Assembly: GCA_016870995.1 (NCBI GenBank)
Contig: VFZU01000030.1
Span: 1 to 52,633, forward strand
From: Acidobacteriota bacterium
GTDB lineage: Bacteria; Acidobacteriota; Terriglobia; Bryobacterales; Bryobacteraceae
Direction of reading: 5' to 3'
Length of the DNA: 52,633 nucleotides
The position numbers and the translations under genes were made by a program. The notes beneath the pieces were generated by a model. That model saw only the letters and a list, made by a program, of their open reading frames with translations, searched no databases and was not told the DNA's origin. How positions within the stretch are numbered: position 1 is the first letter of the stretch; each line of letters begins with the position of its first letter. Positions 1 to 52,633 of the stretch are shown in pieces.

Positions 1-19
1 AAGTCTCTTTCCAGGCCAT
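1..19 (-). CDS. IS481-type transposase, N-terminal edge (partial)
   Basis: On the minus strand an ATG at position 19 reads M-A-W-K-E-T and then leaves the window. Transposases of the IS481/rve integrase type typically begin M-P/A-W-K-E-T. A purine-rich ribosome-binding stretch (GGAGGGGGAAG) lies just upstream of the ATG. Directly behind it are two repeated copies of a GTTACC-ATGTGCCCGG motif, as seen at the ends of such elements. Only six codons are visible, so the family call rests on the start motif plus the adjacent repeats. Confidence 0.55.
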
Positions 20-46
20 CGGGTGCTTCCCCCTCCAGCCAAAAGT

Positions 47-91
47 GTTACCTATGTGCCCGGTTTATTCCGTTACCCATGTGCCCGGTTC
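47..91. repeat. Insertion-sequence terminal repeats, two copies
   Basis: Two nearly identical 20-base copies start at 47 and 72 (25-base period). They read GTTACCTATGTGCCCGGTTT and GTTACCCATGTGCCCGGTTC. They sit immediately upstream of the transposase start at position 19 on the minus strand, so they are most likely the transposase-binding end repeats of an element extending left of the window. The exact element boundary, probably within about 70-140, cannot be fixed without the other end or a target duplication. Confidence 0.6.
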
Positions 92-558
92 GGACCACAG
101 GCTCTTGACCGCTGGTGCCAAACTCGAAACCCATTTTGCCAATGCTCGAAACCAATCGGTTTGAGATTAACAGCTGCGAATCTAGAAGAGATCCATTGGA
201 TGATGAGACTGGGGTCTCCATAAATGGACCACTATCCACCAGTCCATTTCCGATAGCCCGATTCAGCAGAAAAGTTTGTCGAGCGTCTGAGCATGACTCT
301 TCCGTTGGGTTTGAAATGGTGCAAAAAAAGTCTGGCTAACTGTAGGAGCCCGGGCGACTAAAATCAATTGCAGTGCTGGAATCTCCAGGTGAGCAGTCGA
401 GAGGCTCTGCGGCATGAATAGCCACATTACTATAAAGAAACACTAACGCAAAAGAGCAAAAAAATACTGTTTTTTCAAACTTCAGTGAACTCGACACATT
501 GGATAGGATAATTGAGTCAGATAATTTGTCAAGGTAATTCCATTTAGATCACGTTTTC
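92..558. other. Non-coding stretch next to the insertion sequence
   Basis: No convincing gene is seen on either strand. The short open frames here lack recognisable motifs and ribosome-binding sites. The right part (about 410-550) is clearly richer in A+T than the surrounding genes. It lies downstream of the minus-strand carboxypeptidase, so it may hold its 3' untranslated region. No clear terminator hairpin was found. Confidence 0.5.
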
Positions 559-1734
559 TCACTGCAAGGACTGAGGCAGGAGTAGAAGGGTGGCGATTTG
601 CTTGGCGAGCGCCGCCCCGAAGGCTGACCAGCTTTCAGGGCTAGGGCGCTCGTCAAGTTTTTTGCTGTTGGCTATGCGAAGCTCCATGAGCATGGCTTCG
701 ACCTTGTGAGTGCCGCAGAGCCATTGGATGACGTTGGCGCGGCCCGGGGCATCGATCTTCATGCGCGAGAAGTAGTCGCGGTCCGGATCGAACTGGGTTC
801 GTTCCTTGAGGACAGCGAAGAGTTCTTTGCCGAGGCGGCTGTCGGGTGGGCCTTCGAGGTACTCGCCTGTTTCCGTGTTGTGCAGGGTGAGAAAGAGATC
901 GATCTTGTTGCCTTTGGCGAGCCAGGCCTCGATCGCGGATTTCTGGGCAAGAATCTCTGGGCGGGCAGCAACGTCGTTGGGTGAGTCCCAATTTCTGTTC
1001 AGGTCGAAGCCGCGCTTGTTGAATCGGACGCCGCCTTCTTCGACGCCGTCCGGGTCGCACCAGGGGAAGATCTTCCAGACGACACCGGGCAAGAGGTTCC
1101 GCAGAAAGCCGTCTCCGGCCCAACTGGTGCCCGATTCCCAAGCGTGCTGGCGGAACATCATCCAGACGACGGGAGCCTTTGGGTTGCCACCGGAGAGATC
1201 GATGGTCCAGAGTTCCATAGGGCGGGCGCCGATCGACTTGCCAACCACGGCGACTTTGGGCTTGACCGTCTTGCGCACCGCATCGAGTTGCTTGCGCGTG
1301 TATGGCGGAATGTGAGCCAGCAGAAACGTCGATTTGCGGGGCCGGATACGGAGTCGCCACTTTGGCTCATGCGAATCGTAGTCACCGAGAGCTTGTTGCC
1401 ACTTGAACTTCTTGCCGTCTTCACGCCAGTAAGGACGCGTTTCTGCGGTGATGGCGCCGCGATTGGGTTTGTAGTTGTATTCGCCCGGAAGGTCGACAAG
1501 GTCGATGATGACTTCGGCTTTCCTTGGCACGCCCGAGACTCGGAAGGAATACCAACTGGCCTGACGATTGCGACCGTCCTGATCGGACTGGCCCTTGACG
1601 CCGATGCGAAGATGCAGTGGACCCACCCTTGAAACTGGGCCGAGACTGCCATTGGGAAAGTTGGCCGAAACCTTCAATTCGGCCTGGGCGACGGCAAAAG
1701 CAAGCAGAAAGCCCAGGAAAGTTTTCAGAATCAA
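559..1734 (-). CDS. Secreted M14-family zinc carboxypeptidase
   Basis: Predicted exported metallocarboxypeptidase of 391 residues. Residues 1-19 form a signal peptide ending A-Q-A. Residues about 20-145 form a beta-rich N-terminal domain like that preceding the catalytic domain in cytosolic-carboxypeptidase-type M14 enzymes. The zinc site is visible as H197-A-W-E200 and H285 in L-T-L-H-N-T-E; N246-R247 in F-D-L-N-R-N-W-D matches the substrate carboxylate-binding Asn-Arg pair; a Glu in L-M-E-L-R near residue 352 fits the catalytic base. The start lies 54 bases from the divergent phosphoesterase start, so the promoters share that gap. It presumably trims C-terminal residues from peptides outside the cytoplasm; the substrate is unknown. 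Confidence 0.85.
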   Translation of the reverse strand: MILKTFLGFLLAFAVAQAELKVSANFPNGSLGPVSRVGPLHLRIGVKGQSDQDGRNRQASWYSFRVSGVPRKAEVIIDLVDLPGEYNYKPNRGAITAETRPYWREDGKKFKWQQALGDYDSHEPKWRLRIRPRKSTFLLAHIPPYTRKQLDAVRKTVKPKVAVVGKSIGARPMELWTIDLSGGNPKAPVVWMMFRQHAWESGTSWAGDGFLRNLLPGVVWKIFPWCDPDGVEEGGVRFNKRGFDLNRNWDSPNDVAARPEILAQKSAIEAWLAKGNKIDLFLTLHNTETGEYLEGPPDSRLGKELFAVLKERTQFDPDRDYFSRMKIDAPGRANVIQWLCGTHKVEAMLMELRIANSKKLDERPSPESWSAFGAALAKQIATLLLLPQSLQ

Positions 1735-1788
1735 AGTTAAGTTCCTCGTTCCTGATTTTCGTTCATTTTCCTGTCATGAAATCGGGAT

Positions 1789-4251
1789 ATGCTCAGGCTC
1801 ATGCGATTGCTCTCTCTCCTTATCGTCGGCGGAAGCTTGTTTGCGCAGATTCCTGCGGCAGCACCTGGTGGTGCCTATGACTTGCCGAATGGTTGGCGGC
1901 TGACGCCTGCGGGCAAGCAGATTCGAACCGAAGATATGGTGCTCGGACTGAGCAAGACGCCGGATGGCAAGGCGGTGATTGCGTTGCATTCGGGATTCAA
2001 TCCGCATGGGTTGGTGGTGGTCGATGCCAAGACCGAGGAGCCGACGCAGCGGGTGCAATTGAAGTCGGCCTGGATGGGGCTGGCCTGGGCTCCGGACGGC
2101 AAGCGCATGTTTGCCTCGGGTGGAAACGGGGTGTCGCGCAAGGACCCGAGCGTGGCACCGATCTACGTTTTCGATTACACGGACGGGCGGATCTCGACCA
2201 AGCCAGCGATGGAGTTGAAGGGACCGTGGAGGATGAACGAGACGTACTGGTCGGGGTTATTACATCACCCGGCGAAGCCGATCTTGTATGCGGCAAACCG
2301 GGGGACTGGAAATCTGGCCGGTTATGTTGCGATGTTCGATTCGGGTACGGGAAAGTACCTGGGCAAGATTGCTGTCGAGGTGAACCCTTATGAGTTGTTG
2401 CTGAGCCAGGATTTGAAAACTTTGTTTGTTTCCAATTGGGCCAGCAACTCGGTGAGCGTGGTGGACCTCGCGACAAACAAGGTCGTCCGGAGCATTGCGG
2501 TGGGGGCGAACCCGAACGATATGTTCCTGGCCAAAGACGGAAGGCTCTATGTCTCTTGCGGTAATTCCAATTCGGTATGGGTGATCGATACCGCAAAGAT
2601 GAGGGCGGTGCATCAGATCAACACAGCGATGTACCCGAATGCACTGCTCGGTTCAACACCGAACGCCTTGATCGCGGACCGCGACGAGAAGATGCTGTTT
2701 GTGGCGAATGCGGATAACAATACGGTGGCGGTGGTGAACATCGGCGAGGCGGAAGAGTACAACGTGATGGGGTTCATTCCGACGGGTTGGTATCCGTCAT
2801 CGCTCGAACTGTCGGCTGACGGCAAGAAGCTGTATATCGGCAATAGCAAGGGCTTGGGCGGTTATTCGAATGTGCGTGGGCCTAACTCCCCGCTCGCGAA
2901 CGATGGTTCGACAGAGGGCAAGGGCAGCGTGAAGCAGTTGATGAAGGGGACGATCGAGATCGTGGACTTGTCGAATCTGAAGACGGAGATTCGCCAGTAC
3001 ACGCAACAGGCCATGCTGAATAGCCCTTACCGGGATGAGCAGCGGACCATGGCGGTGGCCCCTCGGGCAGAGGTGAAGAGCGTTGTACCACGCGAGGTAG
3101 GTGTGGGGTCACCGATCAAGCATGTGATCTACATCATTCGTGAGAACCGGACCTATGATCAGGTGTTGGGCGATATGCCAAAGGGCAATGGCGACCCGCG
3201 GATTACGATTTTTGGCAAGAAGGTGACGCCGAATGCACACAAGATTGCAGAGCAGTTTGTGCTGCTCGATAACTTGTATTGCGATGGCGAGGTGAGTGTC
3301 GATGGGCACTCGTGGTCGAACTCAGCCTATGCGACGGATTTCAACGAGAAGCTCTGGCCTGTGACGTATGGCGGCCACAGCCAGGCGCGGCCATCGGCGG
3401 CGTACGTGCCGAGCGCCGGGCACTTGTGGGATCTCGCGCAAAGAAAAGGTTTGACGTATCGCAGCTATGGCGAATATGCGACGCGGGCGAGCGACGGGAC
3501 CACAATGGAGGCTTCGCCGGGTGTGGGTGGTTTGCTGGGGCATGTCTCGCCGAAGTTCAAGATGCCTGGGATGCGTGATACGGAGAACGTGAAGGTGTTT
3601 TTCGATGAGTTTGCGGAGTACGAGAAGGAATTTGATTCGGTGGACCCGCTGAAGCGATTGCCCAATTATGTGGTGATGAGCCTGGGTGAAGATCATACGC
3701 AGGGTACGCGCCCGGGAGTGCCGACGCCGGTGGCTGCGGTGGCCAATAACGACTGGGCGATCGGGCAGTTGGTGGAGCGCGTAACAAAGTCGAAGTATTG
3801 GCCGGAGACAGCGATCTTCATCATTGAAGACGATGCTCAGGACGGAGCGGACCACGTGGATGCCCGGCGGACGGTCGGACTCGTGATCAGCCCATATACA
3901 AAGCGGGGCGCGCTCGATTCGACGCTCTACACGACGAGTTCGTTCTTGCGGACGATGGAGTTGCTGTTGGGACTGCCTCCGATGACGCAGTATGATGCTG
4001 CAGCGACCCCTCTCTACAACAGCTTCATGGATCAGCCGGATTTGACACCCTATACGGCCGAGGCGCCGCAGGTGGATGTGAACGCGAAGAACACAATGAC
4101 AGCGTGGGGGGCGCGGCAATCGCTGGCGATGGACTTCAGCGAGTATGACCGCACGCCGATGTTCGAGCTGAACGAGATTGTTTGGAAGAGCGTGAAGGGC
4201 GCGAAGTCTGAGATGCCGCTGCCGGTGCGGCGCTTCCACTTTAGGCCTTAG
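1789..4251 (+). CDS. YncE-like beta-propeller fused to phosphoesterase
   Basis: An 820-residue exported two-domain protein. After a short signal peptide, residues about 40-400 carry YVTN/YncE-type propeller blades with repeated patterns such as L-F-V-S-N and L-Y-V-S-C-G-N. Residues about 430-800 match the phospholipase C/acid phosphatase-like phosphoesterase family: I-Y-I-I-R-E-N-R-T-Y-D-Q, the D-G-H-S-W-S-N segment and the metal-site region F-I-I-E-D-D-A-Q-D-G-A-D-H-V-D. This fusion is a known architecture in Acidobacteriota and Planctomycetes. The ATG at 1789 is used; an in-frame ATG at 1801 is an alternative. The stop codon interlocks with that of hrpB on the other strand (shared CTTAG). 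Substrate unknown, probably a phosphoester in the periplasm. Confidence 0.85.
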   Translation: MLRLMRLLSLLIVGGSLFAQIPAAAPGGAYDLPNGWRLTPAGKQIRTEDMVLGLSKTPDGKAVIALHSGFNPHGLVVVDAKTEEPTQRVQLKSAWMGLAWAPDGKRMFASGGNGVSRKDPSVAPIYVFDYTDGRISTKPAMELKGPWRMNETYWSGLLHHPAKPILYAANRGTGNLAGYVAMFDSGTGKYLGKIAVEVNPYELLLSQDLKTLFVSNWASNSVSVVDLATNKVVRSIAVGANPNDMFLAKDGRLYVSCGNSNSVWVIDTAKMRAVHQINTAMYPNALLGSTPNALIADRDEKMLFVANADNNTVAVVNIGEAEEYNVMGFIPTGWYPSSLELSADGKKLYIGNSKGLGGYSNVRGPNSPLANDGSTEGKGSVKQLMKGTIEIVDLSNLKTEIRQYTQQAMLNSPYRDEQRTMAVAPRAEVKSVVPREVGVGSPIKHVIYIIRENRTYDQVLGDMPKGNGDPRITIFGKKVTPNAHKIAEQFVLLDNLYCDGEVSVDGHSWSNSAYATDFNEKLWPVTYGGHSQARPSAAYVPSAGHLWDLAQRKGLTYRSYGEYATRASDGTTMEASPGVGGLLGHVSPKFKMPGMRDTENVKVFFDEFAEYEKEFDSVDPLKRLPNYVVMSLGEDHTQGTRPGVPTPVAAVANNDWAIGQLVERVTKSKYWPETAIFIIEDDAQDGADHVDARRTVGLVISPYTKRGALDSTLYTTSSFLRTMELLLGLPPMTQYDAAATPLYNSFMDQPDLTPYTAEAPQVDVNAKNTMTAWGARQSLAMDFSEYDRTPMFELNEIVWKSVKGAKSEMPLPVRRFHFRP

Positions 4252-6533
4252 GGCCACTGGTGTTTGGGATAGCGGCGACTGAGCGCGGACTTGAGTTCAG
4301 GATAGAGCTTGGCCCAGAAGGAGCCGAGATCCTGCGTCATCTGGACGGGGCGGCGATTGGGGGCCAGCAAGTGAACGAGGACGGCGATCTTGCCATCGGC
4401 GATCTTCGGAGTTTCCTTCATTCCCCAGAAGTCCTGGAGGCGGCTCTCGATCCACGGAATCTGACCGGGGACGTAGTTGACCTTGACGCTCATCTTGCCA
4501 TGGAGCGGGATGGTCTTGGGTGCAACGCGATCCAGCAGATAGTGATCGAGTTGAGGTGCCCACTCGCCGTTCTTGATCGCGTCGCGGATTTGATCGAAAC
4601 CGCTGCGGCCCTCGGCGAGAGCGGCGAGTTGGTCGAGCAGTCGGGGCTCATCGAAGTTGACGTCAATTCCCTGCTCCTTGGAGAAGGCGACGCGGGCGAG
4701 TAAGGCCTCTGTTTGTTCGACATCAAGGAAGCGACGCCAGCCGGCTTCGCGGATCTTGGCGGCCAGCAAACTGGCGGCTTCCGGCGTAGCGGGGCGGGGG
4801 TTGACGCTCGATTCAATGGCGAGGCCATGGAAGACGAGAGCGCTTTCCTGCTCGAAGCGTTCTTTCTCGCGGGACCAGAGGTAACGGTCGACGGCTTCGA
4901 CGGGGTAGTCGAGGAGCCAGTCGGGCTCGATGGGGCAGGCAGCGCGGATCATGACGGTGGAGCGCTCGCTCATCTCGTCGAGGTCAACGGCGACGATCCA
5001 TTCACTGGGCTTGGGAAGAGGCGAGGAGAGCTTGGCGGAGATGCCGCCGGCAACGGTGTACTCTTCGGATTTGCGTCGCTTGGCGACGCGGTCGGGGTAG
5101 GCGGCGAGGATCGATTCGGCGAGGCCGCGCTCCCAGTGATGGGTTTCATTCCGCGCATTTCGCTCCAGTTGGCGAGCAATCTTCTCTGCGTAAGGACTCA
5201 AGGGTCGCTCGGCGGCGTGGATGAGGTCCGGGGTTTGAACTCGATCCCCGCTCGATAGCAGTGCGGCGACGCGAGCCGCTTTGCGGACCACATTGCGCTG
5301 ATTGGCTTCGATCATCATGCGGGCGAGGCGCGGGTGGACGGGCATGTCGGCCATTCGTTTTGCTACGTCGCCTTTGGCCCCGAGTTCGTCGAGCAGGGTC
5401 TCAGCACGCTGGAGGTCGGCGGGAGGCGGAGGAGTCATCCAGGGCAGCGAGTTGGTTTGCTCGATGCCCATGGCGCGAAGTTGCAGGACGAGGCCGCTCA
5501 GTTCACGGCTGATGATTTCGGGGGTTCCGCGCTCGGCACGACTGAGGAAGTCCTGTTCGGTGTAGAGGCGAATGCAGGTGCCAGGGGCAGTACGGGCGGC
5601 GCGGCCGGCGCGCTGGATGGCGGAGGCGCGAGAGATCTTGCCAAGGCTGAGCTGAGGAAGGCCGGTAGTTTTAGAATCGCTGGCGACTCGGGCGAGGCCG
5701 CTATCGATCACTGCGGTGACGCCATCGATGGTGATGGAGCTTTCGGCGATGTTGGTCGCGAAGATTGCTTTGCGTTGGGAGGTCTTTTCGACTGCGCGGT
5801 CCTGCTCTTCGGGACTGAGGTCGCCGTAGAGAGGAAGGAGGAGCATGTCGTGACGGCGGCAGGCGTCGATCGCGCGGCGGATCTCAGCTGCGCCGGGGAG
5901 GAAGACGAGGACATCGCCCGTAGTTTTGTCGAGAGCGGCGGCGACGCGATCTTCGAGCTTGAGGGCGCTCTCGGGTGTGTAGCGGATGTCGAGAGGAAAG
6001 AGGCGGCCTTCGCTGCGCAGGATGGGGCAGCCGCCGAGGTGGGCGGCGATGGGTGCGGCATCAAGAGTGGCGGACATGACGACGATGCGGAGGTCTTTGC
6101 GGCGTTGTCGCTGCAGGTCAAGGAGGAGAGCGAGGGCGAGGTCGCCTTCGAGGTGGCGCTCGTGGAATTCGTCGAGGATGACAGTGCTGACGCTGCGGAG
6201 GGTGGGGTCTGTGGCGATGCGGCGATTGAGGACCCCTTCGGTCATGTAGCGGAGGCGCGTCTTGGGGCCTGTGAAGTCTTCAAAGCGAACCTGGTAGCCG
6301 ACGGAATCGCCGATGCGCTCGCGCCGTTCTGAGGCGACGCGGCGAGCGGCAAGGCGTGCGGCGAGGCGTCTCGGCTCGAGCACGATGATCTCGCCATCGA
6401 TGCGATCCATGAGGTACGCGGGGACGCGCGTAGTTTTGCCGGCGCCGGGCGCGGCCTCGATTACAGTGTTGCCTTCGAGGGGAAGGCTGGGGAGGAGTTC
6501 ATCAATCGGTAGAATCAAAGCTATGCTTTCCAC
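4248..6533 (-). CDS. hrpB: ATP-dependent RNA helicase HrpB
   Basis: DEAH-box helicase of the HrpB subfamily. Visible motifs: Walker A G-A-G-K-T-T near the N-terminus, D-E-F-H (motif II), M-S-A-T-L-D (motif III) and Q-R-A-G-R-A-A-R (motif VI), then the long HrpB-specific C-terminal region ending in the typical P-K-H-Q-W-P. From the GTG at 6533 the product is 761 residues, slightly short for the family (about 800). The open frame continues to an ATG at 6578, but that lies deep inside the divergent aminotransferase; starting at the GTG at 6533 or the TTG at 6518 (just before I-L-P-I-D-E-L-L-P) fits the family better. The 5' ends of the two genes therefore overlap or nearly touch. The exact start is uncertain; the function is not. 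Confidence 0.85.
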   Translation of the reverse strand: MESIALILPIDELLPSLPLEGNTVIEAAPGAGKTTRVPAYLMDRIDGEIIVLEPRRLAARLAARRVASERRERIGDSVGYQVRFEDFTGPKTRLRYMTEGVLNRRIATDPTLRSVSTVILDEFHERHLEGDLALALLLDLQRQRRKDLRIVVMSATLDAAPIAAHLGGCPILRSEGRLFPLDIRYTPESALKLEDRVAAALDKTTGDVLVFLPGAAEIRRAIDACRRHDMLLLPLYGDLSPEEQDRAVEKTSQRKAIFATNIAESSITIDGVTAVIDSGLARVASDSKTTGLPQLSLGKISRASAIQRAGRAARTAPGTCIRLYTEQDFLSRAERGTPEIISRELSGLVLQLRAMGIEQTNSLPWMTPPPPADLQRAETLLDELGAKGDVAKRMADMPVHPRLARMMIEANQRNVVRKAARVAALLSSGDRVQTPDLIHAAERPLSPYAEKIARQLERNARNETHHWERGLAESILAAYPDRVAKRRKSEEYTVAGGISAKLSSPLPKPSEWIVAVDLDEMSERSTVMIRAACPIEPDWLLDYPVEAVDRYLWSREKERFEQESALVFHGLAIESSVNPRPATPEAASLLAAKIREAGWRRFLDVEQTEALLARVAFSKEQGIDVNFDEPRLLDQLAALAEGRSGFDQIRDAIKNGEWAPQLDHYLLDRVAPKTIPLHGKMSVKVNYVPGQIPWIESRLQDFWGMKETPKIADGKIAVLVHLLAPNRRPVQMTQDLGSFWAKLYPELKSALSRRYPKHQWP

Positions 6534-7695
6534 TCTAAATCCACCCAAGCGACTTCTCTTTGGACCTGGACCGTCCATGGTTGAGCCGCGCGTCTATGAC
6601 GCCATGTCCAAGCCTATCGTCGGTCACCTCGACCCTTTCTTTTTCGAGGTAACGCAAGCAGTAAAGACGGGGCTGAACGCATGCTTTGGGACTGCAAATG
6701 AATTCACGGTGGCAATGTCGGCTACCGGTTCGGGTGGGATGGAAACGGCAGTCGCAAACTTCGTCGAACCCGGTTCGAAGTTTTTGATTTTCGCCAATGG
6801 CTATTTTTGCGACCGTTTGACCGAAATGGGCAAGCGGCAGCAAGCCAATGTCATCCGTATTGAAAAGCCCTGGGGCGAAACCTGGACCCCCGAGGAAGCG
6901 CGCGAGGCGATCCTTCGCGAGAAGCCCAACACCGTAGCTTACGTGGCCGCCGAAACCTCCACCGGCTGCTGGACCGATGGCAAGACCATCTGCGATGCAG
7001 CACATGAAGTTGGCGCATTGGTCATTGCCGATTGCGTGACGGCACTGGGATCGATGCCGATCGAGTTCGACAAGACCGGGATCGATATTGCTTATAGCTG
7101 TTCACAAAAGGGCATGGGGTGTCCGCCGGGATTGTCACCGTTTACGGTGAGCCCGCGGGCGCTGAAGTGGTTGACCGAAGATCGCAAGAGCGTGATCCCG
7201 ACCTGGTATCTCGACATCAAGTTGTTGAGCGAGTACTTTGGCGGGGCCAAGCGGTATCACCACACGGCACCGATCACGGCTTTTTATGCACTGCATGAAG
7301 GGCTGTCTGTGATTGCCGACGAAGGACTCGAGGCCCGTTTTACACGGCACTGGAAGAACCGCAACGCGTTTGTGGCCGGTATCGAAGCGATGGGCATGGA
7401 GATGCATGTGGCCAAGGGTCACCGGCTATGGAACCTGATGACGCCGAAAGTACCGGCGGGGATCAGCGACATGGGCGTGCGCAAGCATCTGATGGACAAC
7501 TATGGTGTCGAGATCCTGGGCGGCTTTGGCGAATTGGCAGGGAAGGTGTTCCGCATCGGTTTGATGGGAGTCCTGGCGACCGAGAAGGATACGCTGTTCC
7601 TGCTTGAGAAGTTCGAAGAGGCGCTGAAGGCGCAGGGTTTTGTGCCGAAGGCGAGCGCGGTCGAGGCGGCCAAAGCAGTCTACAAGGCGGCGTAA
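6523..7695 (+). CDS. Class V aminotransferase (alanine/serine-glyoxylate type)
   Basis: A 390-residue PLP enzyme of the alanine-glyoxylate/serine-glyoxylate aminotransferase group. The N-terminal F-G-P-G-P motif, the G-S-G-G-M-E phosphate-binding region (about 70-74), D170 in I-A-D-C-V-T for the PLP nitrogen, and the Schiff-base lysine K196 in C-S-Q-K-G-M-G-C-P-P-G-L are all present. The open frame extends upstream to 6313, but that region is antisense to hrpB; the ATG at 6523 gives the family-like start. No strong ribosome-binding site is seen. The stop (TAA, 7693-7695) overlaps the ATG of the next gene as TAATG, suggesting translational coupling. Exact amino donor is not decidable from sequence. 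Confidence 0.85.
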   Translation: MLSTLNPPKRLLFGPGPSMVEPRVYDAMSKPIVGHLDPFFFEVTQAVKTGLNACFGTANEFTVAMSATGSGGMETAVANFVEPGSKFLIFANGYFCDRLTEMGKRQQANVIRIEKPWGETWTPEEAREAILREKPNTVAYVAAETSTGCWTDGKTICDAAHEVGALVIADCVTALGSMPIEFDKTGIDIAYSCSQKGMGCPPGLSPFTVSPRALKWLTEDRKSVIPTWYLDIKLLSEYFGGAKRYHHTAPITAFYALHEGLSVIADEGLEARFTRHWKNRNAFVAGIEAMGMEMHVAKGHRLWNLMTPKVPAGISDMGVRKHLMDNYGVEILGGFGELAGKVFRIGLMGVLATEKDTLFLLEKFEEALKAQGFVPKASAVEAAKAVYKAA

Positions 7696-8531
7696 TGTTG
7701 CTGCTGCAATTGCTTCAAGTTGCGGCATTGATTCAACCTTGTCCGGCTGGGGAACCTGTGGTGCCCCAGCCGGATACTCCTGCGGCAGTGAAGAATCGTG
7801 TCATGCAAGAAGTTCCGTAGCTTGCTCGAAAAGCAGGTCTTTTGAGGGCAACGATTGGGTTGGCTTTTGTTGTGGACGTCAATGGGAAGCCTTGCGACAT
7901 CGACGTTTTGAGTCCAAGTGAATTTAGTGTCGGCGAGGCGGCAGTAAAGGCGCTCAAGCAATGGCAATTTACTCCGGCAACCAAGGCTCGGCTCCCGGTG
8001 CGGACCCAAACTTACGCGCAATTCAATTTCATTACGAATCCTGATGTGCTCGATCAAAAGGAATCTAGGCAGTTTGATTTAGTATATCGAGGCGTTCACA
8101 GCAGTGATCCGAACCTGAGACGAAAGAGCATCGAAGAAATGGTGAATTTGGAGAAACACAAGTTTCCCATGGCGATTGCTGTTAGGGCGAACCTGCGATC
8201 CAAAGGGAAGGGAGTCCCCAAAGATGAGGTTGCCGCACTAAAGGCGCTTCAAGGGCTGAATCTTGAAAAAGCACATTTTGGCTATTACGCATTGGGACTG
8301 CTTTACGAAGAGGGGATTGCAGTTCCTCGCGATGAGGCCAAGGCGATTCAGCTCTACACCGCCGGAGCGTTTCGAGGAAACCAATCTGCGCAGATTCAGT
8401 TGGCGAATGTCTACCTGAAGAAAGGACTTCGGGCAGAGGCAATTCGCTTGTTCCGGCTCTGTGGAATCGAGAACGTCGGATGCGAGGCGAAGGCGAATCA
8501 ATTGATAGCCGAAGAACCTTCAACTCGTTGA
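7695..8531 (+). pseudogene. TonB C-terminal/Sel1-repeat protein, broken by in-frame TAG
   Basis: Read in one frame from the ATG at 7695, this matches the intact paralogue at 8695: same hydrophobic start (M-L-L-L-Q-L-L), a P-C-P segment, a TonB-type C-terminal domain (A-F-V-V-D-V-N-G-K-P-C-D-I-D-V followed by A-V-K-A-L-K-Q-W-Q-F-T-P-A-T), then Sel1-like helical repeats. Codon 42 is TAG (7818-7820), giving E-V-P-*-L-A-R-K-A, exactly where TonB domains have P-x-L-A-R-K-A. Everything downstream remains open for 237 codons, so the stop looks recent. A TTG at 7842 could restart translation but would remove the signal sequence. Alternatives: sequencing error or read-through. TAATG overlap couples it to the aminotransferase gene. 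Confidence 0.75.
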
Positions 8532-8694
8532 TCTGTGGAAGCAGCGTCTAACGCTAGCTTGGCGGGACCGTGAACCGATATTTGGTTGTGAGCGGTGCGG
8601 TGATCGCCTCGCCCCTGCGCTCAGCGCTTCTGCATGCGTTTGGAAGATTAGTGTCGAAAACTCCTGCAAGGAAGCTCCGTGGTTCAATTGTTGG

Positions 8695-9543
8695 ATGCTG
8701 CTGCTTCAATTGCTGCTAATTGCTCAGGTGTTTCATCCTTGTCCGGGCGAAACCGGACAGATTGAAAAGCATCCTGAGAAGAAGGTCATTTTCCCAAAAG
8801 TTCTACGTAAGGTCGAGCCAGAGTTTACGCCTGAAGCCCAAAGAGCTAAGATCGCCCCGAGCTTGCTGCTTTTGGCTGTCACGGTTCCGACTGCAGGTCC
8901 TGTTTGCAATATTCGGGTTGTAAGTCCAATTGGATTCGGCCTCGACGAGGCAGCTGTTGCCGCAGTGCGGCAATGGGACATGAAGCCTGCAACAGTGGAT
9001 GGGAAGCGGGTCGCCATTGAAGCGACAATTGAGGTCAAATTCTCATATCAGGGCGAAGTGCCAGATCGCGATGAAAAGCGCCGGGCTGCATTCAATAGGG
9101 CACTCGATTTGATACAGGAAGGGGATGCGGCGAAGGTACAAAAAGGTATCCAGATGATGCAGGCCCTTAGCGAAAAAAAGTATCCGACGGCCAACGCATT
9201 CATGGCGCTTGCCTACTTCGAGGGGACACTTGTCAGAGGAGACTTGGTAACGGCTTTCGAATTGGCAAAGAGAGCGGACGAGCGCAATGAGCCTCTCGGC
9301 ATGTATGTGCTCGCACTGATCTATCTCGACGGGAGAATCGTTACGAAGGATGAAGTGAAAGGGCAGAAGCTAATGAAGGAGGCAGCAATCGCGGGTCGTG
9401 CGGAGGCGCGTTTGTGGCTTGGAGATCGCCTGAGAGAAGAAGGAAAGCTCGAAGAGGCGCGCAGAGAATATCGGCAGTGTGCGGGAACTTTCAAGCTTTG
9501 TGCAACTCGACTTGCGCAAAGCACATCCGAGAAAAAACCATGA
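8695..9543 (+). CDS. TonB C-terminal domain protein with Sel1 repeats
   Basis: A 282-residue exported protein. A short hydrophobic N-terminus (M-L-L-L-Q-L-L-L-I-A-Q-V) is followed by a TonB-type C-terminal domain at about 35-125 (V-E-P-E-F-T-P-E-A-Q-R-A-K, then G-F-G-L-D-E-A-A-V-A-A-V-R-Q-W). Residues about 150-270 are Sel1/TPR-like helical repeats (A-L-A-Y-F-E-G and A-L-I-Y-L-D-G patterns). It is the intact second member of a tandem pair. TonB-like domains without the transmembrane energy-transducing part may bind TonB-box partners or act as free periplasmic adaptors. No proline-rich spanning region is seen, so classical energy transduction is unlikely. The exact function is unknown. No strong ribosome-binding site precedes the ATG. 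Confidence 0.75.
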   Translation: MLLLQLLLIAQVFHPCPGETGQIEKHPEKKVIFPKVLRKVEPEFTPEAQRAKIAPSLLLLAVTVPTAGPVCNIRVVSPIGFGLDEAAVAAVRQWDMKPATVDGKRVAIEATIEVKFSYQGEVPDRDEKRRAAFNRALDLIQEGDAAKVQKGIQMMQALSEKKYPTANAFMALAYFEGTLVRGDLVTAFELAKRADERNEPLGMYVLALIYLDGRIVTKDEVKGQKLMKEAAIAGRAEARLWLGDRLREEGKLEEARREYRQCAGTFKLCATRLAQSTSEKKP

Positions 9544-9697
9544 AACAACAAGAGAATTGATTCTGCTCCGAGCGAACAAATCTCCAATTGGAAATTTGTG
9601 CTTCATCCAGAATTGAGGGGCGGGGCATCCAGCCTTTCGGCTGTTTACCGAAACCGATGTCTAAAGTTTCGAAAAGACTGAGAGTCTCTTTCCCAAT

Positions 9698-10568
9698 TCA
9701 CTCGGGCATTTGTTTCCGCAAGAGCTCGAGAATCTCATTGTTCATTTGCTTTTGATAGGCAGCTCTATCAAAACCTGCTGGATCGGTTGCTGGCGCAAAG
9801 CCTGGCCGTTTCATCGAATCTTGAAACGGTGCTTCAAAAGAAAAGTGACCCGCGTTCGGGACAACTCGATGATCGAGGAGTGTCTTGTCTGACAGGCCGT
9901 TCCGCACATTGTCCGCATGCCAGCATCCTGTGATGTCATCCTTTTCGCCGGTCAACATCAAGATCGGCACGCGAACCTCTTGCAGGGATTTCGGATCGCG
10001 ATACCAAGGCGTCGCTGGGGCCAGCAAGACAGCCGCCTTCACACGCTCATCTGATTTCACTGGAACCGGATGCTCTTTGTGGTCCTCAGTCTCTCGCGAA
10101 AACGCAACCGGTTTGCCGCCAATCACAGCGAGAGCCGTATAGCCGCCCATCGAGTGGCCGATCACACAACAACGATTGGGATCAACACTGAGTCTTGGAT
10201 CTTCTGCCAACACATTGATCGTTTTGCGGATCGTCTTCGGACGTTCGATCAAGTTCTCGCATCGATTCTCCCAAGTGTTGTCGTTTCGATTGTTGAAGGG
10301 ATGTTCCGGTTGCGCGACTACAAAGCCGTTGCGGGCGAGAAAAGCGGCAGTTTCGCGATACACCAAATGCGATCCGCCCGTTCCATGAGAGATCACCGCG
10401 AGCGGAAACTTGCCCGGTGCAATTGCCGCATCTGCTGCAGCCGAAATCGTATAAGGACCAAAGGAAATCGTCGTTTCTTCGGCGATCGTTGGATAGAAAA
10501 ATATGCGTTGGAATTTCGAGCGTTCAATCGACGTCGCTGATGCGCAAATTGAGCGACCCGCAGTTCAT
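9698..10568 (-). pseudogene. Alpha/beta hydrolase (dienelactone hydrolase/PAF-AH-like), two lesions
   Basis: The intact part (from the GTG at 10396) shows the oxyanion segment I-S-H-G-T-G-G-S, the nucleophile elbow G-H-S-M-G-G and the late A-G-H-F-S-F histidine, as in dienelactone hydrolase/PAF-acetylhydrolase-like enzymes. Upstream coding continues in two pieces. From an ATG at 10568 the frame reads M-N-C-G-S-L-N-L-R-I-S-D-V-D, then TGA (10524-10526) where an Arg codon (CGA) would fit, then T-L-E-I-P-T-H-I-F. At an A5 run (10497-10501; T5 on the coding strand) one base shifts the frame into Y-P-T-I-A and F-G-P-Y. A nonsense change plus a homopolymer indel in the same 70 bases suggests real decay, though one could be sequencing error. 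It lies 19 bases after the DUF1552 gene. Confidence 0.75.
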
Positions 10569-10587
10569 TTGGAAAGATACCCCCAAG

Positions 10588-11892
10588 CTACACTTCATCC
10601 AGTGGCCGAGTGGCGTCTCCGAAGCGGGGGAGGCGGACGTCCATCTTGTCCATCAGTGAGAGGAAGAGGCGGCACATCTGGCGGTCTGGTTTCTCACGGT
10701 AGTCGATGACGCGGCCGCCCTGGATGCGACCGCCTCCGCCGCCTAGGACCACTACGGGGAGTTGCCGCGCTTCGTGGTTGCCTGTGAGCATGCTCGAACA
10801 AAACAGCAACATCGTGTTGTCGAGTAATGTGCGTTCGCCTTCGCGGACTGAGTCCAATTTGCGGGCGAGATAGGCCAACTGCTCGAGGAAGAATTGATTC
10901 ACCTTGAGCCAGTCCGGGGTGTCGGCGTGCGACAGCAGGTGGTGAATCATGTAGTCGACGCCGAGATTGGGGAAGCGTAAGGAGCTATGGTCGTTGTTTA
11001 GTTTGAGCGTGGCAATGCGGGTCGTGTCCGTCTGGAAGCCCAAGACTACGATGTCCGTCATCAAACGCATATGCTCGGCGATGTCCTGCGGAATTCCGTC
11101 GGCGGGGCGTGGGATGTTTGGCTTGTCGAGGGTCGGCCGCCAGCCTTCGAACTGCCCGCGCTTGCCTGCGTTCGCGATGCGCTGCTCAACGTCGCGAATC
11201 GACTCGAGATACTCATCGAGCTTGCGCTGGTCGCCGGTGCTGATGTCGCGGCGGAGGTCCCTGGCATCCGATAGGACGGCGTCGAGCACGCTCTGGTCGG
11301 CCTTGGAGGCTTCGTCCTTGAACAAACGATCGAAGGCCAGAGCAGGAAAGATCTCGAGAGGGGTCGGCGTCGTGGGTGAACTCCAGGAAATGTGCGAGCT
11401 ATAGAGCATCGAGTAGTTCTTGTGGACCGACGGGTTCGACTTCTCGCAGCCCAGAACGAGGCTCGGCACTTTGGTCGAGTTGCCGTAGCGTTGAGCCAGC
11501 ACCTGATCGAAGCTGGCGCCGGAGCGGATCTCACCACCCGAAGCGAGAGGCGCGCCCGAGAGGAGGTTGCCCGTTTGCGAGCTGTGAATGTTGCCCTTCA
11601 GCGCCTCTTCGTTGTAGAGGCCGCGGACGAACAGCATCTTCTGGCAGAAGTCCTGCAGGGGTGCCAGCACCTGGCCGAGTTCCATAGCGGCGCCTTCGCC
11701 CTTCGCCCACCACTCCTTGCTGTGGAATCCATTGCCCGCGAACAGCACGCCCAAGCGCACGGGCGCTTCGCTACCGGGCTTGCGCTCGCCAGGTGCGCCC
11801 CATACTGGAAGCGATTCGAGCCAGGGGAGCGCCATCGTGACGCCCACGCCGCGCAGGAACAGCCTGCGCGAATCGAGATGTTTTCGTGTCAT
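10588..11892 (-). CDS. DUF1552 protein with Tat signal (copy 1)
   Basis: A 434-residue protein of the DUF1552 family. The N-terminus has a twin-arginine signal, S-R-R-L-F-L-R-G-V-G, followed by a hydrophobic stretch, so it is predicted to be exported folded. Family features include the L-F-A-G-N-G-F-H-S-K-E-W-W region, the Q-T-G-N-L-L-S-G segment and a late L-L-F-C-S-S-M-L-T-G-N-H-E-A-R-Q motif followed by the glycine-rich V-V-L-G-G-G-G-G. DUF1552 is distantly like the alkaline-phosphatase-fold DUF1501 group; its substrate is not known. Its ATG overlaps the stop of the DUF1592 gene by four bases, so the two are translationally coupled. A second such pair occurs at 46047-49693. Confidence 0.85.
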   Translation of the reverse strand: MTRKHLDSRRLFLRGVGVTMALPWLESLPVWGAPGERKPGSEAPVRLGVLFAGNGFHSKEWWAKGEGAAMELGQVLAPLQDFCQKMLFVRGLYNEEALKGNIHSSQTGNLLSGAPLASGGEIRSGASFDQVLAQRYGNSTKVPSLVLGCEKSNPSVHKNYSMLYSSHISWSSPTTPTPLEIFPALAFDRLFKDEASKADQSVLDAVLSDARDLRRDISTGDQRKLDEYLESIRDVEQRIANAGKRGQFEGWRPTLDKPNIPRPADGIPQDIAEHMRLMTDIVVLGFQTDTTRIATLKLNNDHSSLRFPNLGVDYMIHHLLSHADTPDWLKVNQFFLEQLAYLARKLDSVREGERTLLDNTMLLFCSSMLTGNHEARQLPVVVLGGGGGRIQGGRVIDYREKPDRQMCRLFLSLMDKMDVRLPRFGDATRPLDEV

Positions 11893-14800
11893 TGCGCTGT
11901 CTCCTCCTCGATCACTGTGTTCCGGCCCCGGATCTGACGGAACTGGCGGCTCTCCACGATCATCAAGATCGCTTGTTCCACAGAATAACTCTTCGTTGCG
12001 AGTTGCGACTCCATGCGGTCCAGCAGCGGCTCATCCGACAGTTGCAGCCCGCGCGCGAGGGCGAATCCAAGCAGCTTGCGGCAGAACTGCCGCACGAAGT
12101 CTTGCTTCTTTTTTGTGAGCAGATATTGGCGGAGCCCTTCGAGACCCTCGATCGCAGTGCCATCCAACAGCTTCGTGGCGGTATGGATGGGGCGGCCGCC
12201 GAGATCCTTTTCGCGAGCTCGTCCGATGGCGTCGAAGCGTTCGAGCGAGTAGCCATAGGGGTCGATGCGGCGATGGCAACTGCTGCAGCGAGCGTCCGAG
12301 GTGTGTTTCTCGGTGAGCTCCCGCATCGTCAGCTGAAGGCCAGCTTCGTCTTCCGGCAGTTGGGGCACGTCCTTCGGAGGGCGCGGCAGCTTATCGCCGA
12401 GCAGCACTTCAGCGACCCAGTTGCCGCGGAGGATCGGGCTTGTGCGAGACGCGCCGGATTGCTTTGCCAGCGTGGTCGCTTGCCCGAGCACGCCGCCGCG
12501 GCCGCGCGCCTTCATGCCGGTGACGCGCTGCCAAGAGTCGCCCTTGATCCCATCCACACCATAGTGTCTAGCCAGTGATTTGTTGAGGAACGTGTGGTCG
12601 GCATCGAGCAAACTGAGGATGGAACGCCCGTTCGCGAAAAAGTCGGTGAAGAATCGCAGAGTTTCTTCGTACATCGCGCCACGCAGAGAGGCGAACTCCG
12701 GGAAGTGGCGTTCACTCTTTTCGTCGAGCGAATCGAAACCGTAGACGTGCAGCCACGCCGCGCCGAACTCGCTCGACAGGCGGGCGGCCTTGGGATCCTT
12801 CAGCATGCGGCGCAGCTGTGTGGCGAGGCCGACCGGGGTTCGCAGGGTGCCCGCAGCGGCAGCCTTGCGTAGCGCTTCGTCCGGCTGGGACGACCACAGG
12901 AAATAACTCAAGCGCGTGGCTAGTTCCCAATCGGAGACAGGCGCGGCTGTGGAGCCCACGGGCGATTTCTCCGTGCGGTAGAGAAACGCGGGACCGGTGA
13001 GCACGCGCACGAGCGTTAGGCGAATCGCTTCTTCGTGCGGTAGTTCCTGCTGGCGTAGCCGCGCGTAAAGCGACCTCAGTCCTTGATCTTCCTGTTTCGT
13101 AATTGGCCTGCGGTAGGCACGGTCGGCAAAGCGGATTACCGCGTCGAGATGCTTCGGCTCAGCGGCAACCAACTGTTGCCGGAAAAGAATCGCGTCGTCT
13201 TGGATTGGCTTGCGCAGGGGCTCGAAGGCAGAGGGGTCAGCATCCTGTGTCGCGTACTGCCACAACTGCTCGAAGGCATCGACGGTGAGCAGCGGGGCAC
13301 GGCTTGCGAAGCGCAGTCTCGACCACAAGCCGTCCAAATGCTTCTGCTCCGATGGCGTGAGCATCAGCCGCGCGAGGTGCTCGTCCTCGCGGTGGTAGAG
13401 GGTCATGGTGACTACTTCGTCCACCGGCACGATCCGCGTGTAGCAGATCGAGGCTGGGAACAATTGCCGGTACTCCTCGAACATGGCGTCGAAACGGGAG
13501 CGTGCGGCAGAGCCTGCGACAACGGGATGCGCAACGGTGAGGACCTGATTGTTCGAACTCCATGTTCCATCATTGGTTTTCACCGCCGCAAAGCTGGGGC
13601 GCAGACCGGGCTCAATAGAAGGCTTGGTAGTGGATACCTGCAATTGCACGGCAGCATCAGCGGCAGCAACCGTGCCGGAGACAACGAACTCCGCATCCGC
13701 AACGAGGTCCGAGGGTAGTGAAAACTCAAGTAGCGAAGGTGCGGTTGCTGTGATGGGTTCTGTTTTCGAATCCATCGTCACGCCCGAAAACAGAGGCCCG
13801 GCCAGCGATCGTAATTGCTGGTGCAGGCGGGCGTCAGGCGTGGCGGAAGCGGGTGCGGGACCCTTGAGCAGTTGTTCGAGTTGGTCCGCCAGAAGTGCGC
13901 GTTGGGTTGCATCTTCGGAAGTGAACCAGCGGGCCAGCAGCGAGCCGGAAGGGATGGTGGTCCCGAGGCCGGGAGCCGCTACGGGTGCAGCAAAGAAGAC
14001 CCACTGACCATTTGGATTCCCGCGTGAGACGTCGCCCGATACATCGCGCGACAGAGACCACTCTTTGCTTGGTGCGGCGATGGTCCAATCGACATCCGTG
14101 AGGTCGCATGAGGCGTTGCCATCTTTCGGGCCCACTAGCAGCGTGAGAAGGTCGCCTTGCCGCACGGCTAAAGTTACGTTGGCCTTGGATGCTCTTGTGG
14201 CTTCGGCCAACCCGACGCGTGTGACGCCTCGCCGAAGTTCGAGGGCCCACTCGATGCCATTGCCGCAGCCGACGTGAACGCTCTTGAGGGCGAGGTCCAC
14301 TTGAATCATCCCGTTGACCGGGCTGCGCCATGCGACCCCCGCTTGAGAACTCGCCTTGGGAAGCACCGCTACTCCGCGGCCCTTCATCACGCCGGGGATC
14401 CTGACGGTTTGATCGGTTGAATTGGCCAGGACCGAGGCATCCTTGCCACCACCCCAACCACGAACGAAATCGAACTCAGCGGATTTCTCGATGCGGGTAG
14501 TGAGCAGTTGCAATTGGGTCTCGCCGCCACCGTTGAGGTAAGCGTCCCAGGCAGTGCGTGCTTGCTCGGGTGCAGGCTCGCCTTTGAGCACGGCTGCGGT
14601 GGAGCCGACCACAACCTCGCGCCGGCTTCGCAATTGTTCGACGAGGTTTGGCACCTGCTGCAGTGGCAATGCGGCCCTGCCGGGGATCAGTAAACGGGGC
14701 GAATTCCAAACGACGCCTGCGGTTCCGGCACCGACCTCTCTGGCGGCGAGGTAGAGCTTCAGGTCCTGCTGCGCTGCGGATGCCAACTTGAGCCGAAACT

Positions 14801-15821
14801 CCAGCTCGGCGACGAGGGGCGTTACCGTTTCCATCCAGGCTTTCGGCCCATCGACTTTACCGATATGGCCGACACTGCTGAACTTCCACAAGGATTCCTG
14901 CCACTGGCGGATGTCAGCGGCCATCGATGCTACGTCGCCTGCGCTCGCCTTTGCCCAGCGCTTGCGCATCGGATCGAGCAGTAGTGAAGGCGAGATGCTG
15001 CGCATCGCAGCGACGAAAGAGGAGAGATACTTCGCGCTGAGTCCACGGCGGCGCGCGACGCTTGGGGCCGCGAGGCCGTCGCGCACTTCAAGGGAGGCTG
15101 CCAGGTACTTCTCGAGAGGGATCCGCCCACCCTTGTTGCGGTCCAGCTCGACACCCTGTTGCTTGACGTTATCCACTCCGCCAGCCTCGGCGAAGCGCGC
15201 ATAAAATGCGCGAATTTCTGCTAGCGTTTCGTCCGTCCAGTCCCGCGCGGAGGTGAACCGGGAAAAGCGGATTCCATCGGGCTCGAGCACAGCGTGTCGC
15301 GCGATTTGTTTGGCCGCATCCATATACTTGGTAACCAGCGATGGCGACATGACGAGCGAGTTACCCGTGTTGGTAAAGCCTTCACCGGCTGCTCCGTCGG
15401 CTGGGAACTCGCGAGCCGGGTCGAGCGTGGCGACGCCCGTGAGGTCTCGAAGTGTATACGTGTATTCCGCGTTGTTGAGCCGCCGCAACACGACGGGCCC
15501 TGGATCGCCGGCACGCGCCAGGGCTGCTTTTTTGAGTTCGGCCCGGATGGTGGCGATGAGACTGAGACGTTCTTCCGCGGAAAGCTGCGGCATGCCCTTG
15601 GGCGGCATCTCGCCCAGAGACAATTGCTCAACCACCTTCTGCCAGGTTCTGGCGTGGCCAGATACCGCTTCGCCCGCGAGTTTCTCGAGATCGACATCGC
15701 CAGCAGGCCGCGCCATGCCGTGACAGCCTACGCAGTACTTGTTCACTACCGGCGCAACTGCGTCATTGGCCCACATCCACTGCGCCAGACAGGCGGCCAG
15801 GAATAACTCGCGCAGCCTCAT
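11889..15821 (-). CDS. DUF1592-type heme c protein, enlarged (1310 residues)
   Basis: A very large exported protein with planctomycete-type cytochrome domains. A signal peptide is followed by a heme c motif C30-V-G-C33-H34 and E-M-P-P-K-G-M-P. Residues about 110-180 resemble DUF1587 (L-R-R-L-N-N-A-E-Y-T-Y-T-L-R-D-L). After about 900 come DUF1595/DUF1592/DUF1588/DUF1585-like parts: A-Y-R-R-P-I-T, R-L-S-Y-F-L-W-S-S, L-L-D-A-D-H-T-F-L-N, R-T-S-P-I-L-R-G-N-W-V and a second heme motif C-S-S-C-H. The stretch from about 200 to 850 is an insertion absent from the 767-residue homologue at 46047; it includes beta-rich parts that may bind carbohydrate, which is inference. Role unknown; probably periplasmic electron transfer linked to the coupled DUF1552 protein. 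Confidence 0.85.
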   Translation of the reverse strand: MRLRELFLAACLAQWMWANDAVAPVVNKYCVGCHGMARPAGDVDLEKLAGEAVSGHARTWQKVVEQLSLGEMPPKGMPQLSAEERLSLIATIRAELKKAALARAGDPGPVVLRRLNNAEYTYTLRDLTGVATLDPAREFPADGAAGEGFTNTGNSLVMSPSLVTKYMDAAKQIARHAVLEPDGIRFSRFTSARDWTDETLAEIRAFYARFAEAGGVDNVKQQGVELDRNKGGRIPLEKYLAASLEVRDGLAAPSVARRRGLSAKYLSSFVAAMRSISPSLLLDPMRKRWAKASAGDVASMAADIRQWQESLWKFSSVGHIGKVDGPKAWMETVTPLVAELEFRLKLASAAQQDLKLYLAAREVGAGTAGVVWNSPRLLIPGRAALPLQQVPNLVEQLRSRREVVVGSTAAVLKGEPAPEQARTAWDAYLNGGGETQLQLLTTRIEKSAEFDFVRGWGGGKDASVLANSTDQTVRIPGVMKGRGVAVLPKASSQAGVAWRSPVNGMIQVDLALKSVHVGCGNGIEWALELRRGVTRVGLAEATRASKANVTLAVRQGDLLTLLVGPKDGNASCDLTDVDWTIAAPSKEWSLSRDVSGDVSRGNPNGQWVFFAAPVAAPGLGTTIPSGSLLARWFTSEDATQRALLADQLEQLLKGPAPASATPDARLHQQLRSLAGPLFSGVTMDSKTEPITATAPSLLEFSLPSDLVADAEFVVSGTVAAADAAVQLQVSTTKPSIEPGLRPSFAAVKTNDGTWSSNNQVLTVAHPVVAGSAARSRFDAMFEEYRQLFPASICYTRIVPVDEVVTMTLYHREDEHLARLMLTPSEQKHLDGLWSRLRFASRAPLLTVDAFEQLWQYATQDADPSAFEPLRKPIQDDAILFRQQLVAAEPKHLDAVIRFADRAYRRPITKQEDQGLRSLYARLRQQELPHEEAIRLTLVRVLTGPAFLYRTEKSPVGSTAAPVSDWELATRLSYFLWSSQPDEALRKAAAAGTLRTPVGLATQLRRMLKDPKAARLSSEFGAAWLHVYGFDSLDEKSERHFPEFASLRGAMYEETLRFFTDFFANGRSILSLLDADHTFLNKSLARHYGVDGIKGDSWQRVTGMKARGRGGVLGQATTLAKQSGASRTSPILRGNWVAEVLLGDKLPRPPKDVPQLPEDEAGLQLTMRELTEKHTSDARCSSCHRRIDPYGYSLERFDAIGRAREKDLGGRPIHTATKLLDGTAIEGLEGLRQYLLTKKKQDFVRQFCRKLLGFALARGLQLSDEPLLDRMESQLATKSYSVEQAILMIVESRQFRQIRGRNTVIEEETAQ

Positions 15822-15864
15822 CTTTGTCTAACCAAGTCTAACAAAGTCTGAAGCTCTGGCCCTT

Positions 15865-18024
15865 CTATTGACCCAGGCGACGACGGTAGAGCTCGCGATG
15901 CAAGCCTTGGGCGGCGTTGACCATCTCCGGGTAGGGGGCGTCGACGACGTTGAGGAAGCCGATGTTGTAGTTCTCGCCGTCGCGGGGCCGGCCGGTGATG
16001 GCCTGATCCGCCAGCTGAAACCAGTGAGCGCCAACAAAGTTTGGATGATCGGCCACGCTACGCAGCTAGCGGCGGAAAGCTTCACCGCGAGCTTCTTGGG
16101 AAGATGCAGACTAGAGGCCAGTTGAGAACATGCCGCGATCCAGGGCACCGAAATGGAACTCACCGATGATCGCTGGGCGATCCACACGTTCGAGCTGAGT
16201 CCAGCCTGCGGGTGCGATTGCCGCCTGATACACATCGAAGCTCAGCACATCGACTTCGGGGGCGGCACCGGCAATGACATCGGGATTTACCTGATGGATG
16301 CGGCTGCCCAGGTATAGGTGATTCGGGTCAATGCGGCGGAGTTCTTCGCGCACAACGCGGTAGTACTCGCGGGCGAAAGCCGAGGTCAACTCCGACAGAT
16401 CCGCACGCATGCCGGCGGTGATTGTCGCCGGGGCTGCAAGCGCGGACCAACTGGCAAACTGGGTGCCCCACTGGGTGTTGAGATTTTCGATGGTCGTGTA
16501 GCGCTTCTCGAGTAGAGCGCCGAGTGCGCGCCGTGCCGCCGAATTCGCCGGATTCTGACTGAGAGCGCCCAGCGCCACGCCATATCTTGCACGCTCGTTG
16601 CCCGGAGATCCCCAGTTCATTTCGTTATCGACGAAGTGGCCGAGGCAGTAAGGATCGCTGATGGCCGGAGTGAGCACTGGTAGCAAACGCTCGCGGACAC
16701 TGGTGGCAAAACGGGTGTCGAACGGATCGGGCAAGCGATCCGTTCCCTGCCCCGCATTGGGAACCGTATTGTAGTTTCCAAAGAGGGTGGTGGTGACATA
16801 GGGCAGTCCGCGGCGATGCAGACCGTTGTCGGACCATTTGCCGATCGTGTTGAAGCCCCAGGCTTTCATGCGGGCCAAAGAGAGAGATCGCCAGGCTGCA
16901 ACGTAATCCGCGCCATGTTTGCGTTCGAGGTTCGCGGCATGGAAGTTGAAGGTAGTGCCGGTGCGGATCAGGCCGGAGACGGCGGTCGCAGTAGAGAAGT
17001 GCTTTGTGAGAGGATCTTCGTCGGAAGGCAGCCAGGTAAACATATCTTCGCGGCCGGTCGTGAATGTTGTTTGCGCGAGGCCCATCGAGTTGAAGCCGCT
17101 CGAGAAGAATAAGTAGCCTTCTGGATCCACCAACCACCAGCGGCCTTCGTGCTTTGCGGTGCGGAAGTAGCCCGTTGCCTCGAGTTGCGGCCCTGCAGTG
17201 AATCCGCCGAATTCGGATCGATCGTCGAAGCGCTCCACGTCCGAGAGCGATTCCGCCTCGGCATTCTTTTGGAGTTCGAGTTCTTCTTCGGTTTCGATCT
17301 TCCCAGGCCAGGTGTTCCCCGTGAATTGGCCGAAGCGATCCACGATTCCGGCGAGCGGGTAGGGCGGGCGCAGCCGCACGTTGTCGACGATCACAGTGAA
17401 GTTTTCGGCTGGGGAGCCAAGGAAGATCTGCATCTGCGCGATGTTGCCTGTGTTGAGGACATGCGTGCCGGTGCTGCCGAGATTGCGCGCCCCCGGCCAA
17501 ACGGGAAGGCCGCGCAATCCCCAATTCATGGAGTCGCGATTGACGAGCGGAAACGCGAAGGTCGCAGTCGCGCCCGGTTCGATCGTTGCTGAGCCGGTGC
17601 GCCAGGCGACGACGGAGTCAGTGCGGATGTCGTCATCGACGCGGACGCTGAATCGAATGGCGGTGGTGCCTGGGTTGGTGATGTCGTAGGCGATCTCACC
17701 CCACTCGCGAAGATCCCAAGGTGCCGGAGGGCGCAGGAACAAGGCTGGCCATTGCACCTGCCGGAACTCGATGGCCAAGGCGCGCTGGCCATGAGTCACG
17801 CCATCGGAAGTCAATCGAAATGTAGTGTCGCGAGGAGCGACGATGGACATCTCTGTGTCGGATTCAAAGGAGTTGAGAACGCGTTCTTCCTGGTTGGAGG
17901 CAACGGTGGAATTACGATCAACGCGCGCGGTTTCGGGGATCTTGCTGAGGCGCTTGGCGGGATGCGAGGCGGTTTGGGCGAAGAAGAGCAGGGCTAAAGC
18001 CAGGCCCGGGATGGAAGCAAGCAC
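15865..18024 (-). pseudogene. Agarase-like glycoside hydrolase with two in-frame TAG codons
   Basis: Frame of 719 sense-or-stop codons. It has a signal peptide, a beta-sandwich N-terminal domain (about 45-250) and a TIM-barrel glycoside hydrolase of the beta-agarase/GH50-like type. Both catalytic glutamates appear present, in V-D-N-E-M-N-W-G and I-G-E-F-H-F-G. After A-L-D-R-G-M-F-S-T-G-L the frame meets TAG at 16111-16113 (codon 638) and TAG at 16066-16068 (codon 653), yet continues without shift into the conserved C-terminus: V-G-A-H-W-F-Q, G-E-N-Y-N-I-G-F and D-A-P-Y-P-E-M-V. The second TAG stands where Tyr would fit (F-R-R-*-L). A truncated 637-residue product would lose the last barrel segments. 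Either a recent pseudogene or unusual read-through. GH family assignment is tentative. Confidence 0.75.
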
Positions 18025-18430
18025 AAGGTTTCCTAAATGGAGAGGATATCGGACGCTGCGGAAGAAGCTCTCGTACTAGTTGAATCGTTACAGACAGCCG
18101 CGGGCAAGGCCGCTTTCGGTCGGCAAATCAAAAACTCAATTCTGCAAGTTCCTCATCAGCCTCGCCTACTCCGCTCGGCACATCCCTTCTCTTGTATAGA
18201 ACCTCATGCGCGTATCCGAATCCATGCTCAGAAACGATTAGTAGGACGCCGTTGGGAATCGTCGAGAGAACTCACAAATCGAAAGCAGGAGAGCATGAAG
18301 CCGATTCCCGCGGTACTTCGTAAAGATTTGAAGGTCTTGAGCTAATGCGGGCCAAAGCTGCGCGTGAGTGATTGAGAGTCAATTGCGGACCACATGCAAT
18401 GGCTCAAAAGCTCAAAGGACACTCCTCGCA
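18025..18430. other. Divergent intergenic region, no gene recognised
   Basis: About 400 bases between the divergently transcribed glycoside hydrolase and SBBP-propeller genes. An open frame of about 100 codons at 18037-18345 on the plus strand has no recognisable motif, a composition rich in Arg/His, and no credible ribosome-binding site, so it is treated as chance or as an unrecognisable remnant. Promoters of both flanking genes presumably lie here, but no confident -35/-10 pair was picked. Confidence 0.4.
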
Positions 18431-20200
18431 ATGAAACCCCTGATGTTCGCCGCTGTGTTTTGCGGCTTGATTTACGCGCAAGTGCCGCATAGCGACAAGC
18501 GGCTTGTCTTCTCCACCTTCCATGGCGGCGATCGCGACGACGATGCTCGAGCAGTGGCTGTAGATGACGAGGGCTTCATCTATGTCGCCGGGGAGACTGG
18601 ATCGCGTGACCTTCAGGCCGATCCCGTCGGGGGCAAGCCGTTTACGGCGGCGCTGAATCGGTCTTACCTCACCAAGTACAAGCCAGGTGGCAAGGAAGTG
18701 GTTTGGCGGAAGCTGATCGGTGGCTCCGCGCTAGTGATTGCGCAAGCCATGGTCATCGATCGCGAGAACAATATCTGCATCACCGGCATGACAGGTGCCA
18801 AGGATCTGCCCATGTTGAAACCAATTCAATCGCAGCACTCGGGCAACAACATCGCGTTTGTGATGAAGCTCAGCCCCGCGGGCAATTTGCTGTTCTCGAC
18901 CGACTTCGGTGGCAGGCTGCAGGAAGAAGGCCGGGCGATGGCGGTCGACTCCCAAAACAATCTCTACATCGGCGGCCGCTACACTTCCCCCGATTTGCCT
19001 GTGAAAGCGGCGATCCAAAGCAGGATCGGCGGGGGCGGAGCGGATGCGTTTATCGCCAAGTTCACTCCGGATCACCAGCTGGCTTATGCGACTTATTTTG
19101 GTGGGACCGCAGGCACCGACAACATTGCAGCCATGGCAGTGGGGCCGGATGATTCGCTTTACATCACTGGGGACAACATGTCGCCCGGAATGGCCACTAA
19201 AGATGCCTGGATGCAGACGCCGCAGGCTTACTCCGGCTATGTGGCGAAGCTCACTCCTGCCGGAGACGCGGTAACGTACTTCAGCTATGTGGGCTGGCGC
19301 TCGGGCATCACAACCGTGCGAGCGATTGCGGTGGACCGCGAGGGCCAGGCCTATCTGGCAGGCAATACATCAACGAAGGGGCTTCCAACGACCCAGGGAG
19401 TGTTGCAACCGGTATTTGCTGGCGGGGCTCGCGATGGGTTTCTGTTGCGGCTGAATGCGGAGGCAACACAGATCAACTACCTCACCTATCTGGGGGGCAG
19501 CGCACCCGGCACGCTCGATCCCAGTGAGACGGTGACGGCGATTGGCCTCGATTCGCATGGGCACGTCTATATGACCGGCGAGACGGCCTCACCTGACTTT
19601 CCGGGTCGGCGCGAGTTTCAGAAAACGAACGCAGGCTTGCAGGATTCGTTCCTGATGCGAATTGATCCAGCGACGAATGATGTCGTGTTTGCCACCTTCT
19701 GGGGTGGACGCAGGAAGGACGCGGCAACGGCACTGGCGCTGGGCCCGGGCGAGAACGCGACGATCGTCGGGGAATCGTTCTCTGAGGACTTCTCTACTTC
19801 GGCGGCGACGCAACCGAAGCTCGGCAGCGTGAACGATGCGTTTGTGGCTCAGTTCTGTGATCCGTGGCTGGGCGCGAACACGCCGGCGGGGTTCGAGTTT
19901 ATGCGTGGAGGCGAAATGCCGGCCGTGCAGGAAATCGCGATTTGGTCGGGATGCAACCAGGCGTTCGAGGCGAGCGAAGTTGTATCGAGCGAGAGCTGGT
20001 TAAAGCTGACCCCCGATGGCAAGACGGTTGGGATGAAGCTGAAGCTGGAAATCGCACCGGAAGGGCTGGAGCCGAGCGAGTACCAGGCGGTGATTCGCGT
20101 GACGGTGCCGGAGGCGTTTGTCAGGACGATCGAGATTCCGGTGACGCTGCGGATGGTTGACCCGCCCGCGTTGCCGGAACCCGGAAGCGGGCGGGGCTGA
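18431..20200 (+). CDS. Secreted SBBP-repeat beta-propeller protein
   Basis: A 589-residue exported protein starting at the ATG at 18431, which places a signal peptide (M-K-P-L-M-F-A-A-V-F-C-G-L-I-Y-A) at the N-terminus; the open frame reaches back to 18368 but that adds a polar, implausible leader. Residues about 28-475 hold SBBP-type repeats: F-S-T-F-H-G-G, Y-A-T-Y-F-G-G and F-A-T-F-W-G-G alternate with A-V-D-x-x-G-x-x-Y-V-A-G-E-T. Residues about 490-580 form a beta-sandwich like BACON or other surface adhesive modules. Such proteins are common and expanded in Solibacter-type genomes; a surface-binding role is plausible but unproven. Confidence 0.8.
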   Translation: MKPLMFAAVFCGLIYAQVPHSDKRLVFSTFHGGDRDDDARAVAVDDEGFIYVAGETGSRDLQADPVGGKPFTAALNRSYLTKYKPGGKEVVWRKLIGGSALVIAQAMVIDRENNICITGMTGAKDLPMLKPIQSQHSGNNIAFVMKLSPAGNLLFSTDFGGRLQEEGRAMAVDSQNNLYIGGRYTSPDLPVKAAIQSRIGGGGADAFIAKFTPDHQLAYATYFGGTAGTDNIAAMAVGPDDSLYITGDNMSPGMATKDAWMQTPQAYSGYVAKLTPAGDAVTYFSYVGWRSGITTVRAIAVDREGQAYLAGNTSTKGLPTTQGVLQPVFAGGARDGFLLRLNAEATQINYLTYLGGSAPGTLDPSETVTAIGLDSHGHVYMTGETASPDFPGRREFQKTNAGLQDSFLMRIDPATNDVVFATFWGGRRKDAATALALGPGENATIVGESFSEDFSTSAATQPKLGSVNDAFVAQFCDPWLGANTPAGFEFMRGGEMPAVQEIAIWSGCNQAFEASEVVSSESWLKLTPDGKTVGMKLKLEIAPEGLEPSEYQAVIRVTVPEAFVRTIEIPVTLRMVDPPALPEPGSGRG

Positions 20201-20236
20201 GAAATGAACTCGAGTCGATCGATCAGCTAATATCCG

Positions 20237-20553
20237 ATGATCGGTTCGAAGTTCGCGGCTAGCCAAGGTCAACTGTTTCGGGAGAAGAACTCGAAATTTG
20301 AGGGTGAGCTTCTTCAGATACTGGCCCCGGTCGCTGAATTTGAAATGGAAATCATCAAGGAGCGCACCCTACTTGGTGTCCGGGCGGCGAATGCGAAGGG
20401 CAAGGTTGTGGCCGTCCTATGCGTGTGTTCCGACGTGATCAGATCGTCAAGCTACGCGAACAGGGCATATCGTGGCGCGGGATCGCGGAGAGGCTAGGCG
20501 TGCCGTTGTCCACCGTCACTGACGCTTGCCGCCGAATTAGCGGATCAGCGGCA
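20237..20553 (+). pseudogene. Serine recombinase (resolvase) C-terminal remnant, frameshifted
   Basis: The first part (20237 onward) reads A-E-F-E-M-E-I-I-K-E-R-T-L-L-G-V-R-A-A-N-A-K-G-K, the helix-E end of the resolvase catalytic domain. At about 20403-20412 a missing base shifts the frame: continuing one frame over gives G-R-P-M-R-V-F-R-R-D-Q-I-V-K-L-R-E-Q-G-I-S-W and a helix-turn-helix (I-A-E-R-L-G-V-P-L-S-T-V-T-D-A-C-R-R), the classic DNA-binding end of DDE-free serine recombinases. The N-terminal catalytic part with the active Ser is absent; a stop codon lies at 20228-20230. This is a dead fragment of a former mobile element or inversion enzyme. Confidence 0.8.
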
Positions 20554-20671
20554 TCGCGGGTGCTCGGAAAAGGTATCACCGGGAATTGCCCCGAATCGTT
20601 GCAAGATCGACTTACTTCGCGGTTCAGGAATGCCGTTCGGGAAGCGGTCAGTTTCCGGACCGTTCGATGGG

Positions 20672-21160
20672 TCAGCCCGCCAACAATACTGACATCCGTT
20701 GAAGCTGTTGGTCAAAATGAATATGCTCCACGAATGTTTCAAGCCCGTGCGCCACACATTCGAACGTGGAGTCATGAAACGTGAAGACATAGTGATGGAA
20801 GGCGTCGAACACGGCGGGCTGGTGGTATGGGTGGACCGCGTTCATGGCTTCCAACCGCCGAATCAGCGACGACGATTCCACTTCGTAGACGCTGTACGGC
20901 GCAAGCCCACACTTCGCTAACGGATGGCCGTCCAGCGCTTCATCGTTAGGTGGTCCGAACAAGTGAAAGTATGGCCCGTGGAATCGCACGAATGCGAACG
21001 GTGCCGTTGGGCCAGTATCGTAAGGCGGAACTTCCGGCAACCAATACGACACCACCAGCCGATTCTCTTCTGCTAACAGCATCGGGCACGGTGCACCCGG
21101 TTCCGGCTTCGGAACATTTTGTAACTCCACCAGCCGGTCCTCTTCGTCAATCGGATACAT
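20672..21160 (-). CDS. Conserved hypothetical protein (162 residues)
   Basis: The ATG at 21160 (M-Y-P-I-D-E-E-D) is preferred over an upstream in-frame ATG at 21208, because a GGAG sequence lies about 8 bases before it and the start overlaps the end of the preceding small gene. The protein has a conserved-looking centre (F-V-R-F-H-G-P, F-G-P-P-N-D-E-A, H-P-L-A, Y-S-V-Y-E-V-E-S-S) and a His-rich end (N-A-V-H-P-Y-H, H-H-Y-V-F-T-F-H-D-S-T-F-E-C). It resembles uncharacterised cytosolic proteins of Planctomycetes and Acidobacteriota. No signal peptide or membrane segment. No function can be given. Confidence 0.7.
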   Translation of the reverse strand: MYPIDEEDRLVELQNVPKPEPGAPCPMLLAEENRLVVSYWLPEVPPYDTGPTAPFAFVRFHGPYFHLFGPPNDEALDGHPLAKCGLAPYSVYEVESSSLIRRLEAMNAVHPYHQPAVFDAFHHYVFTFHDSTFECVAHGLETFVEHIHFDQQLQRMSVLLAG

Positions 21161-21311
21161 TCGACACTCCACGATGCCGTTGACGATGCCGCTCAATTTC
21201 TTCTCCAAGCATTCGGGCGGTCGGATTCAAGTCGGCTCTCAAAACCATAACTACATCGTTGTCTTCCAACAGCGGCTCAAACACAGCAACGCTCAACAAT
21301 TCATCCAGCAT
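21147..21311 (-). CDS. Small hypothetical protein coupled to the next gene
   Basis: A 54-residue frame beginning M-L-D-E-L-L-S-V-A-V-F-E-P-L-L and containing D-V-V-M-V-L-R-A-D-L-N-P-T-A-R-M-L. It begins 13 bases after the glnS stop and its stop overlaps the 162-residue gene by 14 bases. Composition is acidic and helix-prone like a genuine small protein, and position supports co-transcription with gltX-glnS. No motif is recognised. It could be a small partner of the 162-residue protein; this is inference from overlap only. Confidence 0.5.
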   Translation of the reverse strand: MLDELLSVAVFEPLLEDNDVVMVLRADLNPTARMLGEEIERHRQRHRGVSNVSD

Positions 21312-21324
21312 GAGGGTGCTGCGA

Positions 21325-22992
21325 TCAGGACTTCTTCTTTTCTTTGGCCCAGGTGTCGCGGAGTTCGACGGTGCGGTTGAAGACGAGCTTTTCTTTGGTG
21401 CTGGATTTGTCGGCGCAGAAGTAGGCGAGGCGCTCGAATTGGTAGCGGTCACCGGGTTGGGTTTCGGCGAGCGCGGGTTCGAGCCAGCCCTGGACTTTCA
21501 CCAGAGACTTCGGGTTCAGGTTCGCGGTGAAGTCCTGACCTTCGGGGACGTCGTTCGGGTCTTCTTTGGTGAAGAGCTTGTCGTAGAGGCGGATCTCGGC
21601 GGCGACGGCGTGGGCTGCTGAAACCCAGTGGATGGTCGACTTCACTTTGCGGCCGTCGAGTGAGTTGCCGCCGCGTGAGGCGGGGTCGTAGGTGCAGTGG
21701 ATGGCGGTGACGTTGCCGTCGGCGTCTTTGTCGAGGCTGACGCACTTGACGAAGAAGCCCCAACGGAGGCGGACTTCGTTGCCAGGGTAGAGGCGGAAGA
21801 AGCCTTTGGGTGGAGTCTCTTCAAAGTCGTCGCACTCGATCCAGAGTTCGCGGGTAAAGGGCACCTTGCGCAGGTCGGTTTCGTTGTCGGGATAGTTGCA
21901 GGCGTCGAGCCATTCCGTTTGACCTTCGGGGTAGTTGTCGATGATCAGCTTGAGGGGCTTGATGACCGCCATGGCGCGCCTGGCGGTTTTGTTCAGATCT
22001 TCGCGGATGAAGAATTCGAGCTTTTCGAATTCGGTGGTGCCGTTGGTTTTCGAGACGCCGAGGTTTTGAGCGAAGTTGCGCAGGCCCTGGGGGGAGTAGC
22101 CGCGGCGGCGCATGCCGGAGATGGTTGGCATGCGGGGGTCGTCCCAACTTTCGACCAGGTTCTGCTGGACCAACTGGAGCAGCTTGCGCTTGCTCATCAT
22201 GGTGTAGGTGAGGTTGAGCCGGTCGAACTCGATCTGGCGCGGAGCGAAGATACCGAGGCGCTGGACGTACCAGTCGTAGAGCGGGCGGTGGTCTTCAAAC
22301 TCGAGGGTGCAGATTGAGTGGGTAATGCGCTCGATCGAATCGGACTGACCGTGGGCCCAATCGTACATGGGGTAGATGCACCATTCGTTGCCGGTGCGAT
22401 GGTGTTCGGCGTGAAGGATACGGTACATGACGGGGTCGCGGAAGTTGAGGTTCGCCGAAGCCATGTCGATTTTGGCGCGCAGGGTGCGGGAGCCGTCCGG
22501 GAACTCGCCGGCCTTCATGCGGGTGAAGAGATCGAGATTCTCTTCGATGCTGCGATCACGGTAGGGGCTGTTCTGGCCGGGTTCGGTGAGGGTGCCGCGC
22601 GAGAGGCGGACCTGCTCTGGGGTGAGATCGCAGACGTAGGCGTGGCCGTCGCGGATGAGCTGGCAGGACCAATCGTAGAGCTGGCCGAAGTAGTCGGAGG
22701 CGTAGTAGATGCGGTCACCGAAGTCGCCGCCAAGCCATTTGACATCTTCGATGATCGATTCGACGTATTCGAGTTCTTCCTTGGCGGGATTGGTGTCGTC
22801 GAAGCGAAGGTTGCACATGCCGCCGAACTCCGCGGCGAGGCCGAAGTTGATGGTGATGCTCTTGGCATGACCGACATGCAAATAACCGTTGGGCTCTGGA
22901 GGGAAGCGGGTCTGGACCCGCCCTGCATGTTTGCCGGACTCGTTGTCAGCCAGGATGATGTCCCGGATAAAGTTGGAAGTAGGTTCGCTCAT
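21325..22992 (-). CDS. glnS: Glutaminyl-tRNA synthetase
   Basis: A 555-residue class I aminoacyl-tRNA synthetase charging tRNA-Gln with glutamine in the cytoplasm. The HIGH-type signature is [15 protein letters not shown] (31-45) and the KMSKS-type loop is M-M-S-K-R-K-L-L near residue 270. The C-terminal anticodon-binding beta-barrels are full length. Its ATG follows the gltX stop without a gap (22992/22993), so the two form an operon, with two small unknown genes downstream. The presence of glnS implies direct Gln-tRNA formation rather than sole reliance on the GatCAB amidotransferase route. Confidence 0.95.
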
Positions 22993-24435
22993 TTAAAGAA
23001 TTCCCAGGGCAATTTCGATGCGTTCGAGTACGGTGGCGCGGCCGAGGGCCTCGAGGGTTTCAAACAGAGGCGGGGCGTTTTTACGGCCACAGGCGGCGAC
23101 ACGAACGGGTTGGAACATTTGGCCAGCTTTGAGTTTGAGCTCGGCGGCGGCGGCGCGGAGGGCGGGATCGAGGGCGGCGACGTTGAAATCGGGCACCGCG
23201 GTCAGGACTTCGCGGGCCTTCTCCAGGGCGAGCCGGGCTGTCGAGCGATCTCCGTTTTGCGGCACAAGCAATTCGGAATCGTACGGCGGCAGCTTGTCGA
23301 TGAAGAAGATGTCGGCGACGGCGGAGACATCAGGGAGGAGTTTGATGCGCTCCTGGATGAGGGGGGCGAGTTCGAGCAAGCGCGCCTCCGTGGCGGCTGG
23401 GCCGAAGGCCTTGGCGGCGAAGGGGGCAAGGGCTGCGGCGAGCGCGGCGTGAGGAAGGGCGTGGAGGTGGGCGGCGTTTAACCAGATCGACTTGGGATCG
23501 AAGGGGTCTTCTTCGGTGAAGTTGATGGTGGCGTTGGAGCGGTTGATGCCGTCAAGCGAGAAGAGTTCGATGAGTTGCTCGCGGGACATCTTTTCGAGGT
23601 CGTTCTTGGGGTTCCAGCCGAGCAGGCAGAGGAAGTTGATGAAGGCGTGCGGGAGGAAGCCGGCATCGCGATACGTAGTGACGCTGACGACTGGGCCGTG
23701 TTTGCGCTTGGAGAGCTTGGCGCCGTCGGGAGCCATGAGGAGCGGCAGGTGGGCAGTTTGCGGGACGGGGGCGCCGAGGGCCTCAAAAATGAGGACGTGC
23801 TTGAAGGTGTTGGCGAGGTGCTCTTGCCCGCGGAGGATGTGTGTGATGCGGAGGTCGGCATCGTCGGCGCAAGAGGCCATGTGATAGGTGGGGCCGCCGT
23901 TGCTGCGCAGGAGCGCGAAGTCTTCGAGATCGGCGGTGGCTTTGGTGACGGTGCCGTAGACGAGGTCGGGAACGATGACCTCGGTTCGGGTTTCGCGGGG
24001 GACTTTGTAGCGCAGCACGAAGGGTTCGCCTGCGGCGGCGCGGCGGTCGGACTCTTCGCGAGTAAGGTCGCGCATGCCGGGATTGAAGAGCCAGTGGGCT
24101 TCGGGGCTGGAGGAGTCGGCATCTTCGGCGGCGGAGGCGGGTGTGAAGTCGCGGTAGGCGAGACCTTTTTCGAAGATGGACCAGGCGGCTTTTTGATGGA
24201 GATCGAGACGGTCGGACTGGCGGTAGAATTCGTCCCAACCGAGGCCGAGCCACTCGAGGCCTTCCATGATGGAGTCGAGAGAGACCTGGGTGTTGCGCTC
24301 GACGTCGGTGTCGTCGATGCGGAGGATCATCGTGCCCGAGTTGTGGCGGGCGTAGAGCCAGTTGAAGATGAAGGTACGGGCGCCTCCGATGTGCAGGTAA
24401 CCAGTGGGGGAGGGCGCAAAACGAACACGAATCAT
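22993..24435 (-). CDS. gltX: Glutamyl-tRNA synthetase
   Basis: A 480-residue class I synthetase charging tRNA-Glu. The N-terminal signature [14 protein letters not shown] (7-20) and the K-L-S-K-R-K-H-G loop near 245 are both intact, and the helical C-terminal anticodon-binding domain is present. Length fits the bacterial family. It is the first gene of a minus-strand operon with glnS immediately after it. A hairpin terminator (24484-24517) separates it from the TonB receptor gene upstream, so its promoter should lie in 24436-24483. Whether the enzyme is discriminating for tRNA-Glu cannot be read here, but the neighbouring glnS makes that likely. Confidence 0.95.
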
Positions 24436-24483
24436 TGGAAGTTCTAGGATAGCGAATGCTGTGAGTTGTTAGCGGTTTGAACT

Positions 24484-24517
24484 GAAAGAGCCCCGCGTGG
24501 GAACGCGGGGCTCTTTC
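24484..24517 (-). terminator. Hairpin terminator after the TonB receptor gene
   Basis: A perfect 15-base stem (GAAAGAGCCCCGCGT and its complement) with a 4-base loop. It sits 18 bases after the TonB receptor stop at 24536 and before the gltX start at 24435. On the minus strand the stem ends in CTTTC without a long T tract, so strength is uncertain. Confidence 0.75.
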
Positions 24518-24535
24518 AAGTATGGGCTTGGCAGT

Positions 24536-27500
24536 CTAGAAGCTCAGACGGCCGGTGAACTGAACCTGGCGGGGACGCCAGTAGGACTGCTGCATCAACT
24601 GGATGCCGGTGCCGGAATTGGGGTTGACGAGGCCCTGGATGTTGAAGGCGTTGAAGGCGTCGACGTTGAAGCGGAGACGCCAGCGTTCGGTGATGGTGAA
24701 CTCCTTGTAGATGGAGACGTCGGACTGGAAGTTCTTCGGCCCTTGCAGGACCATCGCGTTGTAGGGCTGAACGCCGGATGGGCCGGGGGAGAAACCGGTG
24801 AGGACGACCTGACCGTTGCGGAGCGTCTGGTTGACGTTGTTGGTGCCGAACTGGGCCGTGCCAGGGGTGTTGTTGATCGGGGCCAGGTAGGGCTTATAGT
24901 CGGCCGGAAGACCCGTAACGCCGCGGGTCGCCGCGTTGACAACGTTCGGGGGAATGTAGCCGTTGAACCAGAGGAAGCCGTCGCGGCAGACGCCGCTGCG
25001 GCAATCCTGGATCGCCTGCTTTCGCTTGTTGAGCGTGATCGGATTCGTTTCGCCGAAGTTGCCGGTGGCGACCTGGAAGGCCTGGGAGACGACGGTGCCG
25101 ACGAAGGCCATCTGGTAGCCGCCGATCAGGGCATTGACGAAGCGGTTGGAATTGCCGGCGAAGCGGCGGCCTTTGCCGAAGGGGACATCGACGATGCCAT
25201 TGAAGCTGATGCGATGGGTGGGGATGGCGGTGTCGATGCGGTAGTTTTGCCAGCGGTTGAATTCGCGGCTGGGCTCGAACGGAGTGCCAACGTCCATACC
25301 CTGCGGAATCGCGCCCGGGGCGTAGTTTGCAGCAGGATTGAGGGTGTTGTCGCGGAAGGTATTGCCCCCGACGCGGAAAGCGCGAGAGAAGACATAAAAG
25401 ACCTGGAAGCCGACGCCCTTGCGATAAGGGCGCTGGTAGTTGATCTGCAACGCAGTGTTATTGGAAAAGCCGAACTTTGTCGACTGGGTGATGTTGCCCC
25501 AGGTGGTTTGATCGTAAGGCCGGGTTGCCACGCTGGCGAAGCGGCCGGTGGGCGGAATGGTGCCGGTTTTGGCCTGCCAGACGTAGGTGGACGGGGCGTT
25601 GTTGAACAGGAAATTCTGATCGAGGTTGGTGCCGTATGTGTAGACGTAAGAAGTGCGCAACACGGAGCCGTCGTTGAAGGGCTGCTCGATGGTGAAGTTG
25701 GCCTCACGCACTTTGGCGGGCGGATAGTCGGAAGCGAGAATGGTGCCGGGGCTGATGCCGGGCAGCAAAGCCGTGGTGGTGTTGGTGTCGACGACATTCT
25801 GCGTGTTGACGCCCGTGACGGCGCTGAGGGGACCGCGTAAGAGTCCATTCGGCAAGCCGTCGGGGGCCTGTGCGGCGGCGTTGTAGTTCATCGAATAGCC
25901 GGCGGTGAAAGGATAGCTGGCGGTGAGATAACGGATCGAGTTGCGAATCGGCACGGGGTAGATGTATTCGCCGTAACCGCCGCGGATGACCGTGCGATTG
26001 ATGCCGAAGGAGGGAACCCAGGCAAAGCCGAAGCGAGGGAGGATGTTGGCGTTGTAGCCCTTGATGCCAGCCCTGCCAAGGCCAGCCTCTTTCAAGGTTT
26101 GGAACTTGACGCCGAGATCGCGCAGGTTCGTAAGCAATGCCTGGCTGGTGAGGCCCCTTTGCAGGTAGTAATCCATGTTGCGGGGCGTCGAAATCGCATT
26201 GTTTTTGGGGTCGAAGAAGACCAGATAGTCGTTCTTGACGGTGGGCGAGGGGTGAGCTTCCCAGCGGACGCCGGCGTTGATGGTGAGGTTTGGCGCGACC
26301 TTCCAGTTGTCCTGGAAGTAGCCGTCGTATTCGATCAGAAAGGATTCGTTGTAGGGAGCGTTGCGGTTCTGGCTGAAGCTGGAGGCCGCGCCGAGGAAGA
26401 AGTCGGCGTCCTGATAACCGGTGTTCGGCAACGCCTGGAAATTCGCGCCGGAGGCCGGATTATAGATCGCTGTCGCGAGGTTGGTATAGGCGATGGTGTT
26501 CGGCGAGCGGTCGGAGAGGTAGCCAAACTTCTCATGGCGGATGCGTCCGCCAAAGGCCAACTGGTGCTTGCCGGCGATCTTATTGAAGTTCTCGTCGAGG
26601 GTGACCACCCGCTGGCTCATCCCGTAGAACCATTGCGAGCCGCCATAGGGCATGAAGAGATTGGCGCCGATGGCCGGAAAGCCGATCTGCGAGAAGTTGT
26701 TGGGCAAGCCGAATTGCTTCTCGTAGTTCTGCATGGAGGCCGGGTTGCCTTCGACGTACATGCGCTGCCACTGCATGCTGAACACGGTCTCGGAAAAGAG
26801 CGTCGGGGAGAAGGTTTTGTTGTATCCCATGGCTCCGCTGATGGTTTGAACAGGGATGCGCTGGTAGCCGGTAGCGCCTTCGGGCAACTCGCTGGATTGA
26901 ATGTTTGGCGGGGAGGCGGAAGGGAAGTTCCGGAGGGCCTGCTGTTGCTGGTCGATTTCGGTGAAGCGGAAGTAGCCGCGATTTTTGTCGTTGAAGACGT
27001 GGTCGAGACGGGTCGAGTAATTCGGGACAGTTTGCTGGGTTGGATTCTGACCGGTGAGGTTGAAGTTGATGATCGGATTGTCGCCGGAAGTGGGCGTGGG
27101 GGTGGCGGCGTAAAGTGTTCTCGCCAGCGGGCTGATGCGGGCGAGCGGGATCACGTTGCCGCTGAAGGGAGTGCGGACGTAGTTGTTGGCGCGGCTTTGG
27201 GTCGAGTTGGGGTCATAAAGAACCTGAAGCAGATTGGCGCCGTTGACCAGACCACTGAAATCGCCGGTGCGCATGGCCATGGTGGGAACGCGCATCAACT
27301 GCTGCTGACTGGAGCGAAGAGAGAAGCGTTCGAATGCGGCGAAGAAGAAGGAGCGATTTTTGCCGTTGTAGAGCTTGGGCAACAGGATCGGGCCGCCGAT
27401 ATTGATGCCGAACTCATTGCGGATCAATTTTGGTGCACGAAAATTGGAAGGATCCTGGCGGGCGCGGGCGATGCCGAAGTAGTTGTTGCGAGCGGTTTCA

Positions 27501-28225
27501 AACATCGAACCATGGAACTGGTTGGTGCCGGACTTGGTGGTGAGCAGCACGGTGGCGGGGGTGGCGAACTGGGCGCTCGAATTGAGGGTTTCAAAACGAA
27601 CTTCCTGGACCGAGTCGGGGTCGGGCAGGATGGCTTGCGCGGTGTTGGCGGGGGAACCGAAGTTGCGATTGGTTTGAGGAGCACCGTCGAGAGAGTACTC
27701 CATGGCTTCGCCCATGAGGCCGTTGGCACGGGTACCGCCGGCTTCGAGGCCGGGGACAGTGTTCTGGGCGAGGCCGAGGACGTTGCGTCCGTTCTGGGGA
27801 AGCTGACTGATGCGTGCGGCGTCGAGTTGGGTATTGACGGTGCCGCTGTCGTAGGTGGCGAGCTGGATCGTTTCGCCGCTGACGGTGACTTTTTCGCTGA
27901 CGTCGCCGAGAGTCATTTGGAGGTCGTAGACCATGACTTGACCGTTTTGGAGGGTGAGGTTGGCTTCGTGTTTCTTCATGCCGGCTGAAGTTACCGTGAT
28001 GCGGTAGCCGCCAGCGAACAAACCACGGGCGGAATAGAAGCCGTTGGCACCGCAGGCTGCTTCGGTGGAGACTCCGGTGGCCTGGTTGAGCACCTGGATG
28101 GTACAGGTGGGGATGGGGGCGGACGATATGTCGGTGACAGTTCCCTGAATACTGCCAGCGCCGCTTTGGCCGAGGGCGGAAAGGGCGTAGGCGCATAGCG
28201 CTAAGCCGAGACGTTTTGAGATCAT
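24536..28225 (-). CDS. TonB-dependent receptor, Oar-like, with carboxypeptidase-regulatory domain (copy 1)
   Basis: A 1229-residue outer-membrane protein. The ATG at 28225 is chosen because GAGGA lies 7 bases upstream and it gives a signal peptide (M-I-S-K-R-L-G-L-A-L-C-A-Y-A-L); the frame extends to 28342 but that leader is implausible. Residues about 25-115 are a carboxypeptidase-regulatory-like beta-sandwich (G-S-I-Q-G-T-V-T-D). About 120-250 is a plug domain (S-L-D-G-A-P, V-Q-E-V-R-F-E-T), and the rest is a long aromatic-rich barrel ending in R-Q-V-Q-F-T-G-R-L-S-F with terminal Phe. It may import large or poorly diffusible organic compounds. The divergent cytochrome gene starts only 36 bases away. 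Confidence 0.9.
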   Translation of the reverse strand: MISKRLGLALCAYALSALGQSGAGSIQGTVTDISSAPIPTCTIQVLNQATGVSTEAACGANGFYSARGLFAGGYRITVTSAGMKKHEANLTLQNGQVMVYDLQMTLGDVSEKVTVSGETIQLATYDSGTVNTQLDAARISQLPQNGRNVLGLAQNTVPGLEAGGTRANGLMGEAMEYSLDGAPQTNRNFGSPANTAQAILPDPDSVQEVRFETLNSSAQFATPATVLLTTKSGTNQFHGSMFETARNNYFGIARARQDPSNFRAPKLIRNEFGINIGGPILLPKLYNGKNRSFFFAAFERFSLRSSQQQLMRVPTMAMRTGDFSGLVNGANLLQVLYDPNSTQSRANNYVRTPFSGNVIPLARISPLARTLYAATPTPTSGDNPIINFNLTGQNPTQQTVPNYSTRLDHVFNDKNRGYFRFTEIDQQQQALRNFPSASPPNIQSSELPEGATGYQRIPVQTISGAMGYNKTFSPTLFSETVFSMQWQRMYVEGNPASMQNYEKQFGLPNNFSQIGFPAIGANLFMPYGGSQWFYGMSQRVVTLDENFNKIAGKHQLAFGGRIRHEKFGYLSDRSPNTIAYTNLATAIYNPASGANFQALPNTGYQDADFFLGAASSFSQNRNAPYNESFLIEYDGYFQDNWKVAPNLTINAGVRWEAHPSPTVKNDYLVFFDPKNNAISTPRNMDYYLQRGLTSQALLTNLRDLGVKFQTLKEAGLGRAGIKGYNANILPRFGFAWVPSFGINRTVIRGGYGEYIYPVPIRNSIRYLTASYPFTAGYSMNYNAAAQAPDGLPNGLLRGPLSAVTGVNTQNVVDTNTTTALLPGISPGTILASDYPPAKVREANFTIEQPFNDGSVLRTSYVYTYGTNLDQNFLFNNAPSTYVWQAKTGTIPPTGRFASVATRPYDQTTWGNITQSTKFGFSNNTALQINYQRPYRKGVGFQVFYVFSRAFRVGGNTFRDNTLNPAANYAPGAIPQGMDVGTPFEPSREFNRWQNYRIDTAIPTHRISFNGIVDVPFGKGRRFAGNSNRFVNALIGGYQMAFVGTVVSQAFQVATGNFGETNPITLNKRKQAIQDCRSGVCRDGFLWFNGYIPPNVVNAATRGVTGLPADYKPYLAPINNTPGTAQFGTNNVNQTLRNGQVVLTGFSPGPSGVQPYNAMVLQGPKNFQSDVSIYKEFTITERWRLRFNVDAFNAFNIQGLVNPNSGTGIQLMQQSYWRPRQVQFTGRLSF

Positions 28226-28261
28226 TGAGAGTTCCTCGCTGTTGTCGTGGAATCCTATCAC

Positions 28262-30424
28262 ATGAAGATCTGGTGGAGAATGATGGTCGTGGCGGCGTGG
28301 CTGGCGGGGGCAGCCCGTGGGGAGCCTTGCGCAGGGTGTCACCGGGAGATTGTGGAGAGCTACCAGAGCACGGGGATGGGCCGATCCTTCACGTTACCAT
28401 CGGCGGCGACGGTTGGTTCGGGGGCTTATTATCACGCGCCTTCGGATAGTCACTTTCGAGTTTTCGAACGGGGAGGGCGGTACTTTCAGCGGCGGCATCA
28501 AGTGGATGCGGCAGGCCGCGAAGTGAATGTGCTGGAAAAGGTGATTGACTATGTGATGGGGTCCGGCAACAGCGCGAGAACATTTCTACATCGAACGCCG
28601 CAGAACAAGCTGATGGAACTGCCGCTGGGTTGGTATGCGGAGAAGGGTGGATTCTTCGCGATGAACCCGGGCTATGATCGCGAGGATCATGATGGTTTTC
28701 GCAGGCCGATTACGTATGACTGTATGTTCTGCCACAATGCCTATCCAAAGGTTGGCGCGGGGCATGAGAAGGCATTCGCCGAATCGGTGTATCCGGGCGA
28801 ATTACCGATGGGCATTGATTGCGCGCGGTGTCATGGGCCCGGGGAGCGGCATAGCAAGAACGGGACGCGCGAGACGATTGTGAACCCGGCGCGGCTGAAC
28901 CGGGAGCGGCAGATGGATGTCTGTATGGCGTGTCATCTCGAGTCGACGAGCTTCCCGTTGCCGAATGCGCTGTTGCATTATGAGCGTGGGCCGTTTTCGT
29001 TTGAACCTGGGCAGGCACTGGCGGGATACATATTGAACTTCGATCATGCGGCAGGAACGGGGCACGAGGATAAGTTTGAGATTGTGAGCTCGGCGTACCG
29101 GTTGCGCAAGTCAGCGTGCTTTACCAAGAGCGCGATGACGTGCACGACATGCCATAACCCGCACAAAGCGTTAAGAGGGGCGGAGGCGGAACGGCACTAT
29201 AACGGCATGTGCCGGCAGTGCCATACGACGAAGTTTGAGCGGCAGGTGGCGGCGGGGAAGCACACGGGGTTATCGAACTGCATTGAGTGTCATATGCCGA
29301 AGCGGCGTACCGAGGATGTGATTCATGTTGCCGTGACCGATCACTTCATCCAGCGGTTGCGGCCGGTCGGCGATCTGCTGGCAGTGCGGGAGGAAAAGCG
29401 CGAGAATTATCGGGGGCCGGTGGTGCCTTATTATCCGGCCGTGTTGCCGCGGACGGCCGAGGGCGAGCTGTATCTGGCGGTGGCGCAGGTGAAGCAGGGC
29501 AGCAATCTGAAGGCGGGGATTGCGCAGCTTCGACGGGCGATTGAAATGTACAAGCCGGCGAGGGCCGAATGGTATATCGAATTGGGCGATGCGCTGGAGG
29601 CGGATGGACAGCGAGTTGCGGCGGTGGCTCAATATCGGGAAGCGGTGAGAAGGGATGCGGGTTCGGGATTTGCCTTGTTGCGGCTGGGGACCTCGCTGCG
29701 CAAGAGTGGGCGGACGGCGGAGGCGGTGAGTGTGTTGGGGCGGGCGACGACGATTGAGCCGGGGCGGGCTGTGGGGTGGCATGAGCTTGGGTTGGCGTAT
29801 CAGGCGTTGGGACGGACTGTGGAGGCTGCGACAGCGATCCGGCGGGCGATTGAGAAGGATGGGGATCTGGCGGAAGCACATACGAACCTGGGGATTCTGC
29901 TGGCTGGGGCGGGAGATGCGAAGAGGGCGGAAATGTCGTTTCGGGAGGCGATCCGGCTTGAGCCCAGGGTGGTGGATGCAAGGGTGAATCTGGCGAATGT
30001 GTTGATGCCGGCGGGCAAGATTGCGGAGGCGGAGAGCGAGTTAGAGACGGCGCTGCGGCGCAAGCCGAATGATGCGGGGGCGCGGTATAGCCTAGCGATG
30101 GTGTTTGGCCGAACGGGGCGTTATGAGGATGCGGAGCGAGAGCTAGAGACGTGTTTGAAGATTGATGCAAGGTTTGCGGACGCGCATGCGCTGCTGGGGG
30201 ATCTGATGATGGCGAAGGAACGGGCGGGGGAAGCGGCGGTTCACTACGCGGCGGTGTTGAAGCTTCGTCCGTCGGGGGAGGCGGAGTTGAACCTGGGGCT
30301 CGCGCTGTCGGCAAGCGGGGATCGGGCTGAGGCTTTGGTGCACTTGCGGCGGGTGGCGGCGGGTGGGGAGACGGAGTTGCGGCGGCGGGCGGTGGAGGCT
30401 CTGGCAAGAATGAATGCCCGCTAG
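28262..30424 (+). CDS. Seven-heme cytochrome c with TPR domain
   Basis: A 720-residue exported protein combining a multiheme region and a TPR superhelix. After a signal peptide, CxxCH motifs occur at residues 23-27, 154-158, 187-191, 221-225, 294-298, 317-321 and 340-344: seven hemes. Residues about 410-715 are tandem TPR units (A-x-x-E-L-G-x-A-L, A-H-T-N-L-G-I-L-L, A-R-Y-S-L-A-M-V-F). The ATG at 28262 is taken; an in-frame GTG at 28247 is possible. Seven hemes suggest periplasmic electron transfer or small-molecule reduction, and the TPR part suggests a partner protein. It is divergent from the TonB receptor at 36 bases, so they may share control. Physiological partner unknown. Confidence 0.88.
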   Translation: MKIWWRMMVVAAWLAGAARGEPCAGCHREIVESYQSTGMGRSFTLPSAATVGSGAYYHAPSDSHFRVFERGGRYFQRRHQVDAAGREVNVLEKVIDYVMGSGNSARTFLHRTPQNKLMELPLGWYAEKGGFFAMNPGYDREDHDGFRRPITYDCMFCHNAYPKVGAGHEKAFAESVYPGELPMGIDCARCHGPGERHSKNGTRETIVNPARLNRERQMDVCMACHLESTSFPLPNALLHYERGPFSFEPGQALAGYILNFDHAAGTGHEDKFEIVSSAYRLRKSACFTKSAMTCTTCHNPHKALRGAEAERHYNGMCRQCHTTKFERQVAAGKHTGLSNCIECHMPKRRTEDVIHVAVTDHFIQRLRPVGDLLAVREEKRENYRGPVVPYYPAVLPRTAEGELYLAVAQVKQGSNLKAGIAQLRRAIEMYKPARAEWYIELGDALEADGQRVAAVAQYREAVRRDAGSGFALLRLGTSLRKSGRTAEAVSVLGRATTIEPGRAVGWHELGLAYQALGRTVEAATAIRRAIEKDGDLAEAHTNLGILLAGAGDAKRAEMSFREAIRLEPRVVDARVNLANVLMPAGKIAEAESELETALRRKPNDAGARYSLAMVFGRTGRYEDAERELETCLKIDARFADAHALLGDLMMAKERAGEAAVHYAAVLKLRPSGEAELNLGLALSASGDRAEALVHLRRVAAGGETELRRRAVEALARMNAR

Positions 30425-30432
30425 GGGAACGG

Positions 30433-30684
30433 TTAGCGGTAGGCGTCCTTAAGATTCTGGACACGATTGATCCGAATGATATTGGGGCTGGGATATGGAA
30501 AACGAACGCGCCAGTCCCCGATGCGGAGCCGATATTCAGGTGGTTGGATACCCTGGAGTTTTTTGATGTCTTATGCGGGGCTTTGGGCCATTCTCTGAAT
30601 GCCAGCAACCATTCGAAGAGCCGTAGAGTGATCCAGTGCGGCGAGATCGTTTTTAGCCTGGTCTGAATGAACCAGTTCTCTCAA
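30433..30684 (-). pseudogene. RelE/ParE-family toxin, broken by in-frame TAA
   Basis: Translated on the minus strand from a TTG at 30684 (AAGGAG six bases upstream, start overlapping the antitoxin stop). The sequence reads H-S-D-Q-A-K-N-D-L-A-A-L-D, R-M-V-A-G-I-Q-R-M, then TAA at 30571-30573 (codon 38), then D-I-K-K-L-Q-G, Y-R-L-R-I-G-D-W-R-V-R-F and a final D-A-Y-R. That tail is the diagnostic RelE/ParE fold (K-L-x-G, Y-R-L-R-x-G-D-x-R-V). The stop removes the catalytic half, so no toxin can be made unless it is read through. It lies downstream of a similarly broken antitoxin and no active copy is seen in the window. Confidence 0.8.
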
Positions 30685-30956
30685 TCCGGCTCCTTGAAGT
30701 TGGAGACTTCCTCGATGGAGAAGCCGGGCTCCGTGATGGCCTGTTCAAATGGTGTTGCCTGATTTTATTCGCGGGAAGCTTCTATATCGCGGAGGTCTTG
30801 CACAGTGACCGGTTGATCGTCGAGCTCAGCGGATGCCAGCGACTGTTCGAAAGGATCAAGCCTGACTTGAAGTAACAAACGAGCCTTCTCTAACCTGGCA
30901 GGCAGCCATTGGTCCACCAGGTTATGCAGTTGTTGGAGTTCGTTCTGAAGATCGAT
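30681..30956 (-). pseudogene. Antitoxin of the RelE-type pair, broken by in-frame TAA
   Basis: A minus-strand frame reading L-Q-N-E-L-Q-Q-L-H-N-L-V-D-Q-W, R-L-D-P-F-E-Q-S-L, D-D-Q-P-V-T-V-Q-D-L-R-D-I-E-A-S-R-E, then TAA (30765-30767), then N-Q-A-T-P-F-E-Q-A-I and E-E-V-S-N-F-K-E-P-D ending at a TGA that overlaps the toxin start. The pattern L-x-D-I-E-A-x-R-E continuing into a proline and E-E-V segment is typical of small antitoxins placed before RelE toxins. No ATG is found; an ATC codon at 30954-30956 sits behind AAAAGGAG, possibly a mutated start. Exact family unclear. Confidence 0.65.
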
Positions 30957-30971
30957 GGCTCCTTTTATCTC

Positions 30972-31796
30972 CTACCAGCGGATCTGGTCTGGGAAGAACT
31001 CGGCGATTAAGTCGAGGTAGAAGGGCTTGAGCGCCTTTTCGTCGGGCTTGGCGTGGCCTTTCGAATAGAGATCGTAAGGGTTGAAGGTGCGGACCCACTC
31101 GAGCATCTTGCGGTCCTTGTCGTTGAGGAGGCGCTGGTAGGCCCCTTCGCGATGGATTGGGTAGCAGGAATGGTAGCGAATGATGTAGTGGGCTTCCTCA
31201 GGTAGATAGTCTTTGATGACGTGGTACATGTACTCGTCATGGCCGTAGCTGAGGTTCACTTTGTCGAGACCGCAACCGGGTTCGTAGACGCCACACTCGG
31301 TTTGGTATTCGGGGATGGAAGCGTCGGGGTTCCAGGCGAAGTAGTCGGGGAAGACGATGGATCGATCCCAGGCGCAGCCGGTCGGGAAGGTGTCCCCGAC
31401 AACGGCCCATTGGGGTTCGCCGTAGCTGCAGAGGACTTTACCGCAGTCGTGGATCAAACCGGTTAGTTGCATCCAGCGGGGATGGCCATCGGCGCGGATC
31501 GCCTCGGCGGTTTGGAGGTTGTGTTCGATCTGGGAGAGGTCGGTGTCGGGATCGGAATCGTCGACGAGAGTGTTGAGGAATTCCATCATCTCCCAAACGC
31601 CACGCTTGCCCTTGTCGAGGGCTTCGTATTGAGCACGCTTGGCCTTGGCGACAGCGTGGGTTTGATGGCGATGGTTGAGAAGGTAGAAGTCCTTTACGCC
31701 TTGCGGCGAGGACTCATCGAAAACACGGAATTCTTCCTGCTTGCGGCCTTCCTGATAGCGGGCGCGGACATGGTCATCCCATTGATCGAGGGTCAT
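30972..31796 (-). CDS. myo-Inositol oxygenase
   Basis: A 274-residue non-heme di-iron enzyme that cleaves myo-inositol with oxygen to D-glucuronate in the cytoplasm. All six expected iron ligands of the family are visible: H92 in I-E-H-N-L-Q-T-A-E, H116-D117 in L-I-H-D-C-G-K, H186 in S-Y-G-H-D-E-Y, H209 in R-Y-H-S-C-Y-P and D242 in N-P-Y-D-L-Y-S-K. The V-V-G-D-T-F-P-T-G-C loop is also present. Length matches animal and plant enzymes (about 285). This enzyme is rare in bacteria, though known in some Acidobacteriota and Bacteroidota. It starts 14 bases after the fabH stop. No uronate-pathway neighbours are in the window. Confidence 0.92.
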   Translation of the reverse strand: MTLDQWDDHVRARYQEGRKQEEFRVFDESSPQGVKDFYLLNHRHQTHAVAKAKRAQYEALDKGKRGVWEMMEFLNTLVDDSDPDTDLSQIEHNLQTAEAIRADGHPRWMQLTGLIHDCGKVLCSYGEPQWAVVGDTFPTGCAWDRSIVFPDYFAWNPDASIPEYQTECGVYEPGCGLDKVNLSYGHDEYMYHVIKDYLPEEAHYIIRYHSCYPIHREGAYQRLLNDKDRKMLEWVRTFNPYDLYSKGHAKPDEKALKPFYLDLIAEFFPDQIRW

Positions 31797-31810
31797 CGCC
31801 TCTATTCTAA

Positions 31811-32788
31811 CTAGATTGACCAGCGCCAGATGTTGGCACCGACCGTGAAGCCTGCGCCGACAGTGACAAAGAGAACCAGATCACCCTTGGTGAGTTTGCC
31901 TTGCTCGACGGCGTCACGCGTGGCGAGCGGGATAGTGCCGGCAGTGGTGTTGCCAAAGCGGTCGATGTTAATGATGACGCGATCCTCACCGAGACCGAGC
32001 CGTTCGGCAGTGGCCTTGATGATACGCATGTTGGCCTGGTGAGGGATCAGCACTTTGATGTCAGAGGGCTTAAGGCCAGCCTTCTCGATCACGGCCAGAG
32101 AAGCTTCTTCCATCTTGCGAACAGCATACTTGAAAACGGCCTGGCCTTCCTGCTTGACGAAGTGCTGGCGGTGGTCGATGGTTTCGTGGGAAGAGGGCAG
32201 GCGGCTGCCGCCGGCAGGCATCTTCAGATGTTCGCCGCCGGAGCCATCGATCTCGTTGTGGAAGGCAAGATAGCCGTCGCCTTCTTCAAGCAGAAATGCG
32301 CCCGCGCCATCGCCGAACAAAACGCAGGTCGTGCGGTCGGTGTAATCAATGATGCGCGACATGGTGTCGGCGCCGATGACGAGGACACGCTTGTGCGTGC
32401 CACCGCGGATGAGGTTGGCACCCACAGTCAGGCCGTAAACGAAAGAGGAGCAGGCCGCGCTAATGTCGAAACCCCAGGCACCGTGGGCGCCGAGACGGTC
32501 CTGAACAAGGCAGGCCGTGGAGGGGAAAAACATGTCGGGAGTGACGGTGGAGACCAGGATGGCATCGAGGTCCTTGGGGTCCATGCCGCGCTGGGCGAGG
32601 CAGACTTTTGCAGCCTCGACGGCAAGATCCGAGGTGGCCACCTCGGGGGCGGCAATGTGCCGGGTGTGAATCCCCGTGCGAGAAAGGATCCACTCGTCGT
32701 TTGTGTCGACCCTCTTTTCGAGGTCTTGGTTGGTGAGCACGCCCGGCGGTACGTAGCAGCCGAACGCTGATATCTTGGCGTTGATCAA
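31811..32788 (-). CDS. fabH: 3-Oxoacyl-ACP synthase III (FabH)
   Basis: A 325-residue condensing enzyme that starts fatty-acid synthesis by joining an acyl-CoA primer to malonyl-ACP. The catalytic Cys113 lies in S-A-A-C-S-S-F; the His in I-P-H-Q-A-N and the Asn in F-G-N-T-T-A-G complete the triad. The N-terminus starts at once with the thiolase fold. Length fits FabH. No other fab genes are nearby, so it stands alone or with the myo-inositol oxygenase gene 14 bases downstream. The divergent SprT-like gene starts 35 bases away, and the two promoters must overlap. Confidence 0.93.
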
Positions 32789-32823
32789 GGCGGTGTCTCC
32801 TGATATGGTAGCCTGATCGACGA

Positions 32824-33537
32824 ATGCCGGTACAAAGCGCGATCCTTTTTGAGACGATCGAGGAGATTTATGAGCGTGTTTTTCTGGATTTGAGGCCTTC
32901 GCTGGGGAGGCCTGGCATCTCGGTTCGATTTCATCCGTTCACAAATTTGACGAGCAATATCCGGCTGGTTCAAGGGCAATTGATCGTGAAGATCTCAGAC
33001 TTGCTTGAGGGAGCACCCGCACCGGTGCAGGAGTCGCTGGCTTACATTCTCTTGTCGAAGCTGTTTCGGCAACGCCCCCCCAGGCAGATGATGGAAATCT
33101 ACCGGTTGTATCTGGCCCGGCAGGATGTGCGGGGAAGATTGAATACGGTGAGGCAAGAGCGGGGACGAAAGATGTTGGCCGCAGCGGCGGGGCACGCGTT
33201 TGATCTTGAGGCGATGTTTGACGTCATCAACGCGAAGTACTTTGGGGAGCGCATGCTAAAGCCGAAGTTGGGCTGGAGCCTGCAGGCAAGCCGCACGATT
33301 CTGGGACACTATGATGCGTCGCATCAAGCAATTGCGATTTCGAAGATCCTGGATCGAGTGGAAGTTCCCGAATATGTCGTGCAGTATGTGCTGTACCACG
33401 AGATGTTGCACATTCAGCATCCGGTGGAGCACAAAGGCTCGACGCGCAGGATTCATACGGCCGCCTTCAAAAAAGATGAGAAGCAGTTTGAGCACTACGT
33501 GGAGGCGAAGGCGTTTTTAAAGAAGGGGTTACGATGA
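32824..33537 (+). CDS. SprT-like zinc metalloprotease-domain protein
   Basis: A 237-residue cytosolic protein with a zinc-metalloprotease motif H192-E-M-L-H196 in [12 protein letters not shown], resembling the SprT-like/M48-like group. No signal peptide. Residues 1-120 are an alpha-helical N-terminal part of unknown role. No recognisable ribosome-binding site precedes the ATG. The stop overlaps the ATG of the DUF547 gene by four bases (ATGA), so the two are coupled, although one product is cytosolic and the other exported. Proteolysis is plausible but not proven by the motif alone. Confidence 0.8.
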
Positions 33538-34238
33538 AGCGCAGAGTAATACTGTTGTTGCCTTTGGCATTGTGGGCCGAAGAAGACGGGTTGCAGCATT
33601 CGCTGACGAAGTATGTGACCGACGATGGGAAGGTGCGCTATGGAGCGCTGAAGGCGGATCTGGGGCCTCTCGAGAAGTACGTGGAGAAATTGAAGAGCCT
33701 TGAGGAAGGGCGAATGGGGCTAGCAGATTGGATCAACGCGTACAACGCGCTGATCCTTTGGAGTTTTGCCAAGGAGTATCCGCAAGAGAAGGACCGGCTG
33801 AAGAATCCGTTGCGAAGGGCCTCGTATTTTTACAGAAGGAAGTTTGTGGTGGCGGGCCGGGAGCGGTCTTTGGCGGACATTGAAAACAACTCAATCCGGA
33901 AGGCGTTTCGAGAACCGCGAATTCACTTTGCGATCGTGTGCGCAAGCGCCAGTTGTCCTTACCTCTCAAGGCGCGTTTATCGGGCAGCGGATCTAAAGGA
34001 GCGGTTGGAGCAAGATGCGGTGCGGTTCATCGAAGCAGACCGGAATGTGCTGGTAAATGCGGCAGAAAAAACGGTGACTGTGAGCGAAATTTTCAAGTGG
34101 TTTCGTGAAGACTTTGGGGGAAGCGAAAAAGCTGTGCTTGAGTTTTTGAGCCGGTACAAGAAAACAGCCCGGCTGAATGAGCCGGGCTGGAGAGTACGAT
34201 ATTCAAGCTACGACTGGTCGATTAACGACTTACCCTAA
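33534..34238 (+). CDS. DUF547 exported protein
   Basis: A 234-residue protein with a short signal peptide and a DUF547 domain. Typical features are the A-D-W-I-N-A-Y-N-A-L segment, the P-R-I-H-F-A-I-V-C-A-S-A-S-C-P segment with paired cysteines, and F-K-W-F-R-E-D-F. DUF547 is related to transglutaminase/papain-like folds, so the Cys could be catalytic, but no activity is established. It is coupled to the SprT-like gene upstream. Its last 75 bases contain, on the other strand, the terminator of the neighbouring gene, and its stop overlaps that gene's stop. Confidence 0.82.
   Translation: MKRRVILLLPLALWAEEDGLQHSLTKYVTDDGKVRYGALKADLGPLEKYVEKLKSLEEGRMGLADWINAYNALILWSFAKEYPQEKDRLKNPLRRASYFYRRKFVVAGRERSLADIENNSIRKAFREPRIHFAIVCASASCPYLSRRVYRAADLKERLEQDAVRFIEADRNVLVNAAEKTVTVSEIFKWFREDFGGSEKAVLEFLSRYKKTARLNEPGWRVRYSSYDWSINDLP
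34158..34189 (-). terminator. Rho-independent terminator of the 34235-34783 gene
   Basis: On the minus strand a 10-base GC-rich stem CAGCCCGGCT and complement (34165-34189, 5-base loop) is followed by TTTTCTTG. It lies about 45 bases after that gene's stop. It is embedded in the coding 3' end of the convergent DUF547 gene, which must tolerate the hairpin in its own mRNA. Confidence 0.75.
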
Positions 34239-34783
34239 GCTGCCGCAGCACTGGTGGATGGGCGGAGCAGAAGGCACGCTTCGAGTTGTTCAAGCATTTG
34301 AACAAGCGGCTCGACGTCGACGCCAGCCCAGCCGAGGCGGAAGAGCACCAATTGGAATTCCACGCGAATCAATTGGAGTTGGAAATTGGTTTTGACCTGA
34401 TTGAGGCGGGAGACGAGTTCTGCCTCATTTTGGGATGCAGCGAGCATGATGTAGCGAAGTTTGAACTCGATTCGATTGAAATCGAGCCGCACTTCGTTGA
34501 GGTAAGTACGGAAAGCGGCAATCCTGTCCGTGCGGAAGCGAGCAATGTCGCTGGGCTTCAGACCAGAAAGTGAACTGCAAGCTTCCATCTCCCGTGGATC
34601 GAGAATCCGGGTCATGGGGCGGTAATAATCTGAAAACGACTCGCGGTCAACGCCCATGGCTTCGCCATAAGCGTTTTCTTCGAACAAAGCGTTAGCGCGC
34701 CAGCGCGAATAGAGCGTGAGACCGAGTAGCAGGCCCAAAAAGGCCAAGGCGGACAAGACGGTTAAAACCGTGGGAGTACTCAT
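34235..34783 (-). CDS. Single-pass membrane protein, unknown
   Basis: A 182-residue protein with one N-terminal membrane helix (about residues 5-25, L-T-V-L-S-A-L-A-F-L-G-L-L-L-G-L) and a cytoplasmic or periplasmic helical remainder rich in charged residues (R-F-R-T-D-R-I-A-A-F, L-D-F-N-R-I-E-F-K-L-R-Y). It ends in a short run S-T-S-A-A-A-A. No family is recognised. The gene is followed by a strong hairpin terminator inside the convergent DUF547 gene, arguing that it is a real, independently terminated gene. Confidence 0.65.
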   Translation of the reverse strand: MSTPTVLTVLSALAFLGLLLGLTLYSRWRANALFEENAYGEAMGVDRESFSDYYRPMTRILDPREMEACSSLSGLKPSDIARFRTDRIAAFRTYLNEVRLDFNRIEFKLRYIMLAASQNEAELVSRLNQVKTNFQLQLIRVEFQLVLFRLGWAGVDVEPLVQMLEQLEACLLLRPSTSAAAA

Positions 34784-34868
34784 AGAAGTACCGACAAGGT
34801 AAGCTTAGTGTCTTTCTGGAACAATTGCAATCATAATATTGGAAATAATCTCGAATTAGTGACTGGAA

Positions 34869-35669
34869 TCAGCGAATCACTTTGGAGCGAGAACTGGAAA
34901 GGGATTGATTGAGTTCTTCGAGGCGTGACAGCAGGAGTTTGGCTTCTGCGGCGTCGAGCGGGCCGTGGGGCGTAGCCAAGCTCGAGCTATCCACAAACTT
35001 GATCCTTGCCAACCATGCCGCGAGCACAACAATGACACCAATTAAGCCGACGTAGTCCGCAATCCGCTGTTGTGTGGCAAATTTGCCGAGCTCAACAGAA
35101 AACCGAGATAAGGTGAGAGCAAGGAAATATCCCCCCATCAAGAATGCATGCTTCAAAATGTTGGTGGAAAGCGGAACCGGCATCCATGCAACGAAAGCAA
35201 GAAACAATAGAATGAAGAGAGTGAACCCGAGCGAAACGGCCTCTTGGTAACGGATGGCCGGCATTAGAAAAGCTAGTGTATTTTGAGATGGGGTTGAATT
35301 CAGGTAATAGAACCAGGTCCCACCAAAAGCAATTAGAATTCCCCAAAAAACGGTCAAAGTACGACCGGATGCCGCCTTAATTGCGGGAAATCGAATCAAC
35401 GCGATGGTGCTCAGTTCACGAATCAAGAGAAACTCGAATAGGGAGCTGGTGTAGGTCCAAAACAGGAAGCAAAACCCGACATAGTTGGGATCGGTGAAGA
35501 GATTCTCAACAAGGGAAATAACAATGTTGGAGGCAGAAGAGAGGGCCATGTAAACGGCGAAAAAACGGAAGGAGTGGATGAGGTCCGAACGATAGATTTT
35601 CCAGGCGATCCACAATTGAATAGTGGTGCTAAGCCACCATAAGATTTGGATATCGAGCGGCTGACTCAT
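34869..35669 (-). CDS. Polytopic membrane protein, unknown
   Basis: A 266-residue protein with about six or seven membrane helices spread over residues 5-225 and a charged cytoplasmic tail (L-L-L-S-R-L-E-E-L-N-Q-S-L-S-S-S-R-S-K). It has no signature motif. A small exported-peptide gene lies 62 bases upstream on the same strand, separated by an imperfect inverted repeat (TTTAGGGG at 35675, CCCCTAAA at 35704). The pairing of a polytopic membrane protein with a tiny exported peptide suggests, but does not prove, a shared role such as export or sensing. Confidence 0.65.
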   Translation of the reverse strand: MSQPLDIQILWWLSTTIQLWIAWKIYRSDLIHSFRFFAVYMALSSASNIVISLVENLFTDPNYVGFCFLFWTYTSSLFEFLLIRELSTIALIRFPAIKAASGRTLTVFWGILIAFGGTWFYYLNSTPSQNTLAFLMPAIRYQEAVSLGFTLFILLFLAFVAWMPVPLSTNILKHAFLMGGYFLALTLSRFSVELGKFATQQRIADYVGLIGVIVVLAAWLARIKFVDSSSLATPHGPLDAAEAKLLLSRLEELNQSLSSSRSKVIR

Positions 35670-35731
35670 AAGATTTTAGGGGGATATCTAAACAATTTAG
35701 TTACCCCTAAATCGTAGCATAATGAGGGGCT

Positions 35732-35851
35732 TTAGCGAATCTCGACCTTGCAGGGCAGGCAGTTGGGGATGGGGACAATCTCGTTGGTGACGACAGGGGA
35801 GGCAAACAGGGCAGTGGCGAGCAGGGCGAAGGCAAAAATCTTCTTAAGCAT
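35732..35851 (-). CDS. 39-residue exported peptide with C-x-x-C
   Basis: Small gene below the usual length cut-off. The ATG at 35851 has AGGAG about nine bases upstream. The product starts M-L-K-K-I-F-A-F-A-L-L-A-T-A-L-F-A, a convincing signal peptide, and continues with a short mature part V-V-T-N-E-I-V-P-I-P-N-C-L-P-C-K-V-E-I-R. The two cysteines could form a disulfide or bind a metal. No family is recognised. It precedes a polytopic membrane protein gene on the same strand. Confidence 0.6.
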   Translation of the reverse strand: MLKKIFAFALLATALFASPVVTNEIVPIPNCLPCKVEIR

Positions 35852-35984
35852 GAACCAAATCTCCTAAAGGGTTGATTTAAGCTCTAGAAAAACTAAGGTT
35901 TTTGTAGTAGCTACAGGACGTATAGTCCCGACAAAATTAGATTACAGACATTAGAGGGGCATAGCTGATATTCCCTAGAGATTT

Positions 35985-36002
35985 TCTTGTTTCAGAACAA
36001 GA
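35985..36002. promoter_or_regulatory. Palindromic operator candidate upstream of the 36051 gene
   Basis: Inverted repeat TCTTGTT-TCAG-AACAAGA centred about 57 bases before the ATG at 36051. Its minus-strand reading contains TGTTCTGAAA, the same ten-base core found in the perfect palindrome at 37355-37372 beside the XRE/S24 regulator gene. Likely bound by that regulator. Confidence 0.55.
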
Positions 36003-36050
36003 GAAATAGAGAATATTCCGACAGCCAAGATTGTGTTGTATCAAGGTACT

Positions 36051-36500
36051 ATGAGTGGCGAGGTGCGAAACTGGCAAAGAAGCGCGACTGAAGATCTCTG
36101 GGAGCGAACCCTGAACCAGATCGCGACCCGAATGGGCAGATTATCGTATTTGTCGCGATTGCGGAATCCTGAAACGGATCAGTACGAGCACCACGGGTTG
36201 AGCGCCGTCTTCGGGGAAGAGGCGGCAGAGGACGCTCTGCGACGCTCGCATGCCGAATCGCTGAGAAGCTTTCTGAATTTGGGGATTCTCGACCAGGTGA
36301 ATGATGTGAAGGGCTACCTGGGTGGATTGCCGCAGTCGGCGCGGCGCTTGTTGACGAATTGGGAGAAGTTGAAGGGTTACGAAGCGATGCTTCCGCAATC
36401 GGCAAGCCTCGCACAAAAGGCGTTATTTAATGGGAATATGGCAATAATTATCCGGCATCTGAAGGCCGAACTCGTCGCCGGTGAGAAGCGTCCAGACTAA
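36051..36500 (+). CDS. Hypothetical protein beside the XRE/S24 regulator
   Basis: A 149-residue cytosolic, helix-rich protein. The ATG at 36051 (M-S-G-E-V-R-N-W) is preferred over one 18 bases upstream because it follows the operator at a normal promoter spacing. No motif is recognised; the centre has F-G-E-E-A-A-E-D-A-L-R-R-S-H and W-E-K-L-K-G-Y-E-A-M-L. Its 3' end overlaps that of the convergent regulator gene by 53 bases. Shared operator sequence suggests it is a target of that regulator. Confidence 0.6.
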   Translation: MSGEVRNWQRSATEDLWERTLNQIATRMGRLSYLSRLRNPETDQYEHHGLSAVFGEEAAEDALRRSHAESLRSFLNLGILDQVNDVKGYLGGLPQSARRLLTNWEKLKGYEAMLPQSASLAQKALFNGNMAIIIRHLKAELVAGEKRPD

Positions 36501-37278
36501 AGGCAACCCCGACAACTTGACCCAGGATTTCGATTTCCTTGGGATAGAGGAAAATTCTGGGAGGCTCGGCTGAGCTGGGGTGACTGAGAACCACAAGTCG
36601 GTCGCGGTCGAGATGACACCAGCCGCAGATATGGCCATCGCGGTGCTCAAAGAAGTAAATGGGGCGATCCCATTCGTCGGTCCAGCCGGAATTTACAACA
36701 CGATTGGAATCGTTGATCACCAGAAGCGAACCGGGCTGCAGGATGGGATACATAGACCAATCTTCTGAGCCCATCAAAGCGTAACGTCGCTTCTTTGTGT
36801 CGATCGATTTCAGCAGATGAAGAGGCAAGGTACCCCAGCGGGTGATGACGCGGCTCAGAAAGGTTGTTTTCGTGAGATCAACGCCGGGATCAAGGCTGAG
36901 AGGAGCTTGGGGGTCGCCGAGGCCGGCGGTGCTGAAGTGTACCTGGTGAGTGTTTTGGAGCTCGTGAAGTTGCGCATCCCGGAACTGGTCCGCCAAGCTG
37001 ATGCCGTACCAGGAAAGCACTTCGAGGAAGTCAATTCGATAGATGGTGGAAAGCGTGTAGAGACGGTAGACCGAAGGCACAACGCCTTTGTTCTCAATCT
37101 CACTCAGACGACTGAGCCCGATCGAGTATTCCTCGTTCGAGTGGCTATCAGCGATTTTCTGACTGGCAACTTCGACCTCGCGGAATTTCAATCCGAGCCG
37201 CTCTCTTGCCTTGCGCAGCCGTTGGCCTGCTTCGTCAGTGGTTATGGTGATCTTACCAGGTGCGGAAACACCCGCCAT
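36448..37278 (-). CDS. XRE/S24-like transcriptional regulator
   Basis: A 276-residue DNA-binding regulator. The ATG at 37278 is chosen because the open frame upstream to 37449 reads through the operator and an implausible leader. Residues about 18-95 form an XRE helix-turn-helix (R-L-R-K-A-R-E-R-L-G-L-K-F-R-E-V-E and L-S-R-L-S-E-I-E-N-K). The C-terminal half resembles LexA/S24-type regulators: G-S-E-D-W-S-M-Y-P-I-L-Q-P-G-S-L-L-V-I, with the Ser of a Ser-Lys dyad; a matching Lys was not located. It could respond to a ligand or be cleaved. It is divergent from ubiX with a perfect palindrome between them. Confidence 0.75.
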   Translation of the reverse strand: MAGVSAPGKITITTDEAGQRLRKARERLGLKFREVEVASQKIADSHSNEEYSIGLSRLSEIENKGVVPSVYRLYTLSTIYRIDFLEVLSWYGISLADQFRDAQLHELQNTHQVHFSTAGLGDPQAPLSLDPGVDLTKTTFLSRVITRWGTLPLHLLKSIDTKKRRYALMGSEDWSMYPILQPGSLLVINDSNRVVNSGWTDEWDRPIYFFEHRDGHICGWCHLDRDRLVVLSHPSSAEPPRIFLYPKEIEILGQVVGVAFSLDASHRRRVRPSDAG

Positions 37279-37354
37279 ATGAGAAACTTCCCATAGATTT
37301 ATTTCCGAGTATAAAGCAGAAAGAATGCGAAACGAGCAATAAAAGGTTGGGAGC

Positions 37355-37372
37355 TGTTCTGAAAACAGAACA
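37355..37372. promoter_or_regulatory. Perfect palindromic operator between regulator and ubiX
   Basis: TGTTCTG-AAAA-CAGAACA, 7-base perfect arms around AAAA. It lies 30 bases before the ubiX ATG and 76 before the regulator ATG. It shares the core TGTTCTGAAA with the element at 35985-36002. Probable autoregulatory site of the XRE/S24-like protein that may also affect ubiX-pheA. Confidence 0.65.
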
Positions 37373-37402
37373 ATCAGGCCGTTGTGGCAGAAAGAGCAGG
37401 GG

Positions 37403-37966
37403 ATGAAGCGCAGAATTGTGGTGGGGATGAGCGGAGCTTCGGGCAGCATTTATGGGTTGAGAATTCTGGAGAAATTGAAGAAGCGGGAAGAGGTGGAAAC
37501 GCACCTGATCCTGACCCGGAGTGCGGAACGGACGATGTACCTGGAGACAAAGAAGCTGGCGGCTGAGGCAAAAGAGCTGGCCGATCATTCCTATCCGGTG
37601 GAGGATATTGGGTGCAAACTGGCGAGCGGGAGTTTTCCGGTAGAGGCGATGGTGGTGGCACCGTGTTCGATCCACACGATGTCGGCGATTGCGATGGGGA
37701 TTTCGTCGAATCTGCTGGTGCGGGCGGCGGATGTGACATTAAAGGAGAGGCGCAAGCTGATTCTGATGGTGCGGGAGACGCCGTTGCACGTTGGACACCT
37801 GCGAACGATGGTGAGTTTGGCGGAGATGGGAGCCATCGTGGCTCCGCCGGTTGCCGCCTTTTATACAAATCCGATGACAGTTCTTGATATCGTGGATCAT
37901 TCGGTGGATCGTGTCCTCGACCTGCTCGGTCTGCCGGCTGAGGATGCCAAGCGATGGGAACCATAG
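37403..37966 (+). CDS. ubiX: UbiX-type flavin prenyltransferase
   Basis: A 187-residue protein that prenylates FMN to make the cofactor of UbiD-type decarboxylases. It has G-M-S-G-A-S-G-S near the N-terminus, the P-C-S-I-H-T-M-S-A-I segment for flavin binding and V-R-E-T-P-L-H. The ATG at 37403 fits the family; the frame begins at 37382. The pheA start follows 7 bases after the stop, so they form an operon. The association of a UbiD-cofactor enzyme with phenylalanine synthesis may reflect general aromatic or quinone metabolism; no ubiD gene is in the window. Confidence 0.9.
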   Translation: MKRRIVVGMSGASGSIYGLRILEKLKKREEVETHLILTRSAERTMYLETKKLAAEAKELADHSYPVEDIGCKLASGSFPVEAMVVAPCSIHTMSAIAMGISSNLLVRAADVTLKERRKLILMVRETPLHVGHLRTMVSLAEMGAIVAPPVAAFYTNPMTVLDIVDHSVDRVLDLLGLPAEDAKRWEP

Positions 37967-37973
37967 GCGGGAT

Positions 37974-38810
37974 ATGAAACAGAATAAGGAATTTGTGAGA
38001 GCCGGATTTCAGGGCGAACGCGGTGCGTTTAGCGAAATTGCCGTGCGGCAGTTGCTGGGCAGCGAAAGCGATCCGATTCCATTCGAGTGGTTTGACGGGG
38101 TGTTCGCGGCGCTGGTGGATAAGAAGATCGACGCGGCAGTGATTCCGATGGAGAACACGCTGCATGGCAGTGTGATTGAGAATTTCGATCACCTCTTGAA
38201 TCACGATGTGGAAGTGGTGGGTGAGACCAGCGTTCGGATTGTGCATAACCTGATCGCGTTGCCGGGTGTCGCATTCAAGGACATCAAGGAAGTCTATTCG
38301 CATCCGGTGGCGTTGAATCAGTGTTTGAAGTTCTTGCAGCAAAACCCGCAGGTAGAGAAAAAGAGCTTTTACGATACGGCCGGAAGCGTAAAGATGCTGG
38401 CTGAGAAGAAGCGGCGGGATGCGGCAGCGATTGCCTCGAATCTATCGGCTGATATTTATGGTGCACGGATTTTGAAGCGGGGGATTGAGGACGACCGGGC
38501 GAACTTCACGCGGTTCTTTTTGCTGCAGCGCAAGGGCGGCAACGTCAAGGGCAAGATGCCGGTGGCGAGAAAGGTCTCGATCGTATTCTCAACAAAGAAC
38601 GAGCCGGGCAGTTTGTTTCGGGCACTGGCAGCACTCGCGCTCAGGGATATCAGCCTGAACAAGATCGAAAGCCGGCCCCTGAAGGGCAAGCCTTGGGAGT
38701 ACCTGTTCTATGTGGACTTTGAGGGGACGCTCAAAGATGTAAAGGTGCAGAATGCGATTCGGCACCTCGAAGAAGTAGCAGACTTCCTCAAGGTACTTGG
38801 CGGATATTAA
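37974..38810 (+). CDS. pheA: Prephenate dehydratase
   Basis: A 278-residue enzyme converting prephenate to phenylpyruvate in phenylalanine synthesis. The catalytic domain carries V-I-P-M-E-N-T-L-H-G-S-V and the T-R-F motif in A-N-F-T-R-F-F-L-L; a C-terminal ACT domain has the feedback-binding N-E-P-G-S-L and E-S-R-P sequences. A chorismate mutase domain is absent, so this is the monofunctional form. The ATG at 37974 follows an AGGCGGG stretch. Its stop interlocks with that of the convergent heme/copper protein gene (TTAA). Confidence 0.92.
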   Translation: MKQNKEFVRAGFQGERGAFSEIAVRQLLGSESDPIPFEWFDGVFAALVDKKIDAAVIPMENTLHGSVIENFDHLLNHDVEVVGETSVRIVHNLIALPGVAFKDIKEVYSHPVALNQCLKFLQQNPQVEKKSFYDTAGSVKMLAEKKRRDAAAIASNLSADIYGARILKRGIEDDRANFTRFFLLQRKGGNVKGKMPVARKVSIVFSTKNEPGSLFRALAALALRDISLNKIESRPLKGKPWEYLFYVDFEGTLKDVKVQNAIRHLEEVADFLKVLGGY

Positions 38811-40048
38811 CGGCCGCCGGCGGGGCGGGTGGTTCCGCTGAGCTTGACGATGTCGGGGTCGCGAGTGGCGGGGATGGCGATCTCCATGAACCCTACGTTC
38901 ATTTCTTCCCAGCTTTGGTCGCCCCAGGTGATCGTCTTTGTTGGATCTGGGTTGAAGCGGTTGTTGGGTGAGTTGTCGAACCAGGCGGTGCAGGACAGGA
39001 CTGCACCCTTCTTGAGCGGAATCGGTTGCTTTAAGAAATAGGTGGTCTGCCAATTGAAGTCGTAGCTAGGGACGTTGAGAACCGTGGTTTGATCGAGATC
39101 GATGCGGTAGGCCTTGCCACGGAGGTGCATGTGGGGCTGGAGGCTGACAAGCTTTGCGTCATCGAGCATTGTGGCAGTGACATGAGACTGGTAGTTCGGT
39201 TCGCCGGGAGGGATGGCCAGATTCGAGTCGGCTGGGGAGATGGTGAGGACGCGCTCGATGGGCTTCGTTTTGGCGAAGTAGAGGCCCAGCTCAGAGGAGT
39301 CGACCGCGGATTTTCCGTTGGCGGTGTAGTGGATCTCGAAGACCATGTCAGAGCCGGCGCGGATGAGTTTGGCCCGGCCTTCGCCCCAGGTTTGCGGAAC
39401 ATAGCCAGGTTCGTAGCCGAGAAGGAGTTCACGGCGGTCGATTTCGCGTTCGTCTGTGCGTCGGGCGGCGCGCTCTTCGCGGGTAGCAACATACAGTTGG
39501 TCCAACGGCGCCTGTTTGACATAGCTTGAGCCGGGGGGACGGACGAAGGAATTGATGTGGTGGACGACCTGACGCTGGTCGATCTTCCATTCAGCTGCGG
39601 AGATCCATTGGTCCGCTGTGAGATTGAGCTTCGAAACCAGGAATGTGTATTGGAGGGTGCCTGAGGCGGGGATTTGGGCGGCTGGGATCTTGAGGATCAC
39701 ATCGGGCTTACCGAGTTGCCAGGTAGTGGGACTGGCTGGCGGCTTGAGATTAAAGGGCTGATCGGCGGGGGCACCCTTTTCGAGCCAGGAAAGCAGTGTG
39801 GCCTTGTCCTTGGGGTCTAAGGCGCGGACGCGAGCCAGGTGAGCCGAGGAAGGTTCGTCAGCATGCCATGGCGGCATCGAGCCCTTGAGGATACTGTTTT
39901 TCATCGCCTTCGCCCAGGGGCGAATCGACTGCGAGGACTCGAACGACATAGGCGCGATCCCACCCTGCTGATGGCAGTTAAGGCATTTAGATTCAACAAC
40001 TCGCGCGGCATCGGGGACTACGGCAAGTAGCAGCCAGGGGAGCACCAT
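38807..40048 (-). CDS. Cytochrome c/PHM-like copper monooxygenase-domain protein
   Basis: A 413-residue exported protein with a heme motif C22-L-N-C25-H26 after a short signal peptide, then M-P-P-W-H-A-D-E, then a copper type II ascorbate-dependent monooxygenase-like (PHM) region. Candidate copper ligands are V-V-H-H-I-N (about 165), E-I-H-Y-T-A-N-G (about 240) and Q-P-H-M-H-L-R-G (about 298). Fusion of a heme c domain to a PHM-like domain occurs in Acidobacteriota and Planctomycetes and suggests electron delivery to a copper site. The reaction and substrate are unknown. Confidence 0.82.
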   Translation of the reverse strand: MVLPWLLLAVVPDAARVVESKCLNCHQQGGIAPMSFESSQSIRPWAKAMKNSILKGSMPPWHADEPSSAHLARVRALDPKDKATLLSWLEKGAPADQPFNLKPPASPTTWQLGKPDVILKIPAAQIPASGTLQYTFLVSKLNLTADQWISAAEWKIDQRQVVHHINSFVRPPGSSYVKQAPLDQLYVATREERAARRTDEREIDRRELLLGYEPGYVPQTWGEGRAKLIRAGSDMVFEIHYTANGKSAVDSSELGLYFAKTKPIERVLTISPADSNLAIPPGEPNYQSHVTATMLDDAKLVSLQPHMHLRGKAYRIDLDQTTVLNVPSYDFNWQTTYFLKQPIPLKKGAVLSCTAWFDNSPNNRFNPDPTKTITWGDQSWEEMNVGFMEIAIPATRDPDIVKLSGTTRPAGGR

Positions 40049-40103
40049 GTGATCAAGATACCAAAATAGTGTAGTAAAGATAACGATAGTGTTATACTCT
40101 CTC

Positions 40104-40133
40104 TTGAGATTCTATTTTGGGGCGCGCTAAGTA
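40104..40133 (+). promoter_or_regulatory. Possible promoter of the second TonB receptor gene
   Basis: TTGAGA and TAAGTA with 18-base spacing in an A+T-rich stretch, 42 bases before the ATG at 40176. The ribosome-binding site is AGAGGTG at 40167. Sigma-70-type match is approximate only. Confidence 0.3.
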
Positions 40134-40175
40134 TATGAAAAATCATAGATTTCGCTACCAAAAATCAGAGGTGAA

Positions 40176-43100
40176 ATGACAAAAACGAAATTAACCACGT
40201 TGGTTATCGGGCTCATGTTGAGCTGTGGTTTGGCCTTGGGCCAGGTTGCAGCGGGATCACTGAGCGGAACCATTACTGATGCGAACGGCGCTGCAGTGCC
40301 GGGTGCGAAACTAACCGCGACAAGTGCTGACAATGGATCGAAGATCGAGGCGACGAGCTCGGACGCTGGACTGTATGTATTTCCCGCAGTTCCGGCAGGC
40401 CGCTACTCGCTTGGGGTCGAAAAGACAGGCTTTAAGAAGCTGTCACGGACGAACATTGAAGTTCGCGTTGCGCAGCGCGTCGACTTGGATCTCAAGTTGG
40501 AAGTGGGCGATGTGCAACAGTCGATCGAAGTAACAGCGGAAACGCCGTTGCTTGAGACGTCGACCAGCGACAAGAGCACGAACTTCTCGCCGAAGTTCAT
40601 GAACGAAGTGCCTCTCTTCACTGGCGCCATTCGTAACCCGCGTAACTTCATCAGCTATCTGCCCGGCGTGAACGCCGGGGCGGAGTTGAGCATCTCCGGA
40701 TCGGGCGGTCGTGCACAGGAAGTGCAGATTGACGGCGCGTCGGCGATCATTCCTGAGTCGGGCGGCACCGTGTTCAACATGCCTTCCGCGGAAATGTTCC
40801 AGGAATTCAAGCTGACCACCGGTGGTTACTCGGCCGAGTATGGGCGCTTCGGCGGCGGCGTGGAAACGTACCTGACCAAGAGCGGCAGCAACTGGTATCA
40901 CGGTACGGCGTTTTTGAACATGCGCCGCGATATCTGGAATGCGAACGCCTGGGCGCGCAACGCGAACCCGAACCCGGCACAGAATTTCCGGCCGAAAGAA
41001 CGGCAGAACGAAGTCGGTGGCGCGGGCGGCGGTCCGGTTTACATCCCCAAGATTTATGACGGCCGCAACAAGAGCTTCTTCTATTACACCTACACGCAGC
41101 GATTGCTGCCGGCAAACATCGGCTTCCCGCTGAGCACGCTGCCGACCGCACAGATGAAGCAGGGAGACTTTTCGCAACTGGGAACGCAGCTGATTTACGA
41201 CCCGGCGACAACTTCGGGCAACACGCGTACGCCTTTCCCTAACAACCGCATCCCGACGAATCGGTTCAGCAGCGTGGCGCGGAATCTGCTCCCGCTGATT
41301 CCGGATGCGAATCGGCCGACACTTTTGCAGAACTACGACTTCGTGAACCAACAGACGATTGAGCAGAAAATTTGGAGCATCAAGGCCGACCATGCGTTTT
41401 CAACGACGAACCGGCTCTCCTTCTTTTTGAGCAAGGAAAACGGCGGCAGCAACGACACCACCAACTTCAGTGGCCCGATCGGCAATGGATTGGGCTTTCA
41501 AGGACAGCTGCCCTGGAACATTCGCATCAATCACGATTACTCGTTTAGCCCGGCGTTGTTTATGCACACCACCTTTGGCTATTCAGCAACACGGCAGGTT
41601 TGGGACAACCCTGCACAGGCCGGATTCGGCTCGAAGTTGGGGATTCCCGGGTTGGCGGCTGAAGCCGATGCCATGCCTCGCATCCAATTCCGTGGACAGG
41701 CCGGACTATCGCCTTATGGCGTGCAGGATGGCAAAGTGGCCAATGGCGGCCAGGACAACGACACGCTCATGATCACCCAGGGCTGGACCTGGCTGAAGGG
41801 CAAGCATGAAATCAAGTTCGGTTGGGACTGGCGCAAGCTGACAACGTTTGGCTTCGATTTGGCTGGTTCGAACGGTTTGTACATTTTCAACCGTCTGCAA
41901 ACGGCGGTGCCGAACTCCACCAGTGGCAGCGGCCACGAGTTCGCCAGCCTGTTGCTGGGCGCTGTGCAGGAAGCCGACAGGGTAGTGCTGCCTGTGCTGC
42001 TTGACCAGGTTCGATATGGCTACACCTCGGGTTTCTTCCAAGATAACTATCGCCTCACCAAGAAGCTGACTTTGAACCTTGGCATGCGTTATGAGGTGCC
42101 GATCGGCTGGCACATCGAGAGCGGGAACTTTTCAAGTCTGGACATGAGCCGGCCAAATCCCGGCGCGGGCAACTTGCCCGGTGCGCTCGTGTTCCATGGG
42201 AATGGTCCTGGCCGAACTGGGTTGAAGCGGCCTTACAAGACCGACTGGTCAAACATCGGACCGCGCCTGGGCTTTGCTTACCAGGTTGCGCCCAAGACCG
42301 TGATCCGTGGTGGCTGGGGAATCTTCTACCAGACCCTCGGCAACGGTGGTTGCGGGTGCCGTCAAGGCTTTGCAAACAGGATCACGCTGGTTGGTAACAG
42401 TGCGGATCCGGTCCTGAACTGGGATGGCGGAATTCCGACTCCCGCTGGCTTCCGTCCCCCGCCACTGCTCGATCCGACTCTTTCGAACTTTCAGAACATC
42501 GACTTCTTCTCTCCGAACTTTGGCAATGCTCCTCGCATTCACAACTGGAGCTTCAACATTCAGCACGAAGTGAAGGGTTTCCTTCTGGACGTTGCCTACA
42601 TTGGCAACCGCGGCAATGGTCTGAACTCAACGATCAACCAGAACCAGTTGCCGACCAGCAACCTTTCGCGTGGCAGCCTGCTGACGCAACGGGCGAATTC
42701 AGCAGCTGCGCAGGCAGCCGGCATTCGCATCCCCTATGCGGGATACCCAGCCACTGCGACGGTGGCACAGTCCCTGCGGCCCTTCCCGCAGTTCCTGGAC
42801 ATCAACGGCCGCAACACGGGCCAGGGGCAAACCTGGTACGACAGCTTGCAGACCAAAGTGGAACGCCGGTTTGGCAACTTCCAGTTGCTGGCCAGCTACA
42901 CCTGGTCGAAGTCGTTGGCCAATGCCCACTTCCGGCAGATCTTCAGCCAACAGTTCAACGTTGGTGCGCAAGATGCCTACAACCTGAACGACATGAAGAG
43001 CTTCCTGCCGTTCGACCAGCCGCATGTCCTCAATGTGGTTTGGACTTATGACATGCCGTTTGGCAAAGGCAAGAAGTTCCTTGGCACCTCGAACACGATC

Positions 43101-43604
43101 GTGAACAGCCTGGTGAGTGGTTGGGTGGTGAGTGGCGCGCAGCGCTACTACTCCGGCAACCTGATTCAGGTCGTCACGCCTGGCAACCCGCTGGGTCAGA
43201 CGCTGTTCTCGACGGCAACCAAAGCCGTCCGCAACAACGTGGATATCCGGACTGGAGCCAAGTATGGCGATCTCGATCCGAACAATTCGAACGTGCGCTG
43301 GTTCAATGCAGCAGCGTTCAGCGCGGCAGCTCCGTTTACGCTTGGAAATGCGGCGCTGTACTACGATGACTTCCGTCAACCGGCAATCGCATTCGAGAAC
43401 GTTGGTGTTTCGAAGCGGACCGTACTGTGGAACAACGAGAAGAACCCGGTGGTGCTGTCGTACCGCGCCGACGCGTTCAACCTGTTTAACCGCACTCGGT
43501 TTGGCGGCGTGAATGGTGTGATCGGCAACGCGGCGTTTGGCCGCCCGACCGGACCCCAAGTTGGCGCCCGTGCCATCACGATGGGCTTGCGGTTGACCTT
43601 CTAG
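40176..43604 (+). CDS. TonB-dependent receptor, Oar-like, with carboxypeptidase-regulatory domain (copy 2)
   Basis: A 1142-residue outer-membrane protein. Signal peptide (M-T-K-T-K-L-T-T-L-V-I-G-L-M-L), then a carboxypeptidase-regulatory-like domain (G-S-L-S-G-T-I-T-D-A-N-G, P-G-A-K-L, about 27-110), a plug region about 115-235 (Q-I-D-G-A-S, F-K-L-T-T-G-G-Y-S-A-E-Y-G-R) and a large beta-barrel finishing in G-L-R-L-T-F with terminal Phe. It is only broadly related to the copy at 24536 and its cargo is unknown. It stands alone with a promoter-like region and AGAGGTG site upstream and a strong terminator downstream. Confidence 0.9.
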   Translation: MTKTKLTTLVIGLMLSCGLALGQVAAGSLSGTITDANGAAVPGAKLTATSADNGSKIEATSSDAGLYVFPAVPAGRYSLGVEKTGFKKLSRTNIEVRVAQRVDLDLKLEVGDVQQSIEVTAETPLLETSTSDKSTNFSPKFMNEVPLFTGAIRNPRNFISYLPGVNAGAELSISGSGGRAQEVQIDGASAIIPESGGTVFNMPSAEMFQEFKLTTGGYSAEYGRFGGGVETYLTKSGSNWYHGTAFLNMRRDIWNANAWARNANPNPAQNFRPKERQNEVGGAGGGPVYIPKIYDGRNKSFFYYTYTQRLLPANIGFPLSTLPTAQMKQGDFSQLGTQLIYDPATTSGNTRTPFPNNRIPTNRFSSVARNLLPLIPDANRPTLLQNYDFVNQQTIEQKIWSIKADHAFSTTNRLSFFLSKENGGSNDTTNFSGPIGNGLGFQGQLPWNIRINHDYSFSPALFMHTTFGYSATRQVWDNPAQAGFGSKLGIPGLAAEADAMPRIQFRGQAGLSPYGVQDGKVANGGQDNDTLMITQGWTWLKGKHEIKFGWDWRKLTTFGFDLAGSNGLYIFNRLQTAVPNSTSGSGHEFASLLLGAVQEADRVVLPVLLDQVRYGYTSGFFQDNYRLTKKLTLNLGMRYEVPIGWHIESGNFSSLDMSRPNPGAGNLPGALVFHGNGPGRTGLKRPYKTDWSNIGPRLGFAYQVAPKTVIRGGWGIFYQTLGNGGCGCRQGFANRITLVGNSADPVLNWDGGIPTPAGFRPPPLLDPTLSNFQNIDFFSPNFGNAPRIHNWSFNIQHEVKGFLLDVAYIGNRGNGLNSTINQNQLPTSNLSRGSLLTQRANSAAAQAAGIRIPYAGYPATATVAQSLRPFPQFLDINGRNTGQGQTWYDSLQTKVERRFGNFQLLASYTWSKSLANAHFRQIFSQQFNVGAQDAYNLNDMKSFLPFDQPHVLNVVWTYDMPFGKGKKFLGTSNTIVNSLVSGWVVSGAQRYYSGNLIQVVTPGNPLGQTLFSTATKAVRNNVDIRTGAKYGDLDPNNSNVRWFNAAAFSAAAPFTLGNAALYYDDFRQPAIAFENVGVSKRTVLWNNEKNPVVLSYRADAFNLFNRTRFGGVNGVIGNAAFGRPTGPQVGARAITMGLRLTF

Positions 43605-43625
43605 GCTGAATCGCAGTTTCAATTC

Positions 43626-43657
43626 AAAGAGGGCTTCCCTGCGGGGAAGCCCTCTTT
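43626..43657 (+). terminator. Hairpin terminator between convergent genes
   Basis: Fourteen-base perfect stem AAAGAGGGCTTCCC with a TGCG loop, followed by GCTATTTT. It lies 21 bases after the TonB receptor stop and directly beside the stop of the convergent TIGR03437 gene, so it can serve both. Confidence 0.85.
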
Positions 43658-43658
43658 G

Positions 43659-45959
43659 CTATTTTATGGCCATGGTGACGCCGGATTGGGAATCGACGCC
43701 GCCGACGTTGACGATGACAGGGACTGCGGCTCCCGCCGGTGCATTGGAGGGGATCGAGAGGTTGATCTGTAAGAGGCCGGGAACGCTGAAGGGGGGCGAG
43801 ACGGCACTGATGATGGAGGCGGCGATGCCGCCAACGGTAGCGCTGACAAGCCCGGAGGGAGTAATGACCGAGGAAGTGCCGGTCAAGGTGGATGCGGCCG
43901 TGGTTGGATTCGAGACGCTGGCGTTGGTGGCGCCAATTCCGCTGACGTAGAGTACCGCGATGCCGCCCTTGAGAGCAGGGTTAGCATTGGAGTTGAGCGT
44001 GTAGTCGTTGGTGGGGAGATTGTAGTTGAGAATCGCGCCCTGGCCGCGGCCAGAAGCATCGGTAGTGTAGACTCCTGGCGAGGTAGGCGCGACCGTGAGG
44101 GACACCGGCTGCGAGGCGAGGCCGTTGTAGCTGAGAATCAAGTCGGCAGAGGTACCGCTGATTCCATAAGGAACGATGCAGCTCACCTGATTGGCGCTCG
44201 TGTAGAGCACGGGCGCTGAGATGCCCCCGACCGTGATCGAAGTGGCAGGGCCGGTTGTTGGGAGTGCGTTCGGAATTTGCGGAGCCGGGGCCGCTGGATT
44301 AAACAGAGTAAGACTGGTTGGGCCGAGGCCGAGACCAAAGATGGTGATGATCTGGCCGGGCGAGATCGTGCCCTGGTTGTAGCTTGCAGAATCTACAACG
44401 GCGTTGACTTGTGGACGCGGGCCGTAAACCTGGAATTGCGCTTCGCTTGAGGTGCCTCCTCCAGGATTGGGTGTGGTGACCGCCATGCGGAGATACCCAG
44501 GATTGAGCAAGAAAGATGCGGGAACCGTGACAAGGATGGCGTTTTCTCCCACTTGTCGCGCAGTCAGGTTGCCCTGCAATCCGACAGAACCAGCGACACC
44601 CGTAATCGCTCCAGTCGTCGCGTTGATTGAAAGACCAGGAGGGAGCCCGGTTGCAGACCAGGTCACCGGGTTTGTATTGCCTACGACAGCTGCGTTGTTT
44701 CCGTTGGGGTAGGTGCTGCTCAGCGTGCCTGCCACCAATGCCGCGGTTGGACCCGTGACGCGAAGTGAGGCTGAGGACGTCGGCATGACGTTCATCTTGA
44801 ATGGCATGTAGGCGCTGGCAGTGATCGGCGAAGTGGAGTCTTCTACTTGAAGGGTGAAGTAATAGGTGCCAGCGGCGGTTGGGGTGCCGACGATTTGATT
44901 GCCACTGAGCGTCAGGCCCGCAGGAAGTGCTCCGATCACTAGTGTCCATGTGTAGGGTGTCGTTCCACCGGCGGCAGACAGCGTGACTGCCGTGTACGCC
45001 GAACTCACGGTACCGGCGGGAAGCGGTGAGCCCATCGGGATGCGCAACGTGGAAGCGGTACTTGGATAGACAGGAATGTAGAACGATTCTGAAGCAGAAG
45101 TCAGACCTTCGGTCGCCGTAATCGTGGCCTCGGTGGTGAATCCCGTTGCAGCAACGGTGGAGTTGGCAAAGAAGCTCTCGCCGTAGAGAGTGACGAAGCT
45201 CTGAGTCGACTGCTGGATGACCCCAAGAGGCCAGGTGCTGAAAACATTGGGAGAGGCCGCAACCACGTTGAGAGTAATGGGCAGGGTAAGAGTGGGGTTT
45301 GCTGTGCCAGTGGATTTGATCGTGATGTTGGCGGTGTAAGAGCGCGGCGCGAGACCAATGGGATCGACACTGACCGTAATGGAGTTGAACAAGCCGGCCA
45401 AAGTGATGTTGCCTGTCGGAGTGACGCGAAGCCAGGGAGCGCTCTGGACGCTTAAAGTGGCCGGGGTAGCCGAGCCGGTGTTCGACAGGATAAAAGTGGA
45501 ACTCAGTTGGGGATTACCCGTGACCGGTTGGCTTGTGGTGTAGCTGAAGGTGAGGGCGGTGGGCGAAACCGTAATCGTGGGTGGCGGCGTACCGATCACC
45601 AAAGTGACAACAACGGTCGCGACCGGTGGAGATAAGCCGGCAGTGGCAGTAAGGGTGATGGTCCCGGTGTAGCTGCCGGCGGCAAGGCCCGTGGGGTTGA
45701 CCTGGACACTGAGAGTTTGTGGAGCCCGGCCGCTAGAGGCCGATACAAGCAGCCAGCCGGCGAAATGCGGGGCTGCTCCGGTGACAGCAACGGTAAATCC
45801 CTGACCCGGGGGAGCACTTTGGACGCTGACAGTTTGGGGAGCCGGTAACGCGGAGGCCCCAACGGTCGCCGTAAATCTTAGCGTGGCAGCATTTGTGGTG
45901 AGGGTTTGCGCCCAGACCGCCGGAATCAGTGCGAGGAAGGCGAAAACAAGTTTTGGCAT
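43659..45959 (-). CDS. Secreted Ig-like protein with Solibacter-type TIGR03437 domain
   Basis: A 766-residue exported protein. Signal peptide M-P-K-L-V-F-A-F-L-A-L-I-P-A-V-W-A. Residues about 20-230 are two BACON/viral-type repeats (W-L-L-V-S-A-S-S-G, P-W-L-R-V-T-P), about 310-480 hold putative Ig domains (G-T-T-P-Y-T-W, L-P-A-G-L-T-L-S-G, I-V-G-T-P-T-A-A-G-T-Y), and about 530-765 match the TIGR03437 C-terminal region (S-P-G-Q-I-I-T-I-F-G-L-G, N-Q-V-S-C-I-V-P-Y-G, Y-V-S-G-I-G). This domain is a hallmark of Solibacter-type genomes. Likely surface or secreted; ligand unknown. Confidence 0.85.
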   Translation of the reverse strand: MPKLVFAFLALIPAVWAQTLTTNAATLRFTATVGASALPAPQTVSVQSAPPGQGFTVAVTGAAPHFAGWLLVSASSGRAPQTLSVQVNPTGLAAGSYTGTITLTATAGLSPPVATVVVTLVIGTPPPTITVSPTALTFSYTTSQPVTGNPQLSSTFILSNTGSATPATLSVQSAPWLRVTPTGNITLAGLFNSITVSVDPIGLAPRSYTANITIKSTGTANPTLTLPITLNVVAASPNVFSTWPLGVIQQSTQSFVTLYGESFFANSTVAATGFTTEATITATEGLTSASESFYIPVYPSTASTLRIPMGSPLPAGTVSSAYTAVTLSAAGGTTPYTWTLVIGALPAGLTLSGNQIVGTPTAAGTYYFTLQVEDSTSPITASAYMPFKMNVMPTSSASLRVTGPTAALVAGTLSSTYPNGNNAAVVGNTNPVTWSATGLPPGLSINATTGAITGVAGSVGLQGNLTARQVGENAILVTVPASFLLNPGYLRMAVTTPNPGGGTSSEAQFQVYGPRPQVNAVVDSASYNQGTISPGQIITIFGLGLGPTSLTLFNPAAPAPQIPNALPTTGPATSITVGGISAPVLYTSANQVSCIVPYGISGTSADLILSYNGLASQPVSLTVAPTSPGVYTTDASGRGQGAILNYNLPTNDYTLNSNANPALKGGIAVLYVSGIGATNASVSNPTTAASTLTGTSSVITPSGLVSATVGGIAASIISAVSPPFSVPGLLQINLSIPSNAPAGAAVPVIVNVGGVDSQSGVTMAIK

Positions 45960-46046
45960 CGAGACTTCTCCCCCAATTGATCGGCCCCGGAATTCCGCTC
46001 AGCATTGGCCATAGCGATTTTGTAGGAATAGGCCACTGGCATTAGA

Positions 46047-48350
46047 ATGAAGAAATTACAATCCATGAGAGTTTATTGTCTGGCAATGGTTTGTCTTGGC
46101 GTCCCGGCGTTGGGATATGGACAAGCACATGACTTCAGCGGGACGGTGAAACCGCTACTCACGAAATCCTGTTCGCCGTGCCACAACGACCGGAATGCAT
46201 CCGGGAGCGTCAACATTCTGCCTTTTACGGCGGCAGGATCCATTCACGAAGCTCGTGAAGACTGGGAACGGATTGTGAACAAGGTGCGCAGCGGTGAGAT
46301 GCCACCAAAGGGGTTTCCGCGGCCGGAGCAAGCGCAGATTGAACAGTTGCTGAGCTTTGTGAAAGCGGAGTGGGACAAGGCAGATGCCAAGGTGCCTCAG
46401 GATCCGGGTCGCGTTACGGCACGGCGGCTGAATCGGGTGGAATATACGAACACGATCCGCGATTTATTTGGCGTTGAATTCCGCGCCGATCAGGACTTTC
46501 CGACCGATGACTCTGGTCATGGGTTCGACAACATCGGCGATGTGCTAACCATCTCGCCACTGCTGATGGAGAAGTATCTGAACGCCGCCGAGCGGATTTC
46601 TGCGCGGGCTTTAGGTCTTGATCCATTGCCCAAGAAGCCGATCGAAATCGAGCTGCACAGCAAAGACAAACGAATTCGCCGCGTCGCGCCGTCGTTGATC
46701 GAAGGTACGCACAGGGTGGAATGGGATGGCGAGTACGACATCGAAATCGGCCTTCCTGGCGAACGTGCAAGCGGCAAGCCGGTAGCCCTCGGCTTCTGGA
46801 TGGACGGCAAGCTGTTGCACACTCAGCTCATCGAGACGAAGCCTTCAGGTCTGGTTTACTTCAACCCTTATTCAGCGGAACGCTTCCGGCTGTTCCTGCC
46901 AGCGGGCGAGCATCGTTTCCGGGCGGGCTTTATGGATGATGAGTTTCTGAAGACGCTGCCGCCGGAAGACCTGTACAAAGACAAGAAGAACAAGTTCCTG
47001 AACATGATCAAGCTGGTGGGGCCGTTTGCGACCAAGCAGGAGCCAGCCAGCCGAAAGGCGCTGCTCACTTGCGATCCGGCGAGCGGAACAGCCTGCATCG
47101 AGAAGATTCTGGGAGGCCTCGCGCGGCGTGCATGGCGAAGGCCGGTCACGACGGCCGAGGTGAAGAGCCTGGCGAAGTTTGTGGGCCTGGCCAAGGCCGA
47201 AGGCCAGACGGCGGAGCAGGGCTTGCAGGTGGCAATGACGGCCATGCTGGTGAGCCCCCACTTTTTGTTCCGCATCGAGCGCGACCTGTACCCGAAGGAC
47301 CCGAGCCGCACACATGCGATTACGCAGTTTGAGATGGCGTCGCGGTTGAGCTACTTCTTGTGGTCTTCGATGCCGGACGAAGAGTTGCTCCGGTTGGCCG
47401 AGAAAGGGACGCTGAAGGATTCGCTCGATGCGCAGGTGAAGCGGATGCAGGCCGATGGAAGGTCGGCGGCGCTGGCGGCGAATTTCGCCGGGCAGTGGCT
47501 GGAGACGCGCAACCTGAACAGCGTCAAGCCGGACCCGAAGAAGTTTCCGGAGTGGAACCCTGAGTTGCGGGACGCCATGCAGGAAGAGACGCGATTGTTC
47601 TTTGAAGAGGTGTTGCGGAAGAATCTGACGGCCAGGACGTTTCTGGATGCGAACTTCACGTTTTTGAACGAGACGCTGGCCAAGCACTATCAGATTGAGG
47701 GCGTCAGCGGGCCCGACTTCCGGCGCGTGGATTTGAAAAGCAACCAACGCGGGGGCGTGTTGACGCATGCCAGCGTGTTGACCGTGTCGAGCTATCCGAC
47801 GCGAACCTCGCCGGTGATTCGCGGCAAGTACATTCTGCAGAATATATTTGGGGCTCCACCTCCGCCGCCTCCTCCTGATGTGCCGCTATTGGACGAAGAG
47901 AAGGTTGGGAGCAACGGACCTTTGCGCAAACAGCTTGAACAGCACCGGACGAATGCGATGTGCGCGAGTTGCCACAACCGGATGGACACGCTGGGCTTTG
48001 CGCTCGAGAATTACGATGGCACTGGCAAGTGGCGCGAGAAGGATGGCGGATTCGATGTGGATGCCTCCGGGACGCTTCCGACAGGCAAGGCGTTTGCCAA
48101 CCCTGCGGAATTGCGCATGGTGCTGGCAGGTGATATGACTGAGTTCGCGCAGAACCTGACCGAGAAGATGTTGACCTATGCGCTGGGCCGTGGCCTGGAA
48201 CGGTTTGATCGCCGCACGGTGACGGGCTTGCGCGAGAAGTGGGCCGGGGACGACTACCGGTTTCAAACGTTGATCTTTGAAGTAGTGAAGAGCTTGCCGT
48301 TTCAGACAAAGCGAGCGGAATACAAGAAGCAAGAGGTGGCCAAGAAATGA
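46047..48350 (+). CDS. DUF1592-type heme c protein (767 residues)
   Basis: An exported protein with heme motifs C42-S-P-C45-H46 near the N-terminus and C-A-S-C-H-N-R-M-D near residue 640. Domains in order are a cytochrome domain, DUF1587 (L-N-R-V-E-Y-T-N-T-I-R-D-L), DUF1595 (A-R-R-A-W-R-R-P), DUF1592 (R-L-S-Y-F-L-W-S-S, F-L-D-A-N-F-T-F-L-N-E-T), DUF1588 with a polyproline run (A-P-P-P-P-P-P-P-D-V-P) and DUF1585. Start ATG 46047; an in-frame ATG at 46065 is possible. The stop overlaps the DUF1552 start by four bases. The divergent TIGR03437 gene starts 87 bases away. Its homologue at 11889 has a large extra insertion. Confidence 0.88.
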   Translation: MKKLQSMRVYCLAMVCLGVPALGYGQAHDFSGTVKPLLTKSCSPCHNDRNASGSVNILPFTAAGSIHEAREDWERIVNKVRSGEMPPKGFPRPEQAQIEQLLSFVKAEWDKADAKVPQDPGRVTARRLNRVEYTNTIRDLFGVEFRADQDFPTDDSGHGFDNIGDVLTISPLLMEKYLNAAERISARALGLDPLPKKPIEIELHSKDKRIRRVAPSLIEGTHRVEWDGEYDIEIGLPGERASGKPVALGFWMDGKLLHTQLIETKPSGLVYFNPYSAERFRLFLPAGEHRFRAGFMDDEFLKTLPPEDLYKDKKNKFLNMIKLVGPFATKQEPASRKALLTCDPASGTACIEKILGGLARRAWRRPVTTAEVKSLAKFVGLAKAEGQTAEQGLQVAMTAMLVSPHFLFRIERDLYPKDPSRTHAITQFEMASRLSYFLWSSMPDEELLRLAEKGTLKDSLDAQVKRMQADGRSAALAANFAGQWLETRNLNSVKPDPKKFPEWNPELRDAMQEETRLFFEEVLRKNLTARTFLDANFTFLNETLAKHYQIEGVSGPDFRRVDLKSNQRGGVLTHASVLTVSSYPTRTSPVIRGKYILQNIFGAPPPPPPPDVPLLDEEKVGSNGPLRKQLEQHRTNAMCASCHNRMDTLGFALENYDGTGKWREKDGGFDVDASGTLPTGKAFANPAELRMVLAGDMTEFAQNLTEKMLTYALGRGLERFDRRTVTGLREKWAGDDYRFQTLIFEVVKSLPFQTKRAEYKKQEVAKK

Positions 48351-49693
48351 TGACCCGTAAAGCACTCTCACGGCGGACGATGTTGCGCGGCGCTGGCGCG
48401 GCGATTGCCCTCCCTGCGATGGATGCAATGGCACCCGCGTTGCGTGCCAGCCAACTGCCCGGCCCCAAGCCGGTGCGCATGGCGTTTGTCTATGTGCCAA
48501 ACGGGATCGACATGCGCAATTGGACACCTGCTGCGGATGGACCACTGACGGCTGAGCTGCCAAGGATTCTGAAGCCTCTTGAGCCGTTCAAGAAGGACAT
48601 CACCATTCTGTCGAACCTGACGCATAACGGCGGCAGAGCACTGCTCGACGGCGCCGGCGACCACGGTCGTTGCTGCGGCGGCTATCTGAGCGGCGTGCAG
48701 CCGCGAAAGACCTTTGTCGATATCAAGGCTGGCATTTCGATGGATCAGATTGTGGCCAATCAGATCGGGTCGAAGACGCGCTTTGCGAGCCTGGAACTCG
48801 GGCTTGAAGATGCACGGCAGGCGGGAGACTGCGATAGCGGTTACTCCTGCGCATACACGAACAACCTCGCTTGGCGCAGCGAAACGCAGCCGCTACCGCC
48901 GATCCTGGATCCGCGGGTGTTATTTGAAAGACTGTTTGGCACTGGCGCGGAGTTGAGCCCCGAGGCGCGGGCACAGCGGGCAAAGTATCGCCGGTCGATT
49001 CTTGATTTTGTGATGGGCGATACTCGCAAACTCGAAGCCGATCTGGGGCCGACCGACCGCCGCAAGCTCGACGAGTATTTATCGTCGATCCGCTCAATCG
49101 AACAACAACTGGAGCGGGCCGAAAAGGACAACTCGATCATCAATCCAGGCATGGACAAGCCGTACGGCGTGCCTGCCGACTTTGCCGAACACTTCAAGCT
49201 GATGACGAACATGATCACGGTGGCCTTCCAGGCGGATCTGTCGCGCGTAGTGACGTTTCTGGTGACACACGAGGGAACTTCGCGGCCCTATCGCGAGATT
49301 GGCATCGCCGACGGACACCATCCTCTAACGCACCACATGAACAAGCCGGAACTGATCGAGAAGGTAACGCAGATCAACACCTATCATGCGCAACAGTTCG
49401 CGGGCTGGGTGGAGAAGTTGAAGGCCGCCAAGGAAGGCGACTCGAATGTTCTTGAGAACTCGATGATCGTTTATGGCGCTGGGCTCAGCGACGGCAACCG
49501 CCACACCCACGAAGACCTGCCCACCTTGATCGCGGGCAATGGCGGCGGTTACATCAAGAGTGGCCGCAGAATCACGGCGCGGCGCGAGACGCCGATGTCG
49601 AATCTGTTCCTGACGATGATGGATCGGATGGGAGTTCAAGTGGATCACTTCGGTGATGCGACGGGGCGGCTGGCCGGCCTCGATCTGGCATAG
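48347..49693 (+). CDS. DUF1552 protein with Tat signal (copy 2)
   Basis: A 448-residue protein coupled to the DUF1592 gene by an ATGA overlap. The Tat signal is S-R-R-T-M-L-R-G-A-G followed by a hydrophobic stretch. Family features include V-Y-V-P-N-G-I-D-M-R-N-W, the G-D-H-G-R-C-C-G-G-Y-L-S-G loop, F-L-V-T-H-E-G-T-S-R-P and a terminal G-L-S-D-G-N-R-H-T-H-E-D-L-P segment. The His, Asp and Cys clusters could bind metal, which is inference. A nucleoside hydrolase-like gene follows within 6 bases, extending the operon. Confidence 0.88.
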   Translation: MMTRKALSRRTMLRGAGAAIALPAMDAMAPALRASQLPGPKPVRMAFVYVPNGIDMRNWTPAADGPLTAELPRILKPLEPFKKDITILSNLTHNGGRALLDGAGDHGRCCGGYLSGVQPRKTFVDIKAGISMDQIVANQIGSKTRFASLELGLEDARQAGDCDSGYSCAYTNNLAWRSETQPLPPILDPRVLFERLFGTGAELSPEARAQRAKYRRSILDFVMGDTRKLEADLGPTDRRKLDEYLSSIRSIEQQLERAEKDNSIINPGMDKPYGVPADFAEHFKLMTNMITVAFQADLSRVVTFLVTHEGTSRPYREIGIADGHHPLTHHMNKPELIEKVTQINTYHAQQFAGWVEKLKAAKEGDSNVLENSMIVYGAGLSDGNRHTHEDLPTLIAGNGGGYIKSGRRITARRETPMSNLFLTMMDRMGVQVDHFGDATGRLAGLDLA

Positions 49694-49698
49694 TTGTG

Positions 49699-50454
49699 AT
49701 GCAGACTGCAGGTGGGATGCGCCTCCCGATGGGCGTGGTGTTTGATGCCTCGTTCGGAGACAGCCTCGATGATCTCCTCGCGTTGAGTTTGCTGTATCTG
49801 CTCGATAGCAAGAATGAGTGCCGGGTGGCGGCGATGACGACCACCAAGCCGAACCTTGGGTCGGCGGGATTGTACGAGGTGTATCAAAAGCTCTATGGGG
49901 GAAGGCCCATGGCGATCGGGATGTGCACGTCGGGACAAGGTAAAGAGACGGGCTCATTGCTGGCTGCAGCCGTTGAAGGGCAGACGATCAGCGTCAAGAG
50001 CGAGATCGACACGGCTGAACCGCATGGCCTGATCCGCAATGTATTGCAGGCTTATCACGATGGCAATGCGGCGATTCTTTCAACAGGCCCGGGTGGCAAT
50101 CTGAAAGACCTCCTGGGGTTGCCGACTGCACTTCCTGTGGTGAAGTCGAAGGTGAAAGTGTTGTACGCAGCGGACGCTCCCGCGAACTGGCCGACGCCGG
50201 TTGTTAAGGTGACGGCGGAGATGGGTGCTGGATTGAATTACCAGCCAAAGGCGGAAGACTTTGCCTGGGCCGAGAAGCACCCCGTGGCGCTGGCGCTGGC
50301 TAAGGAACCGAACGCGAAGCTGAACCGCGCTGCGATGGTTGCAGTGTTAAAGGTGGTGCGAGGTGCCGAGTTCCAGGTGACGGACGCAGTGCTGCAGGAG
50401 TTGGTGGCGGCCAAGCCCGCGCCCCGGCAGCGAATGCGCTTCTTCGGTGACTAG
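49699..50454 (+). CDS. Nucleoside hydrolase-like protein with altered active-site motif
   Basis: About 251 residues, shorter than typical nucleoside hydrolases (about 310). The N-terminal calcium-site motif usually reads D-x-D-x-G-x-D-x-D-D-A; here it is F-D-A-S-F-G-D-S-L-D-D-L-L-A-L, where the second Asp is Ser and the third differs. The end has A-L-A-K-E-P-N-A-K-L-N-R-A. The start may be the ATG at 49699 or a GTG at 49696, both directly after the DUF1552 stop. No signal peptide. A hydrolase of altered specificity or a non-catalytic homologue is possible. Its stop interlocks with the convergent gene. Confidence 0.7.
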   Translation: MQTAGGMRLPMGVVFDASFGDSLDDLLALSLLYLLDSKNECRVAAMTTTKPNLGSAGLYEVYQKLYGGRPMAIGMCTSGQGKETGSLLAAAVEGQTISVKSEIDTAEPHGLIRNVLQAYHDGNAAILSTGPGGNLKDLLGLPTALPVVKSKVKVLYAADAPANWPTPVVKVTAEMGAGLNYQPKAEDFAWAEKHPVALALAKEPNAKLNRAAMVAVLKVVRGAEFQVTDAVLQELVAAKPAPRQRMRFFGD

Positions 50455-50990
50455 GCGCTGGAACCTGACCGCGTAAAGGCTGGGCTCGCGAGCAGGACGC
50501 GGAAGCGCCGCTCCCCTTCCCCGTCCTGGTAGGCACGATTGGTCGATCGGATACCGGCCAGTACATTGACGATGTAGTGCATGTAGCAATCCGCGATGCG
50601 TTCACCGGCACCGTTCGTATCGCCAGTATGAGAGGTGTTGAGCAATGCCTCAGCGTCAGGGGTATGGAGGCGCCGAACGAAACTAGTGACACCGAATGCG
50701 CGATCGACAAGATGGCCCAGCTCGTGGAGAAAGGTCTGATTCAGCGGGTCGTTTTCGCGGCTGGAAAAGATGTTTCGATTGAGGCGAATGGTACGCGTGG
50801 AAGGATCATGACCACCGCGGCGAGGATGACCACGGCGAGGCCTTGCCTCGATTAACCGCAGGCAGGCAAGGTGGCGGAAGGGAATCAGCTCGATGGTGCT
50901 GCTGAGGATCGCAATGTGTCCAGCAGTGGGCTGTTCGTCCTCATCGTCGGGCATAGTGAGCTGAAAGCCGTTGCACCAGATCATGGCCAT
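50451..50990 (-). CDS. Small HExxH zinc-protein, unknown
   Basis: A 179-residue protein from the ATG at 50990 (M-A-M-I-W-C-N-G-F), or the ATG at 50984. The frame continues to 51341 but that part is antisense to the SGNH hydrolase gene and looks like chance. The motif H-E-L-G-H-L-V-D marks a zincin-type site, with R-L-N-R-N-I-F upstream and G-A-G-E-R-I-A-D-C-Y-M-H downstream, the latter a possible third-ligand region. No signal peptide. Substrate unknown. It is divergent from the SGNH hydrolase with a 48-base gap. Confidence 0.65.
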   Translation of the reverse strand: MAMIWCNGFQLTMPDDEDEQPTAGHIAILSSTIELIPFRHLACLRLIEARPRRGHPRRGGHDPSTRTIRLNRNIFSSRENDPLNQTFLHELGHLVDRAFGVTSFVRRLHTPDAEALLNTSHTGDTNGAGERIADCYMHYIVNVLAGIRSTNRAYQDGEGERRFRVLLASPAFTRSGSSA

Positions 50991-51038
50991 ATCAACAATG
51001 TAAGCCAGAATGGTTTGACATACTAGAGGGCAATTGAA

Positions 51039-52109
51039 ATGACAACACGAAGGATGTTTCTGGGGAGCTCGGTGGCAGTAGCCTTCGGGCAGACAACGAA
51101 GCTGAATTGGAAAAACGCGCGAGAGTTGACCATCGAAGGTCAGGCTTGGACGGACACGAAAGCTGTTTATGACCGTCTGCCTGCGAGAGCGGAAGCGCTG
51201 GTACGGCCAGAAGTCTGGAATCTGAGCCGGCACTCGACAGGGATCCAGGTTCGTTTCCGGACAGATGCGACCGAGATCCACGCACGATGGAGCGTGACCG
51301 GAAAGACGCTGGCCTCGCCGAACACGGCCGGGATGGCGCATAGCGGGCTAGACCTATATGTTGTCAACGGGAAGCCACGATGGGTTGGGTTTGGGCCGCC
51401 AACGAAACACCCGACAAACGAAGTCGCACTGGTGAAAGGCATGGCCGCGGGGATGCGAGAGTACGTTCTCTATCTGCCATTGTTCAATGCGGTCGAGTCG
51501 CTGGAGGTTGGCGTGCCCGAGGGCAGTGTGATCGAAGCGACGCCGAAGCGAACCGCCAAGCCGATCTTGTTTTACGGGACCTCGATCACGCATGGTGCGG
51601 GAGCGTCGCGCGCAGGCATGACGCATGTCGCGATTCTGGGAAGACGGTTTGACCGGCCGGTGCTGAATCTGGGCTTTTCTGGCAATGGCCGGATGGAGAT
51701 CGAGATTGCACAGCTGCTGACGGAACTCGACCCGGCTGTCTTCGTGATTGATTGCTTGCCGAACATTGTTGCCGAGCAGGTGACTGCGCGGACCGAGCCG
51801 CTGGTGAAGGAGTTGAGAAAGGCAAGGCCTGACACGCCGATCCTGCTGGTTGAAGATCGGACTTACCAGGATGCGTTTCTCGTGGAGAGCAAGCGGAAGC
51901 GCAACCTTGAGAGCCGGGTCGCGTTCCGGGCCGCCTTTGAGCGGATGCGCAAAGAGAAGATCAAGGGCCTGCACTATCTCACCGGAGAACAATTATTGGG
52001 AGCCGATGGGGAAGGGACCGTCGATAGTTCGCATCCAACTGATCTTGGGTACGTGCGACAGGCAGACGCTTTTGAGAAAGCGTTGCGGCCTTTGTTGAAA
52101 GGCCGCTAG
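51039..52109 (+). CDS. SGNH/GDSL-type hydrolase with Tat-like signal
   Basis: A 356-residue exported protein. The N-terminus T-T-R-R-M-F-L-G-S-S resembles a twin-arginine signal. Residues about 20-165 are a beta-sandwich accessory domain. The catalytic domain shows block I with nucleophile Ser in F-Y-G-T-S-I-T-H-G, block II F-S-G-N-G (Gly and Asn oxyanion), and block V D-S-S-H-P-T-D-L-G with the Asp-His pair. This layout is like carbohydrate esterases and acetylhydrolases. An outside-cell deacylase role is likely; the exact substrate is unknown. Confidence 0.85.
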   Translation: MTTRRMFLGSSVAVAFGQTTKLNWKNARELTIEGQAWTDTKAVYDRLPARAEALVRPEVWNLSRHSTGIQVRFRTDATEIHARWSVTGKTLASPNTAGMAHSGLDLYVVNGKPRWVGFGPPTKHPTNEVALVKGMAAGMREYVLYLPLFNAVESLEVGVPEGSVIEATPKRTAKPILFYGTSITHGAGASRAGMTHVAILGRRFDRPVLNLGFSGNGRMEIEIAQLLTELDPAVFVIDCLPNIVAEQVTARTEPLVKELRKARPDTPILLVEDRTYQDAFLVESKRKRNLESRVAFRAAFERMRKEKIKGLHYLTGEQLLGADGEGTVDSSHPTDLGYVRQADAFEKALRPLLKGR

Positions 52110-52121
52110 TTCTCTCAGAGG

Positions 52122-52487
52122 ATGATGCACGGAAAGAAGTGCGGCGAGATGTCGTTTGAGTTGCGAAAAGAAGTGGTCGGCAAGACGTTGGTGATTGCGT
52201 TTGATGGCGAGTTTGTCCTGGGCCCAAAGCTGCGACGTTGTTCCACCAACGTGCAAAACCTGGGGGAAGTCACAGGGATTGTGGTCGATTTGACAAGTTG
52301 CAAACGAGTGGACAGCGCAGGCCTTGGAGAGCTGCTGTTGTGGTACGGAATCGCGACCAAGGCTCATCAGCGGTTGCTGCTGGCTGGCGTTTCTGACGCC
52401 GTGAGAGCCACGATGCGAATCGCCCGAGTGGATGGAATTCTATTGAGTGCCGCGGATCGGGAGGCGGCAATTGCAGAACTGGCTTAG
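52122..52487 (+). CDS. STAS-domain protein (anti-anti-sigma type)
   Basis: A 121-residue STAS protein. The hallmark phosphorylatable Ser lies in C-K-R-V-D-S-A-G-L-G-E-L; the preceding strands L-V-I-A-F-D-G-E-F and G-I-V-V-D-L-T fit the fold. It may start at the ATG at 52122 with CAGAGG directly upstream, or later at the ATG at 52149 (M-S-F-E-L-R-K-E), which gives a more typical STAS length. Such proteins act in partner-switching control of sigma factors, but no cognate kinase or sigma factor is visible here. Confidence 0.85.
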   Translation: MMHGKKCGEMSFELRKEVVGKTLVIAFDGEFVLGPKLRRCSTNVQNLGEVTGIVVDLTSCKRVDSAGLGELLLWYGIATKAHQRLLLAGVSDAVRATMRIARVDGILLSAADREAAIAELA

Positions 52488-52596
52488 GCGTCGAGTTCCG
52501 CTCGAAGATTGAGATTGCGGATCTCCCGCTCCGCGATTTTGATGGACAGCTCCCTGGGACATTTCATAGAGAAAATGTTCGAAAGGAGATGTTCGA

Positions 52597-52633
52597 TGTC
52601 GAGAGAAAACAAACACGATTCCGGGGCTGCGGA
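52597..52633 (+). CDS. Start of an unknown gene, cut by the window edge
   Basis: An ATG at 52597 with a strong AAAGGAG site at 52583-52589 begins M-S-R-E-N-K-H-D-S-G-A-A. The ribosome-binding site is the main support. No family is recognisable from 12 codons. It lies 109 bases after the STAS gene on the same strand. Confidence 0.5.

Follow-up and report, generated by a model that had tools for sequence, protein, structure and literature searches.

A LexA-fold XRE-type regulator of Bryobacteraceae with a predicted 18-bp operator and a candidate small regulon

A regulator with an S24-like domain that is encoded between two related palindromes raises two questions, namely which genes it may control and whether its control involves cleavage. 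The regulator considered here, REG, is encoded in a stretch of 52,633 nucleotides (the window) from a genome of 5.7 Mb, and the nearest named relatives belong to Bryobacter and to MAGs of other Bryobacteraceae (Acidobacteriota). From left to right, the locus contains p182 (34235-34783, minus strand), a protein of 182 residues with an N-terminal hydrophobic segment as judged by eye; TM266 (34869-35669, minus strand), a hydrophobic protein of 266 residues without a family match that by eye resembles a multi-pass membrane protein; an ORF for a peptide of 39 residues with, again by eye, a signal-peptide-like start (35732-35851, minus strand), which is the first ORF leftward of O2; the predicted operator O2; conv149 (36051-36500, plus strand), an all-helical protein of 149 residues with no family assigned, whose gene is convergent with that of REG; REG itself (36448-37278, minus strand, 276 residues, ATG start); the predicted operator O1; ubiX (37403-37966, plus strand), which encodes a flavin prenyltransferase and is divergent from REG; and pheA (37974-38810, plus strand), which follows ubiX and encodes a prephenate dehydratase. 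The regulator, the ORF at 36051, ubiX and pheA are as described in an earlier note on this DNA. Of the best 80 of 238 named loci, ranked by REG homology and not by motif, 79 could be parsed (L243 was left out since its start codon was not found), and these contain a conv149 homologue in 79, ubiX in 75 and pheA in 71 cases; a complete ORF homologous to p182 is present in 27 of the 80. Searches of Pfam, NCBIfam and PHROGs returned nothing for conv149 and TM266, and a fold search with a confident structure model of conv149 gave no match at E <= 0.001. A promoter scan of the window found 1 promoter-like and 3 terminator-like signals against 1.3 and 1.9 in shuffles, which is not clearly higher.

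The structure model of REG (pLDDT 76, pTM 0.46), confident in both domains and loose in the linker, predicts an N-terminal XRE-type (Cro/CI type) helix-turn-helix (HTH) and a C-terminal domain with a LexA-type fold. The HTH matches Pfam HTH_19 at E 0.0015, below the curated cut-off, and in fold it matches the HTH domains of PlcR, ComR, CI, SinR and DdrO (Z 9.2-10.6). The C-terminal domain aligns with LexA (1jhf_B) with a Z of 11.1 over 103 residues at 18% identity (VIA-align), and all 14 chains found by Foldseek at E <= 0.001 are LexA or a lambda-186 hybrid repressor. The S24-like domain proposed earlier is thereby borne out, the link to LexA being one of fold only: Pfam S24 gave no match, a comparison of profiles by hhalign showed no relationship between REG and the LexAs that the genome encodes (4% probability), and a profile search of solved structures returned nothing convincing. 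The Ser-Lys catalytic dyad appears to be missing from REG. The nucleophile position (175) is serine in 54 of 96 distinct REG proteins and F, T, W, M, A, R, G or N in the others, and in the hairpin that would hold the LexA lysine (columns 206-240) no column has more than 8.3% Lys; outside the hairpin, Lys reaches 40% and 61% in columns 192-193. The residue facing the catalytic Lys would be C218 or G219, at a place where the sequence alignment is uncertain: the pairwise alignment made to place the lysine was misaligned, and MAFFT was off by one at the Ser-Met or, for one LexA, misplaced. Because these alignments are unreliable at the lysine, its absence is read from the hairpin as a whole, which has no Lys-rich column. 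As the serine position also varies, self-cleavage of REG is unlikely, and the cleavable repressor suggested earlier finds no support. The linker has no conserved AG or CG column, and either dipeptide occurs anywhere in it in 21 of the 96 proteins. The genome also encodes two canonical LexAs in which Ser, Lys and Ala-Gly look normal, and no REG-type site (up to 2 mismatches) lies within 1.5 kb of their genes. Highly conserved in the 96 REG proteins are C218 (90), W220 (96), C221 (91) and H233 (93), and a CxWC/His sensor may be guessed from this conservation. A prophage CI-like repressor was also considered and rejected: a tblastn search of 50,697 phage records gave no hit at E 1e-5, and the housekeeping neighbours are conserved on the chromosome, in keeping with the setting outside a prophage that had been proposed. 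In PHROGs, the match of REG at E 0.0006 is to a family without a name, and families of repressors appear at no better than E 0.05.

O1 (37355-37372), with the letters TGTTCTGAAAACAGAACA, lies between REG and ubiX, where a perfect palindrome had been claimed. The site is there, but because only its 7-bp arms (TGTTCTG and CAGAACA, around a 4-nt AAAA spacer) are perfect, it is not an 18/18 palindrome. The consensus of the predicted operator is the 18-bp TGTTCNGAWWTCNGAACA, whose conserved letters are the arms and the A/T centre. A first set of 41 relatives' genomes has REG in 23 (24 loci), and 23 of these 24 loci, L021 being the exception, have an O1-like site (up to 2 mismatches) in the stretch that separates REG from the divergent gene next to it; from the first set of REG proteins, 17 loci without a start candidate were dropped. 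In the larger set, a consensus site is found within 300 nt upstream of REG in all 79 parsable loci from the best 80 of 238, with 67 exact matches, 11 with one mismatch and 1 with two when the sixth base is left free, against 0.9% of shuffles of those upstream stretches that reach two mismatches; the loci are mutually related, so that such counts are not independent. Lack of conservation in relatives with the same gene order had been named beforehand as the observation that would refute the proposal; this comparison was run, and the sites are conserved. Site variants of the form TGTTCGG...CCGAACA occur in L211, L251 and L303. The 10-mer shared by both palindromes, TGTTCTGAAA, is by itself at chance level in the window, where 4 matches (up to one mismatch) compare with an expectation of 2.5, a number that 22 of 100 shuffles bring up to 4; its third exact copy is at 42489 on the minus strand, inside an ORF of 1142 residues. 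In its exact form, TGTTCYGNNNNCRGAACA, the motif occurs twice in the genome against 0 for the reversed control; at 2 mismatches there is no excess (69 matches against 71). Across 121 genomes of the family, 174 exact copies are found in 95 genomes, the reversed control giving 10. The second exact site of the genome (C11:5859) lies 57 nt before a gene for a hydrophobic protein, and an exact site likewise precedes a homologue from the same genus (L086). This within-family comparison gives good support to the predicted operator and to its association with REG.

At REG itself, the best-scoring -10 box lies 58-62 nt from the start of O1 in 70 of the 79 loci (from the best 80 of 238); the offset is 46-48 nt, about one helical turn shorter, in 5 loci, 26-27 nt in 3 and 64 nt in 1. 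In the same 79 loci the box reads TATAAT in 54 and TATACT in 15, and the commonest -35 hexamers are TTGCNN. Applied to the window, this offset rule points to a predicted -10 box, TATACT, at 37308-37313 (minus strand), whose 59-nt offset from the start of O1 agrees with that in the relatives. With an operator upstream of REG in every one of these loci and a fixed spacing to the -10 box, the sequence comparison makes autoregulation of REG through O1, as the earlier note suggested, very likely. A second operator 82-87 bp away is found at REG in only 1 of these 79 loci (L234).

The second palindrome was said to share the core of O1 and to stand before the gene at 36051. Its dyad (35982-35991 / 35996-36005) is present, but its centre is shifted by 3 bp against the register that agrees with O1. 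In that register the site reads TTTTCTTGTTTCAGAACA (35982-35999) and departs from the O1 consensus by 2 mismatches. Because matches with 2 mismatches are no commoner than the control in this genome, O2 is not callable from one genome, and a comparison between genomes is therefore needed. In this comparison, a site in the O2 register lies within 330 nt upstream of the conv149 homologue in 52 of 77 loci at up to 1 mismatch and in 69 of 77 at up to 2, against 0.1% and 2.2% in shuffles. The pattern used allows a TGTTC or TTTTC arm with the sixth base free; L207 and L233, with a short upstream stretch, were omitted, and the counts, which become 53 and 70 if 12 bases of the ORF are included, cover only the stretch upstream of conv149 and so match the shuffles. 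The arm distal to conv149 is mostly TTTTC. As a predicted operator, O2 is real in the sense of a conserved site, supported by conservation rather than by the single genome; the core 10-mer on which the earlier claim was built does not carry it. On the leftward side, a TANNCT-like box is found 38-39 nt from O2 (T 68%, A 75%, in 53 loci), which fits a promoter toward the peptide and TM266, and in the window the predicted -10 box, TAATCT, would be at 35939-35944 (minus strand), in keeping with the conserved spacing. No box stands at a fixed distance on the conv149 side. A tie of O2 to conv149, the gene at 36051, by fixed spacing was thus rejected, as the fixed box is found only on the side of the leftward peptide/membrane-protein operon.

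The best candidate for a further target of REG is a small gene for an H-NS/AT-hook-like protein (C19small). P0006, of 68 residues, matches Histone_HNS (H-NS C-terminal domain) at E 0.0012, and three of its homologues match Histone_HNS at E 0.02-0.3 and AT_hook at E 0.04-0.2, all below the curated cut-offs. Matches to P0006 are found in 115 of the 121 family genomes; among the further targets found, this AT-hook/H-NS-like gene, absent from the earlier note, is the most widely shared. Of the 30 loci listed first by P0006 homology, a site is present in 28 and a pair of sites, 82-87 bp apart, in 20; no site is present in L164, from the REG-less genome G105, or in L170. In a wider set of 65 AT-hook upstreams, with loci drawn partly by motif and partly by protein and with duplicate upstreams dropped, a second site accompanies the first in 41 of the 51 site-bearing upstreams, always 82-87 bp away, against 0.22 of 51 in shuffles. 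This spacing corresponds to 8 turns at 10.5 bp, and the paired sites flank the predicted promoter: counted from the first site, TTGAAA stands at +24 and a TAAAAC-like box at +47, with the start of the gene at 118-196, mostly near 140. The AT-hook gene in the window's own genus (L003, L145, L146) has a single site with one mismatch and no second one, so that looping is not supported in that genus. AT-hook upstreams from REG-less, ubiX-bearing genomes (L293-L299, L302, L306) carry no site; a site is present in those from the REG-less genomes G119, G024 and G138 (L304, L305; L303 with two mismatches), and G015 has REG and yet an AT-hook gene without a site (L308). REG probably controls the AT-hook gene, and the idea of a small regulon is supported. 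Elsewhere, judging by eye and from crude gene calls, sites were seen near response regulators, a sigma-54-type activator, PEP-CTERM-like and TPR proteins, and others. Of 60 site regions that were fetched, 26 belong to REG, 21 to the AT-hook gene and 13 to others, a split that is not a random sample as the regions were chosen partly to favour sites distant from REG.

Across the phylum, 15 of 297 genomes match REG at E <= 1e-10: 2 in its own family, 11 in another family of the same class (f4; six full length) and 2 in a further one (f19). In the six full-length f4 loci, ubiX was not found beside REG. In two of these six (L332, L333), the AT-hook gene is divergent from REG and adjoins it, with no site between the two genes; this arrangement is an independent link between both genes. 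Sites upstream of REG are found in only one of the six (L337; two copies, one mismatch), and one-mismatch sites toward the conv149 end of the locus in four (L332, L334, L335, L337), while the two f19 loci have no sites. Because REG in f4 and f19 mostly has no site upstream, O1 is not common to every REG.

The reading that is favoured here, and that we hold to be likely, is that REG is a non-cleaving LexA-fold XRE regulator of a small lineage-conserved regulon, which would act through the 18-bp operator by contact regulation and, at the AT-hook gene, by repression through a loop. REG would bind the operator probably as a dimer, if not as a tetramer. If transcription starts where the predicted boxes place it, the operator would be centred at about -62 at REG, -58 at the leftward operon and -50 at C19small. 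At each of these three promoter types it would then stand on the upstream side of the predicted -35 box, a position from which bound REG could touch RNA polymerase. At the AT-hook gene, the second operator 82-87 bp downstream, at about +35 in most family members examined, would lie on the same helical face as the first, and the pair could close a loop over the promoter. Contact regulation would thus be expected at promoters with a single site and loop repression at the AT-hook gene, resembling GalR, a regulator from a family other than REG's, at gal. The sign of regulation is one that we infer from geometry alone. The gal operators of GalR are placed by PMC4693257 at -60.5 and +53.5, a distance of 113 bp or about 11 helical turns, with both contact and loop repression, which the AT-hook pair would resemble with its sites at about -50 and +35.

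O1 may in addition cover the promoter or start site of ubiX before the start codon, so that REG would repress ubiX-pheA, which is compatible with autoregulation; this is possible, though we lean against it. The extrapolated ubiX start lies 17 nt from O1 in 30 of 75 loci, 15-18 nt in 48 and 5-35 nt in 61 (from the best 80 of 238; 30 nt in the window), and ubiX and pheA together stand beside REG in 67 of the 79 loci from the same 80, as such control would have it. However, the best promoter matches on the ubiX strand are scattered over some 300 nt with none at a fixed place, and the commonest hexamers there, TATGAT and CATGAT, resemble the REG start codon read backwards. The site also stays upstream of REG where ubiX is farther off (L186, L190, L192, L201, L210) or was not found (L236, L250, L251, L252). 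Moreover, ubiX was searched in 16 of the 18 REG-less genomes of the family and in six REG-less genomes of another family, and the 15 ubiX loci that these genomes yielded are all free of sites at up to 2 mismatches, with pheA adjoining ubiX in six of them (L313, L314, L315, L317, L318, L319). A simpler account of REG, as a plain autorepressor that also represses at every other site, with neither activation nor looping, is unlikely but deserves weight. Repression is common among LexA and CI-type regulators, and the near-consensus TATAAT boxes suggest promoters that work unaided; against this, the main operator at the three promoter types lies upstream of the predicted -35 box and not over it, and the second AT-hook site keeps the helical phase.

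That the motif is owned by another regulator, REG being merely its neighbour and target, is improbable. The 13 fetched site regions with neither REG nor the AT-hook gene would agree with such an owner, as would two REG-less, ubiX-bearing genomes (G019, G140) that have one exact site each, somewhere in the genome. Yet loss of REG mostly goes along with loss of the site where ubiX is kept. REG is present in 103 of the 121 family genomes (fragments in G068 and G124 included), and an exact site is found in 87 of these 103, being absent from 16, against 8 of the 18 without REG (Fisher p 0.0006). Of the 16 REG-less family genomes searched, 9 keep ubiX, and the exact site occurs in 2 of the 9 (p 0.0002 against the REG-bearing genomes). 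Eight REG-less genomes have exact sites, and of the six among them that were searched, two have ubiX and four (G024, G058, G119, G138) have neither gene, as would be the case with an assembly gap at the locus; the other two (G097 and G106, outside the ubiX search) are 72% and 71% complete and have 4 exact sites each. Three genomes (G114, G128, G135) lack REG, ubiX and exact sites alike and are thus uninformative either way. Hardest to credit is that O1 and O2 are RNA hairpins or chance palindromes: both are inverted repeats, and the 10-mer alone does not rise above chance in the window, but arms and A/T centre are conserved at a fixed distance upstream of the promoter boxes, conservation is far above shuffles, and the first site lies outside the inferred transcripts of REG and the AT-hook gene.

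A search of open-access literature for this regulator, its family or its motif found no description of it among the papers listed. REG has its C-terminal fold in common with the LexA/peptidase S24-S26 repressors (those of E. coli and Thermotoga and the genome's own two LexAs), from which it differs by an XRE-matching HTH, a motif of its own, the lack of a hairpin lysine and an unfixed serine. PMC7567884 describes the LexA of Synechocystis sp. PCC 6803 as a regulator of non-SOS genes that has neither the Ala-Gly cleavage site nor the catalytic serine; it is the LexA proper of cyanobacteria, and REG differs from it in DNA-binding domain, operator and regulon. The LexA-like IrvR of Streptococcus mutans figures in PMC7101444 as an exception to the RecA rule in non-SOS stress, with autocleavage named there, whereas REG is without the lysine for autocleavage. 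DdrO, ComR and other XRE-HTH regulators match REG in the HTH only (DdrO 6rmq_A: Z 9.8, 64 residues, 30% identity), and DdrO is, according to PMC7907104, cleaved by the metalloprotease IrrE. By analogy, GalR and the Synechocystis LexA are likenesses to REG, not a sign of membership.

A bolder extension of the favoured reading, which must be called speculative and rather doubtful, would make REG a global regulator throughout this acidobacterial family: its LexA-type protease fold would have given up catalysis and now serve as a sensor, with the conserved C-x-W-C and His233 near the old active site forming a thiol/metal switch, and REG would act, through a DNA loop of 8 turns, on the level of an H-NS-like nucleoid protein. 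If true, this would couple a redox or metal signal to chromosome organisation. Acidobacteriota are abundant in soil, and the predicted operator and REG provide a testable operator-regulator pair for Bryobacter-type bacteria. REG would also be a natural example of a LexA fold retained for regulation after the apparent loss of self-cleavage, and the fixed spacing of its sites at a gene for a DNA-packaging-like protein would offer a case for comparative study.

The protein encoded at 36051-36500 (+), convergent with the XRE-type regulator, is all-helical in its predicted structure, which is of high confidence (pLDDT 93), and six of its residues (Gly29, Tyr45, His47, Gly49, His67 and Pro115) are invariant across 63 aligned sequences. 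Family searches in Pfam, NCBIfam and PHROGs returned no match for this protein, and a fold search with the predicted model retrieved nothing at E <= 0.001. On the leftward side, a block at 35906-35933, strongly conserved across six aligned same-genus sequences, lies at the predicted start of the transcript for the 39-aa peptide and the 266-aa hydrophobic protein. This block, within which a GGAC-TATAC-GTCC inverted repeat is found, may act as a second operator or, alternatively, form a structure in the 5' UTR.

The genome to which the window belongs carries two canonical LexA genes (C1:4342-4968 and C49:28154-28750) scoring above the family cut-off, the products of which are both apparently cleavable.

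In related genomes, the small H-NS/AT-hook-like gene, a candidate further target of the regulator, is flanked at loci L278, L285-L287, L290 and L291 by amino-acid-permease-like and beta-lactamase-like genes, with a sodium-solute-symporter-like gene further out (by-eye readings). In genome G021, two small proteins, one at L060 (3908-4192) and one at L063 (3588-3911), which look like a single family, adjoin operator-like sites and LuxR-type response regulators. Finally, operator variants with the arms TGTTCGG and CCGAACA occur at L211, L251 and L303, and co-evolution of these variants with the recognition helix is possible.
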